Assembly (NCBI RefSeq): GCF_019923745.1
Contig: NZ_JAANOG010000002.1
Location: 310,001-374,000 of the forward strand
Length of the DNA stretch: 64,000 bases
Origin: Aquirufa aurantiipilula
Lineage (GTDB): Bacteria > Bacteroidota > Bacteroidia > Cytophagales > Spirosomataceae
Reading direction: 5' to 3'
Shown here: positions 1-64,000 of the stretch, piece after piece
Layout: every line of letters begins with the position of its first letter
Position numbering within the stretch: position 1 is the first letter of the stretch
Notes under the pieces: model-generated
The model's database searches: none
What the model saw: the letters and a program-made list of their open reading frames with translations, nothing else
Told to the model about the DNA's origin: nothing
Made by a program: the position numbers and the translations under genes

Positions 1-322
1 GATAGGGTTATGTTTTGTGATTTGCCTGTATTTCTATTTACCCACTGCAGATGCCTGGTCAAACTATTGGTCAGCACATTGGGTAGGCGAGGCACGAGTA
101 GATCATTTCTTACTTTCTGCTTTCTTTCTAATTTGGATAGTATTAGCCTACTTTAGTTTTACGATCAATTTATCCTTGATACCCGTTTTGGGATTATTGG
201 TTAATCTGTATCTGATGACTCAAATGGGAGCGACCAACTGGGAACGCTTCTTGTACTGGTGTATCGCAGGATTTGTGATCTATTTTAGTTACAGTTATCG
301 AAAGAGTAAATTACATGTATAA
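1..322 (+). CDS. C-terminal fragment of an APC-type amino acid permease (partial)
   Basis: The reading frame is open at the left edge (first whole codon at base 2) and ends at 320-322, so only the last ~106 residues are visible. They contain about three hydrophobic helices, a conserved-looking ERFLYW stretch, a last helix (FVIYFSYSY) and a short basic tail (RKSKLHV). That pattern is typical of the end of cationic/neutral amino acid permeases of the APC superfamily in the inner membrane. The substrate cannot be told from the fragment. A strong hairpin follows directly. Another polytopic transporter family is possible. Confidence 0.6.
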   Translation, partial: IGLCFVICLYFYLPTADAWSNYWSAHWVGEARVDHFLLSAFFLIWIVLAYFSFTINLSLIPVLGLLVNLYLMTQMGATNWERFLYWCIAGFVIYFSYSYRKSKLHV

Positions 323-347
323 AAAAAGGGCCCAAGGGCCCTTTTTT
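323..347. terminator. Bidirectional intrinsic terminator
   Basis: A perfect GGGCCC/GGGCCC stem with an AA loop is flanked by seven A on the left and six T on the right. It therefore works as a rho-independent terminator in both directions, between the permease (+) and the metallopeptidase gene (-), which converge here. Confidence 0.93.
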
Positions 348-348
348 G

Positions 349-1041
349 TTAGTCGTTACTTCTTCGACCACCTAGTAAATTTAAGTAGTAGAGCAATTGT
401 GCCAACATGGCTAATGCCGCTACTACATAGGTCATTGCTGCCCACCAAAGTGCATCTTTTGACATTTCATATTCACTGGCATTGACAATTTGGTTGTTTT
501 TAATCCAGGCTAATGCTCGATTAGAAGCATCAAATTCTACTGGTAAGGTAACAAAGCTGAATAAAGTAGCTAAGGCAAAAAGAGCCACTCCAATACTCAA
601 TAAAGTTGCATTTCCTGTGGAATATAAAATCATCATACCAATCATTAATAAAATGGGCATGAATCCATTTGCAATGTTCAATAAAGGAACCATGGCGCTT
701 CTAAACTGTAAAAAGGAATAAGCCTTGGCATGTTGAACAGCGTGGCCGCATTCATGAGCTGCTACTGCAGCTGATGCGGCATTTCTGCCATGAAAGACAT
801 CTGCACTTAAATTTACTGTTTTGTCACTTGGGTTATAATGGTCAGTCAATTGTCCATCTACAGAAATAACGCGCACATCGTAAATGCCATGATCCGCAAG
901 CATTTTTTCAGCGATTTGTTGGCCAGATAAATTACTCTGTAATGGTATTTCTGAATACTGTTTGAATTTGGATTTTAATCTCCAAGAAATCATCATTCCG
1001 ATAACTCCAAAAAGGATGGTTAAAACATATATTCCTGTCAT
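349..1041 (-). CDS. YugP-family neutral zinc metallopeptidase (membrane)
   Basis: A 230-residue protein with an N-terminal membrane helix (residues ~3-20), a zinc-binding HECGH motif at residues 96-100 and at least two or three hydrophobic segments in the C-terminal half. This matches the YugP/PF04298 family of membrane-bound metallopeptidases. Length is normal for the family. Substrate and role are not established; membrane protein quality control is a reasonable guess. It is the last gene of a minus-strand operon, four bases after the heptose adenylyltransferase gene, and ends at the bidirectional terminator. Confidence 0.88.
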   Translation of the reverse strand: MTGIYVLTILFGVIGMMISWRLKSKFKQYSEIPLQSNLSGQQIAEKMLADHGIYDVRVISVDGQLTDHYNPSDKTVNLSADVFHGRNAASAAVAAHECGHAVQHAKAYSFLQFRSAMVPLLNIANGFMPILLMIGMMILYSTGNATLLSIGVALFALATLFSFVTLPVEFDASNRALAWIKNNQIVNASEYEMSKDALWWAAMTYVVAALAMLAQLLYYLNLLGGRRSND

Positions 1042-1045
1042 TTTT

Positions 1046-1528
1046 TTATTTTTTAAGTTTGTTAATAATTCCTGTTGTTGAATAATTGGGTACTAAATCA
1101 ATGGTACTAACTTCTCCTCCTGCTGCTAATACCTCTTTTGAACCGACAATGGTATCAATGGTGTAATCGTTTCCTTTGATTAGAACATCGGGTAAAAGAG
1201 CTTTGATCAATTCTAAAGGTGTTTCTTCATCAAAAATGATCACCATGGAAACAAATCCCAAAGCCGCTATTAATCGAGCACGTGCATATTCTGAATTCAC
1301 GGGTCTTTCTGGTCCTTTTAATTCTCTGACAGATCGATCTGAATTGACGGCAACAATCATTTGATCGCCTGCTTGACTTGATTTTTCTAGGTAATCGACA
1401 TGTCCAAGGTGTAAAATATCAAAGCAACCATTGGTAAAAACGACTTTTTGCTGGTCATTTTTCCATGTTTTGCGAATTTCAATAGCTTCACTGAGTGTAT
1501 GAATCTTATGTTCACTGAGAGTTGACAC
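1046..1528 (-). CDS. rfaE2: D-glycero-beta-D-manno-heptose 1-phosphate adenylyltransferase
   Basis: A 160-residue nucleotidyltransferase of the cytidylyltransferase-like fold. The nucleotide-binding FTNGCFDILHLGH is at residues 31-43 (HxGH = H40-H43) and a late RERPVN-like region is seen as GPERPVN. It corresponds to the adenylyltransferase half of HldE, forming ADP-heptose for the LPS inner core, and is encoded here as a stand-alone enzyme. The only usable start is GTG at 1528, because the upstream flippase gene overlaps by 17 bp. A separate PfkB kinase at 34531-35520 could be the matching kinase half, but this is inference. Confidence 0.9.
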   Translation of the reverse strand: MSTLSEHKIHTLSEAIEIRKTWKNDQQKVVFTNGCFDILHLGHVDYLEKSSQAGDQMIVAVNSDRSVRELKGPERPVNSEYARARLIAALGFVSMVIIFDEETPLELIKALLPDVLIKGNDYTIDTIVGSKEVLAAGGEVSTIDLVPNYSTTGIINKLKK

Positions 1529-2507
1529 TGCTTGTTTTTTTAGGTAAGAAAAGAGTTAAAATAAAACTGATACCCCCAAATAACAAGATCGTTGCCATTT
1601 GAGTTCCGTGAAAAAAAGTAGCTAGAGCGGTGGCTTCTTTCATGGGGATTTGATAGAAAAATAAGGTGGATGCCACCAAACTATGGTAGGCCCCGATTCC
1701 ACCTTGAGTAGGAGTAGCCATGCCAAAAGTGCCCATCACTAAAATGCTTAATGCAGCCGAAAAACCTAGGTTTTCACTACTCGAAAAAGCTAAAAGCAAG
1801 GTATATGCATTCAAGAAATAAGCAACCCAAATAGCTAGGGTGTAGATCAAGAATAAGCCTGGTTTTTTAACGTCTTTGATACTGATAATGCCATCAATCC
1901 AGCCTGAAAGTATTTGTCCAACCTTGGAACTTTTTGAGAGTACTTCCCATTTTGCAAGGATGAAATCTTTGGTGAACCATAAGGTGATAAGTCCGATTAA
2001 GCCAAGGATAATCAAACCCATGATTAAGGTCAAAGGTGGAGTATCTGTTTGTGGAAATAGGAAAGATTGGATGGGCTTCCATTCGACTAAAAATGTAATT
2101 CCAACTAAGGCTACGAGGCCTAATAAATCGACAATTCGTTCCGTAATGACTGTCCCAAATGACTTTTCAAAAGGAATATCGGCGGTTTTTTGAAGGGAAC
2201 CACAGCGAGAAACTTCACCCATTCTAGGAACGATAAAATTGGCGAAATAACCAATGAGGACAGCTGAGAGGGTTCTGACTTGGCCTGGTTGATAATTTAG
2301 ACTATCGAGTAATTGTTCCCAACGTAAGGCTCTTAACCAATGTGAAATCAAGGAAATGACAATGGCTACAGTTACCCACTGGTAATTTGCCTGTAATAGC
2401 GTTTGGTAAATATCATCCCATTCTAGTTGACTTTTGGAAAATGCCCAATACAAGAGTGAGGCAGCTAATAAAGTCGAGAATAAGTACTTAAGAATGGATT
2501 TTATCAT
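1512..2507 (-). CDS. Flippase-like / lysylphosphatidylglycerol synthase TM-region family protein
   Basis: A polytopic inner-membrane protein (~331 residues from the ATG at 2507; an in-frame GTG at 2534 would add nine residues rich in His). The pattern of about eight hydrophobic helices, with an early ALRWEQLL segment, the IGYFANFIVPRMGE motif and a late TPTQGGIGAYH motif, is typical of the UPF0104/LPG_synthase_TM family. Related proteins move or modify lipids, but the substrate is unknown here. It is the first gene of the operon with rfaE2 and the YugP peptidase, and is divergent from glgA. Confidence 0.87.
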   Translation of the reverse strand: MIKSILKYLFSTLLAASLLYWAFSKSQLEWDDIYQTLLQANYQWVTVAIVISLISHWLRALRWEQLLDSLNYQPGQVRTLSAVLIGYFANFIVPRMGEVSRCGSLQKTADIPFEKSFGTVITERIVDLLGLVALVGITFLVEWKPIQSFLFPQTDTPPLTLIMGLIILGLIGLITLWFTKDFILAKWEVLSKSSKVGQILSGWIDGIISIKDVKKPGLFLIYTLAIWVAYFLNAYTLLLAFSSSENLGFSAALSILVMGTFGMATPTQGGIGAYHSLVASTLFFYQIPMKEATALATFFHGTQMATILLFGGISFILTLFLPKKTSSVNSQ

Positions 2508-2591
2508 GTTGTGGTGATGGATTTCGAGAATCACAAGGCAAAATAAAGAGCTTTGCTTAAATTATATAGCTGGAATCCGATAAAATTTTTA

Positions 2592-2599
2592 TATTTTTG
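2592..2599 (+). promoter_or_regulatory. -7 promoter box for glgA
   Basis: TATTTTTG fits the Bacteroidota -7 consensus TAnnTTTG and lies 41 bases before the glgA start. No convincing -33 TTTG is seen at the usual distance, so the call rests on the -7 box alone. Confidence 0.5.
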
Positions 2600-2640
2600 C
2601 AAAGTTTTTTTGGGATAATTTTCCCCTAAATCAATTTAGA

Positions 2641-3450
2641 ATGTCCAAATTACGTATTCTTTACGTTTCGAGTGAGGTTGACCCTTTCCTTAACACCTCC
2701 AGAATTGCAGACTTCGTTCGTAACCTTCCAACTGCCATGCAGGAGAGGGGAATGGAGATTCGAATCTTGGTTCCAAGATTTGGTTCTATCAATGAACGCA
2801 AAAACCGTTTGCACGAAGTAGTTCGGCTTTCCGGAATCACCATTCCCATGGGTGAAGAAGAAAAACCGTTAACGATTAAGGTCGCTAGTATTCCTGCAGC
2901 AAAATTGCAGGTTTATTTTATTGATAACGAAGATTATTTCCAGCGTAAATTTGTTTTAAATGACAAAGAAGGAGCATTCTACGAAGACAATCATGAACGT
3001 GCTGCATTCTTCTGCAAAGGAGCATTGGAGACGGTTGTGAAATTAGGTTGGTCGCCAGATGTAGTTCATTGTAATGATTGGATGTCGAGCTTAGTGCCAT
3101 TGTACATCTCAACACATTACAAAAACCATCCAATCTTCAAGGATTCAAAAACTATTTTCTCTCCTCACAATTCTGAATTTGATTTTACGTTCTCTAATGA
3201 CGATTTGTTAGAGAAAGTGAAGTTAGGCGAAATAGAAGACGAAAATTTAACTAGTTTAGCAAATTCAGATTATTCCGCCTTCATTAAAATTGGAGCAGAA
3301 TATGCCGATAAAGTAGTATCATTAGAAAATGCGGAAAATAGCCGTATCCAATCCATCATTGATGAATTCAAATCAAAAACCTATCAAAATATTGCCGAAA
3401 ATGATCTCGATTTCTTCGAAAAATTGTATTTGGAATTGGCCGGCAATTAA
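2641..3450 (+). CDS. Single-domain glycogen/starch synthase (GT5 N-terminal domain only)
   Basis: A 269-residue protein matching the N-terminal Rossmann domain of GT5 glycogen synthases: a start like LRILYVSSEVDPF, then VPRFGSINERK, DVVHCNDWMSSLVPLYI and SPHNSEFDF. It stops before the C-terminal GT1-like domain that carries the donor-binding residues, so it is about half the usual 480 residues. The family's usual KxGGL glycine-rich loop is replaced by NTSRIADFV. Short versions like this are common in Bacteroidota. Whether they elongate glucan is doubtful, and a sugar-binding or regulatory role is possible. Confidence 0.82.
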   Translation: MSKLRILYVSSEVDPFLNTSRIADFVRNLPTAMQERGMEIRILVPRFGSINERKNRLHEVVRLSGITIPMGEEEKPLTIKVASIPAAKLQVYFIDNEDYFQRKFVLNDKEGAFYEDNHERAAFFCKGALETVVKLGWSPDVVHCNDWMSSLVPLYISTHYKNHPIFKDSKTIFSPHNSEFDFTFSNDDLLEKVKLGEIEDENLTSLANSDYSAFIKIGAEYADKVVSLENAENSRIQSIIDEFKSKTYQNIAENDLDFFEKLYLELAGN

Positions 3451-4771
3451 ATGGGTAGGGATTCTTTCCCTTTTCCTTACTTCTTGTGATTTGCCCAAAG
3501 AAATTGGGTCTGATTTATTTAGTGTAGAAGTTGGTTTGAACTATACGGATTCATTGAGTATCCAATCATCTACGGTATTAATTGACTCAATTTACACGAA
3601 TCAAACGGGTGCATTTTTAGTTGGTTCTCATCAAGATCCTATATTAGGAACCATTGCGGCCTCAGCATTTACGCAAATAGCGAATGTAGATACGTTGAAA
3701 AGTAAAGAGACTTCCATCTTGGATTCCTTGAAAATGAATTTGATTTATCAGTCTTTTGTGGGTGATACAACTCAGAAACAGACCATTTCGATTTATCGCT
3801 TGAAGGACAGTGTGAGTCGCAATGTTGATTATTTCAGTACATCAGCAATTCCTTTTGATCCTACACCGATAGGTACACACTCATTTTTTCCTCGTCCTAT
3901 TAAAGCAAAAACAGCAAATGGGGATTCGTTGAAGTACGATACCTTAAGCTTTAAGATGAATGCTTCTTTCGGAAGAGAATTATTAGGAAAATATACAGAC
4001 AAAACCATCGCAGCAGGTGGAGCAGCCTTTAGAGAATATTTTAAAGGAATGCACATTAAATCTAGTTCAGCTGGAAAAGCAGCCATTATTGGATTTACTC
4101 CAACGTACTCGGTTATGACATTACACTATCATAATCCGAATGATACAATTAAATATGCCATCAATTATTATTTTAGTTTATCAACGGCTTTAGTAGCAGA
4201 AATTCATGGTCGATTTAATCAATTGAACATTGCTCGCTCGGGTGTTTTGGGGAATTTACAAAAGCCAGGCGACAGAATTCCGGCTTCTCAGACTAATATG
4301 GTGACATACGTTCAGTCGGGAACAGGTTTAGCTACAAAATTGGAAATACCTTACTTATTGAATTTAAAGGGGAACAAAAATGTGGCCATTAATAAAGCGG
4401 AATTAGTTATCCCTGCAGCTGATTCGTATGAATTATCAAAAACGCTAGGATCATTATCCTTAGTAGAAACTGATGCTAGCAATAGAACGCTTAAGAATGC
4501 CTACGGTTTACGTTATTTATTAACTGAAGGTGGATCCGGAATCCAAACGGCAAATTTTGATTCAGGTTCTAAGACCTATAGTTTTAATATTACCACGGCC
4601 ATTCAAAATATCATTGCCAATAACCGTAAGAATTTTGCTATTTTGGTTACAAGTCCATTGACGAGTAATTCCGCAGGTTTTAGCCGAATTATTGGTGATA
4701 ATATTCGATATGTGCCTTTGAATGCAAGTAAAATCAAATTGAAGGTTTATTATACTTACATTGCGAAATAA
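3401..4771 (+). CDS. DUF4270 family lipoprotein
   Basis: About 456 residues. The best start is ATG 3401, which lies inside the 3' end of glgA in another frame and gives a leader ending in the lipobox FLTSC. The mature part begins DLPKEIGSDLF, the usual opening of DUF4270 proteins, followed by long beta-rich sequence with YTDSLSIQ and a C-terminal region on fibre-like repeats. It is probably an outer-membrane-anchored lipoprotein of unknown function. The glgA-DUF4270 order is recurrent in Bacteroidota. The 50-bp overlap suggests coupled translation. Confidence 0.83.
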   Translation: MISISSKNCIWNWPAIKWVGILSLFLTSCDLPKEIGSDLFSVEVGLNYTDSLSIQSSTVLIDSIYTNQTGAFLVGSHQDPILGTIAASAFTQIANVDTLKSKETSILDSLKMNLIYQSFVGDTTQKQTISIYRLKDSVSRNVDYFSTSAIPFDPTPIGTHSFFPRPIKAKTANGDSLKYDTLSFKMNASFGRELLGKYTDKTIAAGGAAFREYFKGMHIKSSSAGKAAIIGFTPTYSVMTLHYHNPNDTIKYAINYYFSLSTALVAEIHGRFNQLNIARSGVLGNLQKPGDRIPASQTNMVTYVQSGTGLATKLEIPYLLNLKGNKNVAINKAELVIPAADSYELSKTLGSLSLVETDASNRTLKNAYGLRYLLTEGGSGIQTANFDSGSKTYSFNITTAIQNIIANNRKNFAILVTSPLTSNSAGFSRIIGDNIRYVPLNASKIKLKVYYTYIAK

Positions 4772-4782
4772 TTCCTAAGATT

Positions 4783-5568
4783 ATGGATTCCCCGAATAGC
4801 CATTTACGGGTGAGTATGGTACAGACATCCCTTGTTTGGGAGAATCCTGCTGCCAATTGCGCTATTTTAGAGGAGAAATTACAAGCTTTACAAGGTAAGA
4901 CGGATGTAGTTGTTTTACCGGAAATGTTTCTAACAGGCTTTAGTATGAGTGCCGAAGGGGCAGATTTCCCCAAAGGAGCTCAAGTGCAATGGATGCAAAT
5001 GATGGCCAATCGGCTCGATGTATTGTTGATAGGGAGCCTTAAAATCAAAGAAAATAATCAATTCTATAATCGACTGTTAGCCGTTTTTCCTGATGGAAAA
5101 ATAGTTGCTTATAACAAGCGCCATTTGTTCCGAATGGGCAATGAACATCAGTTTTATAGCCCAGGGGAGGAACATGGGATTTTATCTTTTAAATCCTGGA
5201 AAATAGCCTTATTTGTGTGCTATGATTTACGTTTTCCGGTTTGGTCTAGAAATGTGCAAATGGCTTACGATTTAGCTATTTATGTGGCGAATTGGCCTGC
5301 TGTGAGAGCTCATGCATGGTCTACTTTACTAAAAGCGAGAGCTATTGAAAATTTAGCTTATGTGGTAGGAGTGAATCGAGTAGGAAAAGATGCCAATGAC
5401 TTGGATTACCAAGGAGATTCGGTGATAGTTTCGTTTAAAGGAGAAGAAATAGTTCATCTTTGGGATGAAGATACCATACAAACTAGTAGTATTTCCAAGG
5501 AATCCTTACAAGAATTTAGGGATAAATTTCCGGCTCATCTTGACGCCGACGCCTTTGAATTGAATTAG
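4783..5568 (+). CDS. Carbon-nitrogen hydrolase (omega-amidase, NIT2/YafV-like)
   Basis: A 261-residue cytoplasmic enzyme of the nitrilase superfamily with the full catalytic triad visible: E47 in VLPEMFLTGFSM, K112 in YNKRHLF and C146 in FVCYDLRFP. Length and motifs fit the YafV/NIT2 omega-amidases, which hydrolyse 2-oxoglutaramate or 2-oxosuccinamate and clear toxic keto-amides. It follows DUF4270 by 11 bp. Its TAG stop overlaps the stop of the convergent ABC ATPase gene in the tetranucleotide TTAG. Confidence 0.9.
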   Translation: MDSPNSHLRVSMVQTSLVWENPAANCAILEEKLQALQGKTDVVVLPEMFLTGFSMSAEGADFPKGAQVQWMQMMANRLDVLLIGSLKIKENNQFYNRLLAVFPDGKIVAYNKRHLFRMGNEHQFYSPGEEHGILSFKSWKIALFVCYDLRFPVWSRNVQMAYDLAIYVANWPAVRAHAWSTLLKARAIENLAYVVGVNRVGKDANDLDYQGDSVIVSFKGEEIVHLWDEDTIQTSSISKESLQEFRDKFPAHLDADAFELN

Positions 5569-6272
5569 GTAGTTTTATCTTTAAAGAAAGCTGCCAATCC
5601 CCCAGTATAGTTTTGAGCTTCCTGAAGCGAGCAATCGGCTACTAAATTTCCATGACTGATCAGTAAAATGCGGTCGCAAATGGATTCGACTTCAGTTAAT
5701 AGGTGACTTGAAAACAAAATAGTTTTACCCTGGCTTAATGATTGAATCAATGATCTGATTTCAGCCATTTGGTTGGGATCTAGGCCACTTGTGGGCTCAT
5801 CTAAGATTAGTACAGATGGATTATGAAAGATAGCTTGTGCTAGTCCAACTCGTTGCTGGTATCCTTTCGATAATTCTGATATTTTCTTTTTTTTCTCTTT
5901 TTCTAGTCCCACCAATTGAATAACTTCTTCTATTCTCTTTTTTCTCTGAGAAGTCGAAATACCATGAATTTTACCAATAAAATCCAGAAATTCCTGAACG
6001 TACATGTCGGGGTAAAGGGGATTGTTTTCAGCTAGATAGCCTACTTTTCTTTTCAATTCCAAATTATGATCTTTTACATTCAGACCAAGTACTTTGGCTT
6101 CTCCTTCGCTAGCTGGAATTAAACCAACTAGCATTTTGATGGTGCTTGATTTTCCTGCCCCATTGGGTCCAAGAAATCCAATGATTTGACCTTCTGAAGC
6201 TTGAAATGAAATGGAATTGACGGCGATTTGTGCACCGTAAATTTTAGAAAGATTGGCAACTTCAATCGACAT
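5565..6272 (-). CDS. ABC transporter ATP-binding protein (GldA-like)
   Basis: A 235-residue ATPase with Walker A GPNGAGKS at residues 35-42, an ABC signature LSKGYQQRVGLAQ, Walker B LILDEPTSGLDP and the switch histidine in SSHLL. It resembles GldA, the ATPase of the gliding-motility ABC complex, and related export ATPases, but is shorter than the ~300 residues usual for GldA. Its gldF/gldG permease partners are not in the window. It shares a divergent promoter region with ribBA. The assignment to gliding is inference; any ABC-2 exporter partner is possible. Confidence 0.8.
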   Translation of the reverse strand: MSIEVANLSKIYGAQIAVNSISFQASEGQIIGFLGPNGAGKSSTIKMLVGLIPASEGEAKVLGLNVKDHNLELKRKVGYLAENNPLYPDMYVQEFLDFIGKIHGISTSQRKKRIEEVIQLVGLEKEKKKKISELSKGYQQRVGLAQAIFHNPSVLILDEPTSGLDPNQMAEIRSLIQSLSQGKTILFSSHLLTEVESICDRILLISHGNLVADCSLQEAQNYTGGLAAFFKDKTT

Positions 6273-6297
6273 ACCTGGTAAGGGATAGATTATCTGA

Positions 6298-6305
6298 CAA
6301 AGGTA
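6298..6305 (-). promoter_or_regulatory. -7 promoter box for the GldA-like gene
   Basis: Read on the minus strand this is TACCTTTG, an exact TAnnTTTG match, 26 bp upstream of the ATPase ATG. It is divergent from an identical box for ribBA 23 bp away. Confidence 0.55.
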
Positions 6306-6328
6306 GTAAAATGGGAACTAAATCTGCT

Positions 6329-6336
6329 TACCTTTG
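6329..6336 (+). promoter_or_regulatory. -7 promoter box for ribBA
   Basis: TACCTTTG matches TAnnTTTG, 27 bp before the ribBA ATG. The predicted leader is therefore only about 20 nt, too short for an FMN riboswitch. Confidence 0.55.
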
Positions 6337-6362
6337 TGTTTTGGTTCATAAAGCTTAAATAC

Positions 6363-7583
6363 ATGCAGGAAGATTCCATTCGTTTGGATCGTATTGAAGA
6401 TGCGATAGAAGATATTCGACAAGGTAAAATTATCATTGTAGCCGATGATGAGGACCGAGAGAATGAGGGTGATATGATTTGTGCATCCGAGGCTATTACT
6501 CCTGAATTGGTCAATTTTATGATTCGAGAAGCACGCGGTTTGATGTGTGTTTCATTGACAGATGACCGCTGTGGAGCCTTAGGACTCGAAATGATGGTAG
6601 ATAATAACACCACTTCACATGAAACACCATTTACAGTTTCGGTGGACCTATTGGGAAATGGTTGTACTACCGGTATTTCTGCTTCTGATCGTGCCAAAAC
6701 CATTCAAGCACTGGTTGATCCCTTGACAAAACCAAGTGATTTGGGACGCCCAGGTCATATTTTTCCTTTGAAAAGTAAATCAGAGGGAGTGCTTCGTCGG
6801 ACTGGACATACAGAGGCATCCATGGATTTTGCTCGATTGGCTGGATTTCAACCTTCAGGTGTGCTCATTGAAGTATTAAATGAAGATGGAAGTATGGCAC
6901 GTTTGGCAGACCTTCGTCGGATTGCCGATAAGTTTGATCTTAAGTTGGTGACAATCAAAGATTTGATTGAATATCGTTTAGATAAAGAATCCTTAATTCA
7001 ACGTGAGATTGGAGTTGATATGCCTACTCAGTGGGGAAATTTTGATTTGATAGCTTTCAAACAGAAAAATACGGGAGATACTCATTTAGCATTGGTGAAG
7101 GGTACTTGGGAAAAGGATGAAGCCATTATGGTGCGTGTGCATAGTTCTTGTGTTACGGGTGACATCTTTGGATCTTGTCGTTGCGACTGTGGCCCTCAAT
7201 TGCACAAAGCCATGGAAATGGTGGAGAAGGAGGGAAAAGGGGTGGTATTGTACATGTTCCAAGAAGGAAGAGGTATCGGTTTGTTGAACAAATTGAAGGC
7301 TTACAAATTACAGGAAATGGGTCGTGATACCGTAGAAGCTAATTTAGAATTGGGTTTTGCGATGGATGAACGGGATTATGGGGTTGGAGCGCAGATTTTA
7401 AGAAATTTAGGTGTCAAGAAATTGAGATTAATCTCGAATAATCCTAAAAAGCGAGCTGGTTTATTGGGTTATGGATTGGAAATTATTGAATCTATTCCAA
7501 TTGAAATTAACCCTAACCCACACAATCAACAATATTTGCAAACAAAACGAGATAAAATGGGACATTCCATTTTGAGGAAATAA
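6363..7583 (+). CDS. ribBA: Bifunctional 3,4-dihydroxy-2-butanone-4-phosphate synthase / GTP cyclohydrolase II
   Basis: A 406-residue fusion from the ATG at 6363 (longer frames start in the promoter). The N-terminal RibB domain has the [10 protein letters not shown] acidic motif at residues 28-37 and the HTEAS region. The C-terminal RibA domain has the zinc cysteines C263, C274 and C276 spaced 11 and 2 as in GTP cyclohydrolase II, then GRGIGL and SNNPKK. It makes both precursors of riboflavin. It is monocistronic, with a strong terminator downstream and no riboswitch seen. Confidence 0.96.
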
Positions 7584-7596
7584 TCAAAGTAATGAT

Positions 7597-7628
7597 AAAA
7601 AAACGCTCTCATTCGGGAGCGTTTTTTT
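7597..7628 (+). terminator. Intrinsic terminator after ribBA
   Basis: The stem ACGCTCTC/GGGAGCGT (one G-T pair) has an ATTC loop, is preceded by A7 and followed by T7, and starts 13 bp after the ribBA stop. Confidence 0.9.
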
Positions 7629-7820
7629 ATGACTATTTCTATATAATCAATGAATCTGTAATTGCAGTACACTAAGTTTGCTCTATATCCAAGTTAATTC
7701 AAGCAATATACTCGAAAATTGACTCCTTAGTTGGATGAGAAAATAGATCAAATTTCTATAGAATTAAACAAGGCAGCTGAAGATTTGAGCGATATCAATT
7801 GGTCTTTATAAACTCACTAT

Positions 7821-8726
7821 TTAATTTCCTCCCAAGATAATCGGGCTACTTTTTCCATTACCCATAATGATGATTTTACTATTGGGCGATTTGGCTAATT
7901 CTTTTTGAGCCAAGATGGATTCATATTGTAATTGACGATCGCTTAGTCCTGTAGATAAGATGCGTTGGTAATCCGCTATACCTTGAGCTTCCACTCGTTT
8001 GCGTTCGGCTTCTTGCTTTTCTTTTTGTAGTACGAACTGCATTTTTTGGGCATCCTGCTCAGCATTGATTTTAGATTCAATACTTTGTTTTACTGAATTT
8101 GGCAAAGTGATGTTTCTAATTAGCAATTGTTCCAAAATTAGGCCTCTGTTTTTGAAATTGGATTCGATATCCTTGAAGATTCGATTTTGGAATTCATTCC
8201 TTTTTTTCGAGAACAAACCTACCGCATCGTAATAAACAGCATTGTCTCTTATTTTGGTCCGCGTAATTGGTCGAACTACTTTGTCCTTGTAATCTAGACC
8301 AATTTTTTTAAATATATTGGGAGCCTCTTGAGATGATATTTTATACAATACGGTTAAATCTACGATTACTTCTAATCCATCGGCGGTTAGTACTCTAATC
8401 GCATCATCCCCTTCTTTGTCGCCTTCATCATGCACCCCAGACATGGTGTAGTTTTGTGTTTTGGTATCAAAAATGAAAATATTGGATAAGGGATTGACAA
8501 AGTTTAAACCACTGTTCAAAATTTGTGGTTTAACACTTCCAAATAAGCTTTGTACCCCAACTTCGCCTGCTTCAATCTGCTTAATAGTTGAACTCAGCAA
8601 GCCTAAACCAGCTAATGCAATTCCTCCAATTTTGAAGGCTTTGCTATATTTAGAAAATACTAAATTGGGATTGGCAATAATATTTCCAATGACCAGTAAA
8701 ACGATTCCAACGACGATGAAAAACAT
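7821..8726 (-). CDS. SPFH-domain (prohibitin/stomatin family) membrane protein
   Basis: Start chosen at the ATG at 8726, which places a hydrophobic helix (MFFIVVGIVLLVIGNII) at the N terminus; an in-frame ATG at 8777 would add 17 residues. After a second hydrophobic patch comes an SPFH domain opening with QIEAGEVGVQSLFGSV, then a charged coiled-coil region rich in QKEKQEAERKRVEAQ (about residues 220-260) and a short Gly-rich tail. Family members form ring-like membrane scaffolds and often modulate FtsH-type proteases. It stands alone, so a specific partner cannot be inferred. Confidence 0.88.
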   Translation of the reverse strand: MFFIVVGIVLLVIGNIIANPNLVFSKYSKAFKIGGIALAGLGLLSSTIKQIEAGEVGVQSLFGSVKPQILNSGLNFVNPLSNIFIFDTKTQNYTMSGVHDEGDKEGDDAIRVLTADGLEVIVDLTVLYKISSQEAPNIFKKIGLDYKDKVVRPITRTKIRDNAVYYDAVGLFSKKRNEFQNRIFKDIESNFKNRGLILEQLLIRNITLPNSVKQSIESKINAEQDAQKMQFVLQKEKQEAERKRVEAQGIADYQRILSTGLSDRQLQYESILAQKELAKSPNSKIIIMGNGKSSPIILGGN

Positions 8727-8913
8727 AGGATATAGGTAGTGTTTAGGATTAAAAGGACTAATTGGGGTAAAGTACAAAGAATAGTATACCTATGCAATCA
8801 ATTTATGTTTTTCGAAATTATTCTGATGTTAATGGCTAACTCTAGCTTTGAAAATAATTTGGCTAAAAAAAATGACATTCTTCATTTTTGGCAAAATATG
8901 CCTAATTTTGAAT

Positions 8914-9642
8914 ATGATTGAAATCAAAAACATACACAAAGAGTTTGATGGAAAAGTTGTTTTGGATGGAGTCGATGGCTGCTTCCAAAAGGGCAAAATC
9001 AACATGGTGATTGGTGGTAGTGGAACCGGGAAAAGTGTATTATTGAAGTGTATGATTGGTATTTTGAAGCCAGAACATGGTAAAGTCTTGTATGATGGTC
9101 GGGATTTTGTAACAGCGTCCAATGATACCATCAAATCTATCCGTAGAGAAATGGGAGTTCTTTTTCAAGGAGGAGCTTTGTTTGATTCAAAAACGGTATT
9201 GGAAAATGTTCGTTTTCCTCTGGATATTTTAACGCACCAAAGTATAGAAGAGAAGAATGAACGAGCTTTAATCTGCTTACAACGAGTAGGTTTGGAGGCA
9301 GCGGCTAGTCAAATGCCTTCGGATATTTCCGGTGGTATGAAAAAACGGGTAGGTATTGCTAGAGCCATAGTGATGAATCCTAAATACTTGTTTTGCGATG
9401 AGCCTAATTCGGGATTAGACCCTTTGACAGCTGTTAAAATTGATTTATTGATTCAAGAGATTACAAAAGAGTTTAATATTACGACAGTCGTTATTTCTCA
9501 CGACATGAATTCCGTTCTTCGAATGGGAGAATATGTAATCTTTTTGAAAGATGGCAAAAAGCTTTGGGAGGGTAGTAATAAGACCCTGATGAGTACTGAA
9601 GTGCCAGCTTTACAAGAATTTTTATCTACTAAATTGCATTAA
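8914..9642 (+). CDS. mlaF: Phospholipid ABC transporter ATP-binding protein MlaF
   Basis: From ATG 8914 the protein has 242 residues and starts MIEIKNIHKEF. It has Walker A GGSGTGKS, signature ISGGMKKRVGIARAI, Walker B FCDEPNSGLDP and the switch ISHDM, the pattern of MlaF ATPases that power outer-membrane lipid asymmetry transport. The longer frame from 8848 is AT-rich leader. The permease partner MlaE is not next door but at 62192-62923, and no MlaD gene is in the window. It is the first gene of a tight mlaF-murB-kdsA operon (1-bp gaps). Confidence 0.88.
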   Translation: MIEIKNIHKEFDGKVVLDGVDGCFQKGKINMVIGGSGTGKSVLLKCMIGILKPEHGKVLYDGRDFVTASNDTIKSIRREMGVLFQGGALFDSKTVLENVRFPLDILTHQSIEEKNERALICLQRVGLEAAASQMPSDISGGMKKRVGIARAIVMNPKYLFCDEPNSGLDPLTAVKIDLLIQEITKEFNITTVVISHDMNSVLRMGEYVIFLKDGKKLWEGSNKTLMSTEVPALQEFLSTKLH

Positions 9643-9643
9643 T

Positions 9644-10684
9644 ATGCCTTCTTCAGTTGCCATGCCCCGAGTATTGGAAAATTATTCCCTCCAATCGCTC
9701 AATACCTTCGGAATTGAGGCCAAGGCAAAGTATTTTGTAGAAATTCGTTCCATCGAGCAGTATCGAGCATTATTGAATTCGGGGCTATATGCCCATATTC
9801 CGCATATTTTTTGGGGTGGAGGAAGTAATGTACTTTTAACCGGAGATTTGAATGCTTTGGTGGTTAAAGTAGCCATAGATGGAATTGAAGTCATCAAAGA
9901 AGATGATCAACATGTGTGGGTGCGTGCAGGGGCTGGTGTTGTATGGCATGATTTTGTCCAATACACGGTTAGTCATCATTGGGCAGGTATAGAAAATTTA
10001 TCGCTTATTCCTGGTACTGTAGGTGCTGCTCCTATGCAAAATATTGGGGCTTATGGCGTTGAGATTAAAGATACATTTGATCATTTACAAGCATTTAATT
10101 TATCAAGCCATAACTTAGAAACTTTTGATGCGGAAGCTTGCCAATTTGGTTATCGGGAGAGTTATTTCAAACATGAAGGGAAAGGTAAATATGTGATCGC
10201 TTATGTTTGTTTTAAATTGAGCAAAGTAGCGAATGTTATAACCTCTTATGGTGCAATTCAAGAAGTATTATTAGCTAAATCCATCACCCAGCCTAGTATT
10301 CAGGACGTTTCTAACGCTGTCATTGAAATAAGACAAAGTAAATTGCCTGATCCTAAAGACATAGGTAATTCTGGGAGCTTTTTTAAAAATCCAACTTTAG
10401 ATAAGAATCGTGCCGCTGAATTGATGGAAAAATATCCTCAAATCCCCCATTATCCTGTTGTCGGAAGTACAGATATTAAATTTCCAGCTGGTTGGCTGAT
10501 TGAACAAGCGGGATGGAAAGGATTCAAGGATGGAGATGCAGGGGTACACGCCAAACAGGCTTTGGTCTTGGTTAATTATGGCCATGCCGCAGGCAAGCAA
10601 ATTCTGACATTATCAGAAAAAATTAAAGAGTCTATTCTCAGCAAATTCGGTGTACAACTAGAAACCGAAGTAAACATTTTATAA
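9644..10684 (+). CDS. murB: UDP-N-acetylmuramate dehydrogenase
   Basis: A 346-residue FAD enzyme that reduces UDP-GlcNAc-enolpyruvate to UDP-MurNAc. Visible motifs are the FAD-binding GGGSNVLL, then IPGTVGAAPMQNIGAYG, YRESYFK, the catalytic-serine region NSGSFFKNP and PAGWLIEQAGWKG. The YRES segment and length place it with type I MurB proteins. It begins one base after mlaF and ends one base before kdsA, so the three are almost certainly co-transcribed. Confidence 0.95.
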   Translation: MPSSVAMPRVLENYSLQSLNTFGIEAKAKYFVEIRSIEQYRALLNSGLYAHIPHIFWGGGSNVLLTGDLNALVVKVAIDGIEVIKEDDQHVWVRAGAGVVWHDFVQYTVSHHWAGIENLSLIPGTVGAAPMQNIGAYGVEIKDTFDHLQAFNLSSHNLETFDAEACQFGYRESYFKHEGKGKYVIAYVCFKLSKVANVITSYGAIQEVLLAKSITQPSIQDVSNAVIEIRQSKLPDPKDIGNSGSFFKNPTLDKNRAAELMEKYPQIPHYPVVGSTDIKFPAGWLIEQAGWKGFKDGDAGVHAKQALVLVNYGHAAGKQILTLSEKIKESILSKFGVQLETEVNIL

Positions 10685-10685
10685 T

Positions 10686-11495
10686 ATGTCCTTACCTTAT
10701 ACAACAAGTCAAGATAAAACGCCATTTTTCTTGATGGCAGGCAGTTGTGCCATAGAAAGCAAAGATTTAGCCTACGAAATAGCCGAAAGGATTAAGCAAA
10801 TCACGGATTCTATGGGTATTCCCTTTATTTTCAAAGGGTCATATCGCAAGGCAAATCGTACTAAAATAGATTCATTTACGGGTATTGGTGATATTCTTGC
10901 CTTAGAAATACTAAAAGAAGTAGGAGCGCATTTTCAAGTTCCTACGGTGACGGATATCCATGAGAGTTCTGAAGCAGCTATGGCTGCGCCTTATGTGGAT
11001 GTATTGCAAATTCCAGCATTTCTTTGTCGTCAAACAGATTTATTAGCAGCCGCTGCACAAACGGGTCGAGCTGTTAATATCAAGAAAGGCCAATTTATGT
11101 CGGGGGCTTCCATGAAATTTGCCATTGAAAAAGTGAAGCATGAGAATCCTGAAGTCTTGGTTTATTTGACCGATCGGGGAAATTCATTTGGTTATGGCGA
11201 TTTAGTAGTTGATTTTAGAAATTTACCAGAAATGGCTGCTTTTCAGGTTCCTGTTATCATGGATTGTACGCATTCATTGCAAAGACCTAATCAAGGATCT
11301 GGAGTTACCGGAGGACAGCCTGCATTGATTGAGACAATTGCCAAAGCTGCCATTGCAGTGGGAGCGGATGGTTTATTCATTGAAACACATCCCAATCCTT
11401 CCATAGCTAAGTCAGACGGAGCTAATATGTTGCCTCTTGATCAATTGGAAGGACTTTTGGAAAAATTGATGAAAATTAGAGAAGCCATTTTATAA
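10686..11495 (+). CDS. kdsA: 3-deoxy-8-phosphooctulonate (KDO-8-P) synthase
   Basis: A 269-residue class I aldolase-like enzyme that condenses PEP with arabinose-5-P for LPS KDO. Motifs: AGSCAIES near the start, FKGSYRKANRTK, DRGNSFGYGDLVVDFRNLP and MDCTHSLQRPNQ. Length fits the family. Its TAA stop lies in the palindrome TTATAA, which also supplies the stop of the convergent helix-hairpin-helix frame. Confidence 0.95.
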   Translation: MSLPYTTSQDKTPFFLMAGSCAIESKDLAYEIAERIKQITDSMGIPFIFKGSYRKANRTKIDSFTGIGDILALEILKEVGAHFQVPTVTDIHESSEAAMAAPYVDVLQIPAFLCRQTDLLAAAAQTGRAVNIKKGQFMSGASMKFAIEKVKHENPEVLVYLTDRGNSFGYGDLVVDFRNLPEMAAFQVPVIMDCTHSLQRPNQGSGVTGGQPALIETIAKAAIAVGADGLFIETHPNPSIAKSDGANMLPLDQLEGLLEKLMKIREAIL

Positions 11496-13448
11496 GTTAT
11501 TCCAAACTATTTGTAGGCTGATATCCGTTTTGTGTGAGCCTGTAATGAGGTCTAAACCAGATCCTATTTCATCTCGCTCCCAATAATCAGTTCTCCCAAT
11601 TTTGGTGGAAATGTTTAGGTGTTCCATGCATTTATATTGTACCACGAGACATGTTCTCATTCCTTTTCCCGAATAGGCGGGTAATGAAAATGCATAAGGA
11701 AGGCTTGGTTCATAGGCATACATTCTACTGTCGTAATCACTACTTTGAACAAAAGCGATTCTAGCCTTTATTTGCCATTTCTGACCTGATACTTGAATGT
11801 CATTGAGCCACAGTCATCCCCAGTCTTTTTGAGCTGGAGAATGGATGTAGGTGACCATCAGTCGACTGTGCCAATCCCATTGTCTATGAATTGCTTTTTT
11901 GAAATCACCACTAATCTGCCATTGATGTTTTCTGATGATATCTGAAAAAGGCTTTGGAGCATCTTCTTGCTTGGAGGTCCATTTCATTTGGATAAATAAA
12001 TTGTACTGATTTCTTCGTTCCAACTGATATCTACTTAAGGCCTCCCAGCCCCATGTTTTGGATTGACTAACTTGATATTTTGGCGCTGGGAATAGAAACA
12101 GATCCAAGTAAGAAGATAATCGGCTTCTTTTAGACCAACGGTATTGGTTACCGAGAAATAAACCTAGCTCATTGCGTACTTCGGAGTTTTCGCCAAATGC
12201 TTGTGCTTGTGGACTAAAATAGGAGGAAGATTGGTAACGGATAACATAAGAGAAATCATTAACCTTTGATTGTGCCCAAGCAGCACCTTGAATAAAAGCC
12301 CAAGAATTAGGACTAGATATAGCCATTTCGGTCATCCATTGGGCTTTTTTCCAAGGAAAATTAGCCGAAATGGACGTGTTGATGAGTTCTTGTCCTTGCC
12401 ATTCTGACGCTTGATAGGATTTTGTAGCATTTCTTTTTGGGATAGACCAACGATTCCAAACCACATTTGCTTGAATGGTAATAGGATTGGTTTTGGCATG
12501 CCAAAAAATGGAATTACCAATACTCCATTCTTGTACTCGGTTTATTTTGTCGATTTCAGTTGAAGTACGATGTAATCCACTAGTAATAAGGGAAGAATAG
12601 AATTCTGTATCTGAGGAATCTCTCTGAATACTAGCGTCCCAATTTCTTTTGGAAAGAAAACTTTCCATACCCCATTGTTTTCTTTGGAAGCCAATTAGTA
12701 AGCCTCGGTAAAATCCCGATTCCATGCTGGAACTATAAGGTAGGCCACCTTGATGGAATTTTTGAGTTGAAATGATGCTTTCGTAACTTTTGCCTAGGCT
12801 AAATCCTCCTGCCTGAACCAGGCCTTGTCCCCATTGGTTGATGAAATCTCCTACAATTATTTTATGGATCCAGCTTTTGGGTTTATTCCAATGCACATAG
12901 AAACTACTAAAATCAGTCATGGAACTTTCTCCGGCATCTTTCTGCAGTAAGAATCCAAGACCTAATGACTTGCTTATTTGGCCTTTATATCGGTGAAGCT
13001 CAGCATATGGGCTATTAAAATATCGGACTTTGCTCCGGCTATCTGGAGGGCTAAATCCTTTTTTTTCTTCAGCAGTAAATTCCCAGCGATGAATCCAAAG
13101 GTGTTTGCTAGAGGCCATTTTCCATGGCTCAATTGGGCTTTGGCAACTGATAAAATCTTGAATGCGTTTTAGGGTGGGAAGGTCCCAGTCGGGGATTGCT
13201 TGTAATTCCCATTTACTAAGAAATGGACCTGACGAATTTCTAAACTCAACGAATGATTGGATTTGCTTGGCATTTAATAAGCCCAATTGATACCAATCAG
13301 CAGCTTTTGCCTGATTAATATCAATGGGGTTTTGCAAATAATGCTGAAAAGTACTTTGTCTTATTTCAGATTCATCCCACGTTTGAGTATCGTCGACTTG
13401 GCCGCGGAGAGAGAAAGTGCAAAGAAGTATGATGGCTAGGTATTTCAC
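11490..13448 (-). pseudogene. Helix-hairpin-helix surface/DNA-associated protein, interrupted by one in-frame TGA
   Basis: Two frames, 13448-11814 and the stretch down to 11490, are in the same phase and separated by a single TGA at 11814-11816; together they make ~652 residues, a normal length for Bacteroidota HHH-domain proteins. The N terminus has a signal peptide (start GTG 13448, within a TTTCACTT/AAGTGAAA hairpin) and tandem HhH motifs (NPIDINQAKAADWYQLGLL). The rest is beta-rich. After the stop the frame still encodes conserved-looking YDSRMYAYEPSLPYAFSLPAY and GKGMR. It is either a recent nonsense mutation or a sequencing error; function is unknown. Confidence 0.8.
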
Positions 13449-13514
13449 TTTTTTTAAGTGAAAATAGCTAGTCTAGGCCATGAATCTGATCAGTTACTTG
13501 ATGAAGAAAATCAC

Positions 13515-14453
13515 TTAGTTGAATTTTCTACGAATCATTTCGTGTAATTCATTCCAAGACTCTTCATTGTCGGCCCTTTGGAACTCGGCATAACGATGTT
13601 GGATGATTTCTTGCCAGGTGTGGCTTTCAGCTTCTTTATCAATGAAGTCGATCAATTGGTTCAAATGGTGGCCTTCTCCATCAAAAATGGATTGGATGAA
13701 TTTGATTTTTTGGTTTAAGCTAATACTATTGGCCAAGGTTTCTGTCATTTTAGTCTCCACTAAAGACTTTAACGAACCGTCGTTCCCTTGAAGTTTTTCA
13801 AAGACTTTCTCAGAAGTAGAATCAGCGATTACTTCCATGATTTTTTTTGCAGCCGGGGCTTGATCTTTATTTTCTTCTTGGAAAAAACTGCTGGAAGTAG
13901 TTGTAGCGGCTGGAGCAACTTGAACGTTTTCAATGATGATCTCCGTTACAGGCTTGGCAGAACTGGACTCAGGAGCGATTTCTTCGATAATTTCAACGGT
14001 ATTATCGGATTCTATAATAACCAATTCAGGTTCAGGAGCGACATCTTCAGGTAAATCTTCTAGGACTTCTGGGGCTTCAAAATATACCTCTGCAGTTAAA
14101 AGAGTATCAGGACTTATCTCTTGACTTTCAGCTCCAAGGGAATTGTATAAATAATCGGATTGAGCACTAGAGGTGTTGATTTCTTGGATCCATTGATTCC
14201 AAATGTGATTTGGAAGTGTAACTTGTAATACTAATGATCGAGTGATGTTATCCCATTTTTCTTGGAATCGATGGTTTTGCCAATCAAAACAAGGAAGTTG
14301 ATCTTGAACACGTTGACTTTGTAATTGCATCAATAATTCAGATTGCAAAACTTCCAAAGTGGCAGCGGGAATTTCTTGCTGTAAAATATCTTGAAAAGTA
14401 CTTGATTGACCTTCTTCGGTCCAGTAATGAAGCAAAATATTGGGCGTCGGCAT
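13515..14453 (-). CDS. Hypothetical protein, acidic linker, DnaX-tail-like architecture
   Basis: A 312-residue cytoplasmic protein that I cannot assign to a named family. The N-terminal ~115 residues look globular (aromatic, Gln-rich). Residues ~115-200 form a Pro/Glu/Val-rich acidic low-complexity linker. The C-terminal ~100 residues are helical and charged, with SLNQKIKFIQSIFDGE followed by a helical repeat; a similar module ends many uncharacterised Bacteroidota proteins. It sits 3 bp after rnc, so is probably in the acpP-fabF-rnc transcript. Confidence 0.6.
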   Translation of the reverse strand: MPTPNILLHYWTEEGQSSTFQDILQQEIPAATLEVLQSELLMQLQSQRVQDQLPCFDWQNHRFQEKWDNITRSLVLQVTLPNHIWNQWIQEINTSSAQSDYLYNSLGAESQEISPDTLLTAEVYFEAPEVLEDLPEDVAPEPELVIIESDNTVEIIEEIAPESSSAKPVTEIIIENVQVAPAATTTSSSFFQEENKDQAPAAKKIMEVIADSTSEKVFEKLQGNDGSLKSLVETKMTETLANSISLNQKIKFIQSIFDGEGHHLNQLIDFIDKEAESHTWQEIIQHRYAEFQRADNEESWNELHEMIRRKFN

Positions 14454-14455
14454 CT

Positions 14456-15202
14456 TTAATTATTTATATCCAATTCTTCACAGGCTTTCATCGCAGCTGT
14501 TTGTTCTGCTTTTTTCTTGGAGTAACCTTTTCCTTCGGCTACCTTCAAGTTATCTACAAGAACGATGGCTGTAAATTCTTTATTGTGGTGTTGTCCCTCT
14601 TCATCCAGAGTAAAGAGTACTTTTTTCCCCTCTTTTTGTGCCCATTCAATGAGTATGGATTTAAAGTTGGGATTATTTTGAACCACCGTTTCTAAGTCGA
14701 AATACTGGGTTAAAATCTTTTTGATGATGAATTTTTGGGTAAAGGCAAAACCTTTATCTAGGTAAATAGCACCAATGAATGCTTCTAGGGCATCTCCATA
14801 CATGCTGGACCGCGAAAGTATGGTTCTTTTTTGGTTTTCATATTCAATTACCTCATCTAAGCCTAATTTTCTTCCTAATACATTGAGGGATTCTCGGCTG
14901 ACCATTCTGGATCTAATTTCAGTTAGGAAACCTTCGTCTTTAAATGGAAATTTTTGGAATAGATAGGTAGCTGTAATCATGCCGAGTACAGAGTCACCTA
15001 AAAACTCGAGGCGTTCATTGGATTCTTTGAATGATTTGGCAATACTATCCTTGGAGGCAGAAGCATGTAAAAAAGCCAATCGATAGAGCGATAAGTTGGA
15101 TGGACTTTCGCCAATCAAATGGGTTACAGATTTCTTTAGAAATTTCTCTCTTTCATTTAGTCGGGTAGGATTCAACCAGCTTAACACCGAGAGAATTTTC
15201 AT
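14456..15202 (-). CDS. rnc: Ribonuclease III
   Basis: From ATG 15202 the protein has 248 residues; the longer frame runs into fabF. The nuclease domain carries the signature ERLEFLGDSVLG, and a C-terminal double-stranded RNA-binding domain is seen from about residue 165 (FKSILIEWAQKEGKKVLF ... KKKAEQTAAMKA). It cleaves double-stranded RNA in rRNA and mRNA processing. It starts 4 bp after fabF, in the usual acpP-fabF-rnc order of Bacteroidota. The nearby acpP-fabF hairpin could be one of its targets (inference). Confidence 0.95.
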   Translation of the reverse strand: MKILSVLSWLNPTRLNEREKFLKKSVTHLIGESPSNLSLYRLAFLHASASKDSIAKSFKESNERLEFLGDSVLGMITATYLFQKFPFKDEGFLTEIRSRMVSRESLNVLGRKLGLDEVIEYENQKRTILSRSSMYGDALEAFIGAIYLDKGFAFTQKFIIKKILTQYFDLETVVQNNPNFKSILIEWAQKEGKKVLFTLDEEGQHHNKEFTAIVLVDNLKVAEGKGYSKKKAEQTAAMKACEELDINN

Positions 15203-15206
15203 AAGC

Positions 15207-16454
15207 CTATACTTTTCGGAAAATGACGGTAGCGTTATGTCCACCAAAACCAAATCCATTGCTCAATGCAACGTTTATTTTTCTAGCTTTTCCTTGATTT
15301 AGTGTCAAATCTAGATTTTGATCAATTGCTGGATCTAAATCCTTGCAGTTGATGGTTGGAGGAACAAATTGGTGTTGAATGGCTAGGATAGAAGCTACAG
15401 CCTCTACAGCACCTGCACCACCCAATAAGTGCCCAGTCATTGATTTGGTAGAAGAAATACTCATTTTGTAAGCATGTTCACCAAAACAATCTAAGATAGC
15501 TTTTAATTCTTGAGGGTCACCAATAGGGGTAGAAGTACCATGTGTATTGATGTAATCTACTTCTTCTGGCTTGATTTGAGCATCTTCTAATGCATCAATC
15601 ATGGAAAGTAAGGCACCGTATCCTTCTGGATGTGGAGCGGTAATGTGGTAAGCATCGGAAGAAAATCCACCACCGATTAATTCGGCATAGATTTTAGCTC
15701 CACGAGCTTTAGCATGTTCGTATTCTTCTAGGATTAATGCACCTGCACCTTCTCCAACTACGAAACCATCACGGTTTACATCATATGGACGAGAGGCAGT
15801 TGCGGGATCATCATTTCTTTCTGACATGGCTCGCATGGCAGTAAATCCACCAACTGAGGCAATGGTCACTGGAGCTTCAGAGCCACCCGTTACACAGATA
15901 TTAATACGACCTGTACGGATGTAATTGAAAGCATCGATGATGGCATTGTTCGCGGATGAACAAGCGGAAACAGTTACGTAGTTTGGACCACGGAAACCAT
16001 TTCTGATTGAAATTTGACCTGAGCTAGAGTCAGCAATCATTTTAGGAATAAAGAATGGGTTGATTTTAGGCGTTCCATCTCCTTTGCCGAAATAAATCAT
16101 TTCGTCTTCAAAGGTTTTTAAGCCACCAATACCCGATCCCCAGATGACACCGACTTTATTTTTATTGATTGCTTCCATGTCGAAACCTGCATCCTTGATG
16201 GCTTCATCAGAAGCTACAATGGCATACTGGGTGAATGGGTCCATTTTGCGGGCCTCTTGACGTGGAATGAACTCTTCAACACTAAAATTTTTAAGTTCAC
16301 AGGCAAAACGAGTTCTGAATTTTTCAGCATCGAATTTGGTAATAGGGCCACATCCACTTTTTCCGGTAGATAAACCTTCCCAATATTCACTAACTGTATT
16401 TCCAATAGGGGTAAGGGCTCCTAAACCCGTTACTACAACTCGTTTTAACTCCAT
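15207..16454 (-). CDS. fabF: 3-oxoacyl-[ACP] synthase II
   Basis: A 415-residue condensing enzyme of fatty acid elongation. The catalytic triad is visible as C165 (VSACSSANN), H305 (NTHGTSTP) and H342 (SMTGHLLGG). It joins malonyl-ACP to acyl-ACP in the cytoplasm. It lies between acpP and rnc. A long hairpin followed by a T-rich tract ends 23 bp upstream of its start codon, so its expression is probably set by read-through from acpP. Confidence 0.97.
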   Translation of the reverse strand: MELKRVVVTGLGALTPIGNTVSEYWEGLSTGKSGCGPITKFDAEKFRTRFACELKNFSVEEFIPRQEARKMDPFTQYAIVASDEAIKDAGFDMEAINKNKVGVIWGSGIGGLKTFEDEMIYFGKGDGTPKINPFFIPKMIADSSSGQISIRNGFRGPNYVTVSACSSANNAIIDAFNYIRTGRINICVTGGSEAPVTIASVGGFTAMRAMSERNDDPATASRPYDVNRDGFVVGEGAGALILEEYEHAKARGAKIYAELIGGGFSSDAYHITAPHPEGYGALLSMIDALEDAQIKPEEVDYINTHGTSTPIGDPQELKAILDCFGEHAYKMSISSTKSMTGHLLGGAGAVEAVASILAIQHQFVPPTINCKDLDPAIDQNLDLTLNQGKARKINVALSNGFGFGGHNATVIFRKV

Positions 16455-16477
16455 AATTATCCTGGTATTTTAGGTTT

Positions 16478-16558
16478 GAAAAATAAAAAATGTCAATTCG
16501 TAAGGGTGATTTTCTAAGGAACTAGGTTCCTGAGTCATTACCAATTACCAATTGACAT
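16478..16558 (-). terminator. Attenuator-like hairpin between acpP and fabF
   Basis: On the minus strand ATGTCAATT pairs with AATTGACAT (16550-16558 with 16490-16498). The stem is extended by four further pairs after one mismatch, and an inner hairpin AGGAAC/GTTCCT (16517-16531) closes the top. It is followed by TTTTTTATTTTT (16489-16478), as in an intrinsic terminator. It lies inside the operon, so partial termination would keep ACP mRNA above fabF-rnc mRNA. Confidence 0.75.
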
Positions 16559-16577
16559 CATTATTATTTCGTTTCGA

Positions 16578-16814
16578 TTACTTTGCGTTCTCTTCCAAGT
16601 AGGTGATGGCTTGTCCTACAGTTTGGATATTCTCTGCTTGATCATCTGGAATAGAGACGTTGAATTCTTTTTCAAATTCCATAATCAACTCTACCGTGTC
16701 TAAGGAATCAGCTCCTAAATCGTTTGTGAAAGATGCCTCAGGTGTAACCTCAGATGCTTCTACTCCTAATTTCTCAACGATGATGCTTTTTACTTTTTCT
16801 GCAATATCTGCCAT
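16578..16814 (-). CDS. acpP: Acyl carrier protein
   Basis: A 78-residue acidic protein from ATG 16814 ([10 protein letters not shown]). The phosphopantetheine attachment serine is S37 in [10 protein letters not shown]. It carries the growing acyl chain for FabF and FabD, both encoded in this window. The longer in-frame extension upstream is promoter DNA. It is the first gene of the acpP-fabF-rnc operon. Confidence 0.97.
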
Positions 16815-16845
16815 TTCTAAAATATTTTGGGGTTCAAAAACGATG

Positions 16846-16877
16846 CAAAGATTAGAATTAAAACTTAGATTATCAAA
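16846..16877 (-). promoter_or_regulatory. Promoter of the acpP-fabF-rnc operon
   Basis: On the minus strand a TTTG (16877-16874) is followed by a 19-bp spacer and TAATCTTTG (16854-16846). This is the Bacteroidota -33/-7 arrangement, with one extra base inside the -7 box (TA-N3-TTTG). The ATG is 31 bp downstream. Confidence 0.6.
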
Positions 16878-16978
16878 CAAATTTTAAGCCTAATTGCATT
16901 ATTAAAATAAATAATTAGATAAAAATAATTCTTTTTTTGAATTGTTTAAAATTCTTGCAATTGATTTATAACAAACCA

Positions 16979-17896
16979 TTAAAAACAAAGGGAAGCTGCT
17001 CCTAAAAGTCCAGCATCATTTCCTAAAAGTGCTTTTTTAATACTTAGTTTTTTCAAGTAAGCAGGGGTCAACCAATAATTCAATTGTTTCTCCATGCTGG
17101 GTAAAATAAATTCAAAAGAGGCTGATAAACCACCTCCAATAAAGATGTTTTTGATATCTAGAATTCGGATTAATGAAACAATCATATCGCCTAACATTTC
17201 ACCCACTTCATTCCAAATGGCTAATGCTAATTCATCACCTTCTTCTGCCGCAACCACTAAAGCTGTCGTTGAAATGGAGCCATCCGCCGCTAGAACAGTT
17301 TTACCTTTATATGCCGCACGCATGGCAGTTGCCATTTGTAATAATTCTTTTTTACCAATATTTCTCTCCAACACTTTACCATTTCTTGATGGTACGTGTC
17401 CTGGTTCCATGGCGTTTCCATCTCCACCTAAGAAAATTTTACGATCAATGATTGCTGCGCCACCAATACCCGTACCTAAGGTTAAAAAGATGAAATCTTC
17501 GGGCATGCTTTCTTTTTCAGGGGAGAAATAAAATTCACCTAAAGCAGCTGCATTGGCATCATTTTCCATGAAAAATTCATGATCAGGAAAACGTTTCTCC
17601 AACATGGAAATTAAATGAGCTCCATCAATTTCTGGAATTGCTGTAATCTCAATTAACGTTTTACGGTTTTTTGTTAAGATACCAGGTAAACCGATACCTA
17701 CTTTATGCACATGTTTGTGTTGGAATAATTGCAAGGCAATCGCATCAGCTAGGCGTTCTAAGAAGTGATTGGATTCTCTCCAAGTGGCTGTGTCGTAACT
17801 TTGAAAATTAGTAATATGGCCAGTTTCTGGATGAACTATGCCCATTTTAACTCCTGTTCCTCCTACATCAATTCCTAGATATTCTGCTGCTTCCAT
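16979..17896 (-). CDS. ROK-family sugar kinase (glucokinase-like)
   Basis: A 305-residue ASKHA-fold kinase. Phosphate 1 motif GIDVGGTGVKMGIV at the N terminus, then GIGLPG, the sugar-binding ENDANAAALGE and LGTGIGGAAI. The catalytic-region EPGH is present, but the usual CxCGxxGCxE zinc site after it is replaced by SRNGKVLERNIGKKEL with no cysteine. It therefore belongs to a zinc-less branch, such as polyphosphate- or ATP-glucokinases. It likely phosphorylates glucose or an amino sugar in the cytoplasm. It stands alone upstream of acpP. Confidence 0.85.
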   Translation of the reverse strand: MEAAEYLGIDVGGTGVKMGIVHPETGHITNFQSYDTATWRESNHFLERLADAIALQLFQHKHVHKVGIGLPGILTKNRKTLIEITAIPEIDGAHLISMLEKRFPDHEFFMENDANAAALGEFYFSPEKESMPEDFIFLTLGTGIGGAAIIDRKIFLGGDGNAMEPGHVPSRNGKVLERNIGKKELLQMATAMRAAYKGKTVLAADGSISTTALVVAAEEGDELALAIWNEVGEMLGDMIVSLIRILDIKNIFIGGGLSASFEFILPSMEKQLNYWLTPAYLKKLSIKKALLGNDAGLLGAASLCF

Positions 17897-17972
17897 GCGG
17901 TCTTTTGGTTTAATTTGCTGCGAATTTCTTTAAAATTACGCGCATATTCAAATATTCTTGGGGCAATTTAGA

Positions 17973-18428
17973 TTAGTTGTAGATTCTTTCCAGTTTTTCC
18001 ATGATTTGAGATACGGCTGGACAGATCAAGGCATTCTTTTGTGTAAGTTTAAGAATTCCAAGCATATTTTTTCGGTCAGTATGGGGGTATTCCCGACATG
18101 CCTTGGGTCTGTGTTCATAAATATCACAGGCATTATCTTCCAATAAAAAGGGGCATGGACTAGCGGGATAAACCCAATCCCCATCGGCATCTTTGATTAA
18201 ATAGGTATCCAAAAAGTCAGATACTTTCATTTTTAAGTGCTTAGCCACCCGTTGGATATCTGTTTCATTCCACATGGGACTGGTGGTCTTACAACAATTA
18301 CCACATTCTAAACAATCCATGTTTTCAAATACAGCTTCATGTGCTTTTTCAAATTGCGAATCCAAATCTTTCGGTTTTTTGGCCCGAATGCGTTGAAAGA
18401 CTTTAGTGAAACTGGGATCTCTTGGCAT
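17973..18428 (-). CDS. YkgJ-family cysteine cluster protein
   Basis: Start taken as ATG 18428 (MPRDPSFTKVF), one base after the tdk stop codon region, giving 151 residues; earlier in-frame ATGs at 18467 and 18482 lie inside tdk. Cysteines are grouped as CLECGNCC and then PCPFLLEDNACDIYEHRPKACREYP, the CxxCxxCC...C pattern of the YkgJ (PF03692) family, thought to bind zinc or an Fe-S cluster. Function is unknown. Coupled to tdk. Confidence 0.85.
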   Translation of the reverse strand: MPRDPSFTKVFQRIRAKKPKDLDSQFEKAHEAVFENMDCLECGNCCKTTSPMWNETDIQRVAKHLKMKVSDFLDTYLIKDADGDWVYPASPCPFLLEDNACDIYEHRPKACREYPHTDRKNMLGILKLTQKNALICPAVSQIMEKLERIYN

Positions 18429-18429
18429 G

Positions 18430-19011
18430 TTAAATATGTGTGAAGCAAGTTCGACAAAGCGCTTCATAGCTTTCCGACTCACCCAACATCACAGTTTGCT
18501 GCTGTTGTACAATTCGATGGGAATATTGAGCGACACCTCCACATTTCACACAAACAGCATGTACTTTGGTGATATACTCAGCAATGGCCATTAAACCTGG
18601 CATAGGACCAAAGGGAAGACCTTTGAAATCCATATCTAAACCGGCAATAATCACACGCTTACCTTGATTGGCTAAGGTATTGCATACTTCGATGATGTTT
18701 TCATCAAAGAATTGTGCTTCATCCAATCCCACCACATCACAACTTCCAGCTAGTAAAAGTATTTCACTCGAACTATGTACTGGAGTGGAGCGTATGGAAT
18801 TATGATTATGAGAAACAATGTCTTCGTCGTGATAACGTGTATCGGCAGCCGGTTTAAAAATCTCCACTTGTAATTGGGCGATTTTAGCTCTTTTCAGTCG
18901 ACGAATTAATTCTTCTGTTTTACCTGAGAACATGGAGCCACATATCACTTCCACCCAACCACTAGGATTGGTATTTTGAGATGATTTAGCATGATTGGGC
19001 TCTAAAAACAA
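18430..19011 (-). CDS. tdk: Thymidine kinase
   Basis: A 193-residue type II thymidine kinase that salvages thymidine to dTMP. P-loop [11 protein letters not shown], Walker B GLDEAQFF, lasso-region YEALCRTC and the zinc-binding pair CVKCGG ... CRTC are all present. The start at 19011 lies just after the sdh terminator. It is followed without gap by the YkgJ-family gene. Confidence 0.95.
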
Positions 19012-19018
19012 GGCATGA

Positions 19019-19044
19019 AAAAGCCCCTTGATTCCAAGGGGCTT
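19019..19044 (-). terminator. Intrinsic terminator of the sdhCAB operon
   Basis: Perfect stem AAGCCCCTT/AAGGGGCTT, followed on the minus strand by TTTTTC. It lies 16 bp after the sdhB stop and directly before tdk. Confidence 0.9.
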
Positions 19045-19059
19045 AGTTTTAGTTAAATA

Positions 19060-19818
19060 TTATTTGGAGGTAAATACCGAAGAGAAGTACTCACGATTCA
19101 TGCGAGCAATATTCTCAATGGAAATACCTTTTGGACATTCTGCTTCACAAGCACCTGTATTAGAACAAGCACCAAAACCTTCTTCGTCCATTTGAGCGAC
19201 CATCGCTTCAGCACGTTTAGAGCGCTCTGCTTGACCTTGAGGTAATAAAGCCAATTGAGAGATTTTTGCTGAAGTAAATAACATAGCAGAAGCATTTTTA
19301 CATGCTGCTACACAAGCACCACAACCGATACAAGCCGCTGCAGCAAATGCTTCATCAGCATCATCTTTCGGGATTGGTAGGCTATTAGCATCTTGAGCAT
19401 TCCCTGTATTGACAGAGATAAATCCTCCAGCTGAAATGATACGATCAAAAGCAGAACGATTAACTACTAAGTCCTTGATCACAGGGAAAGCTTCTGCTCT
19501 CCAAGGTTCAATGGTGATGGTTTGCCCATTGCTAAAGCTACGCATGTGCAATTGGCAAGTAGTAACACCTTTGTTAGGTCCATGAGGGCGGCCATTGATG
19601 TACATGGAGCACATACCACAGATACCTTCACGACAATCGTGATCAAAAGCTACTGGATCATCACCTTCTTCGATAAGACGGTTGTTGAGCACGTCAATCA
19701 TTTCCAAAAAGGACATATCCTCCGAAATACCACTTACTTGGTATGTCTCGAATTTACCCGCAGTTTGGGCATTTTTTTGTCTCCAGATTTTAAGCGTCAG
19801 GTTTAAATTTCCTTCCAT
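19060..19818 (-). CDS. sdhB: Succinate dehydrogenase/fumarate reductase iron-sulfur subunit
   Basis: A 252-residue electron-transfer subunit of complex II. The [2Fe-2S] site is seen as CREGICGMC with a distal TTCQL cysteine; the 4Fe-4S and 3Fe-4S ligands are in [11 protein letters not shown] and [15 protein letters not shown]. It passes electrons from SdhA flavin to the membrane heme/quinone site. It is the last gene of sdhCAB, 9 bp after sdhA. Confidence 0.96.
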
Positions 19819-19827
19819 GTTATCGAA

Positions 19828-21807
19828 TTATTTATAAGATCTTTGAGCAATTTTAATGTTTTCGAATTTCAAATCTTCTTTGTGTAATTCGAATTTAGAT
19901 TCACCTTGGTATTCCCAAGCCGCTACGTAAGCGAATTTTTCATCGTCACGCAAGGCCTCTCCATCCTCAGTTTGGTATTCTTCACGGAAGTGTCCTCCGC
20001 AACTTTCTTGTCTATCTAATGCGTCTTGGCACATTAACTCTCCTAATTCTAAGAAGTCAGCCACACGGCCAGCTTTCTCTAATTCAGGATTTAAGTTGTT
20101 GGCTTCACCAGGAATACGAACATCACTCCAGAACTCTTTGCGTAATGCTTGTATCTCCGAAATGGCCATTTTTAAACCTTCCTCGTTACGAGCCATTCCA
20201 CATTGATTCCACATGATTAAGCCTAGCTTCTTGTGGAAGTAATCCACTGACTTAGTACCACGGATATTCATTAATTTGTCAATCTGGTCTTTTACCGCTT
20301 TTTCTGCATTGACAAACACCTCACTATCAGTAGATAGGGCAGGAGTTCTGATTTCAGACGCTAAATAAGCACCGATCGTGTAAGGAATCACGAAATAACC
20401 ATCTGCTAAACCTTGCATTAAGGCAGAAGCTCCTAATCGGTTAGCACCGTGATCTGAGAAGTTTGCTTCTCCCAAAGCATATAAACCTGGAACCGTAGTC
20501 ATTAAGTTGTAATCAACCCAAAGGCCTCCCATGGTGTAGTGAACAGCTGGATAAATACGCATCGGCAATTCATAAGGATCTTCTCCTGTGATTTGCTTGT
20601 ACATATCAAAAAGGTTACCGTATTTTTCTTTAACGACTTCCTTACCCATCAATTGGATTTCTTCATCACTAGCGTGGTGAATATTTCTTTTATTGGCTTC
20701 CGCTTTACCGTAACGGATGATTGCCGCAGCAAAATCCAAGTAAACGGCCATTTTTGAAGTACCAACTCCATAACCTGCATCGCAACGCTCTTTGGCTGCA
20801 CGAGATGCAATATCACGAGGTACCAAGTTTCCAAAAGCTGGATAACGGCGCTCTAAGTAATAATCTCGCTCATCCTCAGGAATTTCATTGGCTTTACGTG
20901 GATCATCCTTCTTTTTAGGTACCCAGATACGTCCGTCGTTTCGTAATGACTCCGACATCAAGGTTAATTTCGACTGGTGATCACCTGAAACAGGAATACA
21001 AGTTGGGTGAATTTGTGTGTAACATGGATTAGCAAAGAAAGCTCCTTTTTTGTGCGCTTTCCAAGCTGCTGTCACGTTAGATCCCATGGCATTTGTCGAC
21101 AAGTAGAATACGTTTCCGTAACCCCCTGTACACAACAATACGGCATGTCCAAAGTGACGCTCTAGTTCACCTGTTACTAAATCACGGGCGATAATTCCTC
21201 TTGCTTTACCATCTACCACCACCACATCCAACATCTCATGGCGAGTAAATAATTCAACATTACCCATACCTACTTGGCGTTGTAAGGCCGAATAAGCACC
21301 TAATAATAATTGCTGACCTGTTTGTCCAGCTGCGTAAAAGGTACGTTGAACTTGCGTTCCACCGAATGAACGGTTGGAAAGCAAACCACCATATTCACGT
21401 GCAAAAGGAACACCTTGGGCCACACATTGGTCAATGATATTTCCTGAAACTTCGGCTAAACGGTGCACATTGGCTTCCCGTGCACGATAGTCACCACCTT
21501 TGATGGTATCGTAAAATAAGCGGAAAGTAGAATCACCATCGTTTTGATAGTTTTTCGCAGCATTGATACCCCCTTGAGCGGCAATCGAGTGCGCACGACG
21601 AGGGGAATCTTGAAAGCAGAATACTTTTACTTTATATCCTAACTCAGCCAAGGAGGCGGCAGCAGAAGCTCCTGCTAAGCCTGAACCTACGATGACCACT
21701 TCCAAATTACGTTTGTTGGCAGGATTTACTAAAGAAACACTGGAACGGTATTTGGTCCATTTTTCGGCTAAAGAACCTTCTGGAATTTTTGCGTCTAATT
21801 TTGTCAT
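19828..21807 (-). CDS. sdhA: Succinate dehydrogenase/fumarate reductase flavoprotein subunit
   Basis: A 659-residue FAD protein: dinucleotide-binding [21 protein letters not shown], the FAD-attachment region [15 protein letters not shown] and the substrate-site [10 protein letters not shown]. Its length and insertion pattern match the type B (Bacteroidota/epsilon-proteobacterial) enzymes. It oxidises succinate in the TCA cycle, or reduces fumarate in low oxygen. It is the middle gene of sdhCAB. Confidence 0.96.
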
Positions 21808-21829
21808 ATTAATCGTATCGGCTGAGGAA

Positions 21830-22498
21830 TTAATGAATCAAATTAAAATGGAATGCGATAGGCATAGCGGCAAATAAAGCGGCAATGATGATAGCATAAG
21901 CAGCACCGATGCTCTTGATTGCCGGTGTGTATTTCGGATGGTTCCATCCAAGACTTTGGAAGGCACTCTGAAATCCATGCAATAAGTGGTAGCCTAATGA
22001 GATACATCCTAACACGTAAATAGCTACTACTATGGGGCTTTGAAATACAACTTGCATCTCATTATATAATGTATGCTCTTCCGTTAAATTGTCGGTTAAG
22101 CGAGAGAAATACCAAAAATGCTTTAAGTGAATGATTAAGAACAATAATAATAATGTTCCTAAGAGTCCCATGGAACGAGAATACCATTTACTGTTAGCCG
22201 CACCGTCGATAACGGCATAGGCTACAGGACGCTTCTTTTTGTTGTCCATCCATAAACGTAAACCGTCTAAAATGTGGAGTAACAAACCTCCAAATAATAC
22301 GATTTCCATGGTGCGAATGATGGGATTCTTTGCCATGAACTCTGCACCCTCGTTAAACGTAACCCCACCATCGTTTAAGAATATGGTGGCATTAAGACCG
22401 CAGTGAACAATGAGGAAGCTAACTAAAAAGAGGCCGGTGATTGCCATTAGGAGCTTTTTTCCTAGAGATGAATTAAGTGATTTAGATAACCAAGCCAT
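21830..22498 (-). CDS. sdhC: Succinate dehydrogenase cytochrome b subunit (type B)
   Basis: A 222-residue protein with five predicted membrane helices, and histidines in the helices ([30 protein letters not shown]) that fit di-heme ligation in type B complex II. One such subunit replaces the separate SdhC/SdhD of type A enzymes. It is the first gene of the operon. I could not find a clear TAnnTTTG promoter in the 173 bp upstream. Confidence 0.93.
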
Positions 22499-22671
22499 AA
22501 ATGAAATTTATTTTGATTGAAGTAAACATTCGCCCACATTAACCAAACGCGAAAATTTAGGACATAAAACTACAATTGATTCGTGGGTCTTTCAAATATT
22601 CGATTAAAAAAACCGTTTTTTTTATTTTTTTCGAATTGCTTAATTAACTTTCCATATTACAAATTTGTTTT

Positions 22672-25512
22672 ATGTCGTATAAAAATTATTCCGCCTACAT
22701 TCTTGCCTTCATGCTTAGTTTTTTGGGAATGATTTTCCAGGCTGAGGCAACCCACTTAAAAGGGGGGGAGATTACAGTAAAGCGGATTTCTAACGTCAGT
22801 CTTACCTACGAGTTTACCTTAACCACTTATACTGAGGATAATAGAGCAAATCAAGACCAAACAGATGTGAATTTTTGTTTTGGGGATGGTTCGGGAATAT
22901 TCAAAGCAAAACGACTTTTACCCATCGTTAACCTGGGCAATGGTACATTGAAAAACACCTACAAAATTGAATATACTTATCCTGCGCCCGCCTTATTTTA
23001 TAAAGTTTCCGTAGCTATTCCCAATCGAAATGATGGGGTAAGAAATATCACCCGTTCAGTGGAAGTTCCCTTTTATGTGGAAACCATTTTCTCCATAAAC
23101 TCGGGTTTAGGTCAAAACTCAACCCCTTTATTACTGAACCCTGCGGTTGATTTAACGGCAGTGGTCGGTCAGCCTTTCATCCATAACCCCAATGCTGTGG
23201 ATGCTGAGGGAGATAGTTTAGCCTATCGTTTAACCGTTTCTCGTTATGGTGATTACGAAACATGTAATCCAACAAGTCGCGGTATCACGGCACCTAATTT
23301 TAGACAGCCCAATGAAGTGTCCACCATTGCGTCATCCTTCACCATAAATTCATTAAATGGTGATTTGATTTGGGATTCTCCTCAGGAATTGGGGATTTAT
23401 AACTGTGCCTTTATCGTTGAAGAATGGCGAAACGGTATCAAGATTTCAGAAACGGTTCGAGATATGCAGATTGAGGTGAAGGATTTAGATAATAAAGGAC
23501 CTAAAATAGTTGTGCCTCCAGATGTTTGTATTCAAGCAGGTACCTTAATTCGTGAGACAGTTTCAGCAGCTGACGTTATTTCTCGTTCGGGTAGATTAGA
23601 TCCTGTGACCATAATTAGTTCAGGAAATGTGTACCCAATAGATACCTCATATGCCATCAAGCAGCCATTTGCCACCTTTGTATCTACTCCTAAACAAACA
23701 GGTACGGCTACAGGTACTTTTACTTGGCAGACTGCATGTCAGCATATTCGTAAAGAAACGTATGATATTTTCTTTAAAGCAGAGGATAATCCTCCTACGG
23801 CGATTGGTGGAGGCGTGAAGCTGGTGGATAGTAAAATTTGGAAGATAAAAATTATAGCTCCTTCTGTGAAGAATTTGGTAGCCAAAATTCAGCCAACCAA
23901 AGGTTCGGCCCTACTGACTTGGAGCCCCTATGCTTGTTCTTTACCAGGCGCAAAAATCATCGTTTTCCGTAAACAAGCTGCTTGTGCTCCCGTTGTAAAT
24001 AAGTCCTGTGAAACTGGCATGCAATTGACAGGATTCACCGAAATAGCTCGGTTGAACGCTGGAGATGTGCAGTTTGAGGATACCAATAAAGGAGCAGGAT
24101 TAATGAAAAATGCCAATTATGTTTACGTATTGGTCGTTGTATTTACTAATTCTAGCGGTCAAACGGATTATAGTCCGATGTCGAATTCCAGTTGTGCCTT
24201 TATTCCTTCTTCAGCTCCTTTGATGACGAATGTCTCTATCCAGAAAACAGATGCTAGTAATGGAGAAATACTAGTTCGCTGGTCTAGACCTTTGAACCTT
24301 GATACAAGTTTGTATAAAGGTCCTTATCAGTATCAAGTTATGCGCGCTGAAGGTAATGGATCGACGAATTTTGTAGCTATAGGAAGTCCAATTGCTGCTT
24401 CCATTCTTCAAGCCAAGAATGACACATCCTATGTGGACAAAGGATTGTCAACAGAATCTAAAATTTATCGTTATCGGGCAGATTTTTATTACACCAGCAA
24501 TGGGCAGTTCAAATTATTGGATTCTCCTAGCCCAGCTGCACAGGTGCAATTGGTGGCACAATCAGCAGTTAGATCCAATAAGTTGGCATGGTCAGCTGAT
24601 GTCCCTTGGTTAAATGATTTTCAAGTTCACCGTGTTTATCGAGAGACTCCACGTGGTTCTGGTAAATTCAATCAAATTACCGAAGTTTCTGTGGCTGGCC
24701 CTAGTACCTATACGTTTACTGATCAAGGAACTGATTTTTATACCAAAGACGGAAAGTTTGACGTAACGCTTTCCCCAGATTCTACGTATTGCTATTATGT
24801 AGAAACTTTGGGTTCTTATGGAGAAGGATTCCCTGCCATGACTTTGATCAATGCCTCTAAAATTGTGTGCTTGAAACCTCAGTCTGACGTAAATCCTTGT
24901 GCTCCCAAACTGAGTTTATCGGCTCCTGATTGTGCCGCCTTGGACGGATCTTTGAATTGTAATTTTACCAGCTTTACAAATCAGTTGACATGGCAACCCA
25001 CATTAACAGGAACTTGTGACCAGAATATTGCTTCCTACCGAATTTATTATGCACCTACTGCGGCAGGGCCATTTACCAAGATTGCTGATGTGAGCGATTT
25101 ACGCTATTTACATCAAAAGAAAGATTCATTCATTGGTAGCTATTATGTCACTGCCATAAGTCAATTAGGAAAGGAAAGTCCCAAGAGTGAAACCTTGAAC
25201 CAGGACAATTGCCCTTCTTTTGAATTGCCTAATTTATTTAGTCCAAATGGTGACTTGAAAAATGACGTTTGGTTACCTATGCGCTGCCCTCGATTTGTGA
25301 AAACGGTCGTTTGTAAAATTGTGGATCGTTATGGTCAACTGATCTATGACTACAATGGAACAGGAACTGATTTCGGATGGAATGGAAAAGATAGTTCAGG
25401 AAAAGAGATGGCTGCTGGAACTTATTTTTATACGGTAGATGTTAGCTTTGATGTCAATGATCCAAGTTTGAAAACTAAAAGTTTAAAAGGCTGGGTCGAA
25501 CTAGTTCGCTAA
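22672..25512 (+). CDS. Large secreted protein with T9SS type B C-terminal sorting domain
   Basis: A 946-residue extracellular protein. It has a signal peptide ending near FQAEA, then repeated beta-sandwich regions (Ig/PKD-like early, fibronectin-III-like with SAVRSNKLAW and YRIYYAP in the second half). The last ~90 residues begin LPNLFSPNGDLKNDVW and contain the NGTGTDFGWNGKDSSGKEMAAGTYFY block of the gliding-motility-associated (CHU_C, type B) sorting domain. It would be exported by the type IX system and held at the cell surface. No catalytic domain is seen; an adhesin or structural role is likely. Confidence 0.9.
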   Translation: MSYKNYSAYILAFMLSFLGMIFQAEATHLKGGEITVKRISNVSLTYEFTLTTYTEDNRANQDQTDVNFCFGDGSGIFKAKRLLPIVNLGNGTLKNTYKIEYTYPAPALFYKVSVAIPNRNDGVRNITRSVEVPFYVETIFSINSGLGQNSTPLLLNPAVDLTAVVGQPFIHNPNAVDAEGDSLAYRLTVSRYGDYETCNPTSRGITAPNFRQPNEVSTIASSFTINSLNGDLIWDSPQELGIYNCAFIVEEWRNGIKISETVRDMQIEVKDLDNKGPKIVVPPDVCIQAGTLIRETVSAADVISRSGRLDPVTIISSGNVYPIDTSYAIKQPFATFVSTPKQTGTATGTFTWQTACQHIRKETYDIFFKAEDNPPTAIGGGVKLVDSKIWKIKIIAPSVKNLVAKIQPTKGSALLTWSPYACSLPGAKIIVFRKQAACAPVVNKSCETGMQLTGFTEIARLNAGDVQFEDTNKGAGLMKNANYVYVLVVVFTNSSGQTDYSPMSNSSCAFIPSSAPLMTNVSIQKTDASNGEILVRWSRPLNLDTSLYKGPYQYQVMRAEGNGSTNFVAIGSPIAASILQAKNDTSYVDKGLSTESKIYRYRADFYYTSNGQFKLLDSPSPAAQVQLVAQSAVRSNKLAWSADVPWLNDFQVHRVYRETPRGSGKFNQITEVSVAGPSTYTFTDQGTDFYTKDGKFDVTLSPDSTYCYYVETLGSYGEGFPAMTLINASKIVCLKPQSDVNPCAPKLSLSAPDCAALDGSLNCNFTSFTNQLTWQPTLTGTCDQNIASYRIYYAPTAAGPFTKIADVSDLRYLHQKKDSFIGSYYVTAISQLGKESPKSETLNQDNCPSFELPNLFSPNGDLKNDVWLPMRCPRFVKTVVCKIVDRYGQLIYDYNGTGTDFGWNGKDSSGKEMAAGTYFYTVDVSFDVNDPSLKTKSLKGWVELVR

Positions 25513-25886
25513 TGAAAACCCCAATATTCATCGACGGTAATTGTCGCTTTTGTCGCTTTTGTGCTAAAGTGCTGCGCCAAATGTGTGGAGATAAGATACA
25601 GATTGAATTTCAAGGATCTGAATTGTATCAAAGCTATGTCATGAAATTTCCAGATTCCAATTGGGAAGTGGATAGCATCAAAATGGTGCATAAGGATGCT
25701 GTTTTGATAAAATCAAAAGCTATAGAGCAAATTTTATCATTGGCGCCATGGTATTATCAAATCCTGCGGATGTTCTTTTTTTTACCAAGCGGACTTTTAG
25801 ATAGAGGCTATGATTTCATTGCCAAAAATCGATTGATTTGGGGTAAAGCAGTAGATGCTTGTGAAATTAGCGACTACGCAAAATAG
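25512..25886 (+). CDS. DCC-family thiol-disulfide oxidoreductase-like protein (DUF393)
   Basis: A 124-residue protein with the family motif DGNCRFC at residues 8-14, in a thioredoxin-like setting. Function is unproven; family members resemble thiol oxidoreductases. Its ATG overlaps the TAA of the large T9SS gene by one base (TAATG), so it is probably translated by re-initiation. It overlaps the convergent SGNH gene by 20 bp at its 3' end. Confidence 0.85.
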   Translation: MKTPIFIDGNCRFCRFCAKVLRQMCGDKIQIEFQGSELYQSYVMKFPDSNWEVDSIKMVHKDAVLIKSKAIEQILSLAPWYYQILRMFFFLPSGLLDRGYDFIAKNRLIWGKAVDACEISDYAK

Positions 25887-26964
25887 GCGTCATTTGACTG
25901 AAAACTTTAGGGTCAAACACGATATCCCATTTTCTTGCTGCTTCTTCTAGACCAGCAAAATTAAAGTGTGTACCATCCCAACGAAATCCAGCACCGACCA
26001 CCGATTGTAGATTGGCACCTTCAATGACATTGGGTAGGGTTTTCAGCATGATATTTTGCGCTTCTTGCACGTGTAAATCTTCTGTTTTATTGAGTCCACG
26101 ATTACTTCGTGCTAGCATAAAACTGAGATTTTTGCTTTGGAGTATTTCACGGGTATAATCCATGTATACTCCCGTGTATTTAATGATGTTGTCCATAGAA
26201 GTGGTCGCGTCATTTTCTCCGTGTATGACTAGCACAGCCCTCAATCCACTTTTGGGTACCTCGCTCAAGATTCTATTTTCAAAAAAGGAGTATGGGTATC
26301 TTTTTTTCCAATCGAAAAGTGAACTACTAAACTCCAAACCTAAAGCAGATTTACCCCATTGCTCCGAAGTGGATCCCCCGATTCCGGTGCTGTAAATTCG
26401 AATAGGCACTTGGTATCTGTTTTTTAATTTGTCGGCTAATCTTCCCCAAAATGCGACGACATTACTTTCTGAATATTTGACAATCTCACACCATTCTTTG
26501 TCGTAATCAGTTAATTCATAGGGAGGCTGGCCTTCAGCTAAAGAATGTCCAATCACAGCAAAAATTTCACCCACTTTGAATGGTGATTGACTTAATGTGC
26601 TATCACTTACAGTTTTGGAATCTTGAATTAATTTGATTTCTGGGTAATAGCCACCAGCTTGAAGAACGAATTCCCCTTTGAATTTAGACCCCTCTTTACT
26701 TAGGTTCAGCCAATCGCTTTCTTTTCCACCCAATATGTTTTTAAATTTCACTTGGGCTGAGGTGAATGATTGAGAGCTTTGTCCGACCAATACGATTTTT
26801 CCTTGATTATTAAGGTCTCTTTGAACAAAAGTCCGACTATTTGCAGCATCAATTTGTATACTACCTTGGCTACTGATGGATGGATTAGTCTCTTCTTTTT
26901 GGCATGAAATAAATAGCAATAGGCTTAATGGTAGCGCTAAGAAAGATAAAAAACGATAGAACAT
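25867..26964 (-). CDS. SGNH/sialate O-acetylesterase-like lipoprotein
   Basis: From ATG 26964 the protein has ~365 residues, with a lipobox in LFISCQK (Cys about residue 21). An N-terminal beta domain opens with TFVQRDLNNQGKIVLVG, closely like the start of the 30196-32376 protein. The esterase core has the nucleophile region AVIGHSLAEG (GxSxxxG in place of GQSNxxG), HGEND and a C-terminal WDGTHFNFAG block (Asp-x-x-His). It probably deacetylates sugars at the outer surface. The substrate is unknown. The frame upstream of 26964 contains the fabD promoter. Confidence 0.8.
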   Translation of the reverse strand: MFYRFLSFLALPLSLLLFISCQKEETNPSISSQGSIQIDAANSRTFVQRDLNNQGKIVLVGQSSQSFTSAQVKFKNILGGKESDWLNLSKEGSKFKGEFVLQAGGYYPEIKLIQDSKTVSDSTLSQSPFKVGEIFAVIGHSLAEGQPPYELTDYDKEWCEIVKYSESNVVAFWGRLADKLKNRYQVPIRIYSTGIGGSTSEQWGKSALGLEFSSSLFDWKKRYPYSFFENRILSEVPKSGLRAVLVIHGENDATTSMDNIIKYTGVYMDYTREILQSKNLSFMLARSNRGLNKTEDLHVQEAQNIMLKTLPNVIEGANLQSVVGAGFRWDGTHFNFAGLEEAARKWDIVFDPKVFSQMTPILRSR

Positions 26965-26984
26965 GCAATTGAAATTTAAGAGCG

Positions 26985-27016
26985 TTTCAGATAGCCAGAA
27001 GATTAATTTATCTTTG
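26985..27016 (+). promoter_or_regulatory. Promoter of fabD
   Basis: TTTC (26985-26988), a 20-bp spacer and TATCTTTG (27009-27016, exact TAnnTTTG) lie 49 bp before the fabD ATG. They also lie within the 5' leader region of the divergent SGNH gene. Confidence 0.65.
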
Positions 27017-27064
27017 TCAAAGATTGTCAATCTTAAATCAAAAATATAACAAAACATAATAAAA

Positions 27065-27946
27065 ATGAAGGCATTCGTATTTCCCGGTCAAGGATCCCAG
27101 TTTCCAGGTATGGCCAAAGATTTATATGAGAACTTTGCTTTAGCGAAAGAAATCGTGGATGAGGCGGATCAAATATTGGGTTTTTCTTTATCGAAAGTCA
27201 TGTTTGAAGGGACTGATGAGGATTTAAAACAGACGAAAGTGACTCAACCTGCGATTTATTTACACTCTGTTTTAGTGGCTAAATTAGGGAAAGATTTTGC
27301 TCCAGTCATGGTGGCAGGACATTCCTTGGGTGAGTTTTCAGCTTTGGTAGCGGCAGGTGGATTATCTTGGCAAGATGGATTACGTTTGGTGTATCAGCGT
27401 GCTTTGGCTATGCAAAAAGCTTGTGAAATAGTACCTAGTACCATGGCAGCAGTTTTAGGTTTAGCGGATGCGGAAATTGAACGTATTTGTGGTGAATTGA
27501 ATGGTGAAGTGGTGGCAGCTAATTACAATTGTCCAGGCCAAGTGGTAATTTCAGGAAGTGTATTAGGAATTGAAAAAGCAGCAGAATTATTGAAGGCAGC
27601 AGGAGCAAAGCGAGTTTTAACATTGCCTGTGGGAGGAGCCTTCCACTCACCTTTTATGGAGCCTGCTCGTGTGGAGTTAGCAGCAGCTATAGAAGCCACA
27701 ACAATCGAGCGACCTATTTGCCCGATATTTCAAAATGTGACGGCGAAGCCTTCTCAGGATCCTGTAGAAATTAAACAAAATTTGATTGCCCAGTTGACAG
27801 GTGCGGTCCGTTGGACTCAGTCTGTGGAGGCCATGGTTGCTGCAGGTGCAACAGACTTTATTGAGTGTGGCCCGGGTAAGGTTTTGCAAGGTTTGGTCAA
27901 GAAAATTAGTGCTGATGTCCAAGTTGCTTCCATAGAGCTGGCATAA
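27065..27946 (+). CDS. fabD: Malonyl-CoA:ACP malonyltransferase
   Basis: A 293-residue acyltransferase; nucleophile S87 in GHSLGEFSAL, the early FPGQGSQFPGMAKDL loop and the catalytic histidine in GGAFHSPFM. It charges ACP with malonate for fatty acid synthesis. It has its own promoter and is not linked to acpP-fabF, 10 kb away. Confidence 0.96.
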   Translation: MKAFVFPGQGSQFPGMAKDLYENFALAKEIVDEADQILGFSLSKVMFEGTDEDLKQTKVTQPAIYLHSVLVAKLGKDFAPVMVAGHSLGEFSALVAAGGLSWQDGLRLVYQRALAMQKACEIVPSTMAAVLGLADAEIERICGELNGEVVAANYNCPGQVVISGSVLGIEKAAELLKAAGAKRVLTLPVGGAFHSPFMEPARVELAAAIEATTIERPICPIFQNVTAKPSQDPVEIKQNLIAQLTGAVRWTQSVEAMVAAGATDFIECGPGKVLQGLVKKISADVQVASIELA

Positions 27947-28033
27947 GCAGCTTTGTCAAGTGCAAATTAATTGCTTGATTTAGAGCCTCCAAGCTGATTT
28001 TGGATGAAATAATTCAATTTTTTTTGAAGCACA

Positions 28034-28065
28034 TTTGATAATTCGCTTAGGAGGTCTTATTTTTG
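28034..28065 (+). promoter_or_regulatory. Promoter of the tRNA-Gln gene
   Basis: TTTG (28034-28037), a 20-bp spacer and TATTTTTG (28058-28065): a complete Bacteroidota-type promoter ending 15 bp before the tRNA. Confidence 0.8.
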
Positions 28066-28080
28066 CATTCGATTTGGAAT

Positions 28081-28151
28081 TGACCTATGGTGTAAAGGTA
28101 ACACATCTGATTTTGGTTCAGTCGTTCTAGGTTCGAATCCTAGTAGGTCAA
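28081..28151 (+). tRNA. tRNA-Gln (anticodon UUG)
   Basis: The acceptor stem TGACCTA pairs perfectly with TAGGTCA. The D-arm is GTGT...ACAC. The anticodon stem CTGA/TCAG holds the loop TTTTGGT with anticodon TTG, and the T-arm is CTAGG/CCTAG around TTCGAAT. Discriminator A is at 28151 and a genomically encoded CCA follows (28152-28154). It is a stand-alone unit with its own promoter and terminator. Confidence 0.95.
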
Positions 28152-28159
28152 CCACCCTT

Positions 28160-28193
28160 TCCCTCGCTGATTTTTCGGCGGGGGATTTTTTTT
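28160..28193 (+). terminator. Intrinsic terminator of tRNA-Gln
   Basis: An 11-bp stem (TCCCTCGCTGA with TCGGCGGGGGA, two G-T pairs) around TTTT, followed by T8, begins six bases after the encoded CCA. Confidence 0.93.
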
Positions 28194-28274
28194 GTTTTGG
28201 TAAATGGAAAAGTAAAATTGGATTTTTACTTAGCTACTCTTATTTTTAATAAAAGCATATTTAATTCGTTGCCT

Positions 28275-28772
28275 TTGAAATACTTACTAATCATATCCTG
28301 GTTTTTTCTGATATCCTGCACTAGCCAATTGCAGTATCAAACAGGTATCTCAAAATTTACCAATCAAGATTATTTGGGGGCCAACATGGAATTTAGTGAA
28401 GCGCTTTTGAAAGATAAACGAAATGATGAAATCTATTTTGCACGAGCAGCAAGTCGGAGTTTAGCAGGATATCATTCATTGGCCATTGCTGATATGAACA
28501 AAGCGATCAGTTTGAATGATTCCCGTGCTGACTATTTTTACTTTCGCGGCTATTTTAAATCCCAATTAGCTTATCATAAAAGTGCCATCAAGGATTATTC
28601 CATTTGCATAAGCAAGGCTCCTTGGTTTGCTGAAGTTTATCGACTCCGAGCCTTATCATTTATAGAGGTAGGTGATTTGAATGAAGCTTGTCTGGATATT
28701 CAAGAAGCAATCGCATCAGGAGATACAGCTTCTTACTCATTACAAGAAAAATATTGCTCTAAGAAGCTATAA
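28275..28772 (+). CDS. TPR-repeat lipoprotein
   Basis: The most sensible start is TTG 28275, giving KYLLIISWFFLISC as a lipoprotein signal peptide (Cys at residue 15); a TTG at 28197 opens the same frame but lies at the foot of the tRNA terminator, and no ATG exists between. The ~165-residue mature protein has three to four tetratricopeptide-like helical repeats (EALLKDKRNDEIYFARAAS..., DYFYFRGYFKSQLAYHKSAI..., EVYRLRALSFIEVGDLNEA). Likely an outer-membrane-anchored protein that binds partners; the partner is not known. Confidence 0.7.
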   Translation: MKYLLIISWFFLISCTSQLQYQTGISKFTNQDYLGANMEFSEALLKDKRNDEIYFARAASRSLAGYHSLAIADMNKAISLNDSRADYFYFRGYFKSQLAYHKSAIKDYSICISKAPWFAEVYRLRALSFIEVGDLNEACLDIQEAIASGDTASYSLQEKYCSKKL

Positions 28773-28920
28773 TACTCATAATTTCCATACACGAGGAACT
28801 TGCGATTTATGGGAAATGTAATAATTTAGTAAAAAATATAATTAAACTTAAGCGGTAAGAACATATATAAGGCCTGAAATAAGCTTTTCTATGTTGTCAC
28901 TGCTTTTTTGAGTTTTACTA

Positions 28921-30084
28921 ATGATTCCAAATATTCCCAATATTTTTCGTCGGTGGAATGATATAATAAGTCAATGGGCCCAACATCAATTGGGAGTATT
29001 TCTCATTTGCTTGGCCCTTTTTGCTGGTTTTTCCATTCTATATTTTCCCAAAGTTATTCAGAAGCGCATGGATAATTCTTGGACAAGTAATGATAAATAT
29101 ATGATTGATTTTGTCAATCGAAAGATAGAACATCCATTAGTGGCGATGTTGGGGAATGATTCCAGAGAACATTATGCCAAAAGGGAATTGCGCATCACGC
29201 CTTATTTGATAGGGAAGGTGTTTCATTTGAATGCAATACGACTGTTCTATTTACAAGTTTTATTATTGCCTTTCTTTTTATTTCTGTTTTTTAATTTGGT
29301 TCGAAGGCTATCAGGAGGAGACGCGCCCATAGCTTTTTGGTCCACAGCCTGTATACTATTTACTTATGTAGGGCATTCATTTGTGTACGATACGCTATTT
29401 TACGATTCCTATGCTTTTGTGTTTTTATTGATAGCCTTCTATTATTATGATCGCATTTGGTCTGTTTTGGCCTTAGTTTTAGCTTTTTTTGTGGATGAGA
29501 GAAGCCTATTTCCCGCATTGAATATATCCTTGTTGTATTTATTTCAAACAGGTATTCCTCTAGGGAAATGGTCTGTGATTTTGAAGGATTTTTTATGGAA
29601 AAATAAAGGAACACACTATCTTTTGTTCAGCTATTTTTTATACGCCATTGTGCGTTATTATTTATATTCTAATTACCATTTAAATACCCCCGTGGGAAAA
29701 CATGCTGGTGTACAGCTGGGATTTGCTTTTTTGCATGGATACAAATTGCCATATGCTCTATTTTCAGCTTTGAAATGGGCGATAATTTTACCCCTTATCG
29801 CCATGGTGTATTTCGTCAAGCATCGGATTTGGACGGTGGCTTGTTTTTATTTTGGCACTTATTTAGCCTCATTTTTAGCGGCCACGGCGGTTGACGATGT
29901 GACACGAAGTCTCACCTTTTGTTTCCCCATAATCTTCGTACTTTTTTTATTGATTCATCGTTTAAAAGAGCAAGAGAATGCTCGGGTATTAATTTGTCTT
30001 TTGTTTTTAGCCAACTTTTTGACACCAACTTACACCTTGCTAATGCATTTAGAACGGATTTCTCCGCTCAATTGGATTTTTTAA
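28921..30084 (+). CDS. Polytopic membrane protein of unknown function
   Basis: A 387-residue integral membrane protein with about nine to ten hydrophobic helices, opening with a cytoplasmic segment and then LGVFLICLALFAGFSILYF. The soluble segment after helix 1 (IEHPLVAMLGNDSREHYAKRELRITPY) contains acidic residues reminiscent of the first loop of GT-C glycosyltransferases, but no definite motif is seen. It could be a membrane glycosyltransferase or ligase; this is a guess. AT-rich and flanked by intergenic gaps on both sides. Confidence 0.7.
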   Translation: MIPNIPNIFRRWNDIISQWAQHQLGVFLICLALFAGFSILYFPKVIQKRMDNSWTSNDKYMIDFVNRKIEHPLVAMLGNDSREHYAKRELRITPYLIGKVFHLNAIRLFYLQVLLLPFFLFLFFNLVRRLSGGDAPIAFWSTACILFTYVGHSFVYDTLFYDSYAFVFLLIAFYYYDRIWSVLALVLAFFVDERSLFPALNISLLYLFQTGIPLGKWSVILKDFLWKNKGTHYLLFSYFLYAIVRYYLYSNYHLNTPVGKHAGVQLGFAFLHGYKLPYALFSALKWAIILPLIAMVYFVKHRIWTVACFYFGTYLASFLAATAVDDVTRSLTFCFPIIFVLFLLIHRLKEQENARVLICLLFLANFLTPTYTLLMHLERISPLNWIF

Positions 30085-30195
30085 GTACCAAGCTCCTTGA
30101 TTCGTCGAGACTTTAGTTAATTGATTTCCCTAAGCGGATGCTTTTTACTATTTTAGCACCCAAATTTTGAAAACTTACCCGTCAAACACCCAACC

Positions 30196-32376
30196 ATGAA
30201 ATATTTGATACTATGTTTTACCGTGTTCATTTCAATACAATTACATGGTCAGGTATCCATCGTTTTTCCTCATAATCGGCAAGTTTTTCAACGTGATGCT
30301 AATAATGAAGCTCGTTTATCCATTTTAGGAAATTGTTCACAAGAGATTAGTTCGATTCAATATAGGTTAGAGCCCGTAAAAGAAGGCCAGGGAACATTAA
30401 TTAATTGGACTAGTATCAATACTAAGCCAGTAGCTGGCTTTTTTCAAGAGATCATTACCGCCAAAGGAGGTTGGTATACCTTGAAAATCAGGACTTATCA
30501 AGGTACTCAATTGAAAGATTCTACGCAATTGGATCGAGTGGGTGTAGGGGAGAATTTCATTATTTCGGGTCAATCCAATGCACAGGGAGGGAATAGTCGT
30601 CGTGCCACAGAAAGTTCATCTAAAGACGACCGTGTCAATGTGGCTAATGTGTATAATTATTTTAAAGATTTCAATAATTCTCCTTTTTATCGCTATTTAG
30701 GTTTTTTAAATACGGATTTTCCATTTACAGATTTTCAACATTTAGATGATAAAACTACAATAGGTCCCATGGGTTTATCCAATTATTATTGGGCTAGATT
30801 AGGAGACCGTTTGGCAGAGACTTACAATGTTCCCATTTGTTTTATCAATACAGCTTGGATGGCAACCGTTATGCGAAATTGGTATGAGTCATCCTTACCT
30901 AATGCCAAACCATCACCTAATCCTTTTGATCCAAACATTTCTTATGATGCCGGTTTTCCATTTAAGAATTTAAAACGAGCTGTAGAACTTTTTGGTAAGA
31001 AAAATGGAGTTAGGGCTATTCTTTGGCACCAGGGGGAAACAGACTCATATGGATACCGTTTAGACCCATTGGAGATACGGAAAGTGAAAACGGATACCTA
31101 TCAACAGAATTTTAAGGATATGATCAAAAACTTGCGGACACAAACAGGGGTGGATGTCCCATGGTTAGTTTCCCAAGTATCCTATGCAGCTGGACTAGTG
31201 AATGGAGCATGTAGTGTTTCCTATACGGATGATTTGTTGCTTAGAAAGCAGGGTGACATGGTGACGGAAATTAGTGGTATTCCAGAAATATATTTGGGAC
31301 CCTACACCGATGTGGTGGAGATTCCTCGTAAGACTGATGCATTTTCTGAATGTGTCCATTTCTCTCCGGATGCCTATGAGGAATTGGCATATCTTTGGTT
31401 AGAAAAAATTTCTGGAGCTATAGCTAAAAAAGCCAAGGCGATAACTCCCAAATCCTTACCTAGTTTTTCCGTGATTTGTGATAATACCAATGCCACAACT
31501 CTGAGTGTTGCCACACAAGATAGCATTCAATGGTTCAATGAAAATGCACAACTGTTAAGTAAAGTTAATACCATTCAAATGGCACAGTCGGGAACTTATT
31601 CTATGCGCCTACAAGATGGGGTGGGGAATGAATTTAGTGTACCATTGTTCCAATTTAAACCGCTTCAGGTTCCTGCTACACCTCTTATTTTAGTCAAGGG
31701 AGATACCTTATTTTGCCAGGGAAATTCGGTAGAATTGCAGGTAGCTGCAAATTCAGATCTAAACTATGTTTGGAATACAGGTGCACAAAGTTCATTGATT
31801 ACAGTAAAGGACAAAGGTTCATTTCAAGTAAAAGGAACGAATAATTACCAATGTACTACAGCATTTTCAAAGGCTGTAACTACCAAAGTTTTTGATATTC
31901 CTGCAGCTCCTGTGATTACGCAAGAAAGCCCATATTTCCTAAAGACCTCCGTTTTAAAAGCTAGTGATACCAATTTGTTTTGGGAGTTTAATCAAAATGT
32001 GTTGACGGAAAAAAGTACCATATTGCGGGTTCGTGACTCTGGGACTTATTCTTTGTATCTAACCAAAACCTATATTCCGGGACCAACTTGTGCATCTCCC
32101 AAAGCTAGTTACAGTTATACTTTGCCAGATGATATGGGGGTAGTCGTATTCCCCAATCCAGTGGTAAATTCTTTATCGATACAATCTAGAGCATCATTGG
32201 CAGGAGCCTTAGTTCGAATTTATACCCTTGATGGCCGATTGGTGATGGATTCACAAATCAGCCAAGATGGGTCAGCTCAATTGAGTGTACAACACCTTTC
32301 ACAAGGCTCATACAAATTATGGGTTAGAACAAATGATCAATTGGAATACGTGAAAAACATCATCGTTAGTCATTAA
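30196..32376 (+). CDS. Secreted SGNH esterase-like protein with T9SS type A sorting domain
   Basis: A 726-residue protein with a signal peptide (to about residue 18, HGQ). The sialate O-acetylesterase-like part has nucleophile S127 in SGQSNAQGG, the HQGETDSYG block and a late ECVHFSPDAYEELA (catalytic His). Ig-like beta domains follow (~residues 420-640). The C-terminal ~75 residues (VFPNPVVNSLSI ... GSYKLWVRTN) are a type A T9SS sorting domain. Likely extracellular polysaccharide or sialoglycan deacetylation. Its stop is shared in TTAA with the convergent plug-domain gene. Confidence 0.85.
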   Translation: MKYLILCFTVFISIQLHGQVSIVFPHNRQVFQRDANNEARLSILGNCSQEISSIQYRLEPVKEGQGTLINWTSINTKPVAGFFQEIITAKGGWYTLKIRTYQGTQLKDSTQLDRVGVGENFIISGQSNAQGGNSRRATESSSKDDRVNVANVYNYFKDFNNSPFYRYLGFLNTDFPFTDFQHLDDKTTIGPMGLSNYYWARLGDRLAETYNVPICFINTAWMATVMRNWYESSLPNAKPSPNPFDPNISYDAGFPFKNLKRAVELFGKKNGVRAILWHQGETDSYGYRLDPLEIRKVKTDTYQQNFKDMIKNLRTQTGVDVPWLVSQVSYAAGLVNGACSVSYTDDLLLRKQGDMVTEISGIPEIYLGPYTDVVEIPRKTDAFSECVHFSPDAYEELAYLWLEKISGAIAKKAKAITPKSLPSFSVICDNTNATTLSVATQDSIQWFNENAQLLSKVNTIQMAQSGTYSMRLQDGVGNEFSVPLFQFKPLQVPATPLILVKGDTLFCQGNSVELQVAANSDLNYVWNTGAQSSLITVKDKGSFQVKGTNNYQCTTAFSKAVTTKVFDIPAAPVITQESPYFLKTSVLKASDTNLFWEFNQNVLTEKSTILRVRDSGTYSLYLTKTYIPGPTCASPKASYSYTLPDDMGVVVFPNPVVNSLSIQSRASLAGALVRIYTLDGRLVMDSQISQDGSAQLSVQHLSQGSYKLWVRTNDQLEYVKNIIVSH

Positions 32377-33233
32377 TTATAATCTTGTTCTAGGTATTTT
32401 TTTAGTTTGATTTTATCGTCCGACTTTTGAAAATCAGAGGCAGCTTTGCCCCAAGTCCAAAGGGTATATGATAAAACTAAATCTCTAGGTAAATCTGCTG
32501 GAATGCCAGAGCTAATGCCTCCTTTTTTAGTTTTGATTAAGACCACACCGTTGGCACCTCTAACGCCATAAATAGCGGTTAATGAAGCATCTTTTAACAC
32601 TTGAACAGACTCAATGTCGTTGGGATTGATGGTGTTTAAATTACCAGTTACTGGCACATCATCTACCACATACAAAGGGCTATTGGAATTGATGGAGCCA
32701 TAACCGCGAACGCGCACCATGGTGGCCCCTCCTGGAGAATTATCGTTGCCTACGGTTACGCCGGCTACTTGACCAATCATCTTTTGATTGACGCTAGCGG
32801 CATTCACATTGGCTAAATTCTTATCCGTTAATTTGGCAGGAGCGCCATTGTCTTTGGCTTTTTCTTTGGCAGGAATTCCCGCAAAATTCTTTTGAATGAA
32901 CTCAATGCCTACACCGGCTTGTCCAGCAGTATTCTTCGCTTTATGAATTTTTATTTGCTGTATTTGATGAATCGGGATGACAGTTGTGTCATAAAATGGA
33001 CCTTTGGTAAATACATCCTTGGGGTCGTACAGGTAGATGAATAAACTATCTCGACGAATCGAAAAAGTTCGACTTGCTTCCAGTGCTTGGCTTTTATTCG
33101 CTAAAGCACTGGAAGAGGTCGTTTTGCTGAAATACGTACTTAAAATCTGACTAACTTCTTGAGGAGAGGTGGAAGCTTGTCCACACACGGAACCACTCGC
33201 AAATACAAACAGGGAAAAGAAGACGTATTTCAT
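32373..33233 (-). CDS. Stand-alone TonB-receptor plug-domain protein
   Basis: A 286-residue protein with a signal peptide (cleavage near VCGQA). After an unassigned ~120-residue N-terminal region comes a SusC-like plug: DKNLANVNAASVNQKMIGQVAGVTV, MVRVRGYGSINSNSPLYVVDD, NPNDIESVQVLKDASLTAIYG and GANGVVLIKTKKG. There is no 22-strand barrel and the frame ends ~40 residues after the plug, so it cannot be a receptor by itself. The upstream part may be a new partner domain. It is convergent with the T9SS esterase gene. Confidence 0.8.
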   Translation of the reverse strand: MKYVFFSLFVFASGSVCGQASTSPQEVSQILSTYFSKTTSSSALANKSQALEASRTFSIRRDSLFIYLYDPKDVFTKGPFYDTTVIPIHQIQQIKIHKAKNTAGQAGVGIEFIQKNFAGIPAKEKAKDNGAPAKLTDKNLANVNAASVNQKMIGQVAGVTVGNDNSPGGATMVRVRGYGSINSNSPLYVVDDVPVTGNLNTINPNDIESVQVLKDASLTAIYGVRGANGVVLIKTKKGGISSGIPADLPRDLVLSYTLWTWGKAASDFQKSDDKIKLKKYLEQDYN

Positions 33234-33244
33234 GGCTTTATGAG

Positions 33245-34528
33245 TTAATTAGAGTTAGCTAAGACCTTGGCTGCTTCTCCTAATTTTTCATAGGAAAGAA
33301 TCATGGATCTTACATTATGGTAGTTAATTTTCCAGGAGTGTGACATATGTCTCCAGATAGGTTCACCCTCTCTAGTCATCAAAGGCCACCACTCACCGGT
33401 GTTAAAATTAATCATTTTATCGAAAACAAAACGATGTACCTGACGATAAGCTTTTAAGAAGTCTTGATCTTTGGTTAATAGGTAGGCATCAGCCATACCA
33501 ATCAGCATTTCAGCCTGTTGCCAAAATTCTTTTTCTTTATCATAGACTTGTCCATCGTGAGAACCTTCTACAAAAACCCCTCCAAATTCCCAATCGATTC
33601 CGTGTTCCATCGAATGATAAAAGGCTTTCTTCAGATTGTCCAAGTAGTCGGCTACTGGGAATTTACCTACACGAAGAGCGTGCATCAATAACCAACCGAA
33701 TTCGGAGTTGTGACCATAAGATGTATTATCTACAGCCGAGGCTTTTTGGCCACCTTCGGCAAAACGGTCCCATCCCCAAACAATGTCGAATTTGATTTGT
33801 GGAGCCACAGACCAATCAGCCCAGAATTGAGGAACACCTGTACCGTACACTGGATGCATGATTTTTTGGATTAAAATATCAATGGATTCCTTCAATTTTC
33901 TTCGGTGTACTTCTTTGCCACTGGCTTCGTATAAAGTGGTGAATGCTTCCATTAAGTGCATGTGTACGTCCAAGGTTTTGCGATCGCCACCCGGAGAACC
34001 AGCACCCATCAATTCCCATTCTTCGGAGAAAAACTCCCAATAGCCGCCCAAATTGGTATCAACAGCATATTTTTGAAGTAGATCAAAGGTCTTTTCAGCA
34101 TAAGCTAAACCGATTGGGTCGCCGGTGGCTAGGGTATATTCACTTAAGCTATAGATTACAAAACTATGTCCATAACCGATTTTCTGTTTGTTGGTGGCAT
34201 TTCCTTTACGGTCCATCATCCAATAGAAACCACCATTTTTCTCGTCCCACATTTTTTCAATCAGGTATTTAACCCCATGTTCGGCCATTTCCTTCATGAT
34301 AGGTCCACCGAAACCGTGACGGTAGGCTTGAGAATAAGTGAATACAGAACGTGTTTGGGCGATTAATGATTTTTCATCAGTGCCAGAGTCATTTCCAAAT
34401 TCATCAAAATGGGTTAAGTAGCCACCGTATTCTTTATCGATGGTTCTTTTTGACCAGAAAGGCAATAAATGCGCTTCGGTATAGTCTTTAATTTCTTTTC
34501 TTAGGGCTTCAATTTCTTGAACATTCAT
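33245..34528 (-). CDS. AGE-family sugar epimerase/isomerase
   Basis: A 427-residue protein of the N-acylglucosamine 2-epimerase (alpha/alpha-barrel) family, with repeated aromatic/acidic motifs such as GGYLTHFDEFG, GYGHSFVIYSLSEY, NTSYGHNSEFGWLL and MSHSWKINYHNVRSM carrying the conserved histidines. Members interconvert GlcNAc/ManNAc, cellobiose or mannose; the substrate cannot be decided. The next minus-strand gene upstream, 2 bp away, is a PfkB sugar kinase. Confidence 0.87.
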   Translation of the reverse strand: MNVQEIEALRKEIKDYTEAHLLPFWSKRTIDKEYGGYLTHFDEFGNDSGTDEKSLIAQTRSVFTYSQAYRHGFGGPIMKEMAEHGVKYLIEKMWDEKNGGFYWMMDRKGNATNKQKIGYGHSFVIYSLSEYTLATGDPIGLAYAEKTFDLLQKYAVDTNLGGYWEFFSEEWELMGAGSPGGDRKTLDVHMHLMEAFTTLYEASGKEVHRRKLKESIDILIQKIMHPVYGTGVPQFWADWSVAPQIKFDIVWGWDRFAEGGQKASAVDNTSYGHNSEFGWLLMHALRVGKFPVADYLDNLKKAFYHSMEHGIDWEFGGVFVEGSHDGQVYDKEKEFWQQAEMLIGMADAYLLTKDQDFLKAYRQVHRFVFDKMINFNTGEWWPLMTREGEPIWRHMSHSWKINYHNVRSMILSYEKLGEAAKVLANSN

Positions 34529-34530
34529 GG

Positions 34531-35520
34531 TTATAATTGGTTTAGATCTAAAATTTCTTGAGGAGTGGCTTCGCCTGTTTCGCCTAGTTTATGTATAGAA
34601 ATATGCGCACACAAGGTAGCAAATTCACAGGCTTCTTGTATACTGGCTCCTGCTGCTTTGGCTGCAGAAAATCCTGCTACAATCATATCACCTGCACCCA
34701 CGGTATCAATGGGGCCTTTGGCAGGAATGCCAGCTTGCCAATGGAAATGATCATGGTCCGCATAAATGAGCCCTCGATCACCCAAGGTTAGCAAAGCACC
34801 TTGTCGGCGGTTTTTGACCCATTCTTTAACAATGTCAGGCAGTTTTTCACTGTCTTCCAATAAAGCGGGGTTGATATGTAATAAATGGGCTAATTCAGAT
34901 TCATTGACTTTCAGAAGGACTTGATTGGCAAAATTCCCTAAGCTACGTAAATCGGCTAGGCCTATTTTGTGTGCCTTATTCATGGCTGATTGTAGCTTTT
35001 CAAGCAAATGTTGGTTCAGTAAAGGATATCGAAATTGCTCGTTGATAATTACCCAATCGTATTTATCAAGCTGATTACAGAGGGAATCCACTAAATCTTG
35101 ACTGGCCTGAACGATATCTTTTTCTTGTGTACCAAAGTCGATCCGATTCAATTCCACCTCTCCCTGCATGGGTTTGGAGTAAGTAGGAGTGTCCATACTT
35201 GGCAGCGACTTAAGGTTCTCGGCATGAATGCCTAGATTTTGGCAGTGGAAATTCATATCTCGACCAAAAATATCGGAACCAATCAGTCCAAAAGCAGAGG
35301 TAGGAACTCCTAATGTAGCTAGGTTTTTGGCTACATTTCCTGCTCCACCTAAACCTGTTTTGGGGGTTTTGGCCCAATGTACTTCTTTTCTTGTTTCGAC
35401 AGAAAAGTCGCCGGTTTCTTCTGTTTTTTGGAAGTAAAAATCAATGGCAAAATCTCCAATGACCGCAATTTTCAAGGATTGAATACGGCTTAGGATGTTC
35501 CGTAATTGTTCGGGGGACAT
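34531..35520 (-). CDS. PfkB-family carbohydrate kinase (HldE-like)
   Basis: A 329-residue ribokinase-fold enzyme with the N-terminal GLGGAGNVAKNLATLG and the catalytic GAGDMIVAGFSAA (Asp in GAGD). The early VIGDFAIDFYF, TPTYSKPMQGEVELNRIDFG and overall pattern resemble the heptose-7-phosphate kinase half of HldE (RfaE1), but the neighbouring AGE epimerase suggests a kinase of a scavenged sugar. The two readings are not resolved by sequence alone. Confidence 0.8.
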   Translation of the reverse strand: MSPEQLRNILSRIQSLKIAVIGDFAIDFYFQKTEETGDFSVETRKEVHWAKTPKTGLGGAGNVAKNLATLGVPTSAFGLIGSDIFGRDMNFHCQNLGIHAENLKSLPSMDTPTYSKPMQGEVELNRIDFGTQEKDIVQASQDLVDSLCNQLDKYDWVIINEQFRYPLLNQHLLEKLQSAMNKAHKIGLADLRSLGNFANQVLLKVNESELAHLLHINPALLEDSEKLPDIVKEWVKNRRQGALLTLGDRGLIYADHDHFHWQAGIPAKGPIDTVGAGDMIVAGFSAAKAAGASIQEACEFATLCAHISIHKLGETGEATPQEILDLNQL

Positions 35521-35583
35521 GCGTAAATGGTATAGATTGAAATAATAGGTTTATAATGATGTAAAGCTAAATAAAAATCGTCA

Positions 35584-35677
35584 AAAGGGAATTGTAAATT
35601 GTAAATGATGAATTATAAATGATCGACGGATTTGATAACATTCTACATTCTTAATTCTTCATTCTACATTCTTCCTT
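35584..35677 (-). repeat. GAATGTA-type tandem repeat, supplies a stop codon (copy 1)
   Basis: On the minus strand: units GAATGTA, GAATGAA, GAATTAA, GAATGTA, then an AT-rich tail with ATCATTTATAATTCATC-like units. The TGA inside the GAATGA of this block is the stop of the gene at 35659-36141. Confidence 0.85.
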
Positions 35678-36141
35678 TTTACCGGTATCCATATTTCTTC
35701 TTCAGAATTTGGGTCATTATTTTTATACTTTTCTCCTAAGACCTCAAAATGTGGACGGTAATCGAGTTTATATTCGGAAGCAGGTAACCAGGTAGTGAAA
35801 ATATATTGAAAGATTTGAGGGTCAGCAAGACCTTGGTACTTGAATACCGCGTACAAACCACCTATTAACAGGAGGCTTTCCATGCCTTGGGGAATTGGGG
35901 CAGATGGACTTACCTCGATGCATGCCCATTTTACAAAATGGTTCATGGGAGAAAATTCGATAAAATAGTTGGTTGGGTAAATTTGCAAGGAAATCAAATT
36001 CGAAGTGTAAGCGTCGGATATTTCATGGCGTCTGGGCATGAAAGTAGCCCAAAGTTGACTTGTGGTATTGGCGGCCAAACTCATTTCTTGATGTATACCT
36101 ATGAGTCTTTTTTCTGGAAGGATTTCAATTCTAGGTGTCAT
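35659..36141 (-). CDS. GyrI-like/AraC effector-binding domain protein
   Basis: A 160-residue protein resembling stand-alone GyrI-like domains, which fold like the effector-binding part of AraC/MerR regulators (PTNYFIEFSPMNHFVKWACIEV, GGLYAVFKYQG, LDYRPHFEVLGEKY). It probably binds a small molecule. No DNA-binding domain. The last codons and the stop fall in a GAATGTA-type repeat. It forms a pair with the DUF1801 gene upstream (24-bp gap). Confidence 0.83.
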   Translation of the reverse strand: MTPRIEILPEKRLIGIHQEMSLAANTTSQLWATFMPRRHEISDAYTSNLISLQIYPTNYFIEFSPMNHFVKWACIEVSPSAPIPQGMESLLLIGGLYAVFKYQGLADPQIFQYIFTTWLPASEYKLDYRPHFEVLGEKYKNNDPNSEEEIWIPVKRKNVE

Positions 36142-36165
36142 GCTTGGATCAAAATAGCGGATGAA

Positions 36166-36624
36166 TTATGATTTTTTTAACATGCTCTCATAGCATTTAA
36201 TCCAATCTTCTACAGTTATTTTTTGAGCCAATTTTGCAATTAATGAGAAAGGGATATCATCCATTTTTTTGAATCTGACACAACTTTTTCCCATGTCCAA
36301 TTTTGATTTGGCATGTTTCGGATATTCATCTTGAAACCATTGAAGTAGCTTTTCGTTGGCATACATGCCCATGTGGTACATTGCAATGAAGTTTTTTTGT
36401 GAGGCGATGCTCAAAAAGGGTAGGGGCTCATCGGTTTTACAATGGTATCCAGCAGGGTATATGGATTTGGGTACGACATAGCCAATCATCCCATAACTGA
36501 TGGTTTCTTCAAATCCTGGAGGAAGATGATCCAATATCGTTTTTCTTAACCTAGCGATGATCACTTTCCGATCATCAGTTAAGAGGTTTTCATATTCATC
36601 TGGGCTTAGGGCTTGGTTGGACAT
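36166..36624 (-). CDS. DUF1801 (YdhG-like) protein
   Basis: A 152-residue protein with the family's typical opening (ARLRKTILDHLPPGFEETISYGMIGYVVP), mid HCKTDEPLPFLSIASQKNFIAMYHMGMY and tail KSCVRFKKMDDIP. Function is unproven. It forms a minus-strand pair with the GyrI-like gene. Confidence 0.87.
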   Translation of the reverse strand: MSNQALSPDEYENLLTDDRKVIIARLRKTILDHLPPGFEETISYGMIGYVVPKSIYPAGYHCKTDEPLPFLSIASQKNFIAMYHMGMYANEKLLQWFQDEYPKHAKSKLDMGKSCVRFKKMDDIPFSLIAKLAQKITVEDWIKCYESMLKKS

Positions 36625-36673
36625 GAGAGAGGAGATATAAGATGAATTAGGGTAAATCTAAGGTAATATGTTT

Positions 36674-38635
36674 TTAGATTGTTTTTATCCCACATGAGCT
36701 CAAAAATTGATATGTACTATCATAAAGATCTAACGGTCTTGTCTGATCTAATTGGTCGCCATTGGGAATGAAAATAATTAATCCTTGCCTAGCTCTTGTC
36801 ATTAATACTCTGTACGAATTTCTTATATAGGATTTATTAATTTCATTTACAATTCCTTTCCATTTTGTTCCTTCGAAAGATTGGTAATTCCATTCACCAT
36901 TTTTGAAGTAGAAATTAATATCCCAGGCTAAGCAAACGTAATCTATTTCCAACCCTTGTATATCAAATTCTGTGGCAACAAGTTCTAAATACTGGGAAGA
37001 ACGTACGTCTCTTGCATCGTTCAAGAACCAATCCTCTGCCGTAATCTCATTTTTTACATCAATACCAAGTGGTCTTAATCTTCTTCCACCTGAGCTTCCA
37101 ATTATTCCAATTCTTTCAGTACCTTTTGCATTTTTTCTTAGCCATCTTTTTGCGACAGAAATATCTCTAGTTAGAAGTATGGGGAATTGATTATTGATTT
37201 CAGTTAAAATTGATTTTGCATTATTAGCATTGCCTTCGATTAATTTATGAACAAAACTTGATATTTTTTCCGATCTAAATGAACGAACAGATACAGATAG
37301 ATGGAGTTCTTTTTCAGAATTCCCAGTTTTATTTAACCAATCTTTCAAAGATTCATTTCCTAAATAGTCTTTATCATCGGTGATCATATTGGAATAATAT
37401 ATTATCCAATTGGGATAATGATTTTTTAAGGCTAAGATCCATTCGGATAAACCTGCTTCCCCAGTATTTATTTCTTGGCCTCCTCCAATGAGACATATAA
37501 TTGTGCAATAATTTTCATGTCGATTCATTACTTCAATCAAGAATTCAGGTTCAGACATGTGAAAATCCGTACCTTTTGATTTCATGAATGAAGCCGCTTT
37601 TTCTCGCGTCCAAGCACGTTGGGCTTCATCAAAGACAACTACTTTTTCATCTGGAGCATGTAGAGATATTAAATTATCATCTCTGAAATGATGAATATTT
37701 TGTATGAAGGCATTGGCTTTTATTACGGAACTTTTTTTTGTCAATTTTTTGCCATTTTCTTTGGCTTGCAATACTTCATCTCGAACCAAAGCTTCTCTCA
37801 GTACATAAACCAAAGGGCCATTCCCAGAAAGAAAAACAGCATTTTCATCTTCATGAGCTTTTCTTCTTTCGTTTGCAATGTTTAATCCTGCAAGGGTTTT
37901 ACCAGCTCCAGGTACTCCAGTCAAAAAACAAATTGATTTACTGTGTGATGTTTTTGATTTTTCAATAATACGATTTATACATTCTGTTGTTTTGGTTAGG
38001 TTAATTGCACCTGAATCACTTCGTGAAATTTCAGTAACAGAATGACCCCTATATAAGGCTTGTGAGGCTTCAATGATAGTAGGTGTTGGTTTATATGTCG
38101 ATTTTTCCCACTTAATAGGATCTATTTTCGTGCTATTGCTCAATCGAAGTGTTTGATTAATATTTTCAGTAAGGTTAGATTGATTAGCAAATATTGGGTC
38201 TAATAATTGATTTTCAATTTCCCATTTATTTTGAATGTTGGGTGCTTTTGTTGATATCAATAAAGGAACAATTTTTTCATAATGACTTCCCTGATGAAAA
38301 TTTTGTAAATCTAAACAGTAGTCAACAGTTTGTTCTATGGCATGTTTTTGATATTCAGATTCGCCAACTTTAAATTCCATGACAAATATAAAATCATCAA
38401 GAAGTAAAATGTTATCAACACGTTTTCCCATCCTAGGAATAGAAAACTCAAAGTATATAGTACCTCTTTTAAATGGAATTAGCGTAGCCTTGAGGATTTC
38501 AATTTGCCTCATCCATGCATTACGCTGTAAATTTTCGGTTGCAAATGAATGATTTCGAATTAATTGTCCAAGTATCTTGTCGTTATCGTCAATCAAGAAG
38601 TTGGTAACCGAATTTGAATAGTAGCTTCTTGTCAT
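36674..38635 (-). CDS. PD-(D/E)XK nuclease-SF1 helicase fusion (DUF2075 family)
   Basis: A 653-residue protein. An N-terminal domain (to ~residue 190) has D74 and E87-x-K89 in an RVDNILL...VMEFKVG setting, the spacing of PD-(D/E)XK nucleases. A helicase/AAA core follows: Walker A GVPGAGKT (residues 240-247), Walker B VVFDEAQ (D336, E337), motif III-like GGGQE near 394-398, and motif VI VLMTRARQG near 611-619. DUF2075 helicases of this type often occur in defence islands, so an anti-phage nuclease-helicase is likely (inference). Base composition is AT-richer than the flanks. No partner gene is evident. Confidence 0.82.
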   Translation of the reverse strand: MTRSYYSNSVTNFLIDDNDKILGQLIRNHSFATENLQRNAWMRQIEILKATLIPFKRGTIYFEFSIPRMGKRVDNILLLDDFIFVMEFKVGESEYQKHAIEQTVDYCLDLQNFHQGSHYEKIVPLLISTKAPNIQNKWEIENQLLDPIFANQSNLTENINQTLRLSNSTKIDPIKWEKSTYKPTPTIIEASQALYRGHSVTEISRSDSGAINLTKTTECINRIIEKSKTSHSKSICFLTGVPGAGKTLAGLNIANERRKAHEDENAVFLSGNGPLVYVLREALVRDEVLQAKENGKKLTKKSSVIKANAFIQNIHHFRDDNLISLHAPDEKVVVFDEAQRAWTREKAASFMKSKGTDFHMSEPEFLIEVMNRHENYCTIICLIGGGQEINTGEAGLSEWILALKNHYPNWIIYYSNMITDDKDYLGNESLKDWLNKTGNSEKELHLSVSVRSFRSEKISSFVHKLIEGNANNAKSILTEINNQFPILLTRDISVAKRWLRKNAKGTERIGIIGSSGGRRLRPLGIDVKNEITAEDWFLNDARDVRSSQYLELVATEFDIQGLEIDYVCLAWDINFYFKNGEWNYQSFEGTKWKGIVNEINKSYIRNSYRVLMTRARQGLIIFIPNGDQLDQTRPLDLYDSTYQFLSSCGIKTI

Positions 38636-38794
38636 CTTAGGTTTAGATAATTAGTGAATATTGTAGAATTCTAATTGAATTAGGCAAGCTTGTTTCTAGA
38701 AATTATTGAACACTTTGGTTTGAATATTGTAAATGCAATTTAAGCCTTTTGATAATTTAAAATGCAAAACATTGAAAATGAATCCCATGTGAAA

Positions 38795-38825
38795 GATTTG
38801 TCAAATTTTCAAAATTTGACAAATC
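38795..38825 (-). terminator. Palindromic hairpin after the 137-aa gene (core CAAATTTTGAAAATTTG)
   Basis: Perfect 15-bp arms (GATTTGTCAAATTTT / AAAATTTGACAAATC) around a single base. It begins 30 bp downstream of the 38856-39269 stop and probably acts as its terminator. It shares its core with the hairpin at 39835-39871. Confidence 0.75.
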
Positions 38826-38855
38826 TAAACCACTTGGAATCCTTTTACACTTTAT

Positions 38856-39269
38856 TTATTGTGGAGGAAAAACAAAGTTTGATAAGGTAGCTGTATCATT
38901 CAATGTACCCAATGAAATTTGGATGCTATTGTTACTGTTTGCAGAAATTGATGTGTTCCCATTATCTGAAGAAACAAAAACAAATAATCGGTCAATACCT
39001 TGACACAAGACTGAGCCATCTGGTGAAGCGGCTGCACTTTGCCATAATCCATTGTAAATCATAAGGGTATTTCCACCAGGAACGTTGTATGATGTAGACA
39101 CTCCATCGACAACTGCCACAAAGGTTCCACTTACAATCGTCCAACCTATACAATTAGGATTGTCTATTGTACGTATTGGGTTCGTCAATGGTCCTGTTTG
39201 AACATGTAGAACATAGGTGTTTCCTGTTGTAGGAGAAACAAATGTGTATTTTGCTTTTAAATTTGACAT
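38856..39269 (-). CDS. Hypothetical beta-rich protein
   Basis: A 137-residue protein without a signal peptide or membrane helix. It is rich in Ser, Thr, Asn and Val with alternating hydrophobic stretches (TYVLHVQTG, SGTFVAVVDG, DRLFVFVSSDNG), suggesting a small beta-sandwich or fibre-like protein. I recognise no family. It lies between the nuclease-helicase and a 612-bp gene-free stretch. Confidence 0.55.
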   Translation of the reverse strand: MSNLKAKYTFVSPTTGNTYVLHVQTGPLTNPIRTIDNPNCIGWTIVSGTFVAVVDGVSTSYNVPGGNTLMIYNGLWQSAAASPDGSVLCQGIDRLFVFVSSDNGNTSISANSNNSIQISLGTLNDTATLSNFVFPPQ

Positions 39270-39881
39270 TTTAAATAGATTAGTACTCCTACTCTTTGGC
39301 TTTTCGGTTTCCGCCTCTCATTGAATTGACTGAATGAGAACAGTCCGTTTTTGTGGTGGTATCTGCTCCACATGTTTGAATTTCTGTCACCCTGGATGGT
39401 CAATCCTTTTTGACCCGAATCAATAATTTTTTACCCATCTAAATTTGTTTTTATGGGCCGAGATTTTTTGCCTAATCTACTTTTTCTCTTTAAAAAGTTT
39501 AATCTCTTAATCCGCGTGTTACGTATTATTTTGTCAAGAGAAATTTAAATTTTTGAGATTCTATGTAAAATCGCCCTATTAGGTAGGATATAGGGATTAT
39601 GTTCTGAATTTTAAATGAGGCTTTTGTTTGTCAACAAAAGTTTAAATTCTTCTGATTTACCAGATTTGATGTGATTTTGTCTGAATTATTGACGCTGGAC
39701 TTGGGTTGAATCCTTAGATTTAGATAAGAGGAATGTCTTTCGAAATGGATTAAGCGAATCCTTGGTGCATCAGAATGATGCGAATTGATGAGGCAATGGT
39801 ATTCAAGCTGTGTAATGCAGCATTTTATAAAAATTTAGCGTTATCAAATATTCAAAATTTGATAACGCTAAACGATTATGA
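39270..39881. other. Gene-free AT-rich stretch between the orphan gene and the OYE operon
   Basis: The only gap over 300 bp in the window. It has no credible frame. A TCTCATT/AATGAGA pair lies at 39317-39340. A hairpin at 39606-39649 (CTTTTGTT/AACAAAAG, extended by AATTTAAA-like arms) is the most stable structure. A terminator hairpin sits at the right end (39835-39871). No TAnnTTTG promoter was found on the minus strand for the orphan gene. Confidence 0.6.
39835..39871 (-). terminator. Terminator hairpin of the OYE operon (core CAAATTTTGAATATTTG)
   Basis: 15-bp arms TTAGCGTTATCAAAT/ATTTGATAACGCTAA with a 7-nt loop lie 10 bp after the stop of the gene at 39882, followed on the minus strand by ATTTTTAT. 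The inner core matches that of the hairpin at 38795-38825; the outer arms differ. Confidence 0.8.
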
Positions 39882-40148
39882 TCAAAACTGCTTGATCAAG
39901 GGGAAGTATTCAATGCTTTTTCTCAATGGGTATATGGGTAAGGTCGTCATAAGGATTTCTACTTGCTCTTGGTCTATATTTTTGAATACCAACACTGCTC
40001 CATTTTTGCTTTGACGTAGAAAAAAGTTTTCCAAAATACCCTCTTCTTTCCATTGAGCAATTTTGGCTTGCTCGTGTTGAATGATTTCTTGAAAATTGGT
40101 CGGGAGATTGTCGATGTCAATGGTCAAAATAGCTTGAATGCAATTCAT
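39882..40148 (-). CDS. Muconolactone isomerase/YciI-like small protein
   Basis: An 88-residue protein (MNCIQAILTIDIDNLP... IEILMTTLPIYPLRKS). The ferredoxin-like alternating pattern and length fit the muconolactone delta-isomerase-like dimeric alpha-beta barrel group. It lies 11 bp after the old yellow enzyme gene and is probably co-regulated by HxlR. Its catalytic role is uncertain. Confidence 0.65.
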   Translation of the reverse strand: MNCIQAILTIDIDNLPTNFQEIIQHEQAKIAQWKEEGILENFFLRQSKNGAVLVFKNIDQEQVEILMTTLPIYPLRKSIEYFPLIKQF

Positions 40149-40159
40149 GATATATATGT

Positions 40160-41239
40160 TTATTTATTTAAAAATGGATAATCAATATAGCCATAATCTT
40201 GACCACCATACATGGTTGCACGGTCAGCTTGGTTCAATTCGGCATTTAATTCAAATCGTTTGGGCAAGTCGGGATTCGCTAAAAAAAGTGTACCAAACGA
40301 TATAAGTTTCGCAATGCCTTTTTGCAATTCCGCTTCTCCTGTTTCCCTTGTATAACCCAAATTGGCAATCACGGGATGTTGACTGATTTTTCCAAATGTT
40401 TCGATGGAATCACTTGGGTAATTGGGAAACTGCTCAAGTGAAAAGGGTACATGCATGATGTGGATGTAGGCCAATGGTAATTTGTTCAATTCTTGAATCA
40501 AAAGGCTAAATTGGCCCACTGGATTTTGGTGTGAAATACCATTATACGTGCTAGTTGGTGAGATACGTATGCCTACTTTATCCTCTCCAATGGCTTGGAC
40601 CAATTCCTGCATGATTTCAACGACAAAACGATTCCTATTTTCATCATTACCTCCATATTCATCCGTTCTTTGATTGACACTGTCAGCTAAAAATTGATTA
40701 GGTAAGTATCCAAAGGCAGAATGCAATTCTACTCCATCAAAACCAGCTTCTAGGGCATTGATAGCAGCTTGCTTGTATTCTTGAATGATGTTTTTTACCT
40801 CTTCTGTGCTCAATGCTCTCGGCGTCTCATAATCTTTCATACCTTCCATCGTAAAATGTTGTTGACCCTCAATAGCCACCGCGGAGGCAGAAACTGGCAG
40901 TTCTCCATTTTTTACTAATGAATGTCCCACACGTCCTGTATGCCATAATTGAGCATAAATGACTCCACCATTTTCATGAACGGATTGAGTCACTTTTTTC
41001 CATGCGGCTATTTGTTCGATCGTGTAAATCCCTGGTGTCAAAGGACTTCCCAAGGCTTGCTTGGATATGTTAATCGCTTCAGTGATGATTAAACCAGCAC
41101 TGGCACGTTGGGAATAATATACTTGTGTGGATTCACCGACAAGTCCATCGACAGTAGCCCGACTCCTAGTCATGGGAGCCATCACCATGCTATTTTTTAG
41201 GTCGTGTTGACCTAATTTTATTGCTTCGAGTAATTTCAT
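40160..41239 (-). CDS. Old yellow enzyme (alkene reductase, NemA-like)
   Basis: A 359-residue TIM-barrel flavoprotein with the FMN-binding MAPMTRSRA, QLWHTGRVGH, ELHSAFGYLPNQFLADSVNQRTDEYGG and a late active-site region. It reduces electrophilic alkenes such as N-ethylmaleimide, typical of electrophile stress responses. It is divergently paired with an HxlR regulator gene, with a likely operator in between. Confidence 0.93.
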   Translation of the reverse strand: MKLLEAIKLGQHDLKNSMVMAPMTRSRATVDGLVGESTQVYYSQRASAGLIITEAINISKQALGSPLTPGIYTIEQIAAWKKVTQSVHENGGVIYAQLWHTGRVGHSLVKNGELPVSASAVAIEGQQHFTMEGMKDYETPRALSTEEVKNIIQEYKQAAINALEAGFDGVELHSAFGYLPNQFLADSVNQRTDEYGGNDENRNRFVVEIMQELVQAIGEDKVGIRISPTSTYNGISHQNPVGQFSLLIQELNKLPLAYIHIMHVPFSLEQFPNYPSDSIETFGKISQHPVIANLGYTRETGEAELQKGIAKLISFGTLFLANPDLPKRFELNAELNQADRATMYGGQDYGYIDYPFLNK

Positions 41240-41285
41240 TTTTTAGCTTTTTGATTATTTTCTTGTAAACATAAAGTCATTACTT

Positions 41286-41299
41286 TACTTTTGAAAGTA
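41286..41299. promoter_or_regulatory. Probable HxlR operator
   Basis: TACTTT-TG-AAAGTA is an inverted repeat with 6-bp arms in the 117-bp divergent region; a second GTTAC...GTAAC pair spans 41300-41323. HxlR-type regulators bind such symmetric sites. Confidence 0.5.
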
Positions 41300-41356
41300 G
41301 TTACACGAATGTACAGTAGTAACCCAAGGTAAAGCAATGCTTATAATCAAATAGTT

Positions 41357-41689
41357 ATGGGAGAAAATAATTTAAGTATTTCAGAAAAAACATGTTCCTT
41401 GAAGGAAGTGTTGGATATTATTGGCGGTAAATGGTCCATGCCAATCATTTATATTTTATCGAAAGGTAAAATGCGTTTCAAAGAATTAGAACGCTCAGTT
41501 GAGGGTATTAATACCCGAATGTTGGTCAAGGAATTGAAAAATATGGAAGTGAATGGCATAATCACTCGGGAGGTTTTTGCGACAGTTCCGCCGACAGTTG
41601 AATATACCCTAACCTCGAAAGGAGAAAAACTACTTCCCAGTATTGCTTCTTTGCATCAATGGGGCCAGGAGTTTGCTTCTGGAATGTAG
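41357..41689 (+). CDS. HxlR-family transcriptional regulator (thiol-sensing type)
   Basis: A 110-residue winged-helix regulator: CSLKEVLDIIGGKWSMPIIYIL, then INTRMLVKELKNME and a wing. A single early cysteine (C11) is positioned as in redox/electrophile-sensing HxlR proteins such as YodB and HypR. It probably represses or activates the divergent old yellow enzyme gene. Its last codons and TAG stop fall inside the GAATGTAGAATG repeat. Confidence 0.9.
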   Translation: MGENNLSISEKTCSLKEVLDIIGGKWSMPIIYILSKGKMRFKELERSVEGINTRMLVKELKNMEVNGIITREVFATVPPTVEYTLTSKGEKLLPSIASLHQWGQEFASGM

Positions 41690-41742
41690 AATGAAGAATA
41701 TAGAATGAAGAATGTAGAATGGGAAATGTAGAATGAAGATTT
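41682..41742 (+). repeat. GAATGTA-type tandem repeat, supplies a stop codon (copy 2)
   Basis: Head-to-tail units GAATGTA, GAATGAA, GAATATA, GAATGAA, GAATGTA, then GGAAATGTAGAATGAA and an ATTTAGT/ACTAAAT inverted repeat. The first TAG is the HxlR stop. Confidence 0.88.
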
Positions 41743-41869
41743 AGTTTATAGTGAAGGGGCCTACAGGCATTTGCCATTACTAAATAATTTATAATCCAAC
41801 ATTCCTTCCCATTTCTTGTCGCAAATTTGTAAATTTACCTTTCGTTTCCACCTTTAAAATATTAGTATT

Positions 41870-43258
41870 TTGGCCTTAATTAAATCAATCTCTGGAATTC
41901 GTGGTACTATTGGAGGAAAGCCTGGTGAGGGCTTAAGTCCAATCGATGTAGTTACTTTTGCTGCTGCTTATGGCACTTGGCTGCGTCGCAATAATCATCC
42001 ATCTAACTCCATTGTATTGGGTCGTGATGCACGTATTTCGGGTGAAATGGTTTCTTCTTTGGTAGCGAATACCTTAATTGGTTTGGGTTGGAATGTACTA
42101 GATATTGGTTTGTCAACTACTCCTACGGTTGAACTAGCCGTCCCTTGGACAAAAGCGGCAGGTGGTATCATCATTACTGCCAGTCATAATCCTGCTCAAT
42201 GGAATGCATTGAAGCTCCTAAATTCAGATGGAGAATTTATTTCAGATGCTGATGGGAAGGCTTTATTGCAAATTGCAGAACAACAAGATTTTCAGTTTTC
42301 TGAAGTATTTCAATTGGGGAAAATCACTCAGGACGATACTTTCTTGGATCAACATATTCAACATGTGCTTGATCTTCCTTGGGTGGATGTCAATGCCATT
42401 GTTCAATCTAAATTCCGCATTTTAGTGGATGCTGTGAATTCCACAGGTGGCATCGTGGTGCCTCATTTATTAAAAGCCTTGGGTGCCGCCCATGTTGATG
42501 TAATTTTCGGTGAACCTACGGGTCATTTTGCCCATAACCCAGAACCTTTACCTGAAAACTTGACAGACATGATTGCCAAAATGAAGTCAGGTAATTATGA
42601 CTTAGGTATCGTGGTGGACCCAGATGTGGATCGTCTTTGCTTCATTAATGAAGATGGAACACCATTTGGAGAAGAATATACCTTGGTGGCTGTAGCTGAT
42701 TATGTTTTGTCCAAACAAATTGGAAACACGGTCTCTAACTTGTCGTCCACCCGTGCTTTACGTGATGTGACCGAGTCAAAAGGTGGGCATTATTTTGCGG
42801 CCGCTGTGGGTGAAGTGAATGTAGTCAACCAAATGAAGGCTCAAAAGGCCATTATTGGTGGAGAGGGAAATGGGGGAGTGATCTTCCCGGAATCACATTA
42901 TGGACGTGATGCTTTAGTGGGTATCGGTTTATTTTTAACGCATTTGGCAAATTCTGGGATGAAGATTTCAGCATTGAGGGCATCTTATCCAGCCTATGTG
43001 ATTTCAAAGAATAAAATTGAGCTTTCTGCCAAACTGAATGTGGATTTAATCCTTGATTCGATTGCCAAAGCCTATCAAGAATACAATGTTAATACGATTG
43101 ATGGAGTCAAAATTGACTTCCCAGAGGGATGGGTGCATTTGCGCAAATCCAATACTGAACCTATCATTCGAATATATGCGGAAGCTTCTACGGAAGAACA
43201 AGCCAACACTTTTGCTCAACAAATTATGAATGCGATTGAAAAAATCGCACAGTCTTAA
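41870..43258 (+). CDS. glmM: Phosphoglucosamine mutase (phosphohexomutase family)
   Basis: A 462-residue phosphohexomutase converting glucosamine-6-P to glucosamine-1-P for UDP-GlcNAc. The phospho-serine loop TASHNP (S105), metal-binding DPDVDRL and sugar-binding GGEGNGG are visible. The frame begins at TTG 41870 (ALIKSISGIRGT is the usual start of these proteins and no ATG is near). A phosphoglucomutase/phosphomannomutase specificity cannot be excluded. Confidence 0.87.
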   Translation: MALIKSISGIRGTIGGKPGEGLSPIDVVTFAAAYGTWLRRNNHPSNSIVLGRDARISGEMVSSLVANTLIGLGWNVLDIGLSTTPTVELAVPWTKAAGGIIITASHNPAQWNALKLLNSDGEFISDADGKALLQIAEQQDFQFSEVFQLGKITQDDTFLDQHIQHVLDLPWVDVNAIVQSKFRILVDAVNSTGGIVVPHLLKALGAAHVDVIFGEPTGHFAHNPEPLPENLTDMIAKMKSGNYDLGIVVDPDVDRLCFINEDGTPFGEEYTLVAVADYVLSKQIGNTVSNLSSTRALRDVTESKGGHYFAAAVGEVNVVNQMKAQKAIIGGEGNGGVIFPESHYGRDALVGIGLFLTHLANSGMKISALRASYPAYVISKNKIELSAKLNVDLILDSIAKAYQEYNVNTIDGVKIDFPEGWVHLRKSNTEPIIRIYAEASTEEQANTFAQQIMNAIEKIAQS

Positions 43259-43263
43259 AATTT

Positions 43264-44415
43264 ATGTCAAATTCTGTCACGCCCATCTATTTGGACAATG
43301 CAGCTACCACGCCCATTGACCCTTTAGTTTGGCAAGAAATGCAGCCGTATTTTGAAAATTTCACGGCTAATCCCTCATCGATTCACTCTCATGGCCGACA
43401 AGCCAAAGTGGCGATCGAGCGCGCTCGCAAGACCATTGCGACATTACTAAATGCCTCCCCATCCGAGATATTCTTTACTTCAGGTGGTACTGAAGCGGAT
43501 AATACCGTGATTCAATCTACCGTGTTATACGGTGGGGTAAAGACCATCATTACTTCGCCATTAGAGCATCATGCTGTTTTGCATACGGCAGAGGCTTGGT
43601 TGAAACTTGGTTTGGTGAATCTTAAATTAGTTCAATTGCTTCCCGATGGCAGCATTGATTTAGCGGATTTAGAGCGTCTTTTGCAAGAAAATCCTCAGGC
43701 TTTAGTTAGTTTGATGCATGGTAATAATGAAATTGCTAACCTACTAGATTTGAATGCAGTAGGTGCTCTTTGTGAGCAATACGGAGCCATATTTCATTCT
43801 GATACTGTTCAAACTATGGGACATTATCGACATGATATGTCGCAATTACCCGTACATTTCATTGTAGGTGCAGCACATAAATTTCATGGTCCCAAGGGTG
43901 TCGGTTTTTTATATGCCAAAGCTGGTTCGAAATTCCATCCACTGTTACATGGTGGCGCGCAAGAGCGTAATCAACGAGGAGGTACAGAAAATGTCTATGG
44001 GGCTATAGGTCTAGCCAAAGCTTTGTCGATTGCCTATGAAGAAATGGATGCCCATGAGGCCTACATCAAAGGCTTAAAGGCTTATTTCATTGAAGGATTG
44101 AAACAAGCATTCCCGAATGTGGAATTCAATGGTAAATCAGGTGACGTAGAGAATAGCCTTTACACAGTTCTCAATGTACGATTTCCTCAGGTAGTGGATG
44201 GGGATATGCTTTTGTTTCAATTGGATATCGAGAAAATTTCCGCATCAGGAGGAAGTGCTTGTTCGAGTGGAACATCCGTTGGTTCTCACGTCCTTTCAGC
44301 TTTGAATCCAAATGCGACAGGTGCAGCCGTTCGATTTTCTTTCTCAAAAAACAATACCCAATCGGAGATCGATCGGGTATTGGAGGTATTAAAGAAATTG
44401 ATTCCTGCGGCTTAG
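43264..44415 (+). CDS. Cysteine desulfurase (IscS/NifS type)
   Basis: A 383-residue PLP enzyme opening with [10 protein letters not shown]. The PLP-lysine K206 lies in [11 protein letters not shown] and the catalytic cysteine in GGSACSSGT. It mobilises sulfur for Fe-S clusters and tRNA thiolation. No iscU/sufU is adjacent. It follows glmM by 5 bp and shares its TAG stop with the convergent proS gene (TTAG). Confidence 0.93.
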
Positions 44416-45884
44416 TAAGCGCGAGCAAAAATAACACGTTGTTTCGATGGGTTTCCAGTAAGGATGCATTTTCCTGCAACTTCCTGGGAATCCAAAGGAA
44501 TACAACGAATGGTGGCTTTAGTCAATTCCTTGATCTTTTCTTCGGTCTCTGGACTTCCATCCCAATGGGCCGACAAGAATCCACCCTCCTCTATTTTTAC
44601 CAGAAATTCATCCCAAGTATTCACATCAAAGGTATTGGAAGCTCTGAAATCCAATGCTTTTTGATAGATGCTAGTTTGGATATCGTCTAAGGTATCTACA
44701 ATCACTTGCTCAATGTCTTCAAATGGCAAACTGGTTTTTACACGGGTATCACGACGAGCCAATTCAATGGTGCCATTTTCAATATCACGGTTACCAATCG
44801 CTAAGCGAACAGGTACTCCTTTTAATTCATATTCAGCAAACTTAAAGCCAGGGCTTTGGTTTTCAGATACATCAAATTTTACCGATATGCCTCTTTTCTT
44901 CAAAGCGGCAACCAATGGATCAATTTTGGATTTGATATTATTCAATTGCTCTTCACCCTTGTAAATTGGTACAATCACCACTTGGATAGGAGCTAATTTT
45001 GGAGGCAATACCAAACCTTGGTCATCTGAATGAGCCATGATTAAAGCTCCCATCAAACGGGTAGAAACACCCCAAGAGGTACCCCACACAAACTCTTGTT
45101 GGTTGGCTTTGTTCAAAAACTTCACATCAAATGCCTTAGCAAAATTTTGTCCCAAAAAGTGGGAAGTACCAGCCTGCAAGGCCTTTCCATCTTGCATCAT
45201 AGCTTCGATGCAATAGGTGTCTTCAGCACCAGCAAAACGCTCATTAGCCGTTTTACGACCTTTAATTACGGGCATCGCCATGAAAGTCTCCGCAAATTCA
45301 GCATAGATGTTCAACATCTGTTCTGTTTCATCTACAGCTTCTTCTTTGGTAGCATGGGCCGTATGCCCTTCTTGCCAAAGGAATTCGGCAGTTCTCAAGA
45401 ACAAACGAGTACGCATTTCCCAGCGCATAACATTAGCCCATTGATTCATCAAAATAGGCAAGTCGCGGTAAGATTGCACCCAGTTTTTATAGGTAGACCA
45501 AATTACGGTTTCTGAAGTCGGACGAATGATTAATTCTTCTTCCAATTTCGCATCTGGATCCACAATTACTCCGTGGCCGTTTGGGTCATTTTTTAGTCGG
45601 TAATGGGTCACTACAGCACATTCTTTAGCAAAGCCTTCTACGTGGGAAGCTTCTTTGGAAAGGAATGATTTGGGGATCAAAAGGGGAAAATAAGCGTTTA
45701 CGTGCCCTGTTTCTTTGAACATATCATCCAAGGCTCTTTGCATTTTTTCCCAAATAGAATAGCCATAAGGTTTGATGATCATACAGCCACGAACTGCTGA
45801 GTTTTCAGCTAGGTCGGCACGCTTCACCAATTCGTTATACCATTCGGAATAATTTTCAGCTCTGCTGGGTAAGGATTTACTCAT
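44412..45884 (-). CDS. proS: Prolyl-tRNA synthetase (archaeal/eukaryotic-like type without editing insert)
   Basis: A 490-residue class II synthetase. N-terminal [18 protein letters not shown] (motif 1 region), [14 protein letters not shown] (motif 2 region), and a C-terminal zinc-less extension ending ARAY. Length and sequence fit the type lacking the ~180-residue INS editing domain of E. coli ProRS. It attaches proline to tRNA. A TATCTTTG box lies upstream. Confidence 0.94.
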
Positions 45885-45965
45885 AAAAATAGCTTGTCGC
45901 GTAATTAATTAAATATTTATTCGTTTTATTTGTGTTAATATTATCACTCAACGAACGATTAGCGA

Positions 45966-45973
45966 CAAAGATA
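45966..45973 (-). promoter_or_regulatory. -7 promoter box for proS
   Basis: TATCTTTG on the minus strand, an exact TAnnTTTG match, 82 bp upstream of the proS ATG. No clear -33 box. Confidence 0.5.
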
Positions 45974-46016
45974 CGTTATTGTCCTTAGTTAAGCTTATAC
46001 TTTTATCTCTAAGACC

Positions 46017-47036
46017 ATGAAAAATCAACTAATTATCTTGTCTTTTCTGGGTATCGCGGCTTTATTTCAGGGCTGTGTGACCATTCAGGTCAGTCCATCA
46101 GGAGAAGTTGCCAAGAAGCAATTTGCTTCAGATGATTTGTATGATGCACCCCAGCGTGCGGTGGCTTCAACTAAAAAAGTAAAATCGGATTATTTGAATT
46201 TTGATGACAATACGGTTGTCATTGAGGAGGAAGAGGGAATTGCGGAGCAGTCGACATATTTGAATTCTAGAAGTGTTTATAATTACAACAATAGTGTGAA
46301 TCCTAACACCTATAACCAAGTGTATAATAGTGGTTATAATGCAGGATTTAATACCGCTTCGGCTTGGAATAACTGGTATGTAAATCCCATGATTAGCTTT
46401 GGTTATGGCTTCGGATCTCGTTGGTATTCGCCTTTGAGTTCATATAACATGATGATGAACCCTGCTATGGCTGGCTATGGCATGATGTATGATCCATTTT
46501 TGTATGGTTCTTCTTTCGGCTTTGGATCCGTTTATGGATTTAATTCTTATCGCTATTATGATCCCTTCTATAATCCATGGTCATTCTACAACCCATACCG
46601 TAATTTTGGTGGGGTAGTGAATAATAATTACAATTACTACAACTCATTGGGTTCAAGTGGTTATAATTACAATAATACCACGGTAGATCCTCCACGTAAA
46701 GTGAATTATGGACCTCGCGATGCTGCTTCTTCCAATAGAGGTTCCTATGGAGATTCATTCTCCAATACGCCTAGAAGTGGCAATAATTACTACAACAATC
46801 AAGGTTCAAATCAGCCAAGTACTTATTCTAACCGTTCGGTAGGAACACAAAGTAGCGAGCGTTCAGCTGCGCCAAGAAGAAATAGTAATGTAGAATACCG
46901 CTATGCGGAACCATCTCAATCACGCCAGACGGAAACGTTTTCTAGACCTTCATATAATTCTGGAGGAGGATCTTATGGTGGAGGAGGAAGCACAGGTGGT
47001 GGAGGCGGTGGCGGAAGTTCACGTGGACCTAGGTAA
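46017..47036 (+). CDS. Tyr/Asn-rich lipoprotein with Gly-rich C-terminal tail
   Basis: A 339-residue protein with a signal peptide ending in the lipobox LFQGC (Cys at residue ~20). The mature part runs from a short acidic section into a ~150-residue region rich in Tyr, Asn, Phe, Gly and Ser (YGFGSRWYSPLSSYNMMMNP, FNSYRYYDPFYNP). The tail after residue 290 is polar, then GGG-rich and ends SSRGPR. No enzyme motif. Similar low-complexity lipoproteins are present in Cytophagales without known role. It is co-directional with the FadL-like porin, 11 bp away. Confidence 0.75.
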   Translation: MKNQLIILSFLGIAALFQGCVTIQVSPSGEVAKKQFASDDLYDAPQRAVASTKKVKSDYLNFDDNTVVIEEEEGIAEQSTYLNSRSVYNYNNSVNPNTYNQVYNSGYNAGFNTASAWNNWYVNPMISFGYGFGSRWYSPLSSYNMMMNPAMAGYGMMYDPFLYGSSFGFGSVYGFNSYRYYDPFYNPWSFYNPYRNFGGVVNNNYNYYNSLGSSGYNYNNTTVDPPRKVNYGPRDAASSNRGSYGDSFSNTPRSGNNYYNNQGSNQPSTYSNRSVGTQSSERSAAPRRNSNVEYRYAEPSQSRQTETFSRPSYNSGGGSYGGGGSTGGGGGGGSSRGPR

Positions 47037-47047
47037 TTTTTGATCTT

Positions 47048-48604
47048 ATGAAAAAGTATATTTTAACAATCGTCTTAGGATTGTGTTTACCTAGCTTTGT
47101 GTTTGGGCAGATTTACACATATGCCAATTTGGCCAAATACTTTTCTTCTAGCTATGGGACAGGTACTGCTCGTATGCAGGCTTTGGGAGGTACATACAGT
47201 GTTTTAGGAGCTGATATTAGTTCGATTGCTGGCAATCCTGCTGGTTTAGGATTTTACAATCGCTCAGAGGTACATGTGAGTATGGCCCAACAGAACTCCT
47301 CCACTAGTGCGGAGTATTTGGGGAGTACAGCCAAACAAACAGATGCATTATTTCATTTACCCAGTTTGGGTTTAGTCTTGGCAGGAGATCCAACTACCTA
47401 TAATAAATGGCATGGAGCTTTTGGTATCAGTTTTTCTAGACATGTAGTCTTTACTCAACCAATATATGTGACTGGAACGAATAACCGAAGTTCATTATTG
47501 GATTCCTTTATTGAAAAGGCCAATGATAAAAAAGCTACAGGGGCTAGTTTAGATGATGAATATAGTCCAGCAAGCAATTATGCGGATAGTCCAGAAGCCG
47601 CAGCTTATCAAGCTTATCTGATTGATCCAAATGCAACTTCAGGAGGTGTTCCTTTTACTCGATATGAGCCAAATTTGCCAACCTCCCAAGTAGGAGAAGT
47701 CGTAAATTCAGGAGCTTTGAGCAGTTGGAATTTTAGTTATGGGGCATCCTATATGGACAAATTATACATTGGAGCAGGTTTGCAATTTTCTAAAATAACT
47801 TCAACAACTACCAGTAATTGGACAGAAGAATATGTAGGTGGACGCTATGTGGCGGGAATGAATTACCGTGAAAATTTGGTTACCAATGGTTCCGGAATTT
47901 CCTTGTCGCTAGGTATGATATATAAATGGACGCCCAATTTAAGGGTGGCATTTAATTTCCAAAGTCCAGCTTATTTTGATCAAATGACTGAGCGTTATGA
48001 TGCACGCATTAGCCCAACAGTCAATGGAATTCCATCTTATGATTCCAATGGTGTTCCTATCATCATTACCAAGGTTAGACCTGTATATGTAACTCCGAAT
48101 GAGTTTACTTACCAAATGACATCACCAATGACCTTATCTGGTGGCTTGGCTTATTTCTTTGGGAAAAGGGGCTTTTTGAGCATGGATTTGGCATATGTGA
48201 ACTATCCTGGTATGCGCGTTTCTTCAGGCGAATTGTCCTCATTGGCCAACCAGCAGTTTCAAGATAAGCACAATGGACAGATCAAACGAAATTTTGATTC
48301 TGCATTGAACATTAAAATTGGCACGGAGATTCGGGTAACTTCGAATTGGAATGTGCGAGCAGGAGTTGCTCAGTTTGGAGGCGGATATGCTAGTACTTAT
48401 GATAGTATTGATCGCAATAGCTTGCAAATTTCGGGTGGTATTGGATACCGCACTTCTTCCTTTTACATTGATTTAACAGCCGTTCAGCGTACTGCAAAGG
48501 ATGGGTTTACTCCATATAGCTTAAAAAATGCTGCAGATTATTCTTCAGCCATGTTGACCAAAAATAACCTGCAGCTAGTTTTAGGAGCGGGAATTTTATT
48601 TTAA
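47048..48604 (+). CDS. FadL/OmpP1-family outer-membrane transport protein
   Basis: A 518-residue beta-barrel protein with a signal peptide (ends FVFGQ). An N-terminal plug-like part ALGGTYSVLGADISSIAGNPAGLGFYNRSE carries the family's NPAG motif, followed by many amphipathic strands and a C-terminal strand ending LGAGILF. These channels take up hydrophobic compounds such as fatty acids or aromatic molecules. Its TAA abuts the stop of the convergent aroK gene (TAATTA). Confidence 0.88.
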   Translation: MKKYILTIVLGLCLPSFVFGQIYTYANLAKYFSSSYGTGTARMQALGGTYSVLGADISSIAGNPAGLGFYNRSEVHVSMAQQNSSTSAEYLGSTAKQTDALFHLPSLGLVLAGDPTTYNKWHGAFGISFSRHVVFTQPIYVTGTNNRSSLLDSFIEKANDKKATGASLDDEYSPASNYADSPEAAAYQAYLIDPNATSGGVPFTRYEPNLPTSQVGEVVNSGALSSWNFSYGASYMDKLYIGAGLQFSKITSTTTSNWTEEYVGGRYVAGMNYRENLVTNGSGISLSLGMIYKWTPNLRVAFNFQSPAYFDQMTERYDARISPTVNGIPSYDSNGVPIIITKVRPVYVTPNEFTYQMTSPMTLSGGLAYFFGKRGFLSMDLAYVNYPGMRVSSGELSSLANQQFQDKHNGQIKRNFDSALNIKIGTEIRVTSNWNVRAGVAQFGGGYASTYDSIDRNSLQISGGIGYRTSSFYIDLTAVQRTAKDGFTPYSLKNAADYSSAMLTKNNLQLVLGAGILF

Positions 48605-49126
48605 TTACTGAACAGGTACGTAGGATTCAATCAACCACAATAATTGGTTGACACTAATTTCTCCATCCACTTGAATGTCGGCTTGCTTATAAAATGGAAG
48701 TCGCTCTTCAAAAGTTTTTTTGATGGTTGCTATAACGGCTTCCTCGCTTTGGCTTTTGTCCAATAATGGGCGGTTATTTCCTTGAGCCTTATACAATCTT
48801 TTGGCTAAGTCATCCAATTCAACATTCAAGAAAATACTGATACCATTCTTTTTCATGTATTCCATGTTATCAAAAAAGCAAGGTACCCCTCCACCTGTGG
48901 CGATGACCATGGATTGATCTGGTTGGAAGCCATGTAAAGTTTTGCGTTCTAATTCACGAAAATGCGCTTCTCCCTGGTTCGAAAAAATTTCTGAAATAGT
49001 TTTTTGTTCCCTTGTTTCAATCAGCTTGTCCATGTCCGTAAAACTAAATCCTAAGTTTTTCGCTAATTCTTTACCAAGAGTACTTTTACCCGATGAGGGC
49101 ATACCTATTAAATAAATATTTTTCAT
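48605..49126 (-). CDS. aroK: Shikimate kinase
   Basis: A 173-residue P-loop kinase (GMPSSGKST) with the shikimate-binding DMDKLIE, GEAHFRELE and GGGVP motifs and the lid arginine in NNRPLL. It phosphorylates shikimate in the aromatic amino acid pathway. It is the last gene of a minus-strand operon with BT_3928-type and DUF1599 genes; aroQ lies 9 kb away. Confidence 0.95.
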   Translation of the reverse strand: MKNIYLIGMPSSGKSTLGKELAKNLGFSFTDMDKLIETREQKTISEIFSNQGEAHFRELERKTLHGFQPDQSMVIATGGGVPCFFDNMEYMKKNGISIFLNVELDDLAKRLYKAQGNNRPLLDKSQSEEAVIATIKKTFEERLPFYKQADIQVDGEISVNQLLWLIESYVPVQ

Positions 49127-49128
49127 TC

Positions 49129-50238
49129 TTAATCTGTTGTTAATAAACTTTGGTCTATGTCTTCGATACTAGGCAGGTGGTAGGCAGACCATTTACCACG
49201 TACAGTTCCTTGGTTGAGTAACCAAAGCCCTGGGCTAGAACGAATGATGGTTTTTAATACTTTAGTATCCACAGACATGGCTGGGAAATTCAATTGATAC
49301 TCATGTCGGATGGCATTGACCTCTTCATCGGAGGAGGCACTCAATAGCCATACCGTAATTCCTTTTTTGCTGGCTTCGTTGGCCAGTATGCCAATTTGTT
49401 TTAAAGCTTCCAAATGAGAATGATGTACATTGGGAATGATGACCATGAGTTTCTTTCCTTTGAAACTCTCTGCGGTATAATCCACTGTATCGTTTTCTAC
49501 CCAAATTCGGTAATCTGTAATTAAAGGTCTAGCTTCTTTTTCATTCAAGGCTTGCATGGAAACAAAAACGGCTTGGGTATCAGTTGGCATTTCAGTTAAG
49601 GTTTCCTCCTTACCATTGATTTTATACACATAGGAAAAGCGCAAAGCTTCTCTGGATTTCATGTTTTGGGGTATATTATCACCTATTGCATAGGGAAGCC
49701 CATCGTTTATAGGTAGGTAGAAATAGCAGTAAACACCTAATGTAACGCTGATGACAGCACTAATAATGACCGGACTGAGATTCTTGTTAAATGACTTTAC
49801 CTTGTCGGTAAATAATAGACTAAGTGCCAAAACAAACAAGAATACATCTTTAAAGAAAGAGGTCCAAGGAGTTAATTTAATTGTTTCACCGAAGCATCCG
49901 CAATCAGTAACTTTATTGAAATAGGCTGAATAAAAAGTTAAGAAACCGAAGAAACCTAAAAGGCCTAAAAATGTCCAAAGTACTTGTTTAGTTCGATAAT
50001 TTGCCCACAAAGCAATACCTAAAACAATTTCTAGACTACTTAATAGGATGGATAATGGTAGAGCAAAGGGAATCCAGAATTTCCAAAAACCTTCCATGGC
50101 TGGAAAATCTTGGGAGAACACATCGAAATATTCTTCCAATTTTAATTGGGTGCCAATCGGGTCGTTGAGTTTGATGAGACCTGAAAAGAGGAAGATAAAG
50201 ACCAATAAAAAAGTAGCGATTCGACTGTATTGCCGCAT
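49129..50238 (-). CDS. BT_3928-family membrane protein (MauE/DoxX-like + thioredoxin-like)
   Basis: A 369-residue protein. The N-terminal half has four or five membrane helices in a DoxX/MauE pattern (FLFSGLIKLNDPIGT ... VTDCGCFGETIKLTPW). The C-terminal half resembles a thioredoxin-like fold without CxxC (ASKKGITVWLLSAS, PGLWLLNQGTVRGKW). It probably acts in the envelope, perhaps in electron transfer or cofactor maturation; function is unknown. Confidence 0.8.
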   Translation of the reverse strand: MRQYSRIATFLLVFIFLFSGLIKLNDPIGTQLKLEEYFDVFSQDFPAMEGFWKFWIPFALPLSILLSSLEIVLGIALWANYRTKQVLWTFLGLLGFFGFLTFYSAYFNKVTDCGCFGETIKLTPWTSFFKDVFLFVLALSLLFTDKVKSFNKNLSPVIISAVISVTLGVYCYFYLPINDGLPYAIGDNIPQNMKSREALRFSYVYKINGKEETLTEMPTDTQAVFVSMQALNEKEARPLITDYRIWVENDTVDYTAESFKGKKLMVIIPNVHHSHLEALKQIGILANEASKKGITVWLLSASSDEEVNAIRHEYQLNFPAMSVDTKVLKTIIRSSPGLWLLNQGTVRGKWSAYHLPSIEDIDQSLLTTD

Positions 50239-50250
50239 GTTATTGGTGGA

Positions 50251-50829
50251 TTATTGTTGTTGGATTTGCATTTGCTCTTCCTTGATTTTAATCAAACAGA
50301 AGACAGCGTAATTCAGCATGTCTTGGTAATTTGCTTCTACACCTTCTGAAACCAAGGTTACACCAAGGTTGTTTTCGATTTGTTTGGTGCGGAAAATTTT
50401 CATTAAAATGAGGTCTGTCATGCTACTCACGCGCATGTCGCGCCATGCCTCACCGTAATCATGGTTTTTATTGCGTAAAAGTTCTAAAGTAGTTTCTACT
50501 TGATGGTCGTAAAATTGACTTAATTCTTCAGCTGAAAACTCCATTTGTTCTGAATTTTCAAGCGACTTTTGAATTAAAGCAATAATGCAGTAATTGATGA
50601 TTCCAATGAATTCACCCTCGATACCATCTTGGATTTTTTGTTCTCCTTTTTCTTGAATGCTGCGTATACGCTGCGCTTTAATAAAAATTTGATCTGTTAA
50701 ACTGGGCAACCGTAGAATTCGCCAAGAAGTACCGTAATCTTTGTTTTTTTTATCAAACAAGGCTTTGCAGTGTGAAATTACTTGTCGATATTCGATTTCA
50801 GTTTGGGAAGGCGCATTGTCCCTGTTCAT
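50251..50829 (-). CDS. DUF1599 protein with internal duplication
   Basis: A 192-residue protein containing two similar modules: CKALFDKKNKDYGTSWRILR ... SLTDQIFIKAQRI and LELLRNKNHDYGEAWRDMR ... SMTDLILMKIFRT. The KxxDYGxxWRxxR signature appears in both. The family is often found beside folP, as here (divergent). A metal-dependent nucleotide pyrophosphohydrolase-like role is a guess. A TATTTTTG box is upstream at 50870-50877. Confidence 0.83.
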   Translation of the reverse strand: MNRDNAPSQTEIEYRQVISHCKALFDKKNKDYGTSWRILRLPSLTDQIFIKAQRIRSIQEKGEQKIQDGIEGEFIGIINYCIIALIQKSLENSEQMEFSAEELSQFYDHQVETTLELLRNKNHDYGEAWRDMRVSSMTDLILMKIFRTKQIENNLGVTLVSEGVEANYQDMLNYAVFCLIKIKEEQMQIQQQ

Positions 50830-50869
50830 AGGAGAGGATTAGTTTACAAATCTCTTTTTTTTCAGACTA

Positions 50870-50877
50870 CAAAAATA
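50870..50877 (-). promoter_or_regulatory. -7 promoter box for the DUF1599-BT_3928-aroK operon
   Basis: On the minus strand TATTTTTG (TAnnTTTG) lies 41 bp before the DUF1599 ATG. It is in the divergent region shared with folP. Confidence 0.45.
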
Positions 50878-50904
50878 TTTAAATTATCCTAAATTTCAGC
50901 TCAT

Positions 50905-51774
50905 TTGGAAGCTCTTTTTCCATCTTTTCAAACAATTCGATATAAGTCGGGATTGATTGATCTTCAGATACCCCAAATCATGGGTATATTGAATGCTACG
51001 CCCGATTCTTTTTTCTCGGCAAGTCGAGTGGGCGTTATCGACGATTGTATAGCTTTGGCTGCTCAAATGATAGAGGAGGGAGCTAGTATTTTGGACGTAG
51101 GAGGACATTCTACTCGGCCAGATGCGCAAGCTGTTTCTGCTCAAGAGGAGCAGGACCGGGTTCTTCCTGTAATTGAAGAATTGCGCAAAGCCTTTCCAAA
51201 CATATGTTTATCAGTAGACACCTATCGTTTATCTGTTGCACAAGCCGCCATTCAAACAGGAGCTGATTGGTTTAATGATGTTGGTGGTGGGCAAATGGAT
51301 GAAGGTATATTTGAATGGGTAGCGGAAAATCAAGTTCCTTATATTTTAACGCATAGTGTTGGGGCTTTTTCTCAAGTACATCAGGTTCCTGATTATACAC
51401 ATGTAGTGGAAGATGTTTGGTTAGATATGGCAAAAAAAATCAATATTTTACACACTTTAGGTGCTAAGGATGTGATATTGGACCCGGGCTTTGGTTTTTC
51501 TAAATCTTTGGATCAAAATTATCAATTGATGGCACAGTTGCATCAATTTACTCGTTTAGGTGTGCCTCTTTTAGTGGGGATTTCAAGGAAATCCATGATT
51601 CAAAAAGTGCTAGGAACGAAAGCAGATGAGTCATTGAATGGAACAACAGTTTTGCATACGCTTGCATTGCAACAAGGTGCCCAAATCTTGCGGGTACATG
51701 ATGTGAAAGAAGCTCGTCAAGTGATTCAAATAGTGAAGAAATTACAAGAAAATGGTTTACCCAATTTATCATAA
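50905..51774 (+). CDS. folP: Dihydropteroate synthase
   Basis: A 289-residue TIM-barrel enzyme that joins pABA to the pterin. Visible are MGILNATPDSFF, DVGGHSTRPDA, NDVGGG, GFSKSLDQNY and the C-terminal SRKSMIQ and LRVHDV. It begins at TTG 50905, needed to include the usual ~25 residues before MGIL. It overlaps the class IV aminotransferase gene by 23 bp. Confidence 0.94.
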   Translation: MEALFPSFQTIRYKSGLIDLQIPQIMGILNATPDSFFSASRVGVIDDCIALAAQMIEEGASILDVGGHSTRPDAQAVSAQEEQDRVLPVIEELRKAFPNICLSVDTYRLSVAQAAIQTGADWFNDVGGGQMDEGIFEWVAENQVPYILTHSVGAFSQVHQVPDYTHVVEDVWLDMAKKINILHTLGAKDVILDPGFGFSKSLDQNYQLMAQLHQFTRLGVPLLVGISRKSMIQKVLGTKADESLNGTTVLHTLALQQGAQILRVHDVKEARQVIQIVKKLQENGLPNLS

Positions 51775-52567
51775 TCATCACTGGATAGATCCAGATCAGG
51801 TGTACGTTGGCATTCAAGATGTTGGCTTTTTAAGGGGATTTGGCATATTTGACTTTTTTAGAGTCATGCGAGGTAGACCTATTTTTCTATCCGATCACCT
51901 AGATCGTTTTTTAGCCTCGGCTGATAAAATGGGAATTGCCCATATTTATAGTAAAGAGCAACTTGCTGGCTTAATTCATGAGATTGCGGCGAAGTCAGAA
52001 GTAGAATGCTTAGGCATCAAAATGGTCTTAACGGGTGGTGATTCCTCCAATGGATTTGAACCCCAAGGGAAAAGTCAATTGTTCATCATTCCCAATGAGT
52101 TTCAATTCATGGATCCTATCCATGGTATGAAATTGGCTAGTAGGAATTATGTTAGAGAAATGGCAGATATTAAATCCTTGAACTACGCTTATGCCATCCG
52201 AAATTGGAGTATCATTAAATCGCAAGGTTTTGATGATTTGATTTACCACACCCAAGAATTTGGTGTTTCAGAATCATCCAGAAGTAATTTGTTTTGTGTG
52301 AAGGATGGGGTTTTATATACTCCAGCTCAACATATCTTGGAAGGAATTACTCGAAAACACGTAATCGATTTGGCTTCTTCCTTTATGGAAGTTAAGGTAC
52401 AAGATGTGAGTTTAGATGCATTTAAGCAGGCAGATGAAGTCTTTACAACTGGGAGTACCAAACGAGTGGTACCTATTCTTCAAATTGATGATAGCATCAT
52501 CTCCGATGGAAGGAGAGGAAGCCTGACAGCAAAATTGTATGACCTATTAATCCAACACGAAAATTAG
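51752..52567 (+). CDS. PLP fold-type IV aminotransferase/lyase (probable aminodeoxychorismate lyase)
   Basis: A 271-residue enzyme of the fold-type IV group (DVGFLRGFGIFDFFRVMRGR; PLP-lysine in ADIKSLNYAY; TTGSTKRVVPI). Sequence alone does not separate 4-amino-4-deoxychorismate lyase (PabC) from branched-chain or D-amino acid aminotransferases. Its start inside the 3' end of folP suggests co-translation and favours PabC, which makes the pABA that FolP uses. No pabA/pabB in the window. Stop shared as TTAG with mog. Confidence 0.82.
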   Translation: MVYPIYHNHHWIDPDQVYVGIQDVGFLRGFGIFDFFRVMRGRPIFLSDHLDRFLASADKMGIAHIYSKEQLAGLIHEIAAKSEVECLGIKMVLTGGDSSNGFEPQGKSQLFIIPNEFQFMDPIHGMKLASRNYVREMADIKSLNYAYAIRNWSIIKSQGFDDLIYHTQEFGVSESSRSNLFCVKDGVLYTPAQHILEGITRKHVIDLASSFMEVKVQDVSLDAFKQADEVFTTGSTKRVVPILQIDDSIISDGRRGSLTAKLYDLLIQHEN

Positions 52568-53091
52568 GAAGAAGGAGGTCGGAAGGCTTTCATGTTGGCT
52601 TCATTGCACACTAAAAATGGGCCTCCAATCAAATCAATGCAATATGGAATTGCTGGGAACACCGCTTCAAGGCATTGACGAATGGCTTTGGGTTTTCCAG
52701 GTAAATTAACTATCAAAGATTTACCCCGAATACCAGCAGTTTGGCGACTTAATATAGCCGTAGGAACGTATTGTAAACTCACCTGTCGCATCAATTCTCC
52801 AAAACCAGGCATCATCTTTTGGCATACAGCTTCTGTAGCTTCAGGGGTAACATCACGCAGAGCTGGGCCTGTTCCGCCTGTAGTGACAATCAAACAAGCC
52901 TCTGCTTCATCGGCCATTTGGCACATGGTTTGTTCCAAAAGTGATTGCTCATCGGGAATGACCGCATAAACAACTTCAAAATCTGAAATCAAGTATTCCT
53001 TGAGTAATTCTACGACGGCCTTACCCGGAATATCCTCGTAGATACCCGCACTGGCACGGTCAGAAACATTGATAACTCCTATTTTGATCAT
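52564..53091 (-). CDS. mog: Molybdenum cofactor adenylyltransferase (MogA/MoaB family)
   Basis: A 175-residue protein with INVSDRASAG, the MPT-binding VTTGGTGPALRDVTPEA and the C-terminal NLPGKPKAIRQCLEAV. It adenylates molybdopterin before metal insertion. No other Moco gene is in the window. It is the last gene of the aroQ-to-mog operon and overlaps tcdA by 4 bp. Confidence 0.9.
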   Translation of the reverse strand: MIKIGVINVSDRASAGIYEDIPGKAVVELLKEYLISDFEVVYAVIPDEQSLLEQTMCQMADEAEACLIVTTGGTGPALRDVTPEATEAVCQKMMPGFGELMRQVSLQYVPTAILSRQTAGIRGKSLIVNLPGKPKAIRQCLEAVFPAIPYCIDLIGGPFLVCNEANMKAFRPPSS

Positions 53092-53885
53092 TTCTTTTGT
53101 TTATTTTTTTGCTCCATTTTAATGAAGGCTTTGGGCTTTTTTTCCATGGGAATAGGCTCATTCAGTAAGTCACGTATCACAACGGATGCACAAACACCAC
53201 CAAATGCCGCTGGCAAATAGGAAATGGTTCCATATGCCGATTTTTTGAAATTGGACCCATCTGTGAGGATTAGTGATTCATCTTTTACTTTTTCCTGAGA
53301 ATAAACTGCTTTAATACCTCGAGAAACGCCCATTTTACGGATACGCTTTCTTACCAAAGATGCCAAATAACATTCCCGGGTATCCAACAAATCTGCTGTT
53401 TTGAGTTTGGTTGGATCTAATTTTCCTCCCGCTCCCATGGAACTAACGATGTTCAATCCTAAGTCATAGGCCGTTTTTAATAAGGTCAATTTTGGTGTGA
53501 CCGAATCTATGCAATCCATGACGTAATCGTATTTTGTTTTTTCTAAGATGTCTTTTGCTGCTTCTGGACTTAAAAAAGTCTCATGCTCATGCAAAACTAA
53601 ATCAGGGTTGATGGCCTTTAAGCGCTCCGCCATGATTTTCACTTTAGCTACACCATGGTTGGTGGCTAAAGCAGGCAATTGTCGGTTTCTATTGGTTGGA
53701 TCTACCACATCACCATCCACGATGGTCATGGTTCCTACTCCCGCTCTAGCAATAAATTCAGCGGCAAAGGATCCAACTCCCCCTAGTCCTACAATTAATA
53801 CATGGGCATTTTGTAATTGCTGAATGCCTTGTTCTCCAATGAGAAGTTCCGAGCGACTCAGCCAACGAAGGTCTTTTGTACTCAT
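53088..53885 (-). CDS. tcdA: tRNA threonylcarbamoyladenosine dehydratase (TcdA, ThiF/E1-like)
   Basis: A 265-residue E1-like enzyme with the ATP-binding GLGGVGSFAAEFIARAG, DPTNRNRQLPA and MDCIDSVTPKLTLL. It cyclises t6A to ct6A in ANN-decoding tRNAs using ATP. The full set of motifs fits TcdA rather than ThiF/MoeB. TsaE, needed for t6A itself, is also encoded in this window (61016-61450). Confidence 0.9.
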   Translation of the reverse strand: MSTKDLRWLSRSELLIGEQGIQQLQNAHVLIVGLGGVGSFAAEFIARAGVGTMTIVDGDVVDPTNRNRQLPALATNHGVAKVKIMAERLKAINPDLVLHEHETFLSPEAAKDILEKTKYDYVMDCIDSVTPKLTLLKTAYDLGLNIVSSMGAGGKLDPTKLKTADLLDTRECYLASLVRKRIRKMGVSRGIKAVYSQEKVKDESLILTDGSNFKKSAYGTISYLPAAFGGVCASVVIRDLLNEPIPMEKKPKAFIKMEQKNKQKK

Positions 53886-53887
53886 AT

Positions 53888-54853
53888 TTAGGATATTTCT
53901 TCCTTGATTTGATAATCGGTTGTTTTGTCTGAATTGGTCACCATCAGCTCACCAATGAAGCCAGCTAAAAATAATTGAACTCCCAATATGATTGCCACCA
54001 ATGCCAAAAAGAACAAAGGATTATCCGTCACATTGCGGTATTTTAAATGCTGGGTGATATTGTACAGTTTTTCGCCTATGAGCCACAAGGTGATAATACT
54101 TCCAGAAAAGAAGGAAAGAATTCCTAAGCTACCGAATAGGTGCATGGGTCTTTTGCCAAAAGTCTGAACAAATGTGATGGAAAGTAAATCCAAAAAGCCA
54201 TATAAGAAACGCTCTAAGCCGAATTTGGTCACTCCGTATTTTCTGGCTTGATGCTGTACTACCTTTTCACCAATCTTTGAAAAACCGTTCCATTTGGCCT
54301 GAACGGGAATGTAGCGATGCATTTCACCATATAAGCGTAAAGTCTTAATGACTTCTAATTTATAAGCTTTCAATCCACAGTTGAAATCATGTAAATATAC
54401 CCCTGAAAGCGCTCTGGTAGCGGCATTGTACAATTTGGTAGGGATGGTTTTAGACAAGGGATCAAAACGTTTTTGTTTCCAACCAGACACTAAATCATAA
54501 CCATCTTGGGTAATCATTTGATATAAAGCAGGAATCTCGTCAGGGGAGTCTTGCATGTCGGCATCCATGGTTATTACAACAGATCCTTGTGCTTTGGAGA
54601 AACCTTCATGCAAAGCTGCCGATTTACCGTAATTACGGGCAAAAGAACTAGCTTTTAAACTGGGATATTGCACCGATAGGGATTTCAATACTTCCCAAGA
54701 TTCATCCCGACTGCCATCGTTGACAAATATCATTTCATAGGAGAAATGATTGGCCCGCATAACCCGATCAACCCAAGCACATAGCTCAGGAAGCGATTCA
54801 GCCTCATTGTAGAGGGGGACGACGATGGAAATTTGTAGCGTAGAATCTTGCAT
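53888..54853 (-). CDS. Family 2 glycosyltransferase with C-terminal membrane helices
   Basis: A 321-residue protein: GT-A domain with VVPLYNEAESLPEL, DGSRDESWEVL and the DADMQDSPDEIP catalytic Asp region, then two membrane helices (SLGILSFFSGSIITLWLIGE, FFLALVAIILGVQLFLAGF). This is the dolichol/undecaprenyl-phosphate sugar transferase (ArnC/GtrB) type, loading a sugar onto a polyprenyl carrier. The sugar is unknown. Confidence 0.88.
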   Translation of the reverse strand: MQDSTLQISIVVPLYNEAESLPELCAWVDRVMRANHFSYEMIFVNDGSRDESWEVLKSLSVQYPSLKASSFARNYGKSAALHEGFSKAQGSVVITMDADMQDSPDEIPALYQMITQDGYDLVSGWKQKRFDPLSKTIPTKLYNAATRALSGVYLHDFNCGLKAYKLEVIKTLRLYGEMHRYIPVQAKWNGFSKIGEKVVQHQARKYGVTKFGLERFLYGFLDLLSITFVQTFGKRPMHLFGSLGILSFFSGSIITLWLIGEKLYNITQHLKYRNVTDNPLFFLALVAIILGVQLFLAGFIGELMVTNSDKTTDYQIKEEIS

Positions 54854-54886
54854 GTTGACAAAAATACAAAAAGCTTGGTTATTATT

Positions 54887-55603
54887 TTAGGGGAAAATTA
54901 AATAGTAAGGTTTTAATAATTCTTGAAAATCAAGGTGGTAGTTGCCCATTTCATCCCGAATATGAATTTGCTCCGTAGAAACCACCATTTTTTGTCGAGA
55001 CCCCAGAAGCATTTGTCGAAGTACCTTAGCCCCTGGTTTGGGAATAATATCAGCTATCTGATTGGCAAATAAACCTCTTTTTTCTAAGGCTTGTAAGAAA
55101 ATACCCATTTCATAAGGTGGATAAAGTACTGCAAATTGACCAGAATCTGTTAGATGTTGTTGAATGGCAAATGCTAAGTCTTCGGGAGATAAATAATCTG
55201 CATGTATGGCAGCTTGCTTGGAGCTATCAGATGCAGCTAAATGTTTGGTAAAAAATGGAGGGTTACACAGAATAAGGTCATATGGATGGTTTGTAGTCCA
55301 TGATTTAATATCCCCTAGAATTACCTTGATTTGTTTCTTGAAAGGGCCCTGTTCTGCATTTTGTTCAGCTAATTCAGTCACTTCAGGAATGATTTCTAGG
55401 GCTTCTATTTGTAAAATAGGTGATTTTTGACATAGCATGTGTGCCAATAATCCACAGCCTGTACCTATATCCAAGCCATGTTGCGCGTTTCCTGGGGATA
55501 TCCAAGCACCAAAAAGACAGGCTTCCGTACTGATTTTAAGTCCTGGATTTCCGTGGGCTAGTTGAAATTGTTTGAATTGAAAAATGGACCTACTTTCTGC
55601 CAT
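54887..55603 (-). CDS. trmN6: tRNA1(Val) adenine-37 N6-methyltransferase
   Basis: 238 residues from ATG 55603 (a longer start lies inside rnhA). Rossmann methyltransferase with the SAM-binding LDIGTGCG and the catalytic NPPF motif (LILCNPPFF) of N6-adenine methyltransferases. Matches YfiC/TrmN6. The start overlaps the rnhA stop by 14 bp. Confidence 0.86.
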   Translation of the reverse strand: MAESRSIFQFKQFQLAHGNPGLKISTEACLFGAWISPGNAQHGLDIGTGCGLLAHMLCQKSPILQIEALEIIPEVTELAEQNAEQGPFKKQIKVILGDIKSWTTNHPYDLILCNPPFFTKHLAASDSSKQAAIHADYLSPEDLAFAIQQHLTDSGQFAVLYPPYEMGIFLQALEKRGLFANQIADIIPKPGAKVLRQMLLGSRQKMVVSTEQIHIRDEMGNYHLDFQELLKPYYLIFP

Positions 55604-56216
55604 AATCCGCTGGATTTTCACCCCAATGTTCTGTTTCCCATTTCAATATTTTTGTTTGGTAGAAATTGCCTTTCAACCATGCAATGGCTTTATCTACTCT
55701 TTGGAACAACTCTTCCGTTTCCGCATTACGTTCCAAATTGGTTTTGATGGCCTTATTTCTAACCCAAGCAATGGCCGTTCTAGAATCAGAGTACAATGGA
55801 AAAGGGCAGTCGATTTTTTTCAAATATGCCAAACCGTGTACAATGGCTAAAAATTCACCAAGATTGACAGTTCCAATGGGATAAGGCCCTTGTGCAAAAA
55901 GTACTTCTTTGGTTTCTGTGTTAACACCTTGGTATTCTAAAACGCCGGGATTACCCGAACATGCTGCATCAACCGAGATACTTGGGGTAATGATGGCTTG
56001 GGAATGAATGCTCTTTTTAACACTAGTCTTTTTAGCCGTATCAATACTGGCCCAATAGTTTTTTTTGAAGGCTTCTTCAGCTGCTGCCTTTGTGTCAAAT
56101 GATTTGTATTGAGCTCCCGGAAAATTCTTAATTAACTTTTCAGCCTTGCCCCAGGAATCAAAAATCCCTGTTTCATGTCCTGCCCAAATGACATAGTATT
56201 TTTGCTTTTTACTCAT
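55590..56216 (-). CDS. rnhA: Ribonuclease H with N-terminal viroplasmin-type domain
   Basis: A 208-residue protein. Residues ~1-55 (YVIWAGHETGIFDSWGKAEKLI ... SFDTKAAAEEAF) match the viroplasmin/RNase H1 N-terminal RNA-DNA-binding domain. The RNase H fold follows, with acidic residues in SVDAACSGNPG, NLGEFLAI, LYSDSRTAI and ENPADYGRK. It degrades RNA in RNA-DNA hybrids. 2 bp after marC. Confidence 0.9.
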   Translation of the reverse strand: MSKKQKYYVIWAGHETGIFDSWGKAEKLIKNFPGAQYKSFDTKAAAEEAFKKNYWASIDTAKKTSVKKSIHSQAIITPSISVDAACSGNPGVLEYQGVNTETKEVLFAQGPYPIGTVNLGEFLAIVHGLAYLKKIDCPFPLYSDSRTAIAWVRNKAIKTNLERNAETEELFQRVDKAIAWLKGNFYQTKILKWETEHWGENPADYGRK

Positions 56217-56218
56217 GC

Positions 56219-56788
56219 TTAGAACAATCGGGTCTTGATGATTTTAATGGCAATGGCAATTAAGATGACCCCAAAAACCTTGCGTAAGATTTGGGTTCCT
56301 ACGTTACCTAATTTCTTTTCTATCCAAACGCTGCTACGTAATACGAGGTAGATGAAGATTAAGTTTATCAAGATACTGATGATGATATTTTCTTCTTCAA
56401 ACTGCGATTTTAAGGAAATCAAGGTGGTCATGGTGCCTGCCCCTGCAATAACAGGAAATGCTAGAGGAACAATGGAATGGGTACCCCCTTGTATTTCTTC
56501 TGCTTTGAAAATGTTTCTCCCTAAAGTCATTTCTAAACCAATCAAAAAGATGATCAATGCCCCAGCTACAGCAAAGGAGTTGGTATCAACTCCTAACAAA
56601 TGCAAGATGAATTTACCTGCAAAAAAGAATCCAATCATGATGGCCCCAGACACTAAGGTAGCTTGCTCAGCATGAATGCTTCCATTCTTTTTTCGTAGAT
56701 CAATAATGATGGGAATGGAGCCCAAGATATCGATCACGGAGAACAGAATTAGGGAAGAAGAAATAATTTCTTTTAAGTTGAAGTGCAT
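56219..56788 (-). CDS. MarC-family inner-membrane protein
   Basis: A 189-residue polytopic protein with about six helices, including the family's SVIDILGSIPIII and PLAFPVIAGAGTMTTLI. MarC proteins have no firmly proven role. One base before the next operon gene. Confidence 0.88.
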   Translation of the reverse strand: MHFNLKEIISSSLILFSVIDILGSIPIIIDLRKKNGSIHAEQATLVSGAIMIGFFFAGKFILHLLGVDTNSFAVAGALIIFLIGLEMTLGRNIFKAEEIQGGTHSIVPLAFPVIAGAGTMTTLISLKSQFEEENIIISILINLIFIYLVLRSSVWIEKKLGNVGTQILRKVFGVILIAIAIKIIKTRLF

Positions 56789-56789
56789 G

Positions 56790-57854
56790 TTAAGCTTGTA
56801 TAAATTGTATGAGCGAGTGTATATCTTCTAGCGTATGGCTTGGGAAATTGGCAATACGAAAGGTATTATTTTTCCAAGTACCATATCCTTTTCCTAAATC
56901 AATTTGATGTTGTTCGGCTAATTGGAAAATACGATTTACCTCAGATGATTCCCCTTGTAAAGCGAGTACAGTGGGTAGTCGGAGTGCCTGATTTTCTACC
57001 AAAAAATCAAATTCGAAAGAGCTTTGATGCTTCCAGAAATCTTCCCAAATGGCCATTTTTTGTAAGGTATGTTGGTGTATTTCTTGAATCGGAGGAAGCG
57101 ATTGGCTTAAGCGATTTAGTAAGTAAATACCCAAAACATTGGGGGTATAATGTGTTTGGAACAATTTTCTATTTTGCTCCATTAAAAGAATGCTATTGTA
57201 ATGATCTTTTCTGTTCAGCTTTTCAGCTCTTTCCAAGGCTTTGGGAGAACAGATTAATACGCCTAAGCCCGCTGGAATGCCCATGCATTTTTGACAGGAC
57301 GCTAACCATACATCAGCTTCAGACCATGGAAGTTCAATACCTCCCATAGAGGATGTAGCATCTACAGCAATCAAGCAATCGGATGAAAACCCCAATTCCT
57401 TTCGATGAATTACTTGTCCTGTTCCATTGGAGGTCTCACTTTGTACTAAACAAAGCGTGTCCACTTCAGATTTAAGAACAGCTGAAATACTTGTAGCAAA
57501 CTCCGATAAAGACTCATTTAAGCCAAATTCTAAGCTACTTGAATCCGGTATAATTTGCTCCACATAATGAGCCCATTTTTTACCAAAAGCTCCATTGTAC
57601 AAATGTAGACTTTTCTTCTCCATCAAAGATTGTGCCACGATTTCCCAGGCTTCTGTAGCAGAAGATATGAAGTAAATGGTGTATTCGGATGGGATATCCC
57701 ACTTTTGGTGCAGGTTTTCAAGGGTTTCTTTCAACAAGCTTTCAAAGCGGGCACTGCGGTGGTTGATGCTCACAATTCCCTGCTCATACGCTTCTTGGAT
57801 GAAGCCCAAAGTTTGAGGATAGACTTTGGAAGGACCAGGGTAAAAAGACAGCAT
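56790..57854 (-). CDS. Class V aminotransferase (SerC-like group)
   Basis: A 354-residue PLP enzyme opening with FYPGPSKVYP. The PLP-lysine is in ASCQKCMGIPAG. SerC-like features are the N-terminal SxxxPGPS-type loop and HYTPNVLGIYLL. It may be a phosphoserine or alanine-glyoxylate type aminotransferase; specificity is not resolved. It is translated with aroQ in the same operon (1-bp gap). Confidence 0.8.
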   Translation of the reverse strand: MLSFYPGPSKVYPQTLGFIQEAYEQGIVSINHRSARFESLLKETLENLHQKWDIPSEYTIYFISSATEAWEIVAQSLMEKKSLHLYNGAFGKKWAHYVEQIIPDSSSLEFGLNESLSEFATSISAVLKSEVDTLCLVQSETSNGTGQVIHRKELGFSSDCLIAVDATSSMGGIELPWSEADVWLASCQKCMGIPAGLGVLICSPKALERAEKLNRKDHYNSILLMEQNRKLFQTHYTPNVLGIYLLNRLSQSLPPIQEIHQHTLQKMAIWEDFWKHQSSFEFDFLVENQALRLPTVLALQGESSEVNRIFQLAEQHQIDLGKGYGTWKNNTFRIANFPSHTLEDIHSLIQFIQA

Positions 57855-57855
57855 G

Positions 57856-58281
57856 TTAAATAAAGGAGTATAGGCCTAAATCATAACTTCTCAATCCAAA
57901 ACCAATGATGCTTCCTTTGCATTTTGGACTTAAGTAAGAATGTGCACGGAAAGATTCTCTGGCATGAACGTTGGAAATATGCACCTCTATTACGGGGGTA
58001 GAAATAGCTGAAACCGCATCTGCCAAGGCAATGGAAGTATGGGTGTATCCACCTGCATTCAATAAAATGCCATCATAAGAAAAACCTACTTCATGCAATT
58101 TGCTTATCATAGCACCCTCACTATTGGATTGAAAATATTCCAATTCCAATTCATTTCCGAATTTATCTTTCAGTACTTCTAGGTATTGTTCAAAGGTCTG
58201 ATGACCATATATTTCTGGTTCTCTCGTTCCTAATAGGTTCAAATTGGGACCATTAAGAATCAATATTTTTTGTCGTACCAT
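57856..58281 (-). CDS. aroQ: Type II 3-dehydroquinate dehydratase
   Basis: A 141-residue enzyme with NGPNLNLLGTREPEIYG (active-site loop, Tyr), NAGGYTHTSIAL and EVHISNVHARESFRAHS (catalytic His). It dehydrates dehydroquinate in the shikimate pathway. First gene of the eight-gene minus-strand operon down to mog. Confidence 0.95.
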   Translation of the reverse strand: MVRQKILILNGPNLNLLGTREPEIYGHQTFEQYLEVLKDKFGNELELEYFQSNSEGAMISKLHEVGFSYDGILLNAGGYTHTSIALADAVSAISTPVIEVHISNVHARESFRAHSYLSPKCKGSIIGFGLRSYDLGLYSFI

Positions 58282-58382
58282 ATCAATGGGTTTTGCTTAC
58301 ATCAACGGATTTTAAAACGTCCGTCAAGGTTTAAAATTACGTAATTCTTCTAAATTTACATGTTTGTTTCAATAAAAAGCCC

Positions 58383-59297
58383 ATGTGGGAAAAGGAAATC
58401 CGTTCGTTTGGAAACTATTTAAAGATTGAGCGAGGCTTGTCGGGCCATTCGCATGAGGCATACTTACGGGATGTTAGCAAATTAGCCACCTATTTAGCCA
58501 GTAGCTTGGGGGAAGATTTGCCGATTGATGAAGTGAGAGAAGTACATTTGCTGGCTTTTTTGAAAGATTTACATGGATTAGGCATCGAAGCAAGTACACA
58601 GGCGAGGTGCTTGTCGGGCATCCGTTCTTTCTTTCATTTTCTTCAATTTGAAGGGAGCATACAACAAGATCCCACCTTACATATCAAGAGTCCCCAGCAA
58701 GGAAGGAAACTTCCTGATACGCTCTCTTTTGATGAAATCAACCAGATTTTGGAACAGAATGATATGTCGACTCCAGAGGGAGTGCGTAATCGAGCCATGT
58801 TAGAAATGTTGTATGGAGCAGGTATGCGGGTTTCGGAATTGACTAATTTAAAGTTGACGGATGTATATGAGGATATAGGTTTCTTAAAAGTGCGGGGAAA
58901 AGGAGATAAGGAAAGATTGGTGCCAGCGGGAAAAGATGCTTTCCGTTATTTGAGAATTTATTTGGAGTCGGTACGTTCACAAATTCCAGTCAAGAAAGAA
59001 GCCTTGAATGTTGTCTTTTTGAATAGGCGAGGAGGCTCTTTGAGTCGGGTGATGGTCTTTATTATTTGCAAGGATTTAGCTGCTAAAGCTGGGATTGAAA
59101 AATCCATTAGTCCTCATACATTCCGACATTCCTTTGCTACCCATTTAATAGAAGGAGGAGCGGATCTTCGTGCTGTGCAAGAAATGCTTGGTCATGAATC
59201 CATTCTGACTACAGAAATCTATACCCATTTAGATCGAGCATATTTAAGCCAGATGGTGAGGGATTTTCATCCGCTGAATAAAGAGTGGAGAATGTAG
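58383..59297 (+). CDS. xerD: Tyrosine recombinase XerD
   Basis: A 304-residue site-specific recombinase. All catalytic residues are seen: R149, K173, H245, R248, H271 and Y280, each offset by one from E. coli XerD. The N-terminal SAM-like domain is intact. It resolves chromosome dimers at dif with XerC. It is not flanked by mobile-element features. Its TAG stop falls inside the GAATGTA repeat. Confidence 0.9.
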   Translation: MWEKEIRSFGNYLKIERGLSGHSHEAYLRDVSKLATYLASSLGEDLPIDEVREVHLLAFLKDLHGLGIEASTQARCLSGIRSFFHFLQFEGSIQQDPTLHIKSPQQGRKLPDTLSFDEINQILEQNDMSTPEGVRNRAMLEMLYGAGMRVSELTNLKLTDVYEDIGFLKVRGKGDKERLVPAGKDAFRYLRIYLESVRSQIPVKKEALNVVFLNRRGGSLSRVMVFIICKDLAAKAGIEKSISPHTFRHSFATHLIEGGADLRAVQEMLGHESILTTEIYTHLDRAYLSQMVRDFHPLNKEWRM

Positions 59298-59400
59298 AAT
59301 GTAGAATGAAGAATGTAGAATAGTTATTAGTTTTTAGTTATCTGTTACTTAGGTTTCTTAATCCCTAATCCCTTATAACAAATAACTAATTTCTACATTT
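59287..59400. repeat. GAATGTA-type repeat plus inverted repeat (copy 3)
   Basis: Units GAATGTA, GAATGTA, GAATGAA, GAATGTA run from the xerD end, then TTAGTTATCTGTTA (59334-59347) pairs with TAACAAATAACTAA (59376-59389, one mismatch). The right end is GAAATGTAGAAATTAG on the minus strand, whose TAG is the stop of the convergent gene at 59393. Confidence 0.85.
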
Positions 59401-59797
59401 CCTCCGGAAAAGGAATAAACACAAAATTTGTAAACTGGCCGTCGACCACGAATAGGCAGGCGAATTCTTCAATATCCTTATAATTTTGAACAAATAGCTC
59501 TTTGTTTTCTTCGGCGACTAAACCTCTTTGAAGAAATTCCTCCAAAGTAGAAGCATGGTAATTCCACTTGTTGCCATTCATTTCGTTCACACCGATCAAT
59601 TTTTGACCAATTTCAATAGGTCTTTGTGAGGTCACAAAAACAGGAAAATCAGAAAAACCTCTCTTCTTAATTTGGTAGGAAGCCTCCTTCAAGAGTTCAG
59701 ATACCAAGATGAAATCACTGGAAATTAACCCCAAGTACTTGCCATTCAAGTCAGGAGAGTTGGGTGCGTTGGACAGGGCTTGATAATCTTCAATCAT
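59393..59797 (-). CDS. Hypothetical protein (operon with ald)
   Basis: A 134-residue cytoplasmic protein without recognisable family motif. It begins MIEDYQALSNAPNSPDLNGKYLG; a beta-rich, acidic core is followed by FVFIPFPEEM. It follows ald by 4 bp and is presumably co-transcribed. Confidence 0.6.
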   Translation of the reverse strand: MIEDYQALSNAPNSPDLNGKYLGLISSDFILVSELLKEASYQIKKRGFSDFPVFVTSQRPIEIGQKLIGVNEMNGNKWNYHASTLEEFLQRGLVAEENKELFVQNYKDIEEFACLFVVDGQFTNFVFIPFPEEM

Positions 59798-59801
59798 AAT
59801 G

Positions 59802-61019
59802 TTAACTCTTACTTAGTAATAATAATTGGATGTCTTTCACCGCTTTATGAAATAGTTTACCGATCATAGGATGCGTGATGTAACCTTTATAGGCATATAC
59901 GCCCTTCATGAAGGATTTTCCTTGCCAGAGCATTTCTTCTACACCTCCCGTTTTACCTGCTTTCAATAAAAATGAAGTAATCAAATTGCTGATGGCCAAA
60001 CTTGTGGTTTGACTTACCTGAGAAGGAATATTGGGGACACAATAATGAATTACTCCATGTTTGGTGAAGGTAGGATTTCCCAAATTGGTGGTAAATGATG
60101 TTTCGAAACAGCCACCTTGGTCGATGCACACATCCATGATCAAGGTTCCTTCTTTCAGCTTGCTCACCATTTCTTCCGTTACGATGCAGGGTGTAATGCC
60201 GTTATCTGAACGCAAGGCACCTACAATGACTTGTGCTTCTTGCAAAGCTTTGGGTAAGTTTTCCGAATCAATCACTTGGGTGATAAGCGGAAAGCCTAAA
60301 CTTTGCTTCAATCGCTGTAATTTATAGATGTCTTTATCAAATACTTGAACTTGAATGCCAGCGTGCCAGGCTGCTCGAGCTGCTTGTTCCACCACTTGTC
60401 CTGATCCTAAAAGTACCATTTTGCATGGGGGTACACCGGTTACATTGCCCAATAAAATACCTGGCTGATGTTCCTTACGTAATATTTCAGAAGCGATAGG
60501 TAAAACGAGTTGCCCCGCTATTTCTGCCATGATTTTCACAAATGGGAAACCTCCGCCATTATCTTCGGCATATTCTAAACCTATAGCTAGGATTTTCTTT
60601 TGTATGATTTTATCGATGATTTCCACCGACAAATGATGGTAAGAGGCGCAGGAAATCAGGCAGTTACCTAATTTCATTAACTCAATTTCCTTTTCGCTAG
60701 GGGGACTTATTTTAATGACCAATGGTGATTGCCATACTTGGGCAATGTCTTCCGTTATTGATGCTCCAGCTAGTAAATAATCGGCATCAGAAAAGCCAGA
60801 ACGCTCCCCGGCGGATTTTTCCAAGACTACCTCATGGCCATTGGCTACCAATAATTGGACCGCATGTGGGCTAAGTGCGATGCGGTTTTCGAATTTGGCA
60901 TGTTCTTTGGGTATACCAATCAAAATACTTCGTGCATTTTGTTTGGTCCAAGCCATTGCCTCCATGGGCATGATGCCTTGTTGTGCTAATAATTCTTGAA
61001 AAGGATTAGATTCCATCAT
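59802..61019 (-). CDS. ald: Alanine dehydrogenase / transhydrogenase-like
   Basis: 405 residues from ATG 61019 (a codon start overlapping the tsaE TGA as ATGA; an extra N-terminal M4 is possible). Motifs: GIPKEHAKFENRIALSP, the NAD-binding VLLGSGQVVEQAARAA, and DVCIDQGGCFETS. It interconverts alanine and pyruvate with NAD. The conserved neighbour is tsaE, as in other Bacteroidota. Confidence 0.88.
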   Translation of the reverse strand: MMESNPFQELLAQQGIMPMEAMAWTKQNARSILIGIPKEHAKFENRIALSPHAVQLLVANGHEVVLEKSAGERSGFSDADYLLAGASITEDIAQVWQSPLVIKISPPSEKEIELMKLGNCLISCASYHHLSVEIIDKIIQKKILAIGLEYAEDNGGGFPFVKIMAEIAGQLVLPIASEILRKEHQPGILLGNVTGVPPCKMVLLGSGQVVEQAARAAWHAGIQVQVFDKDIYKLQRLKQSLGFPLITQVIDSENLPKALQEAQVIVGALRSDNGITPCIVTEEMVSKLKEGTLIMDVCIDQGGCFETSFTTNLGNPTFTKHGVIHYCVPNIPSQVSQTTSLAISNLITSFLLKAGKTGGVEEMLWQGKSFMKGVYAYKGYITHPMIGKLFHKAVKDIQLLLLSKS

Positions 61020-61450
61020 GCGTGCCAAATTGCTGTAAGATGACGGTGCTTCTCATCTTTTGTACTGATATTTAATTCTATGTGTGGAAAATCCCACAAT
61101 TCTTCGGCTTGCTCTGGCCATTCAATTAAACAAAGATGACCAGAATCTAGGTATTCTTCAATACCTATGTCTAAAGCTTCTCGAACATTTTTCAATCGGT
61201 AGAGGTCAAAGTGATAGATGATATCACCAGCTGCATTTTGGTATTCATTGACCAAAGAAAAAGTAGGACTTTGAACTGACTGTAAAACACTCAATTGTCT
61301 ACAAAATTCCTTAATCAATGTGGTTTTTCCTGCTCCCATTTGTCCACGAAATAGATAAACGGAAGGGAATTGGGTGCTAATGGCTATCCATTCTTTTACC
61401 ACGGCGGGTAAATCTTCTAAGCTATAAGTCGCGCTAAATACTTGTTTCAT
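61016..61450 (-). CDS. tsaE: tRNA threonylcarbamoyladenosine biosynthesis ATPase
   Basis: A 144-residue ATPase with P-loop GQMGAGKTTLIKEF, HFDLYRLK and LIEWPEQ of the TsaE family, which drives t6A synthesis in the TsaBDE complex. It shares one base with the SDR gene upstream and four (ATGA) with ald. Confidence 0.93.
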   Translation of the reverse strand: MKQVFSATYSLEDLPAVVKEWIAISTQFPSVYLFRGQMGAGKTTLIKEFCRQLSVLQSVQSPTFSLVNEYQNAAGDIIYHFDLYRLKNVREALDIGIEEYLDSGHLCLIEWPEQAEELWDFPHIELNISTKDEKHRHLTAIWHA

Positions 61451-62154
61451 TAGTCTAAGTCAATATCTCCTAATTGTGGACGAATCAATATTTCTTCTAA
61501 CACGGTAGAAGGAGCCATTTGGTAAGCAGCCCAAATGGTGGAGGCAATATCTTCGGCGGGAATAAATCGACTTGCTGGTAAATTGACTCCATCCCAAGAA
61601 GGGGTTAAGGTGGCTCCCGGCAAGATTGCTGTCACTTTAATACCTTGGGTTTTCAATTCCTCTCGTAAAACTTTAGTAAAACCTAAGAGTGCAAATTTAC
61701 TGATGCAATAAGAGCCTCCTTGAGTGTAGGCTGTGATGGAAGCAGTTGAACATATGGTGAAAATATGTCCTGATTGTTGGCTTTGAAAACTAGGTAATAA
61801 GGCCCTGGTTAAATGGTAGGCAGAATATAGATTGGTTTCAATTTGTCGCTCTAACACATTCTCATCCTCATTTTGAATTTGCCCAGGAAGGAAAAATCCA
61901 GCATTATTGATCAATACATCTACCTTCGGACTGTGTTCCAACACAAATTGAGCAAAAGCCTGTGTTTGATCTTTTTGACTAACATCGGCTACAAAAGTGT
62001 GTAGTAAAGGACTGTTGATTTCCTCACTCAGAGCAGCTAAACTGGCTGCCTTACGGGAACAAGTAAAGGTCTTAAATCCTTCCGAGATGAATTTTTTCAC
62101 CAAAGCTTTGCCAATTCCCTGACTACCTCCGCTGATTACTACCGTTTTGTTCAT
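61450..62154 (-). CDS. Short-chain dehydrogenase/reductase
   Basis: A 234-residue Rossmann enzyme: GGSQGIGKA cofactor motif, NNAG, and the catalytic Tyr-x-x-x-Lys in SYCISKFAL with a preceding Ser. NADPH specificity is likely; the substrate is unknown. Divergent from mlaE. Confidence 0.87.
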   Translation of the reverse strand: MNKTVVISGGSQGIGKALVKKFISEGFKTFTCSRKAASLAALSEEINSPLLHTFVADVSQKDQTQAFAQFVLEHSPKVDVLINNAGFFLPGQIQNEDENVLERQIETNLYSAYHLTRALLPSFQSQQSGHIFTICSTASITAYTQGGSYCISKFALLGFTKVLREELKTQGIKVTAILPGATLTPSWDGVNLPASRFIPAEDIASTIWAAYQMAPSTVLEEILIRPQLGDIDLD

Positions 62155-62162
62155 TATATTTG
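62155..62162 (+). promoter_or_regulatory. -7 promoter box for mlaE
   Basis: TATATTTG matches TAnnTTTG 30 bp before the mlaE ATG, in the 37-bp gap between divergent genes. No -33 box. Confidence 0.4.
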
Positions 62163-62191
62163 AGTCTTATTGCGCTCAATTAATCCAACGC

Positions 62192-62923
62192 ATGTCAAAA
62201 TTAGGCAAATATTTAATCTTCCTTGGTAAGCTTTTTACAAATCCTGAGAAATTTAGGGTCTATGTATCATTAGTGATTCAGGAATGCATGGATATTGGAA
62301 TCAACTCTTTGTTGATTGTCACCATCGTAGCTTCTTTTTTAGGGGCGGTTACTTGCGTTCAAACTGCCGCCAATATGGATAATCCTTTTGTTCCGCAGTA
62401 CATCATCAGTTTGATCGTGCGTGATTCTACCTTATTGGAATTAGGTCCAACTATCACTTGCGTGGTATTGAGTGGAAAAGTGGGCTCTAGTATAGCTGGT
62501 CAATTAGGTACCATGCGCATAACAGAACAAATAGATGCCTTAGAAGTAATGGGTATTAACTCTCAGTCGTATTTGGTATTACCTAAAATTTTGGCCTCTG
62601 TTATTACTTTTCCTATGCTCGTTACACTTGCTTGTTTCTTGGGTATTTATGGTGGATATATTGCAGGATGGTTAACTGGTGCCATTTCTCCTCAAGAATA
62701 CATTCATGGAATTCAGTTCCAATTCAAAGGAAATTACATGTTTTTTGCCTTAGTAAAATCTGTGGTTTTTGCCTTTTTAATTGCTTCAATCGCTTCATTT
62801 CAGGGTTTTTATACCAAAGGAGGAGCTTATGAAGTAGGAAAGGCAAGTACGGCCGCGGTCACTAATTCATGTATTGCGGTATTAATCGCCGATTATTTAT
62901 TGGCCCAATTATTAGTCGGCTAG
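62192..62923 (+). CDS. mlaE: MlaE-family phospholipid ABC permease
   Basis: 243 residues from ATG 62192. Five membrane helices in the MlaE pattern: NSLLIVTIVASFLGAVTCVQ, then RDSTLLELGPTITCVVLSGKVGSSIAGQLGTMRITEQIDALEVMG, the family's coupling region with the ATPase. It is the membrane partner of MlaF (8914-9642), 53 kb away. Neither an MlaD nor another permease gene is nearby. Its stop is shared as CTAG with the convergent transglutaminase gene. Confidence 0.9.
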   Translation: MSKLGKYLIFLGKLFTNPEKFRVYVSLVIQECMDIGINSLLIVTIVASFLGAVTCVQTAANMDNPFVPQYIISLIVRDSTLLELGPTITCVVLSGKVGSSIAGQLGTMRITEQIDALEVMGINSQSYLVLPKILASVITFPMLVTLACFLGIYGGYIAGWLTGAISPQEYIHGIQFQFKGNYMFFALVKSVVFAFLIASIASFQGFYTKGGAYEVGKASTAAVTNSCIAVLIADYLLAQLLVG

Positions 62924-63774
62924 ATTCTTTGCATCTTAACTTCCGTTTCCAAACTAGATATAGCGATACCTCGGTAAGTGCCATATACTGGTGTGATTTC
63001 TTCTGGAAGACAAGAGGCCGCTAATGGAATATGATTACCTGAGACTACTTCATGTTGGGTAGGGTCATAACCTCGCCAGCCGCCACCAGGTAAATAAACC
63101 TCAACCCAAGCATGCAAATGGTGGGTTTGATTTGGGACATCCACTGGTGCAATTCCAATGTAATAACCAGAAACAAAGCGCGTGGCTAGGCCCATGGCAC
63201 GACATAATGCAGCAAAAAGGACGGCATAGTCTCGACAAGAGCCTCTTCTGTTTTGAAGGGTTATTTCTGGACTGTGCGGAGCACCTTCTTCTCGGATTTC
63301 GTAGGCAAAGTTTTGGAATATAAACTCGTTAACCGCTGAAAGAAAGGCGGAAGTGTCCCAAAGAACAGCCTTGGCTAATTGTTGAGCACAGGCATCAATA
63401 TCAGGACTGATGGCATCTTGCGTCAAATACGGACTTAGAGTTCTTTGGTAACTAGGACTGTATTGAAGCGGGAGCTTTTGACTTTCAAAAGGGAAGTAGA
63501 CAAAATCAAATGGATTGAATTCGGTCGTTTCCACTACCGCTTCCATGTATATGCTTAAATAATCAGTAGGCTGCTTGAAATATAAAATATTTTGAATGTT
63601 CCCTTCTGGATCCAGGTTTTTTGAAATCTGAACCGGCAAAGGTTGGATGTCTAAACTGATGGAGTTGACAGACAACATGGAACTTTTTCTTGGATGCAAA
63701 TACAAGACATGCGGATCTAGTGTCACGAGTTCACTGTATCGATAATTCAAACGGTGTTGAATGTGCGCGATCAT
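62920..63774 (-). CDS. Transglutaminase-like protein (Anbu-cluster type)
   Basis: A 284-residue protein: an N-terminal bacterial transglutaminase beta domain (~1-100) opening with AHIQHRLNYRYSE, then a catalytic domain with C180 in RRGSCRDYAVL, H221 in HHLHAWVEVYLP and D237 in GYDPT. The start ATG overlaps the stop of the upstream gene by four bases (ATGA). This gene type is one of the fixed partners of the Anbu protease. Confidence 0.9.
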   Translation of the reverse strand: MIAHIQHRLNYRYSELVTLDPHVLYLHPRKSSMLSVNSISLDIQPLPVQISKNLDPEGNIQNILYFKQPTDYLSIYMEAVVETTEFNPFDFVYFPFESQKLPLQYSPSYQRTLSPYLTQDAISPDIDACAQQLAKAVLWDTSAFLSAVNEFIFQNFAYEIREEGAPHSPEITLQNRRGSCRDYAVLFAALCRAMGLATRFVSGYYIGIAPVDVPNQTHHLHAWVEVYLPGGGWRGYDPTQHEVVSGNHIPLAASCLPEEITPVYGTYRGIAISSLETEVKMQRI

Positions 63775-64000
63775 GCAGGCTTGGGGCTAAGAGAAATGAG
63801 GTTTTCCATCCATTTTTCATCAATTCCTTCCAAAGATTTTCGCAAGGCAATGTTCCAATCATCCGATATGTTTTGCATATCTTCTTTGCTTAATCGGATT
63901 TCTTTGGCATGAAAACTATTCTTTTCATAGACCACCACATCAATTGGATAATCTACGTCGTTGGAACTAACTTGGGTGGCATCAAAGGAAAGAAAACCCA
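63771..64000 (-). CDS. Proteasome-type (Anbu) peptidase, partial C-terminus
   Basis: Open to the window end (64000). The ~76 visible residues (SFDATQVSSNDVDYPIDVVVYEKNSF ... DDWNIALRKSL) match the C-terminal part of Anbu proteasome homologues (SFDST...PIDLxVY). The catalytic N-terminal Thr/Ser lies outside the window. The 4-bp overlap with the transglutaminase gene supports the identification. Confidence 0.8.
   Translation of the reverse strand, partial: GFLSFDATQVSSNDVDYPIDVVVYEKNSFHAKEIRLSKEDMQNISDDWNIALRKSLEGIDEKWMENLISLSPKPA

Follow-up and report, generated by a model that had tools for sequence, protein, structure and literature searches.

PDC-S41, a single-gene nuclease-helicase with a probable role in defence, at a variable site of Aquirufa aurantiipilula

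Introduction

The locus considered here raises the question of what a gene encoding a putative nuclease fused to a helicase does between two core genes of the freshwater bacterium Aquirufa aurantiipilula, and whether it protects the cell against phages and plasmids. The preliminary description of the window (that is, the whole stretch of 64,000 nucleotides analysed) had proposed a possible single-gene defence system, but assigned it to no named one. The latter statement proved wrong: by its profile match, the protein is a member of a family already named PDC-S41 in PADLOC-DB 2.0.0, a putative defence candidate, and the match covers residues 1–652 on profile positions 1–652 of 657, with E = 2.1e-283. 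No NCBIfam model matches the 653-aa protein at E ≤ 1. Since PDC-S41 is catalogued, and the available text of PMC10121019 counts PF09848, the Pfam family of its helicase part, among the Pfam families of Abi proteins, this is a new member and not a new family.

Results

Domains of the protein

The coordinates of the gene, its domains and motifs, and the features of the surrounding site are given in Table 1.

Table 1. Features of the PDC-S41 locus (positions in the window)
Feature	Position	Strand	Evidence
PDC-S41 nuclease-helicase gene	36674..38635	-	ORF, 653 aa, ATG start; PDC-S41 and PF09848 matches; model mean pLDDT 85.0
N-terminal PD-(D/E)XK nuclease domain (probable), residues 1–190	38066..38635	-	model of residues 1–195; Foldseek and VIA matches; sub-threshold Pfam matches
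E63 codon	38447–38449	-	
D74 codon	38414–38416	-	
E87-F88-K89, (D/E)XK part of the nuclease motif	38369..38377	-	invariant in 76/76; present in a 28%-identical plasmid copy
Q102-x-x-x-Y106 motif	38318..38332	-	invariant in 76/76; also in 51/51 N-terminal domains
SF1 helicase region, residues 191–653	36674..38065	-	PF09848; VIA Z 16.5 to UvrD, 15.9 to SLFN11
Walker A, GVPGAGKT, residues 240–247	37895..37918	-	G245, K246, T247 invariant in 76/76
Walker B, residues 333–337	37625..37639	-	D336, E337 invariant in 76/76
Helicase motif VI, residues 609–617	36785..36811	-	R609, R614 invariant in 76/76
Variable site, accessory genes between core PfkB and PGM	34531..43258	.	PfkB and PGM less than 200 bp apart in 10/15 relatives
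Core PfkB gene	34531–35520		
Core PGM gene	41870–43258		
Recently exchanged cassette, gene and about 190 bp upstream	36674..38828	.	DNA identity to G012, low GC
27-bp palindrome, dispersed element, upstream edge of the cassette	38797..38823	.	14 places in the genome

PF09848, named SLFN-g3 helicase in Pfam and formerly DUF2075, matches residues 233–624 with E = 3.2e-77 and 260.6 bits against a curated cut-off of 24, spanning profile positions 1–353 of 354. The match confirms the helicase core suggested earlier, with K246 in Walker A, D336-E337 in Walker B, and R609 and R614 in motif VI. Foldseek with the whole model places SLFN11 (E = 6.9e-10) and SLFN14 on top, followed by Upf1, Dna2 (5ean, E = 4e-7) and RecBCD (3k70, E = 8e-7). 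In the VIA comparison UvrD, SLFN11 and others fall within about one Z unit of each other, hence the motor has the usual SF1 core.

Two further PF09848 matches are present in the genome. One is weak (E = 8e-7) and belongs to a type found in most genomes of the genus. The other is a protein of 728 aa, encoded on another contig (L002:952–3138), and it has weak matches to the Nhi and PDC-S14 models of PADLOC; from its sequence, it was read as having a GIY-YIG-like nuclease N-terminus and an S24/LexA-like peptidase C-terminus.

The model of residues 1–195 has a pLDDT of 90.4. D74 is on strand 71–79, and E87 and K89 on strand 82–89, so that D...(D/E)xK occupies neighbouring beta strands. Foldseek with the N-terminal domain alone yields nothing at E ≤ 0.001; Cdn1 ranks first (E = 2.1e-3, probability 0.98), and behind it come an R2 retrotransposon protein, McrBC chains and Can2. 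The VIA scores are 9.2 for Can2 (145 residues, 4.2 Å), 8.7 for Cdn1 (137 residues, 3.9 Å), 8.0 for a McrBC chain (123 residues, 3.4 Å) and 7.8 for EndoMS, Hjc also being among the Foldseek and VIA matches; the upper VIA rows are presumably mostly PD-(D/E)XK enzymes. Sub-threshold Pfam matches to NERD in 15 of 51 members and to HSDR_N in 5 of 51 agree with these structural matches. Thus the structure prediction for the first 190 or so residues, suggested as a check of the nuclease, returned a PD-(D/E)XK core fold closest to PD-(D/E)XK enzymes, albeit at a modest best Foldseek score. Based on the modelled core fold and the conserved motif, residues 1–190 probably form a PD-(D/E)XK nuclease domain with putative cleavage activity.

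Conservation of the residues

We found 324 relatives in species genomes and kept the best 80 of them, of which 75 are full length and contain no stops. The alignment of these 75 and the window protein (76 rows) has six residues of the nuclease part, E63, D74, E87, K89, Q102 and Y106, and ten of the helicase part, G245, K246, T247, D336, E337, Q387, R454, Q560, R609 and R614, identical in all rows. D74, E87 and K89 are at the positions given for them in the preliminary description, whereas E63 and the Q102-x-x-x-Y106 motif had not been listed there; this supports the nuclease-helicase fusion. In the nuclease part 37 of 190 positions are invariant, compared to 125 of 463 in the remainder, hence the nuclease motif is not the sole constrained part.

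Since no row falls below 57% identity to the query, remoter loci were examined as well. Out of 26 further loci, 24 matched, the exceptions being L002 and L003, which encode the other PF09848 proteins; L143 is the same gene as L010. At 28–82% identity, eleven checked residues are kept in 23 of the 24 loci, that is, in all 23 that span the nuclease part, while the 24th, L163, is devoid of this part and retains the four residues that it covers. Hence the nuclease residues are conserved beyond the close relatives. In the nine loci from viral contigs, D74, E87 and K89 are kept in all eight that span them. The exceptions there are E63 replaced by D in L208, R454 replaced by A in five loci, and Q102 and Y106 reading otherwise in L210 alone; near copies of the latter keep both residues, and the difference is perhaps a shift in the alignment.

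Five homologues (L030, L031, L032, L039, L041) are 801–902 aa long and have a common C-terminal extension that ends in a conserved ...FICSEWYE..NNDR..F..WL motif and is absent from the other 70 intact homologues. The Gracilibacteria copy (L075:3574–5544) has two stop codons under table 11. This lineage reads TGA as glycine, and the gene may therefore be intact.

The variable site in the genus

An intact gene is present in three of 38 genomes of the genus, the window's own included, and one more genome, G003, has a remnant (about residues 554–653, interrupted by stops). When only the 16 genomes with a completeness of 90% or more are counted, the numbers remain three intact genes and one remnant, hence incomplete genomes do not account for the patchy pattern. 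The homologues are not universal at the same place, and the accessory status proposed for the gene holds.

The site between PfkB and PGM was compared in 15 of the other 37 genomes of the genus. Besides the relatives where the two core genes are close neighbours, G015 has DUF1801 alone between them, G012 has an intact copy of the helicase gene, G003 carries its remnant at the site, and in G004 the contig ends. In G022 the neighbouring accessory genes are present and the helicase gene is missing, a 79% copy being situated on another contig. The closest named record among the relatives listed is Aquirufa nivalisilvae.

The DNA identity between the window and G012 is 98.4% in the gene and 97.9% in the upstream 193 bp, compared to 77.1–91.1% for ten neighbouring genes; in the 49-bp spacer below the gene, 45 of 49 positions are identical. 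The GC content of the gene is 33.0% against 37.4–43.1% for nine neighbours, and its GC3 is 23.1% against 25.4–39.2%. The high identity to G012 within lower flanking identity, together with the low GC content, indicates that a cassette of about 2.2 kb was exchanged recently, as judged from these comparisons.

The 27-bp palindrome that borders the cassette upstream, TTTGTCAAATTTTNAAAATTTGACAAA, occurs in four exact and ten two-mismatch places in the genome, the reversed control giving none, and its copies are also seen in variable stretches of related genomes. Possibly, it is a dispersed terminator-like element. By these counts the palindrome is real. As to the terminator-like hairpins reported at the locus, the sole one scored in the region 36500–39300 (37303–37323) lies within the coding sequence and is at chance level, one being found and 1.2 expected. 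A 34-nt inverted repeat (35638–35671 and 41682–41715, 91% complementary) is situated near both ends of the PfkB–PGM variable stretch.

The neighbours scanned in Pfam are DUF1801, a GyrI-like protein and an orphan protein. The orphan gene (38856–39269, 137 aa) has no Pfam match above the cut-off and shows 64–74% identity in three relatives, with the helicase gene intact alongside or not. The 612-bp gap that had been placed next to the nuclease-helicase gene exists, but it separates the end of the orphan gene from the next ORF, which starts at 39882. The orphan gene and DUF1801 were both considered as partners and rejected, as they are retained in G022, whose matching site does not contain the helicase gene. 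For the three nearest neighbours in the window no PADLOC model matches at E ≤ 1, so that no defence gene was found beside this copy, and no XRE gene was found among the window ORFs. The only tRNA in the 64-kb window is 8.5 kb from the gene. A tRNA integration site was rejected more generally: any tRNA is present in only four of 46 scanned loci, the nearest being 1.3 kb from the gene, in L033.

Neighbourhoods of the relatives

In L030 and L031 only 2 nt separate the gene from the type I restriction enzyme gene that precedes it. Plasmid pCXA carries an annotated DNA methyltransferase, and L032, L039 and L041 each contain a relative of it (E = 1e-23, 2e-11 and 3e-27, respectively) at about 5, 9.5 and 6.5 kb from the gene; we read these as HsdM. 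Three other genes scanned in L032 had weak candidate matches or none. All five loci form one starred clade in the tree. In L206 a type II restriction enzyme and a methyltransferase, together with one small ORF, are just upstream of the gene. The plasmid copy L141 directly adjoins McrC and an AAA ATPase, and two methyltransferases are encoded 5.6 kb from it; in L140 a methyltransferase is 7.7 kb from the gene. In the prophage-like contig L210, one small ORF lies between the gene and an endolysin gene, and a virion protein gene is situated farther out on that side.

An XRE regulator is directly upstream in 16 of the 76 loci with enough upstream DNA, and none was found in the other 60; seven of the 16 belong to one Flavobacteriaceae clade. 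Two of these regulators were scanned, and both match PADLOC control proteins. In a Flavobacteriaceae clade a NUDIX-like gene (our own reading; PDC-S07 in PADLOC) adjoins the gene in eight loci, several of them with a polA-like gene next to it, and, as these neighbours are common to the clade, that lineage looks stably inherited. The NUDIX-like gene is the most frequent neighbour, but it was rejected as a partner, being confined to this one clade. An all-against-all comparison of 1024 neighbour proteins of at least 90 aa from 80 loci revealed no general partner gene, and the likely single-gene character of the system is supported.

Relatives of nine restriction-related queries were seen in seven of 80 loci and one of 41 control regions, which is not an independent test, since the queries come partly from the same loci. 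We also compared PADLOC matches of neighbours with those in control regions of the same contigs, using 41 of the 80 loci in two sets: 139 neighbour and 132 control proteins for 24 loci, and 126 and 123 for 17. For the second set 23 loci had been chosen, of which L073, L012, L017, L030, L048 and L070 were left out, the last five because no control region could be fitted on their contigs. Both arms excluded proteins of at least 900 aa, and families rather than genes were counted. With PDC-S07 excluded and the RtcR forms counted once, there were ten PADLOC names among neighbours against two in controls at E ≤ 1e-40, a cut-off chosen after the results (Fisher p = 0.037, which treats names as genes). 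At 1e-20 the first set gave ten names against seven, and the second 11 against one. Thus the excess of defence names among neighbours over control is weak. In the neighbourhood analysis suggested in the preliminary description, some homologues (L030, L031, L206 and L141) have restriction or McrC neighbours, but no defence neighbour was found for the window copy.

Distribution

The gene is found in 22 of 392 genomes of the phylum, the own genome included. Plasmid copies are present in four records, two of which are from one strain, and one copy is in a phage record, besides the loci from viral contigs. In a quick tree, the starred branches force at least seven changes of the label Bacteroidota. 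At that, the phylum labels are clustered on the tree (none of 500 shuffles is as low), hence transfer between phyla is occasional; single cross-phylum cases are uncertain, because bins may hold foreign contigs.

Discussion

We suggest that PDC-S41, a nuclease-helicase encoded by one gene that moves horizontally, most likely serves to protect the cell, its target being the DNA of invading phages or plasmids; the adjacency of some relatives to defence genes in other bacteria makes an anti-virus role probable. Given the two domains and the analogy with Nhi, we infer a mechanism of motor plus cutting. The SF1 motor would bind exposed single-stranded DNA or DNA ends and travel along the DNA using ATP, and the N-terminal PD-(D/E)XK domain would nick or cut the DNA during this travel, so that the invading DNA would be degraded by an ATP-driven motor-nuclease, as with Nhi. 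What is observed are both domains, the invariance of their motifs, the recent exchange, the decayed gene of one relative and, for some relatives, a setting of restriction genes, a plasmid or a prophage-like contig; the DNA substrate and the action on phage are inferred.

The same two domains could serve DNA repair, the protein being a housekeeping or auxiliary enzyme similar to Dna2, AddAB or RecB that processes DNA ends and plays no part in defence. Dna2 and RecBCD are indeed among the Foldseek matches, the QxxxY motif is typical of RecB-type nucleases, and in the Flavobacteriaceae clade the gene stays in one place, next to the NUDIX and polA-like genes. However, the gene is intact in few genomes of the genus and found in few of the phylum, decayed in G003, missing from the site in G022, which has its copy elsewhere, and carried by plasmids and viral contigs, and the starred branches force repeated changes of the label Bacteroidota; we consider this explanation improbable. 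A role in which the protein acts on RNA or kills its own cell, as a Schlafen-like or toxin-antitoxin-like effector with the XRE protein as the repressor or antitoxin, is less probable again. It would agree with SLFN11 and SLFN14, described in published abstracts as RNA-cleaving, being the best PDB matches of the whole model, and with the XRE gene upstream of some copies; on the other hand, most of the loci, as well as the window, yielded no such gene, and Pfam shows no match to the Schlafen core at E ≤ 1. The nuclease fold, moreover, is closest to enzymes that we take to be mostly DNases.

Finally, the gene could be cargo of mobile elements, excluding competing phages or plasmids for the benefit of its carrier, be it a prophage, a plasmid or an island. 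The short exchanged cassette, the copies on plasmids and viral contigs, and the position of L210 near an endolysin gene are consistent with this reading, whereas the window copy is situated between core genes, its neighbours are DUF1801, the GyrI-like and the orphan gene, and the only tRNA is remote; as the primary role, we rate it the least probable of the alternatives. It overlaps with defence and does not contradict it.

The family occurs in several phyla as well as on plasmids and viral contigs, but no phage assay or other experiment on it was found in the literature searched, where the name PDC-S41 itself retrieved no paper. The window copy suits a direct test: it is a one-gene cassette, recently exchanged, with a natural remnant and a natural site where the gene is absent.

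Comparison with known systems

The closest known system is PDC-S41 itself, the protein having a full-length profile match and consisting of a single gene; no difference was found in the protein. The window copy differs in its setting, since some relatives have a defence neighbour or an XRE gene. According to the available text of PMC12988326, PDCs are mostly unvalidated candidates from guilt-by-embedding, that is, they lie in or beside known defence systems; the source of the candidates, as a cited reference, is a preprint (doi 10.1101/2024.01.29.577857).

With human Schlafen 11 and 14 the protein shares the helicase family. Group III Schlafens have the order Schlafen core, linker, SF1 helicase (available text of PMC9482658), the linker being called a domain of unknown function (available text of PMC8789055), and the core has been compared with restriction enzymes (available text of PMC12215978). 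By contrast, the PDC-S41 protein starts with the nuclease domain instead of the Schlafen core, and the domain in the place of the linker carries a complete PD-(D/E)XK motif. Residues 393–554 of SLFN14 align with the N-terminal domain at VIA Z 7.1 (133 residues, 4.1 Å, rank 18), the tool warning of common arrangements below Z 8. The alignments of the SLFN14 entries extend over as much as residues 11–629 of the model, with rmsd 8.8–10.2 Å, whereas the SLFN11 rows align with the helicase part only; absence of a family from a VIA list does not exclude it. One phmmer and two profile searches for a sequence link to solved structures or Schlafens gave only hits judged to be chance. The resemblance between the linker and a PD-(D/E)XK domain that is intact, and that likewise precedes a helicase of this family, is suggestive; such a link is not stated in the available text of the three papers. 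One may speculate that bacterial PDC-S41 proteins preserve the ancestral state, with an intact catalytic site, of what became the C-terminal half in group III Schlafens. The linker would then be a decayed PD-(D/E)XK nuclease, and human SLFN11 and SLFN14 would have joined an RNase core to a bacterial defence nuclease-helicase. We regard this as unlikely; if true, it would explain the origin of the middle domain in the human antiviral Schlafens.

Can2, Cdn1 and Card1, the CRISPR ancillary nucleases, and McrBC resemble PDC-S41 in the nuclease fold, as seen for Can2, Cdn1 and a McrBC chain. They carry CARF sensors or the McrB motor, whereas in PDC-S41 the nuclease chain itself contains the motor, an SF1 helicase. 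Nhi likewise combines a nuclease and a helicase in one polypeptide and, in the available text of a review (PMC12904381), detects phage SSB and nicks and unwinds DNA. The PADLOC Nhi profile, however, matches only residues 214–297 of our protein, on profile positions 184–260 of 470 (E = 8.7e-5). By this comparison the PDC-S41 protein is not a member of Nhi, but it may work like one.
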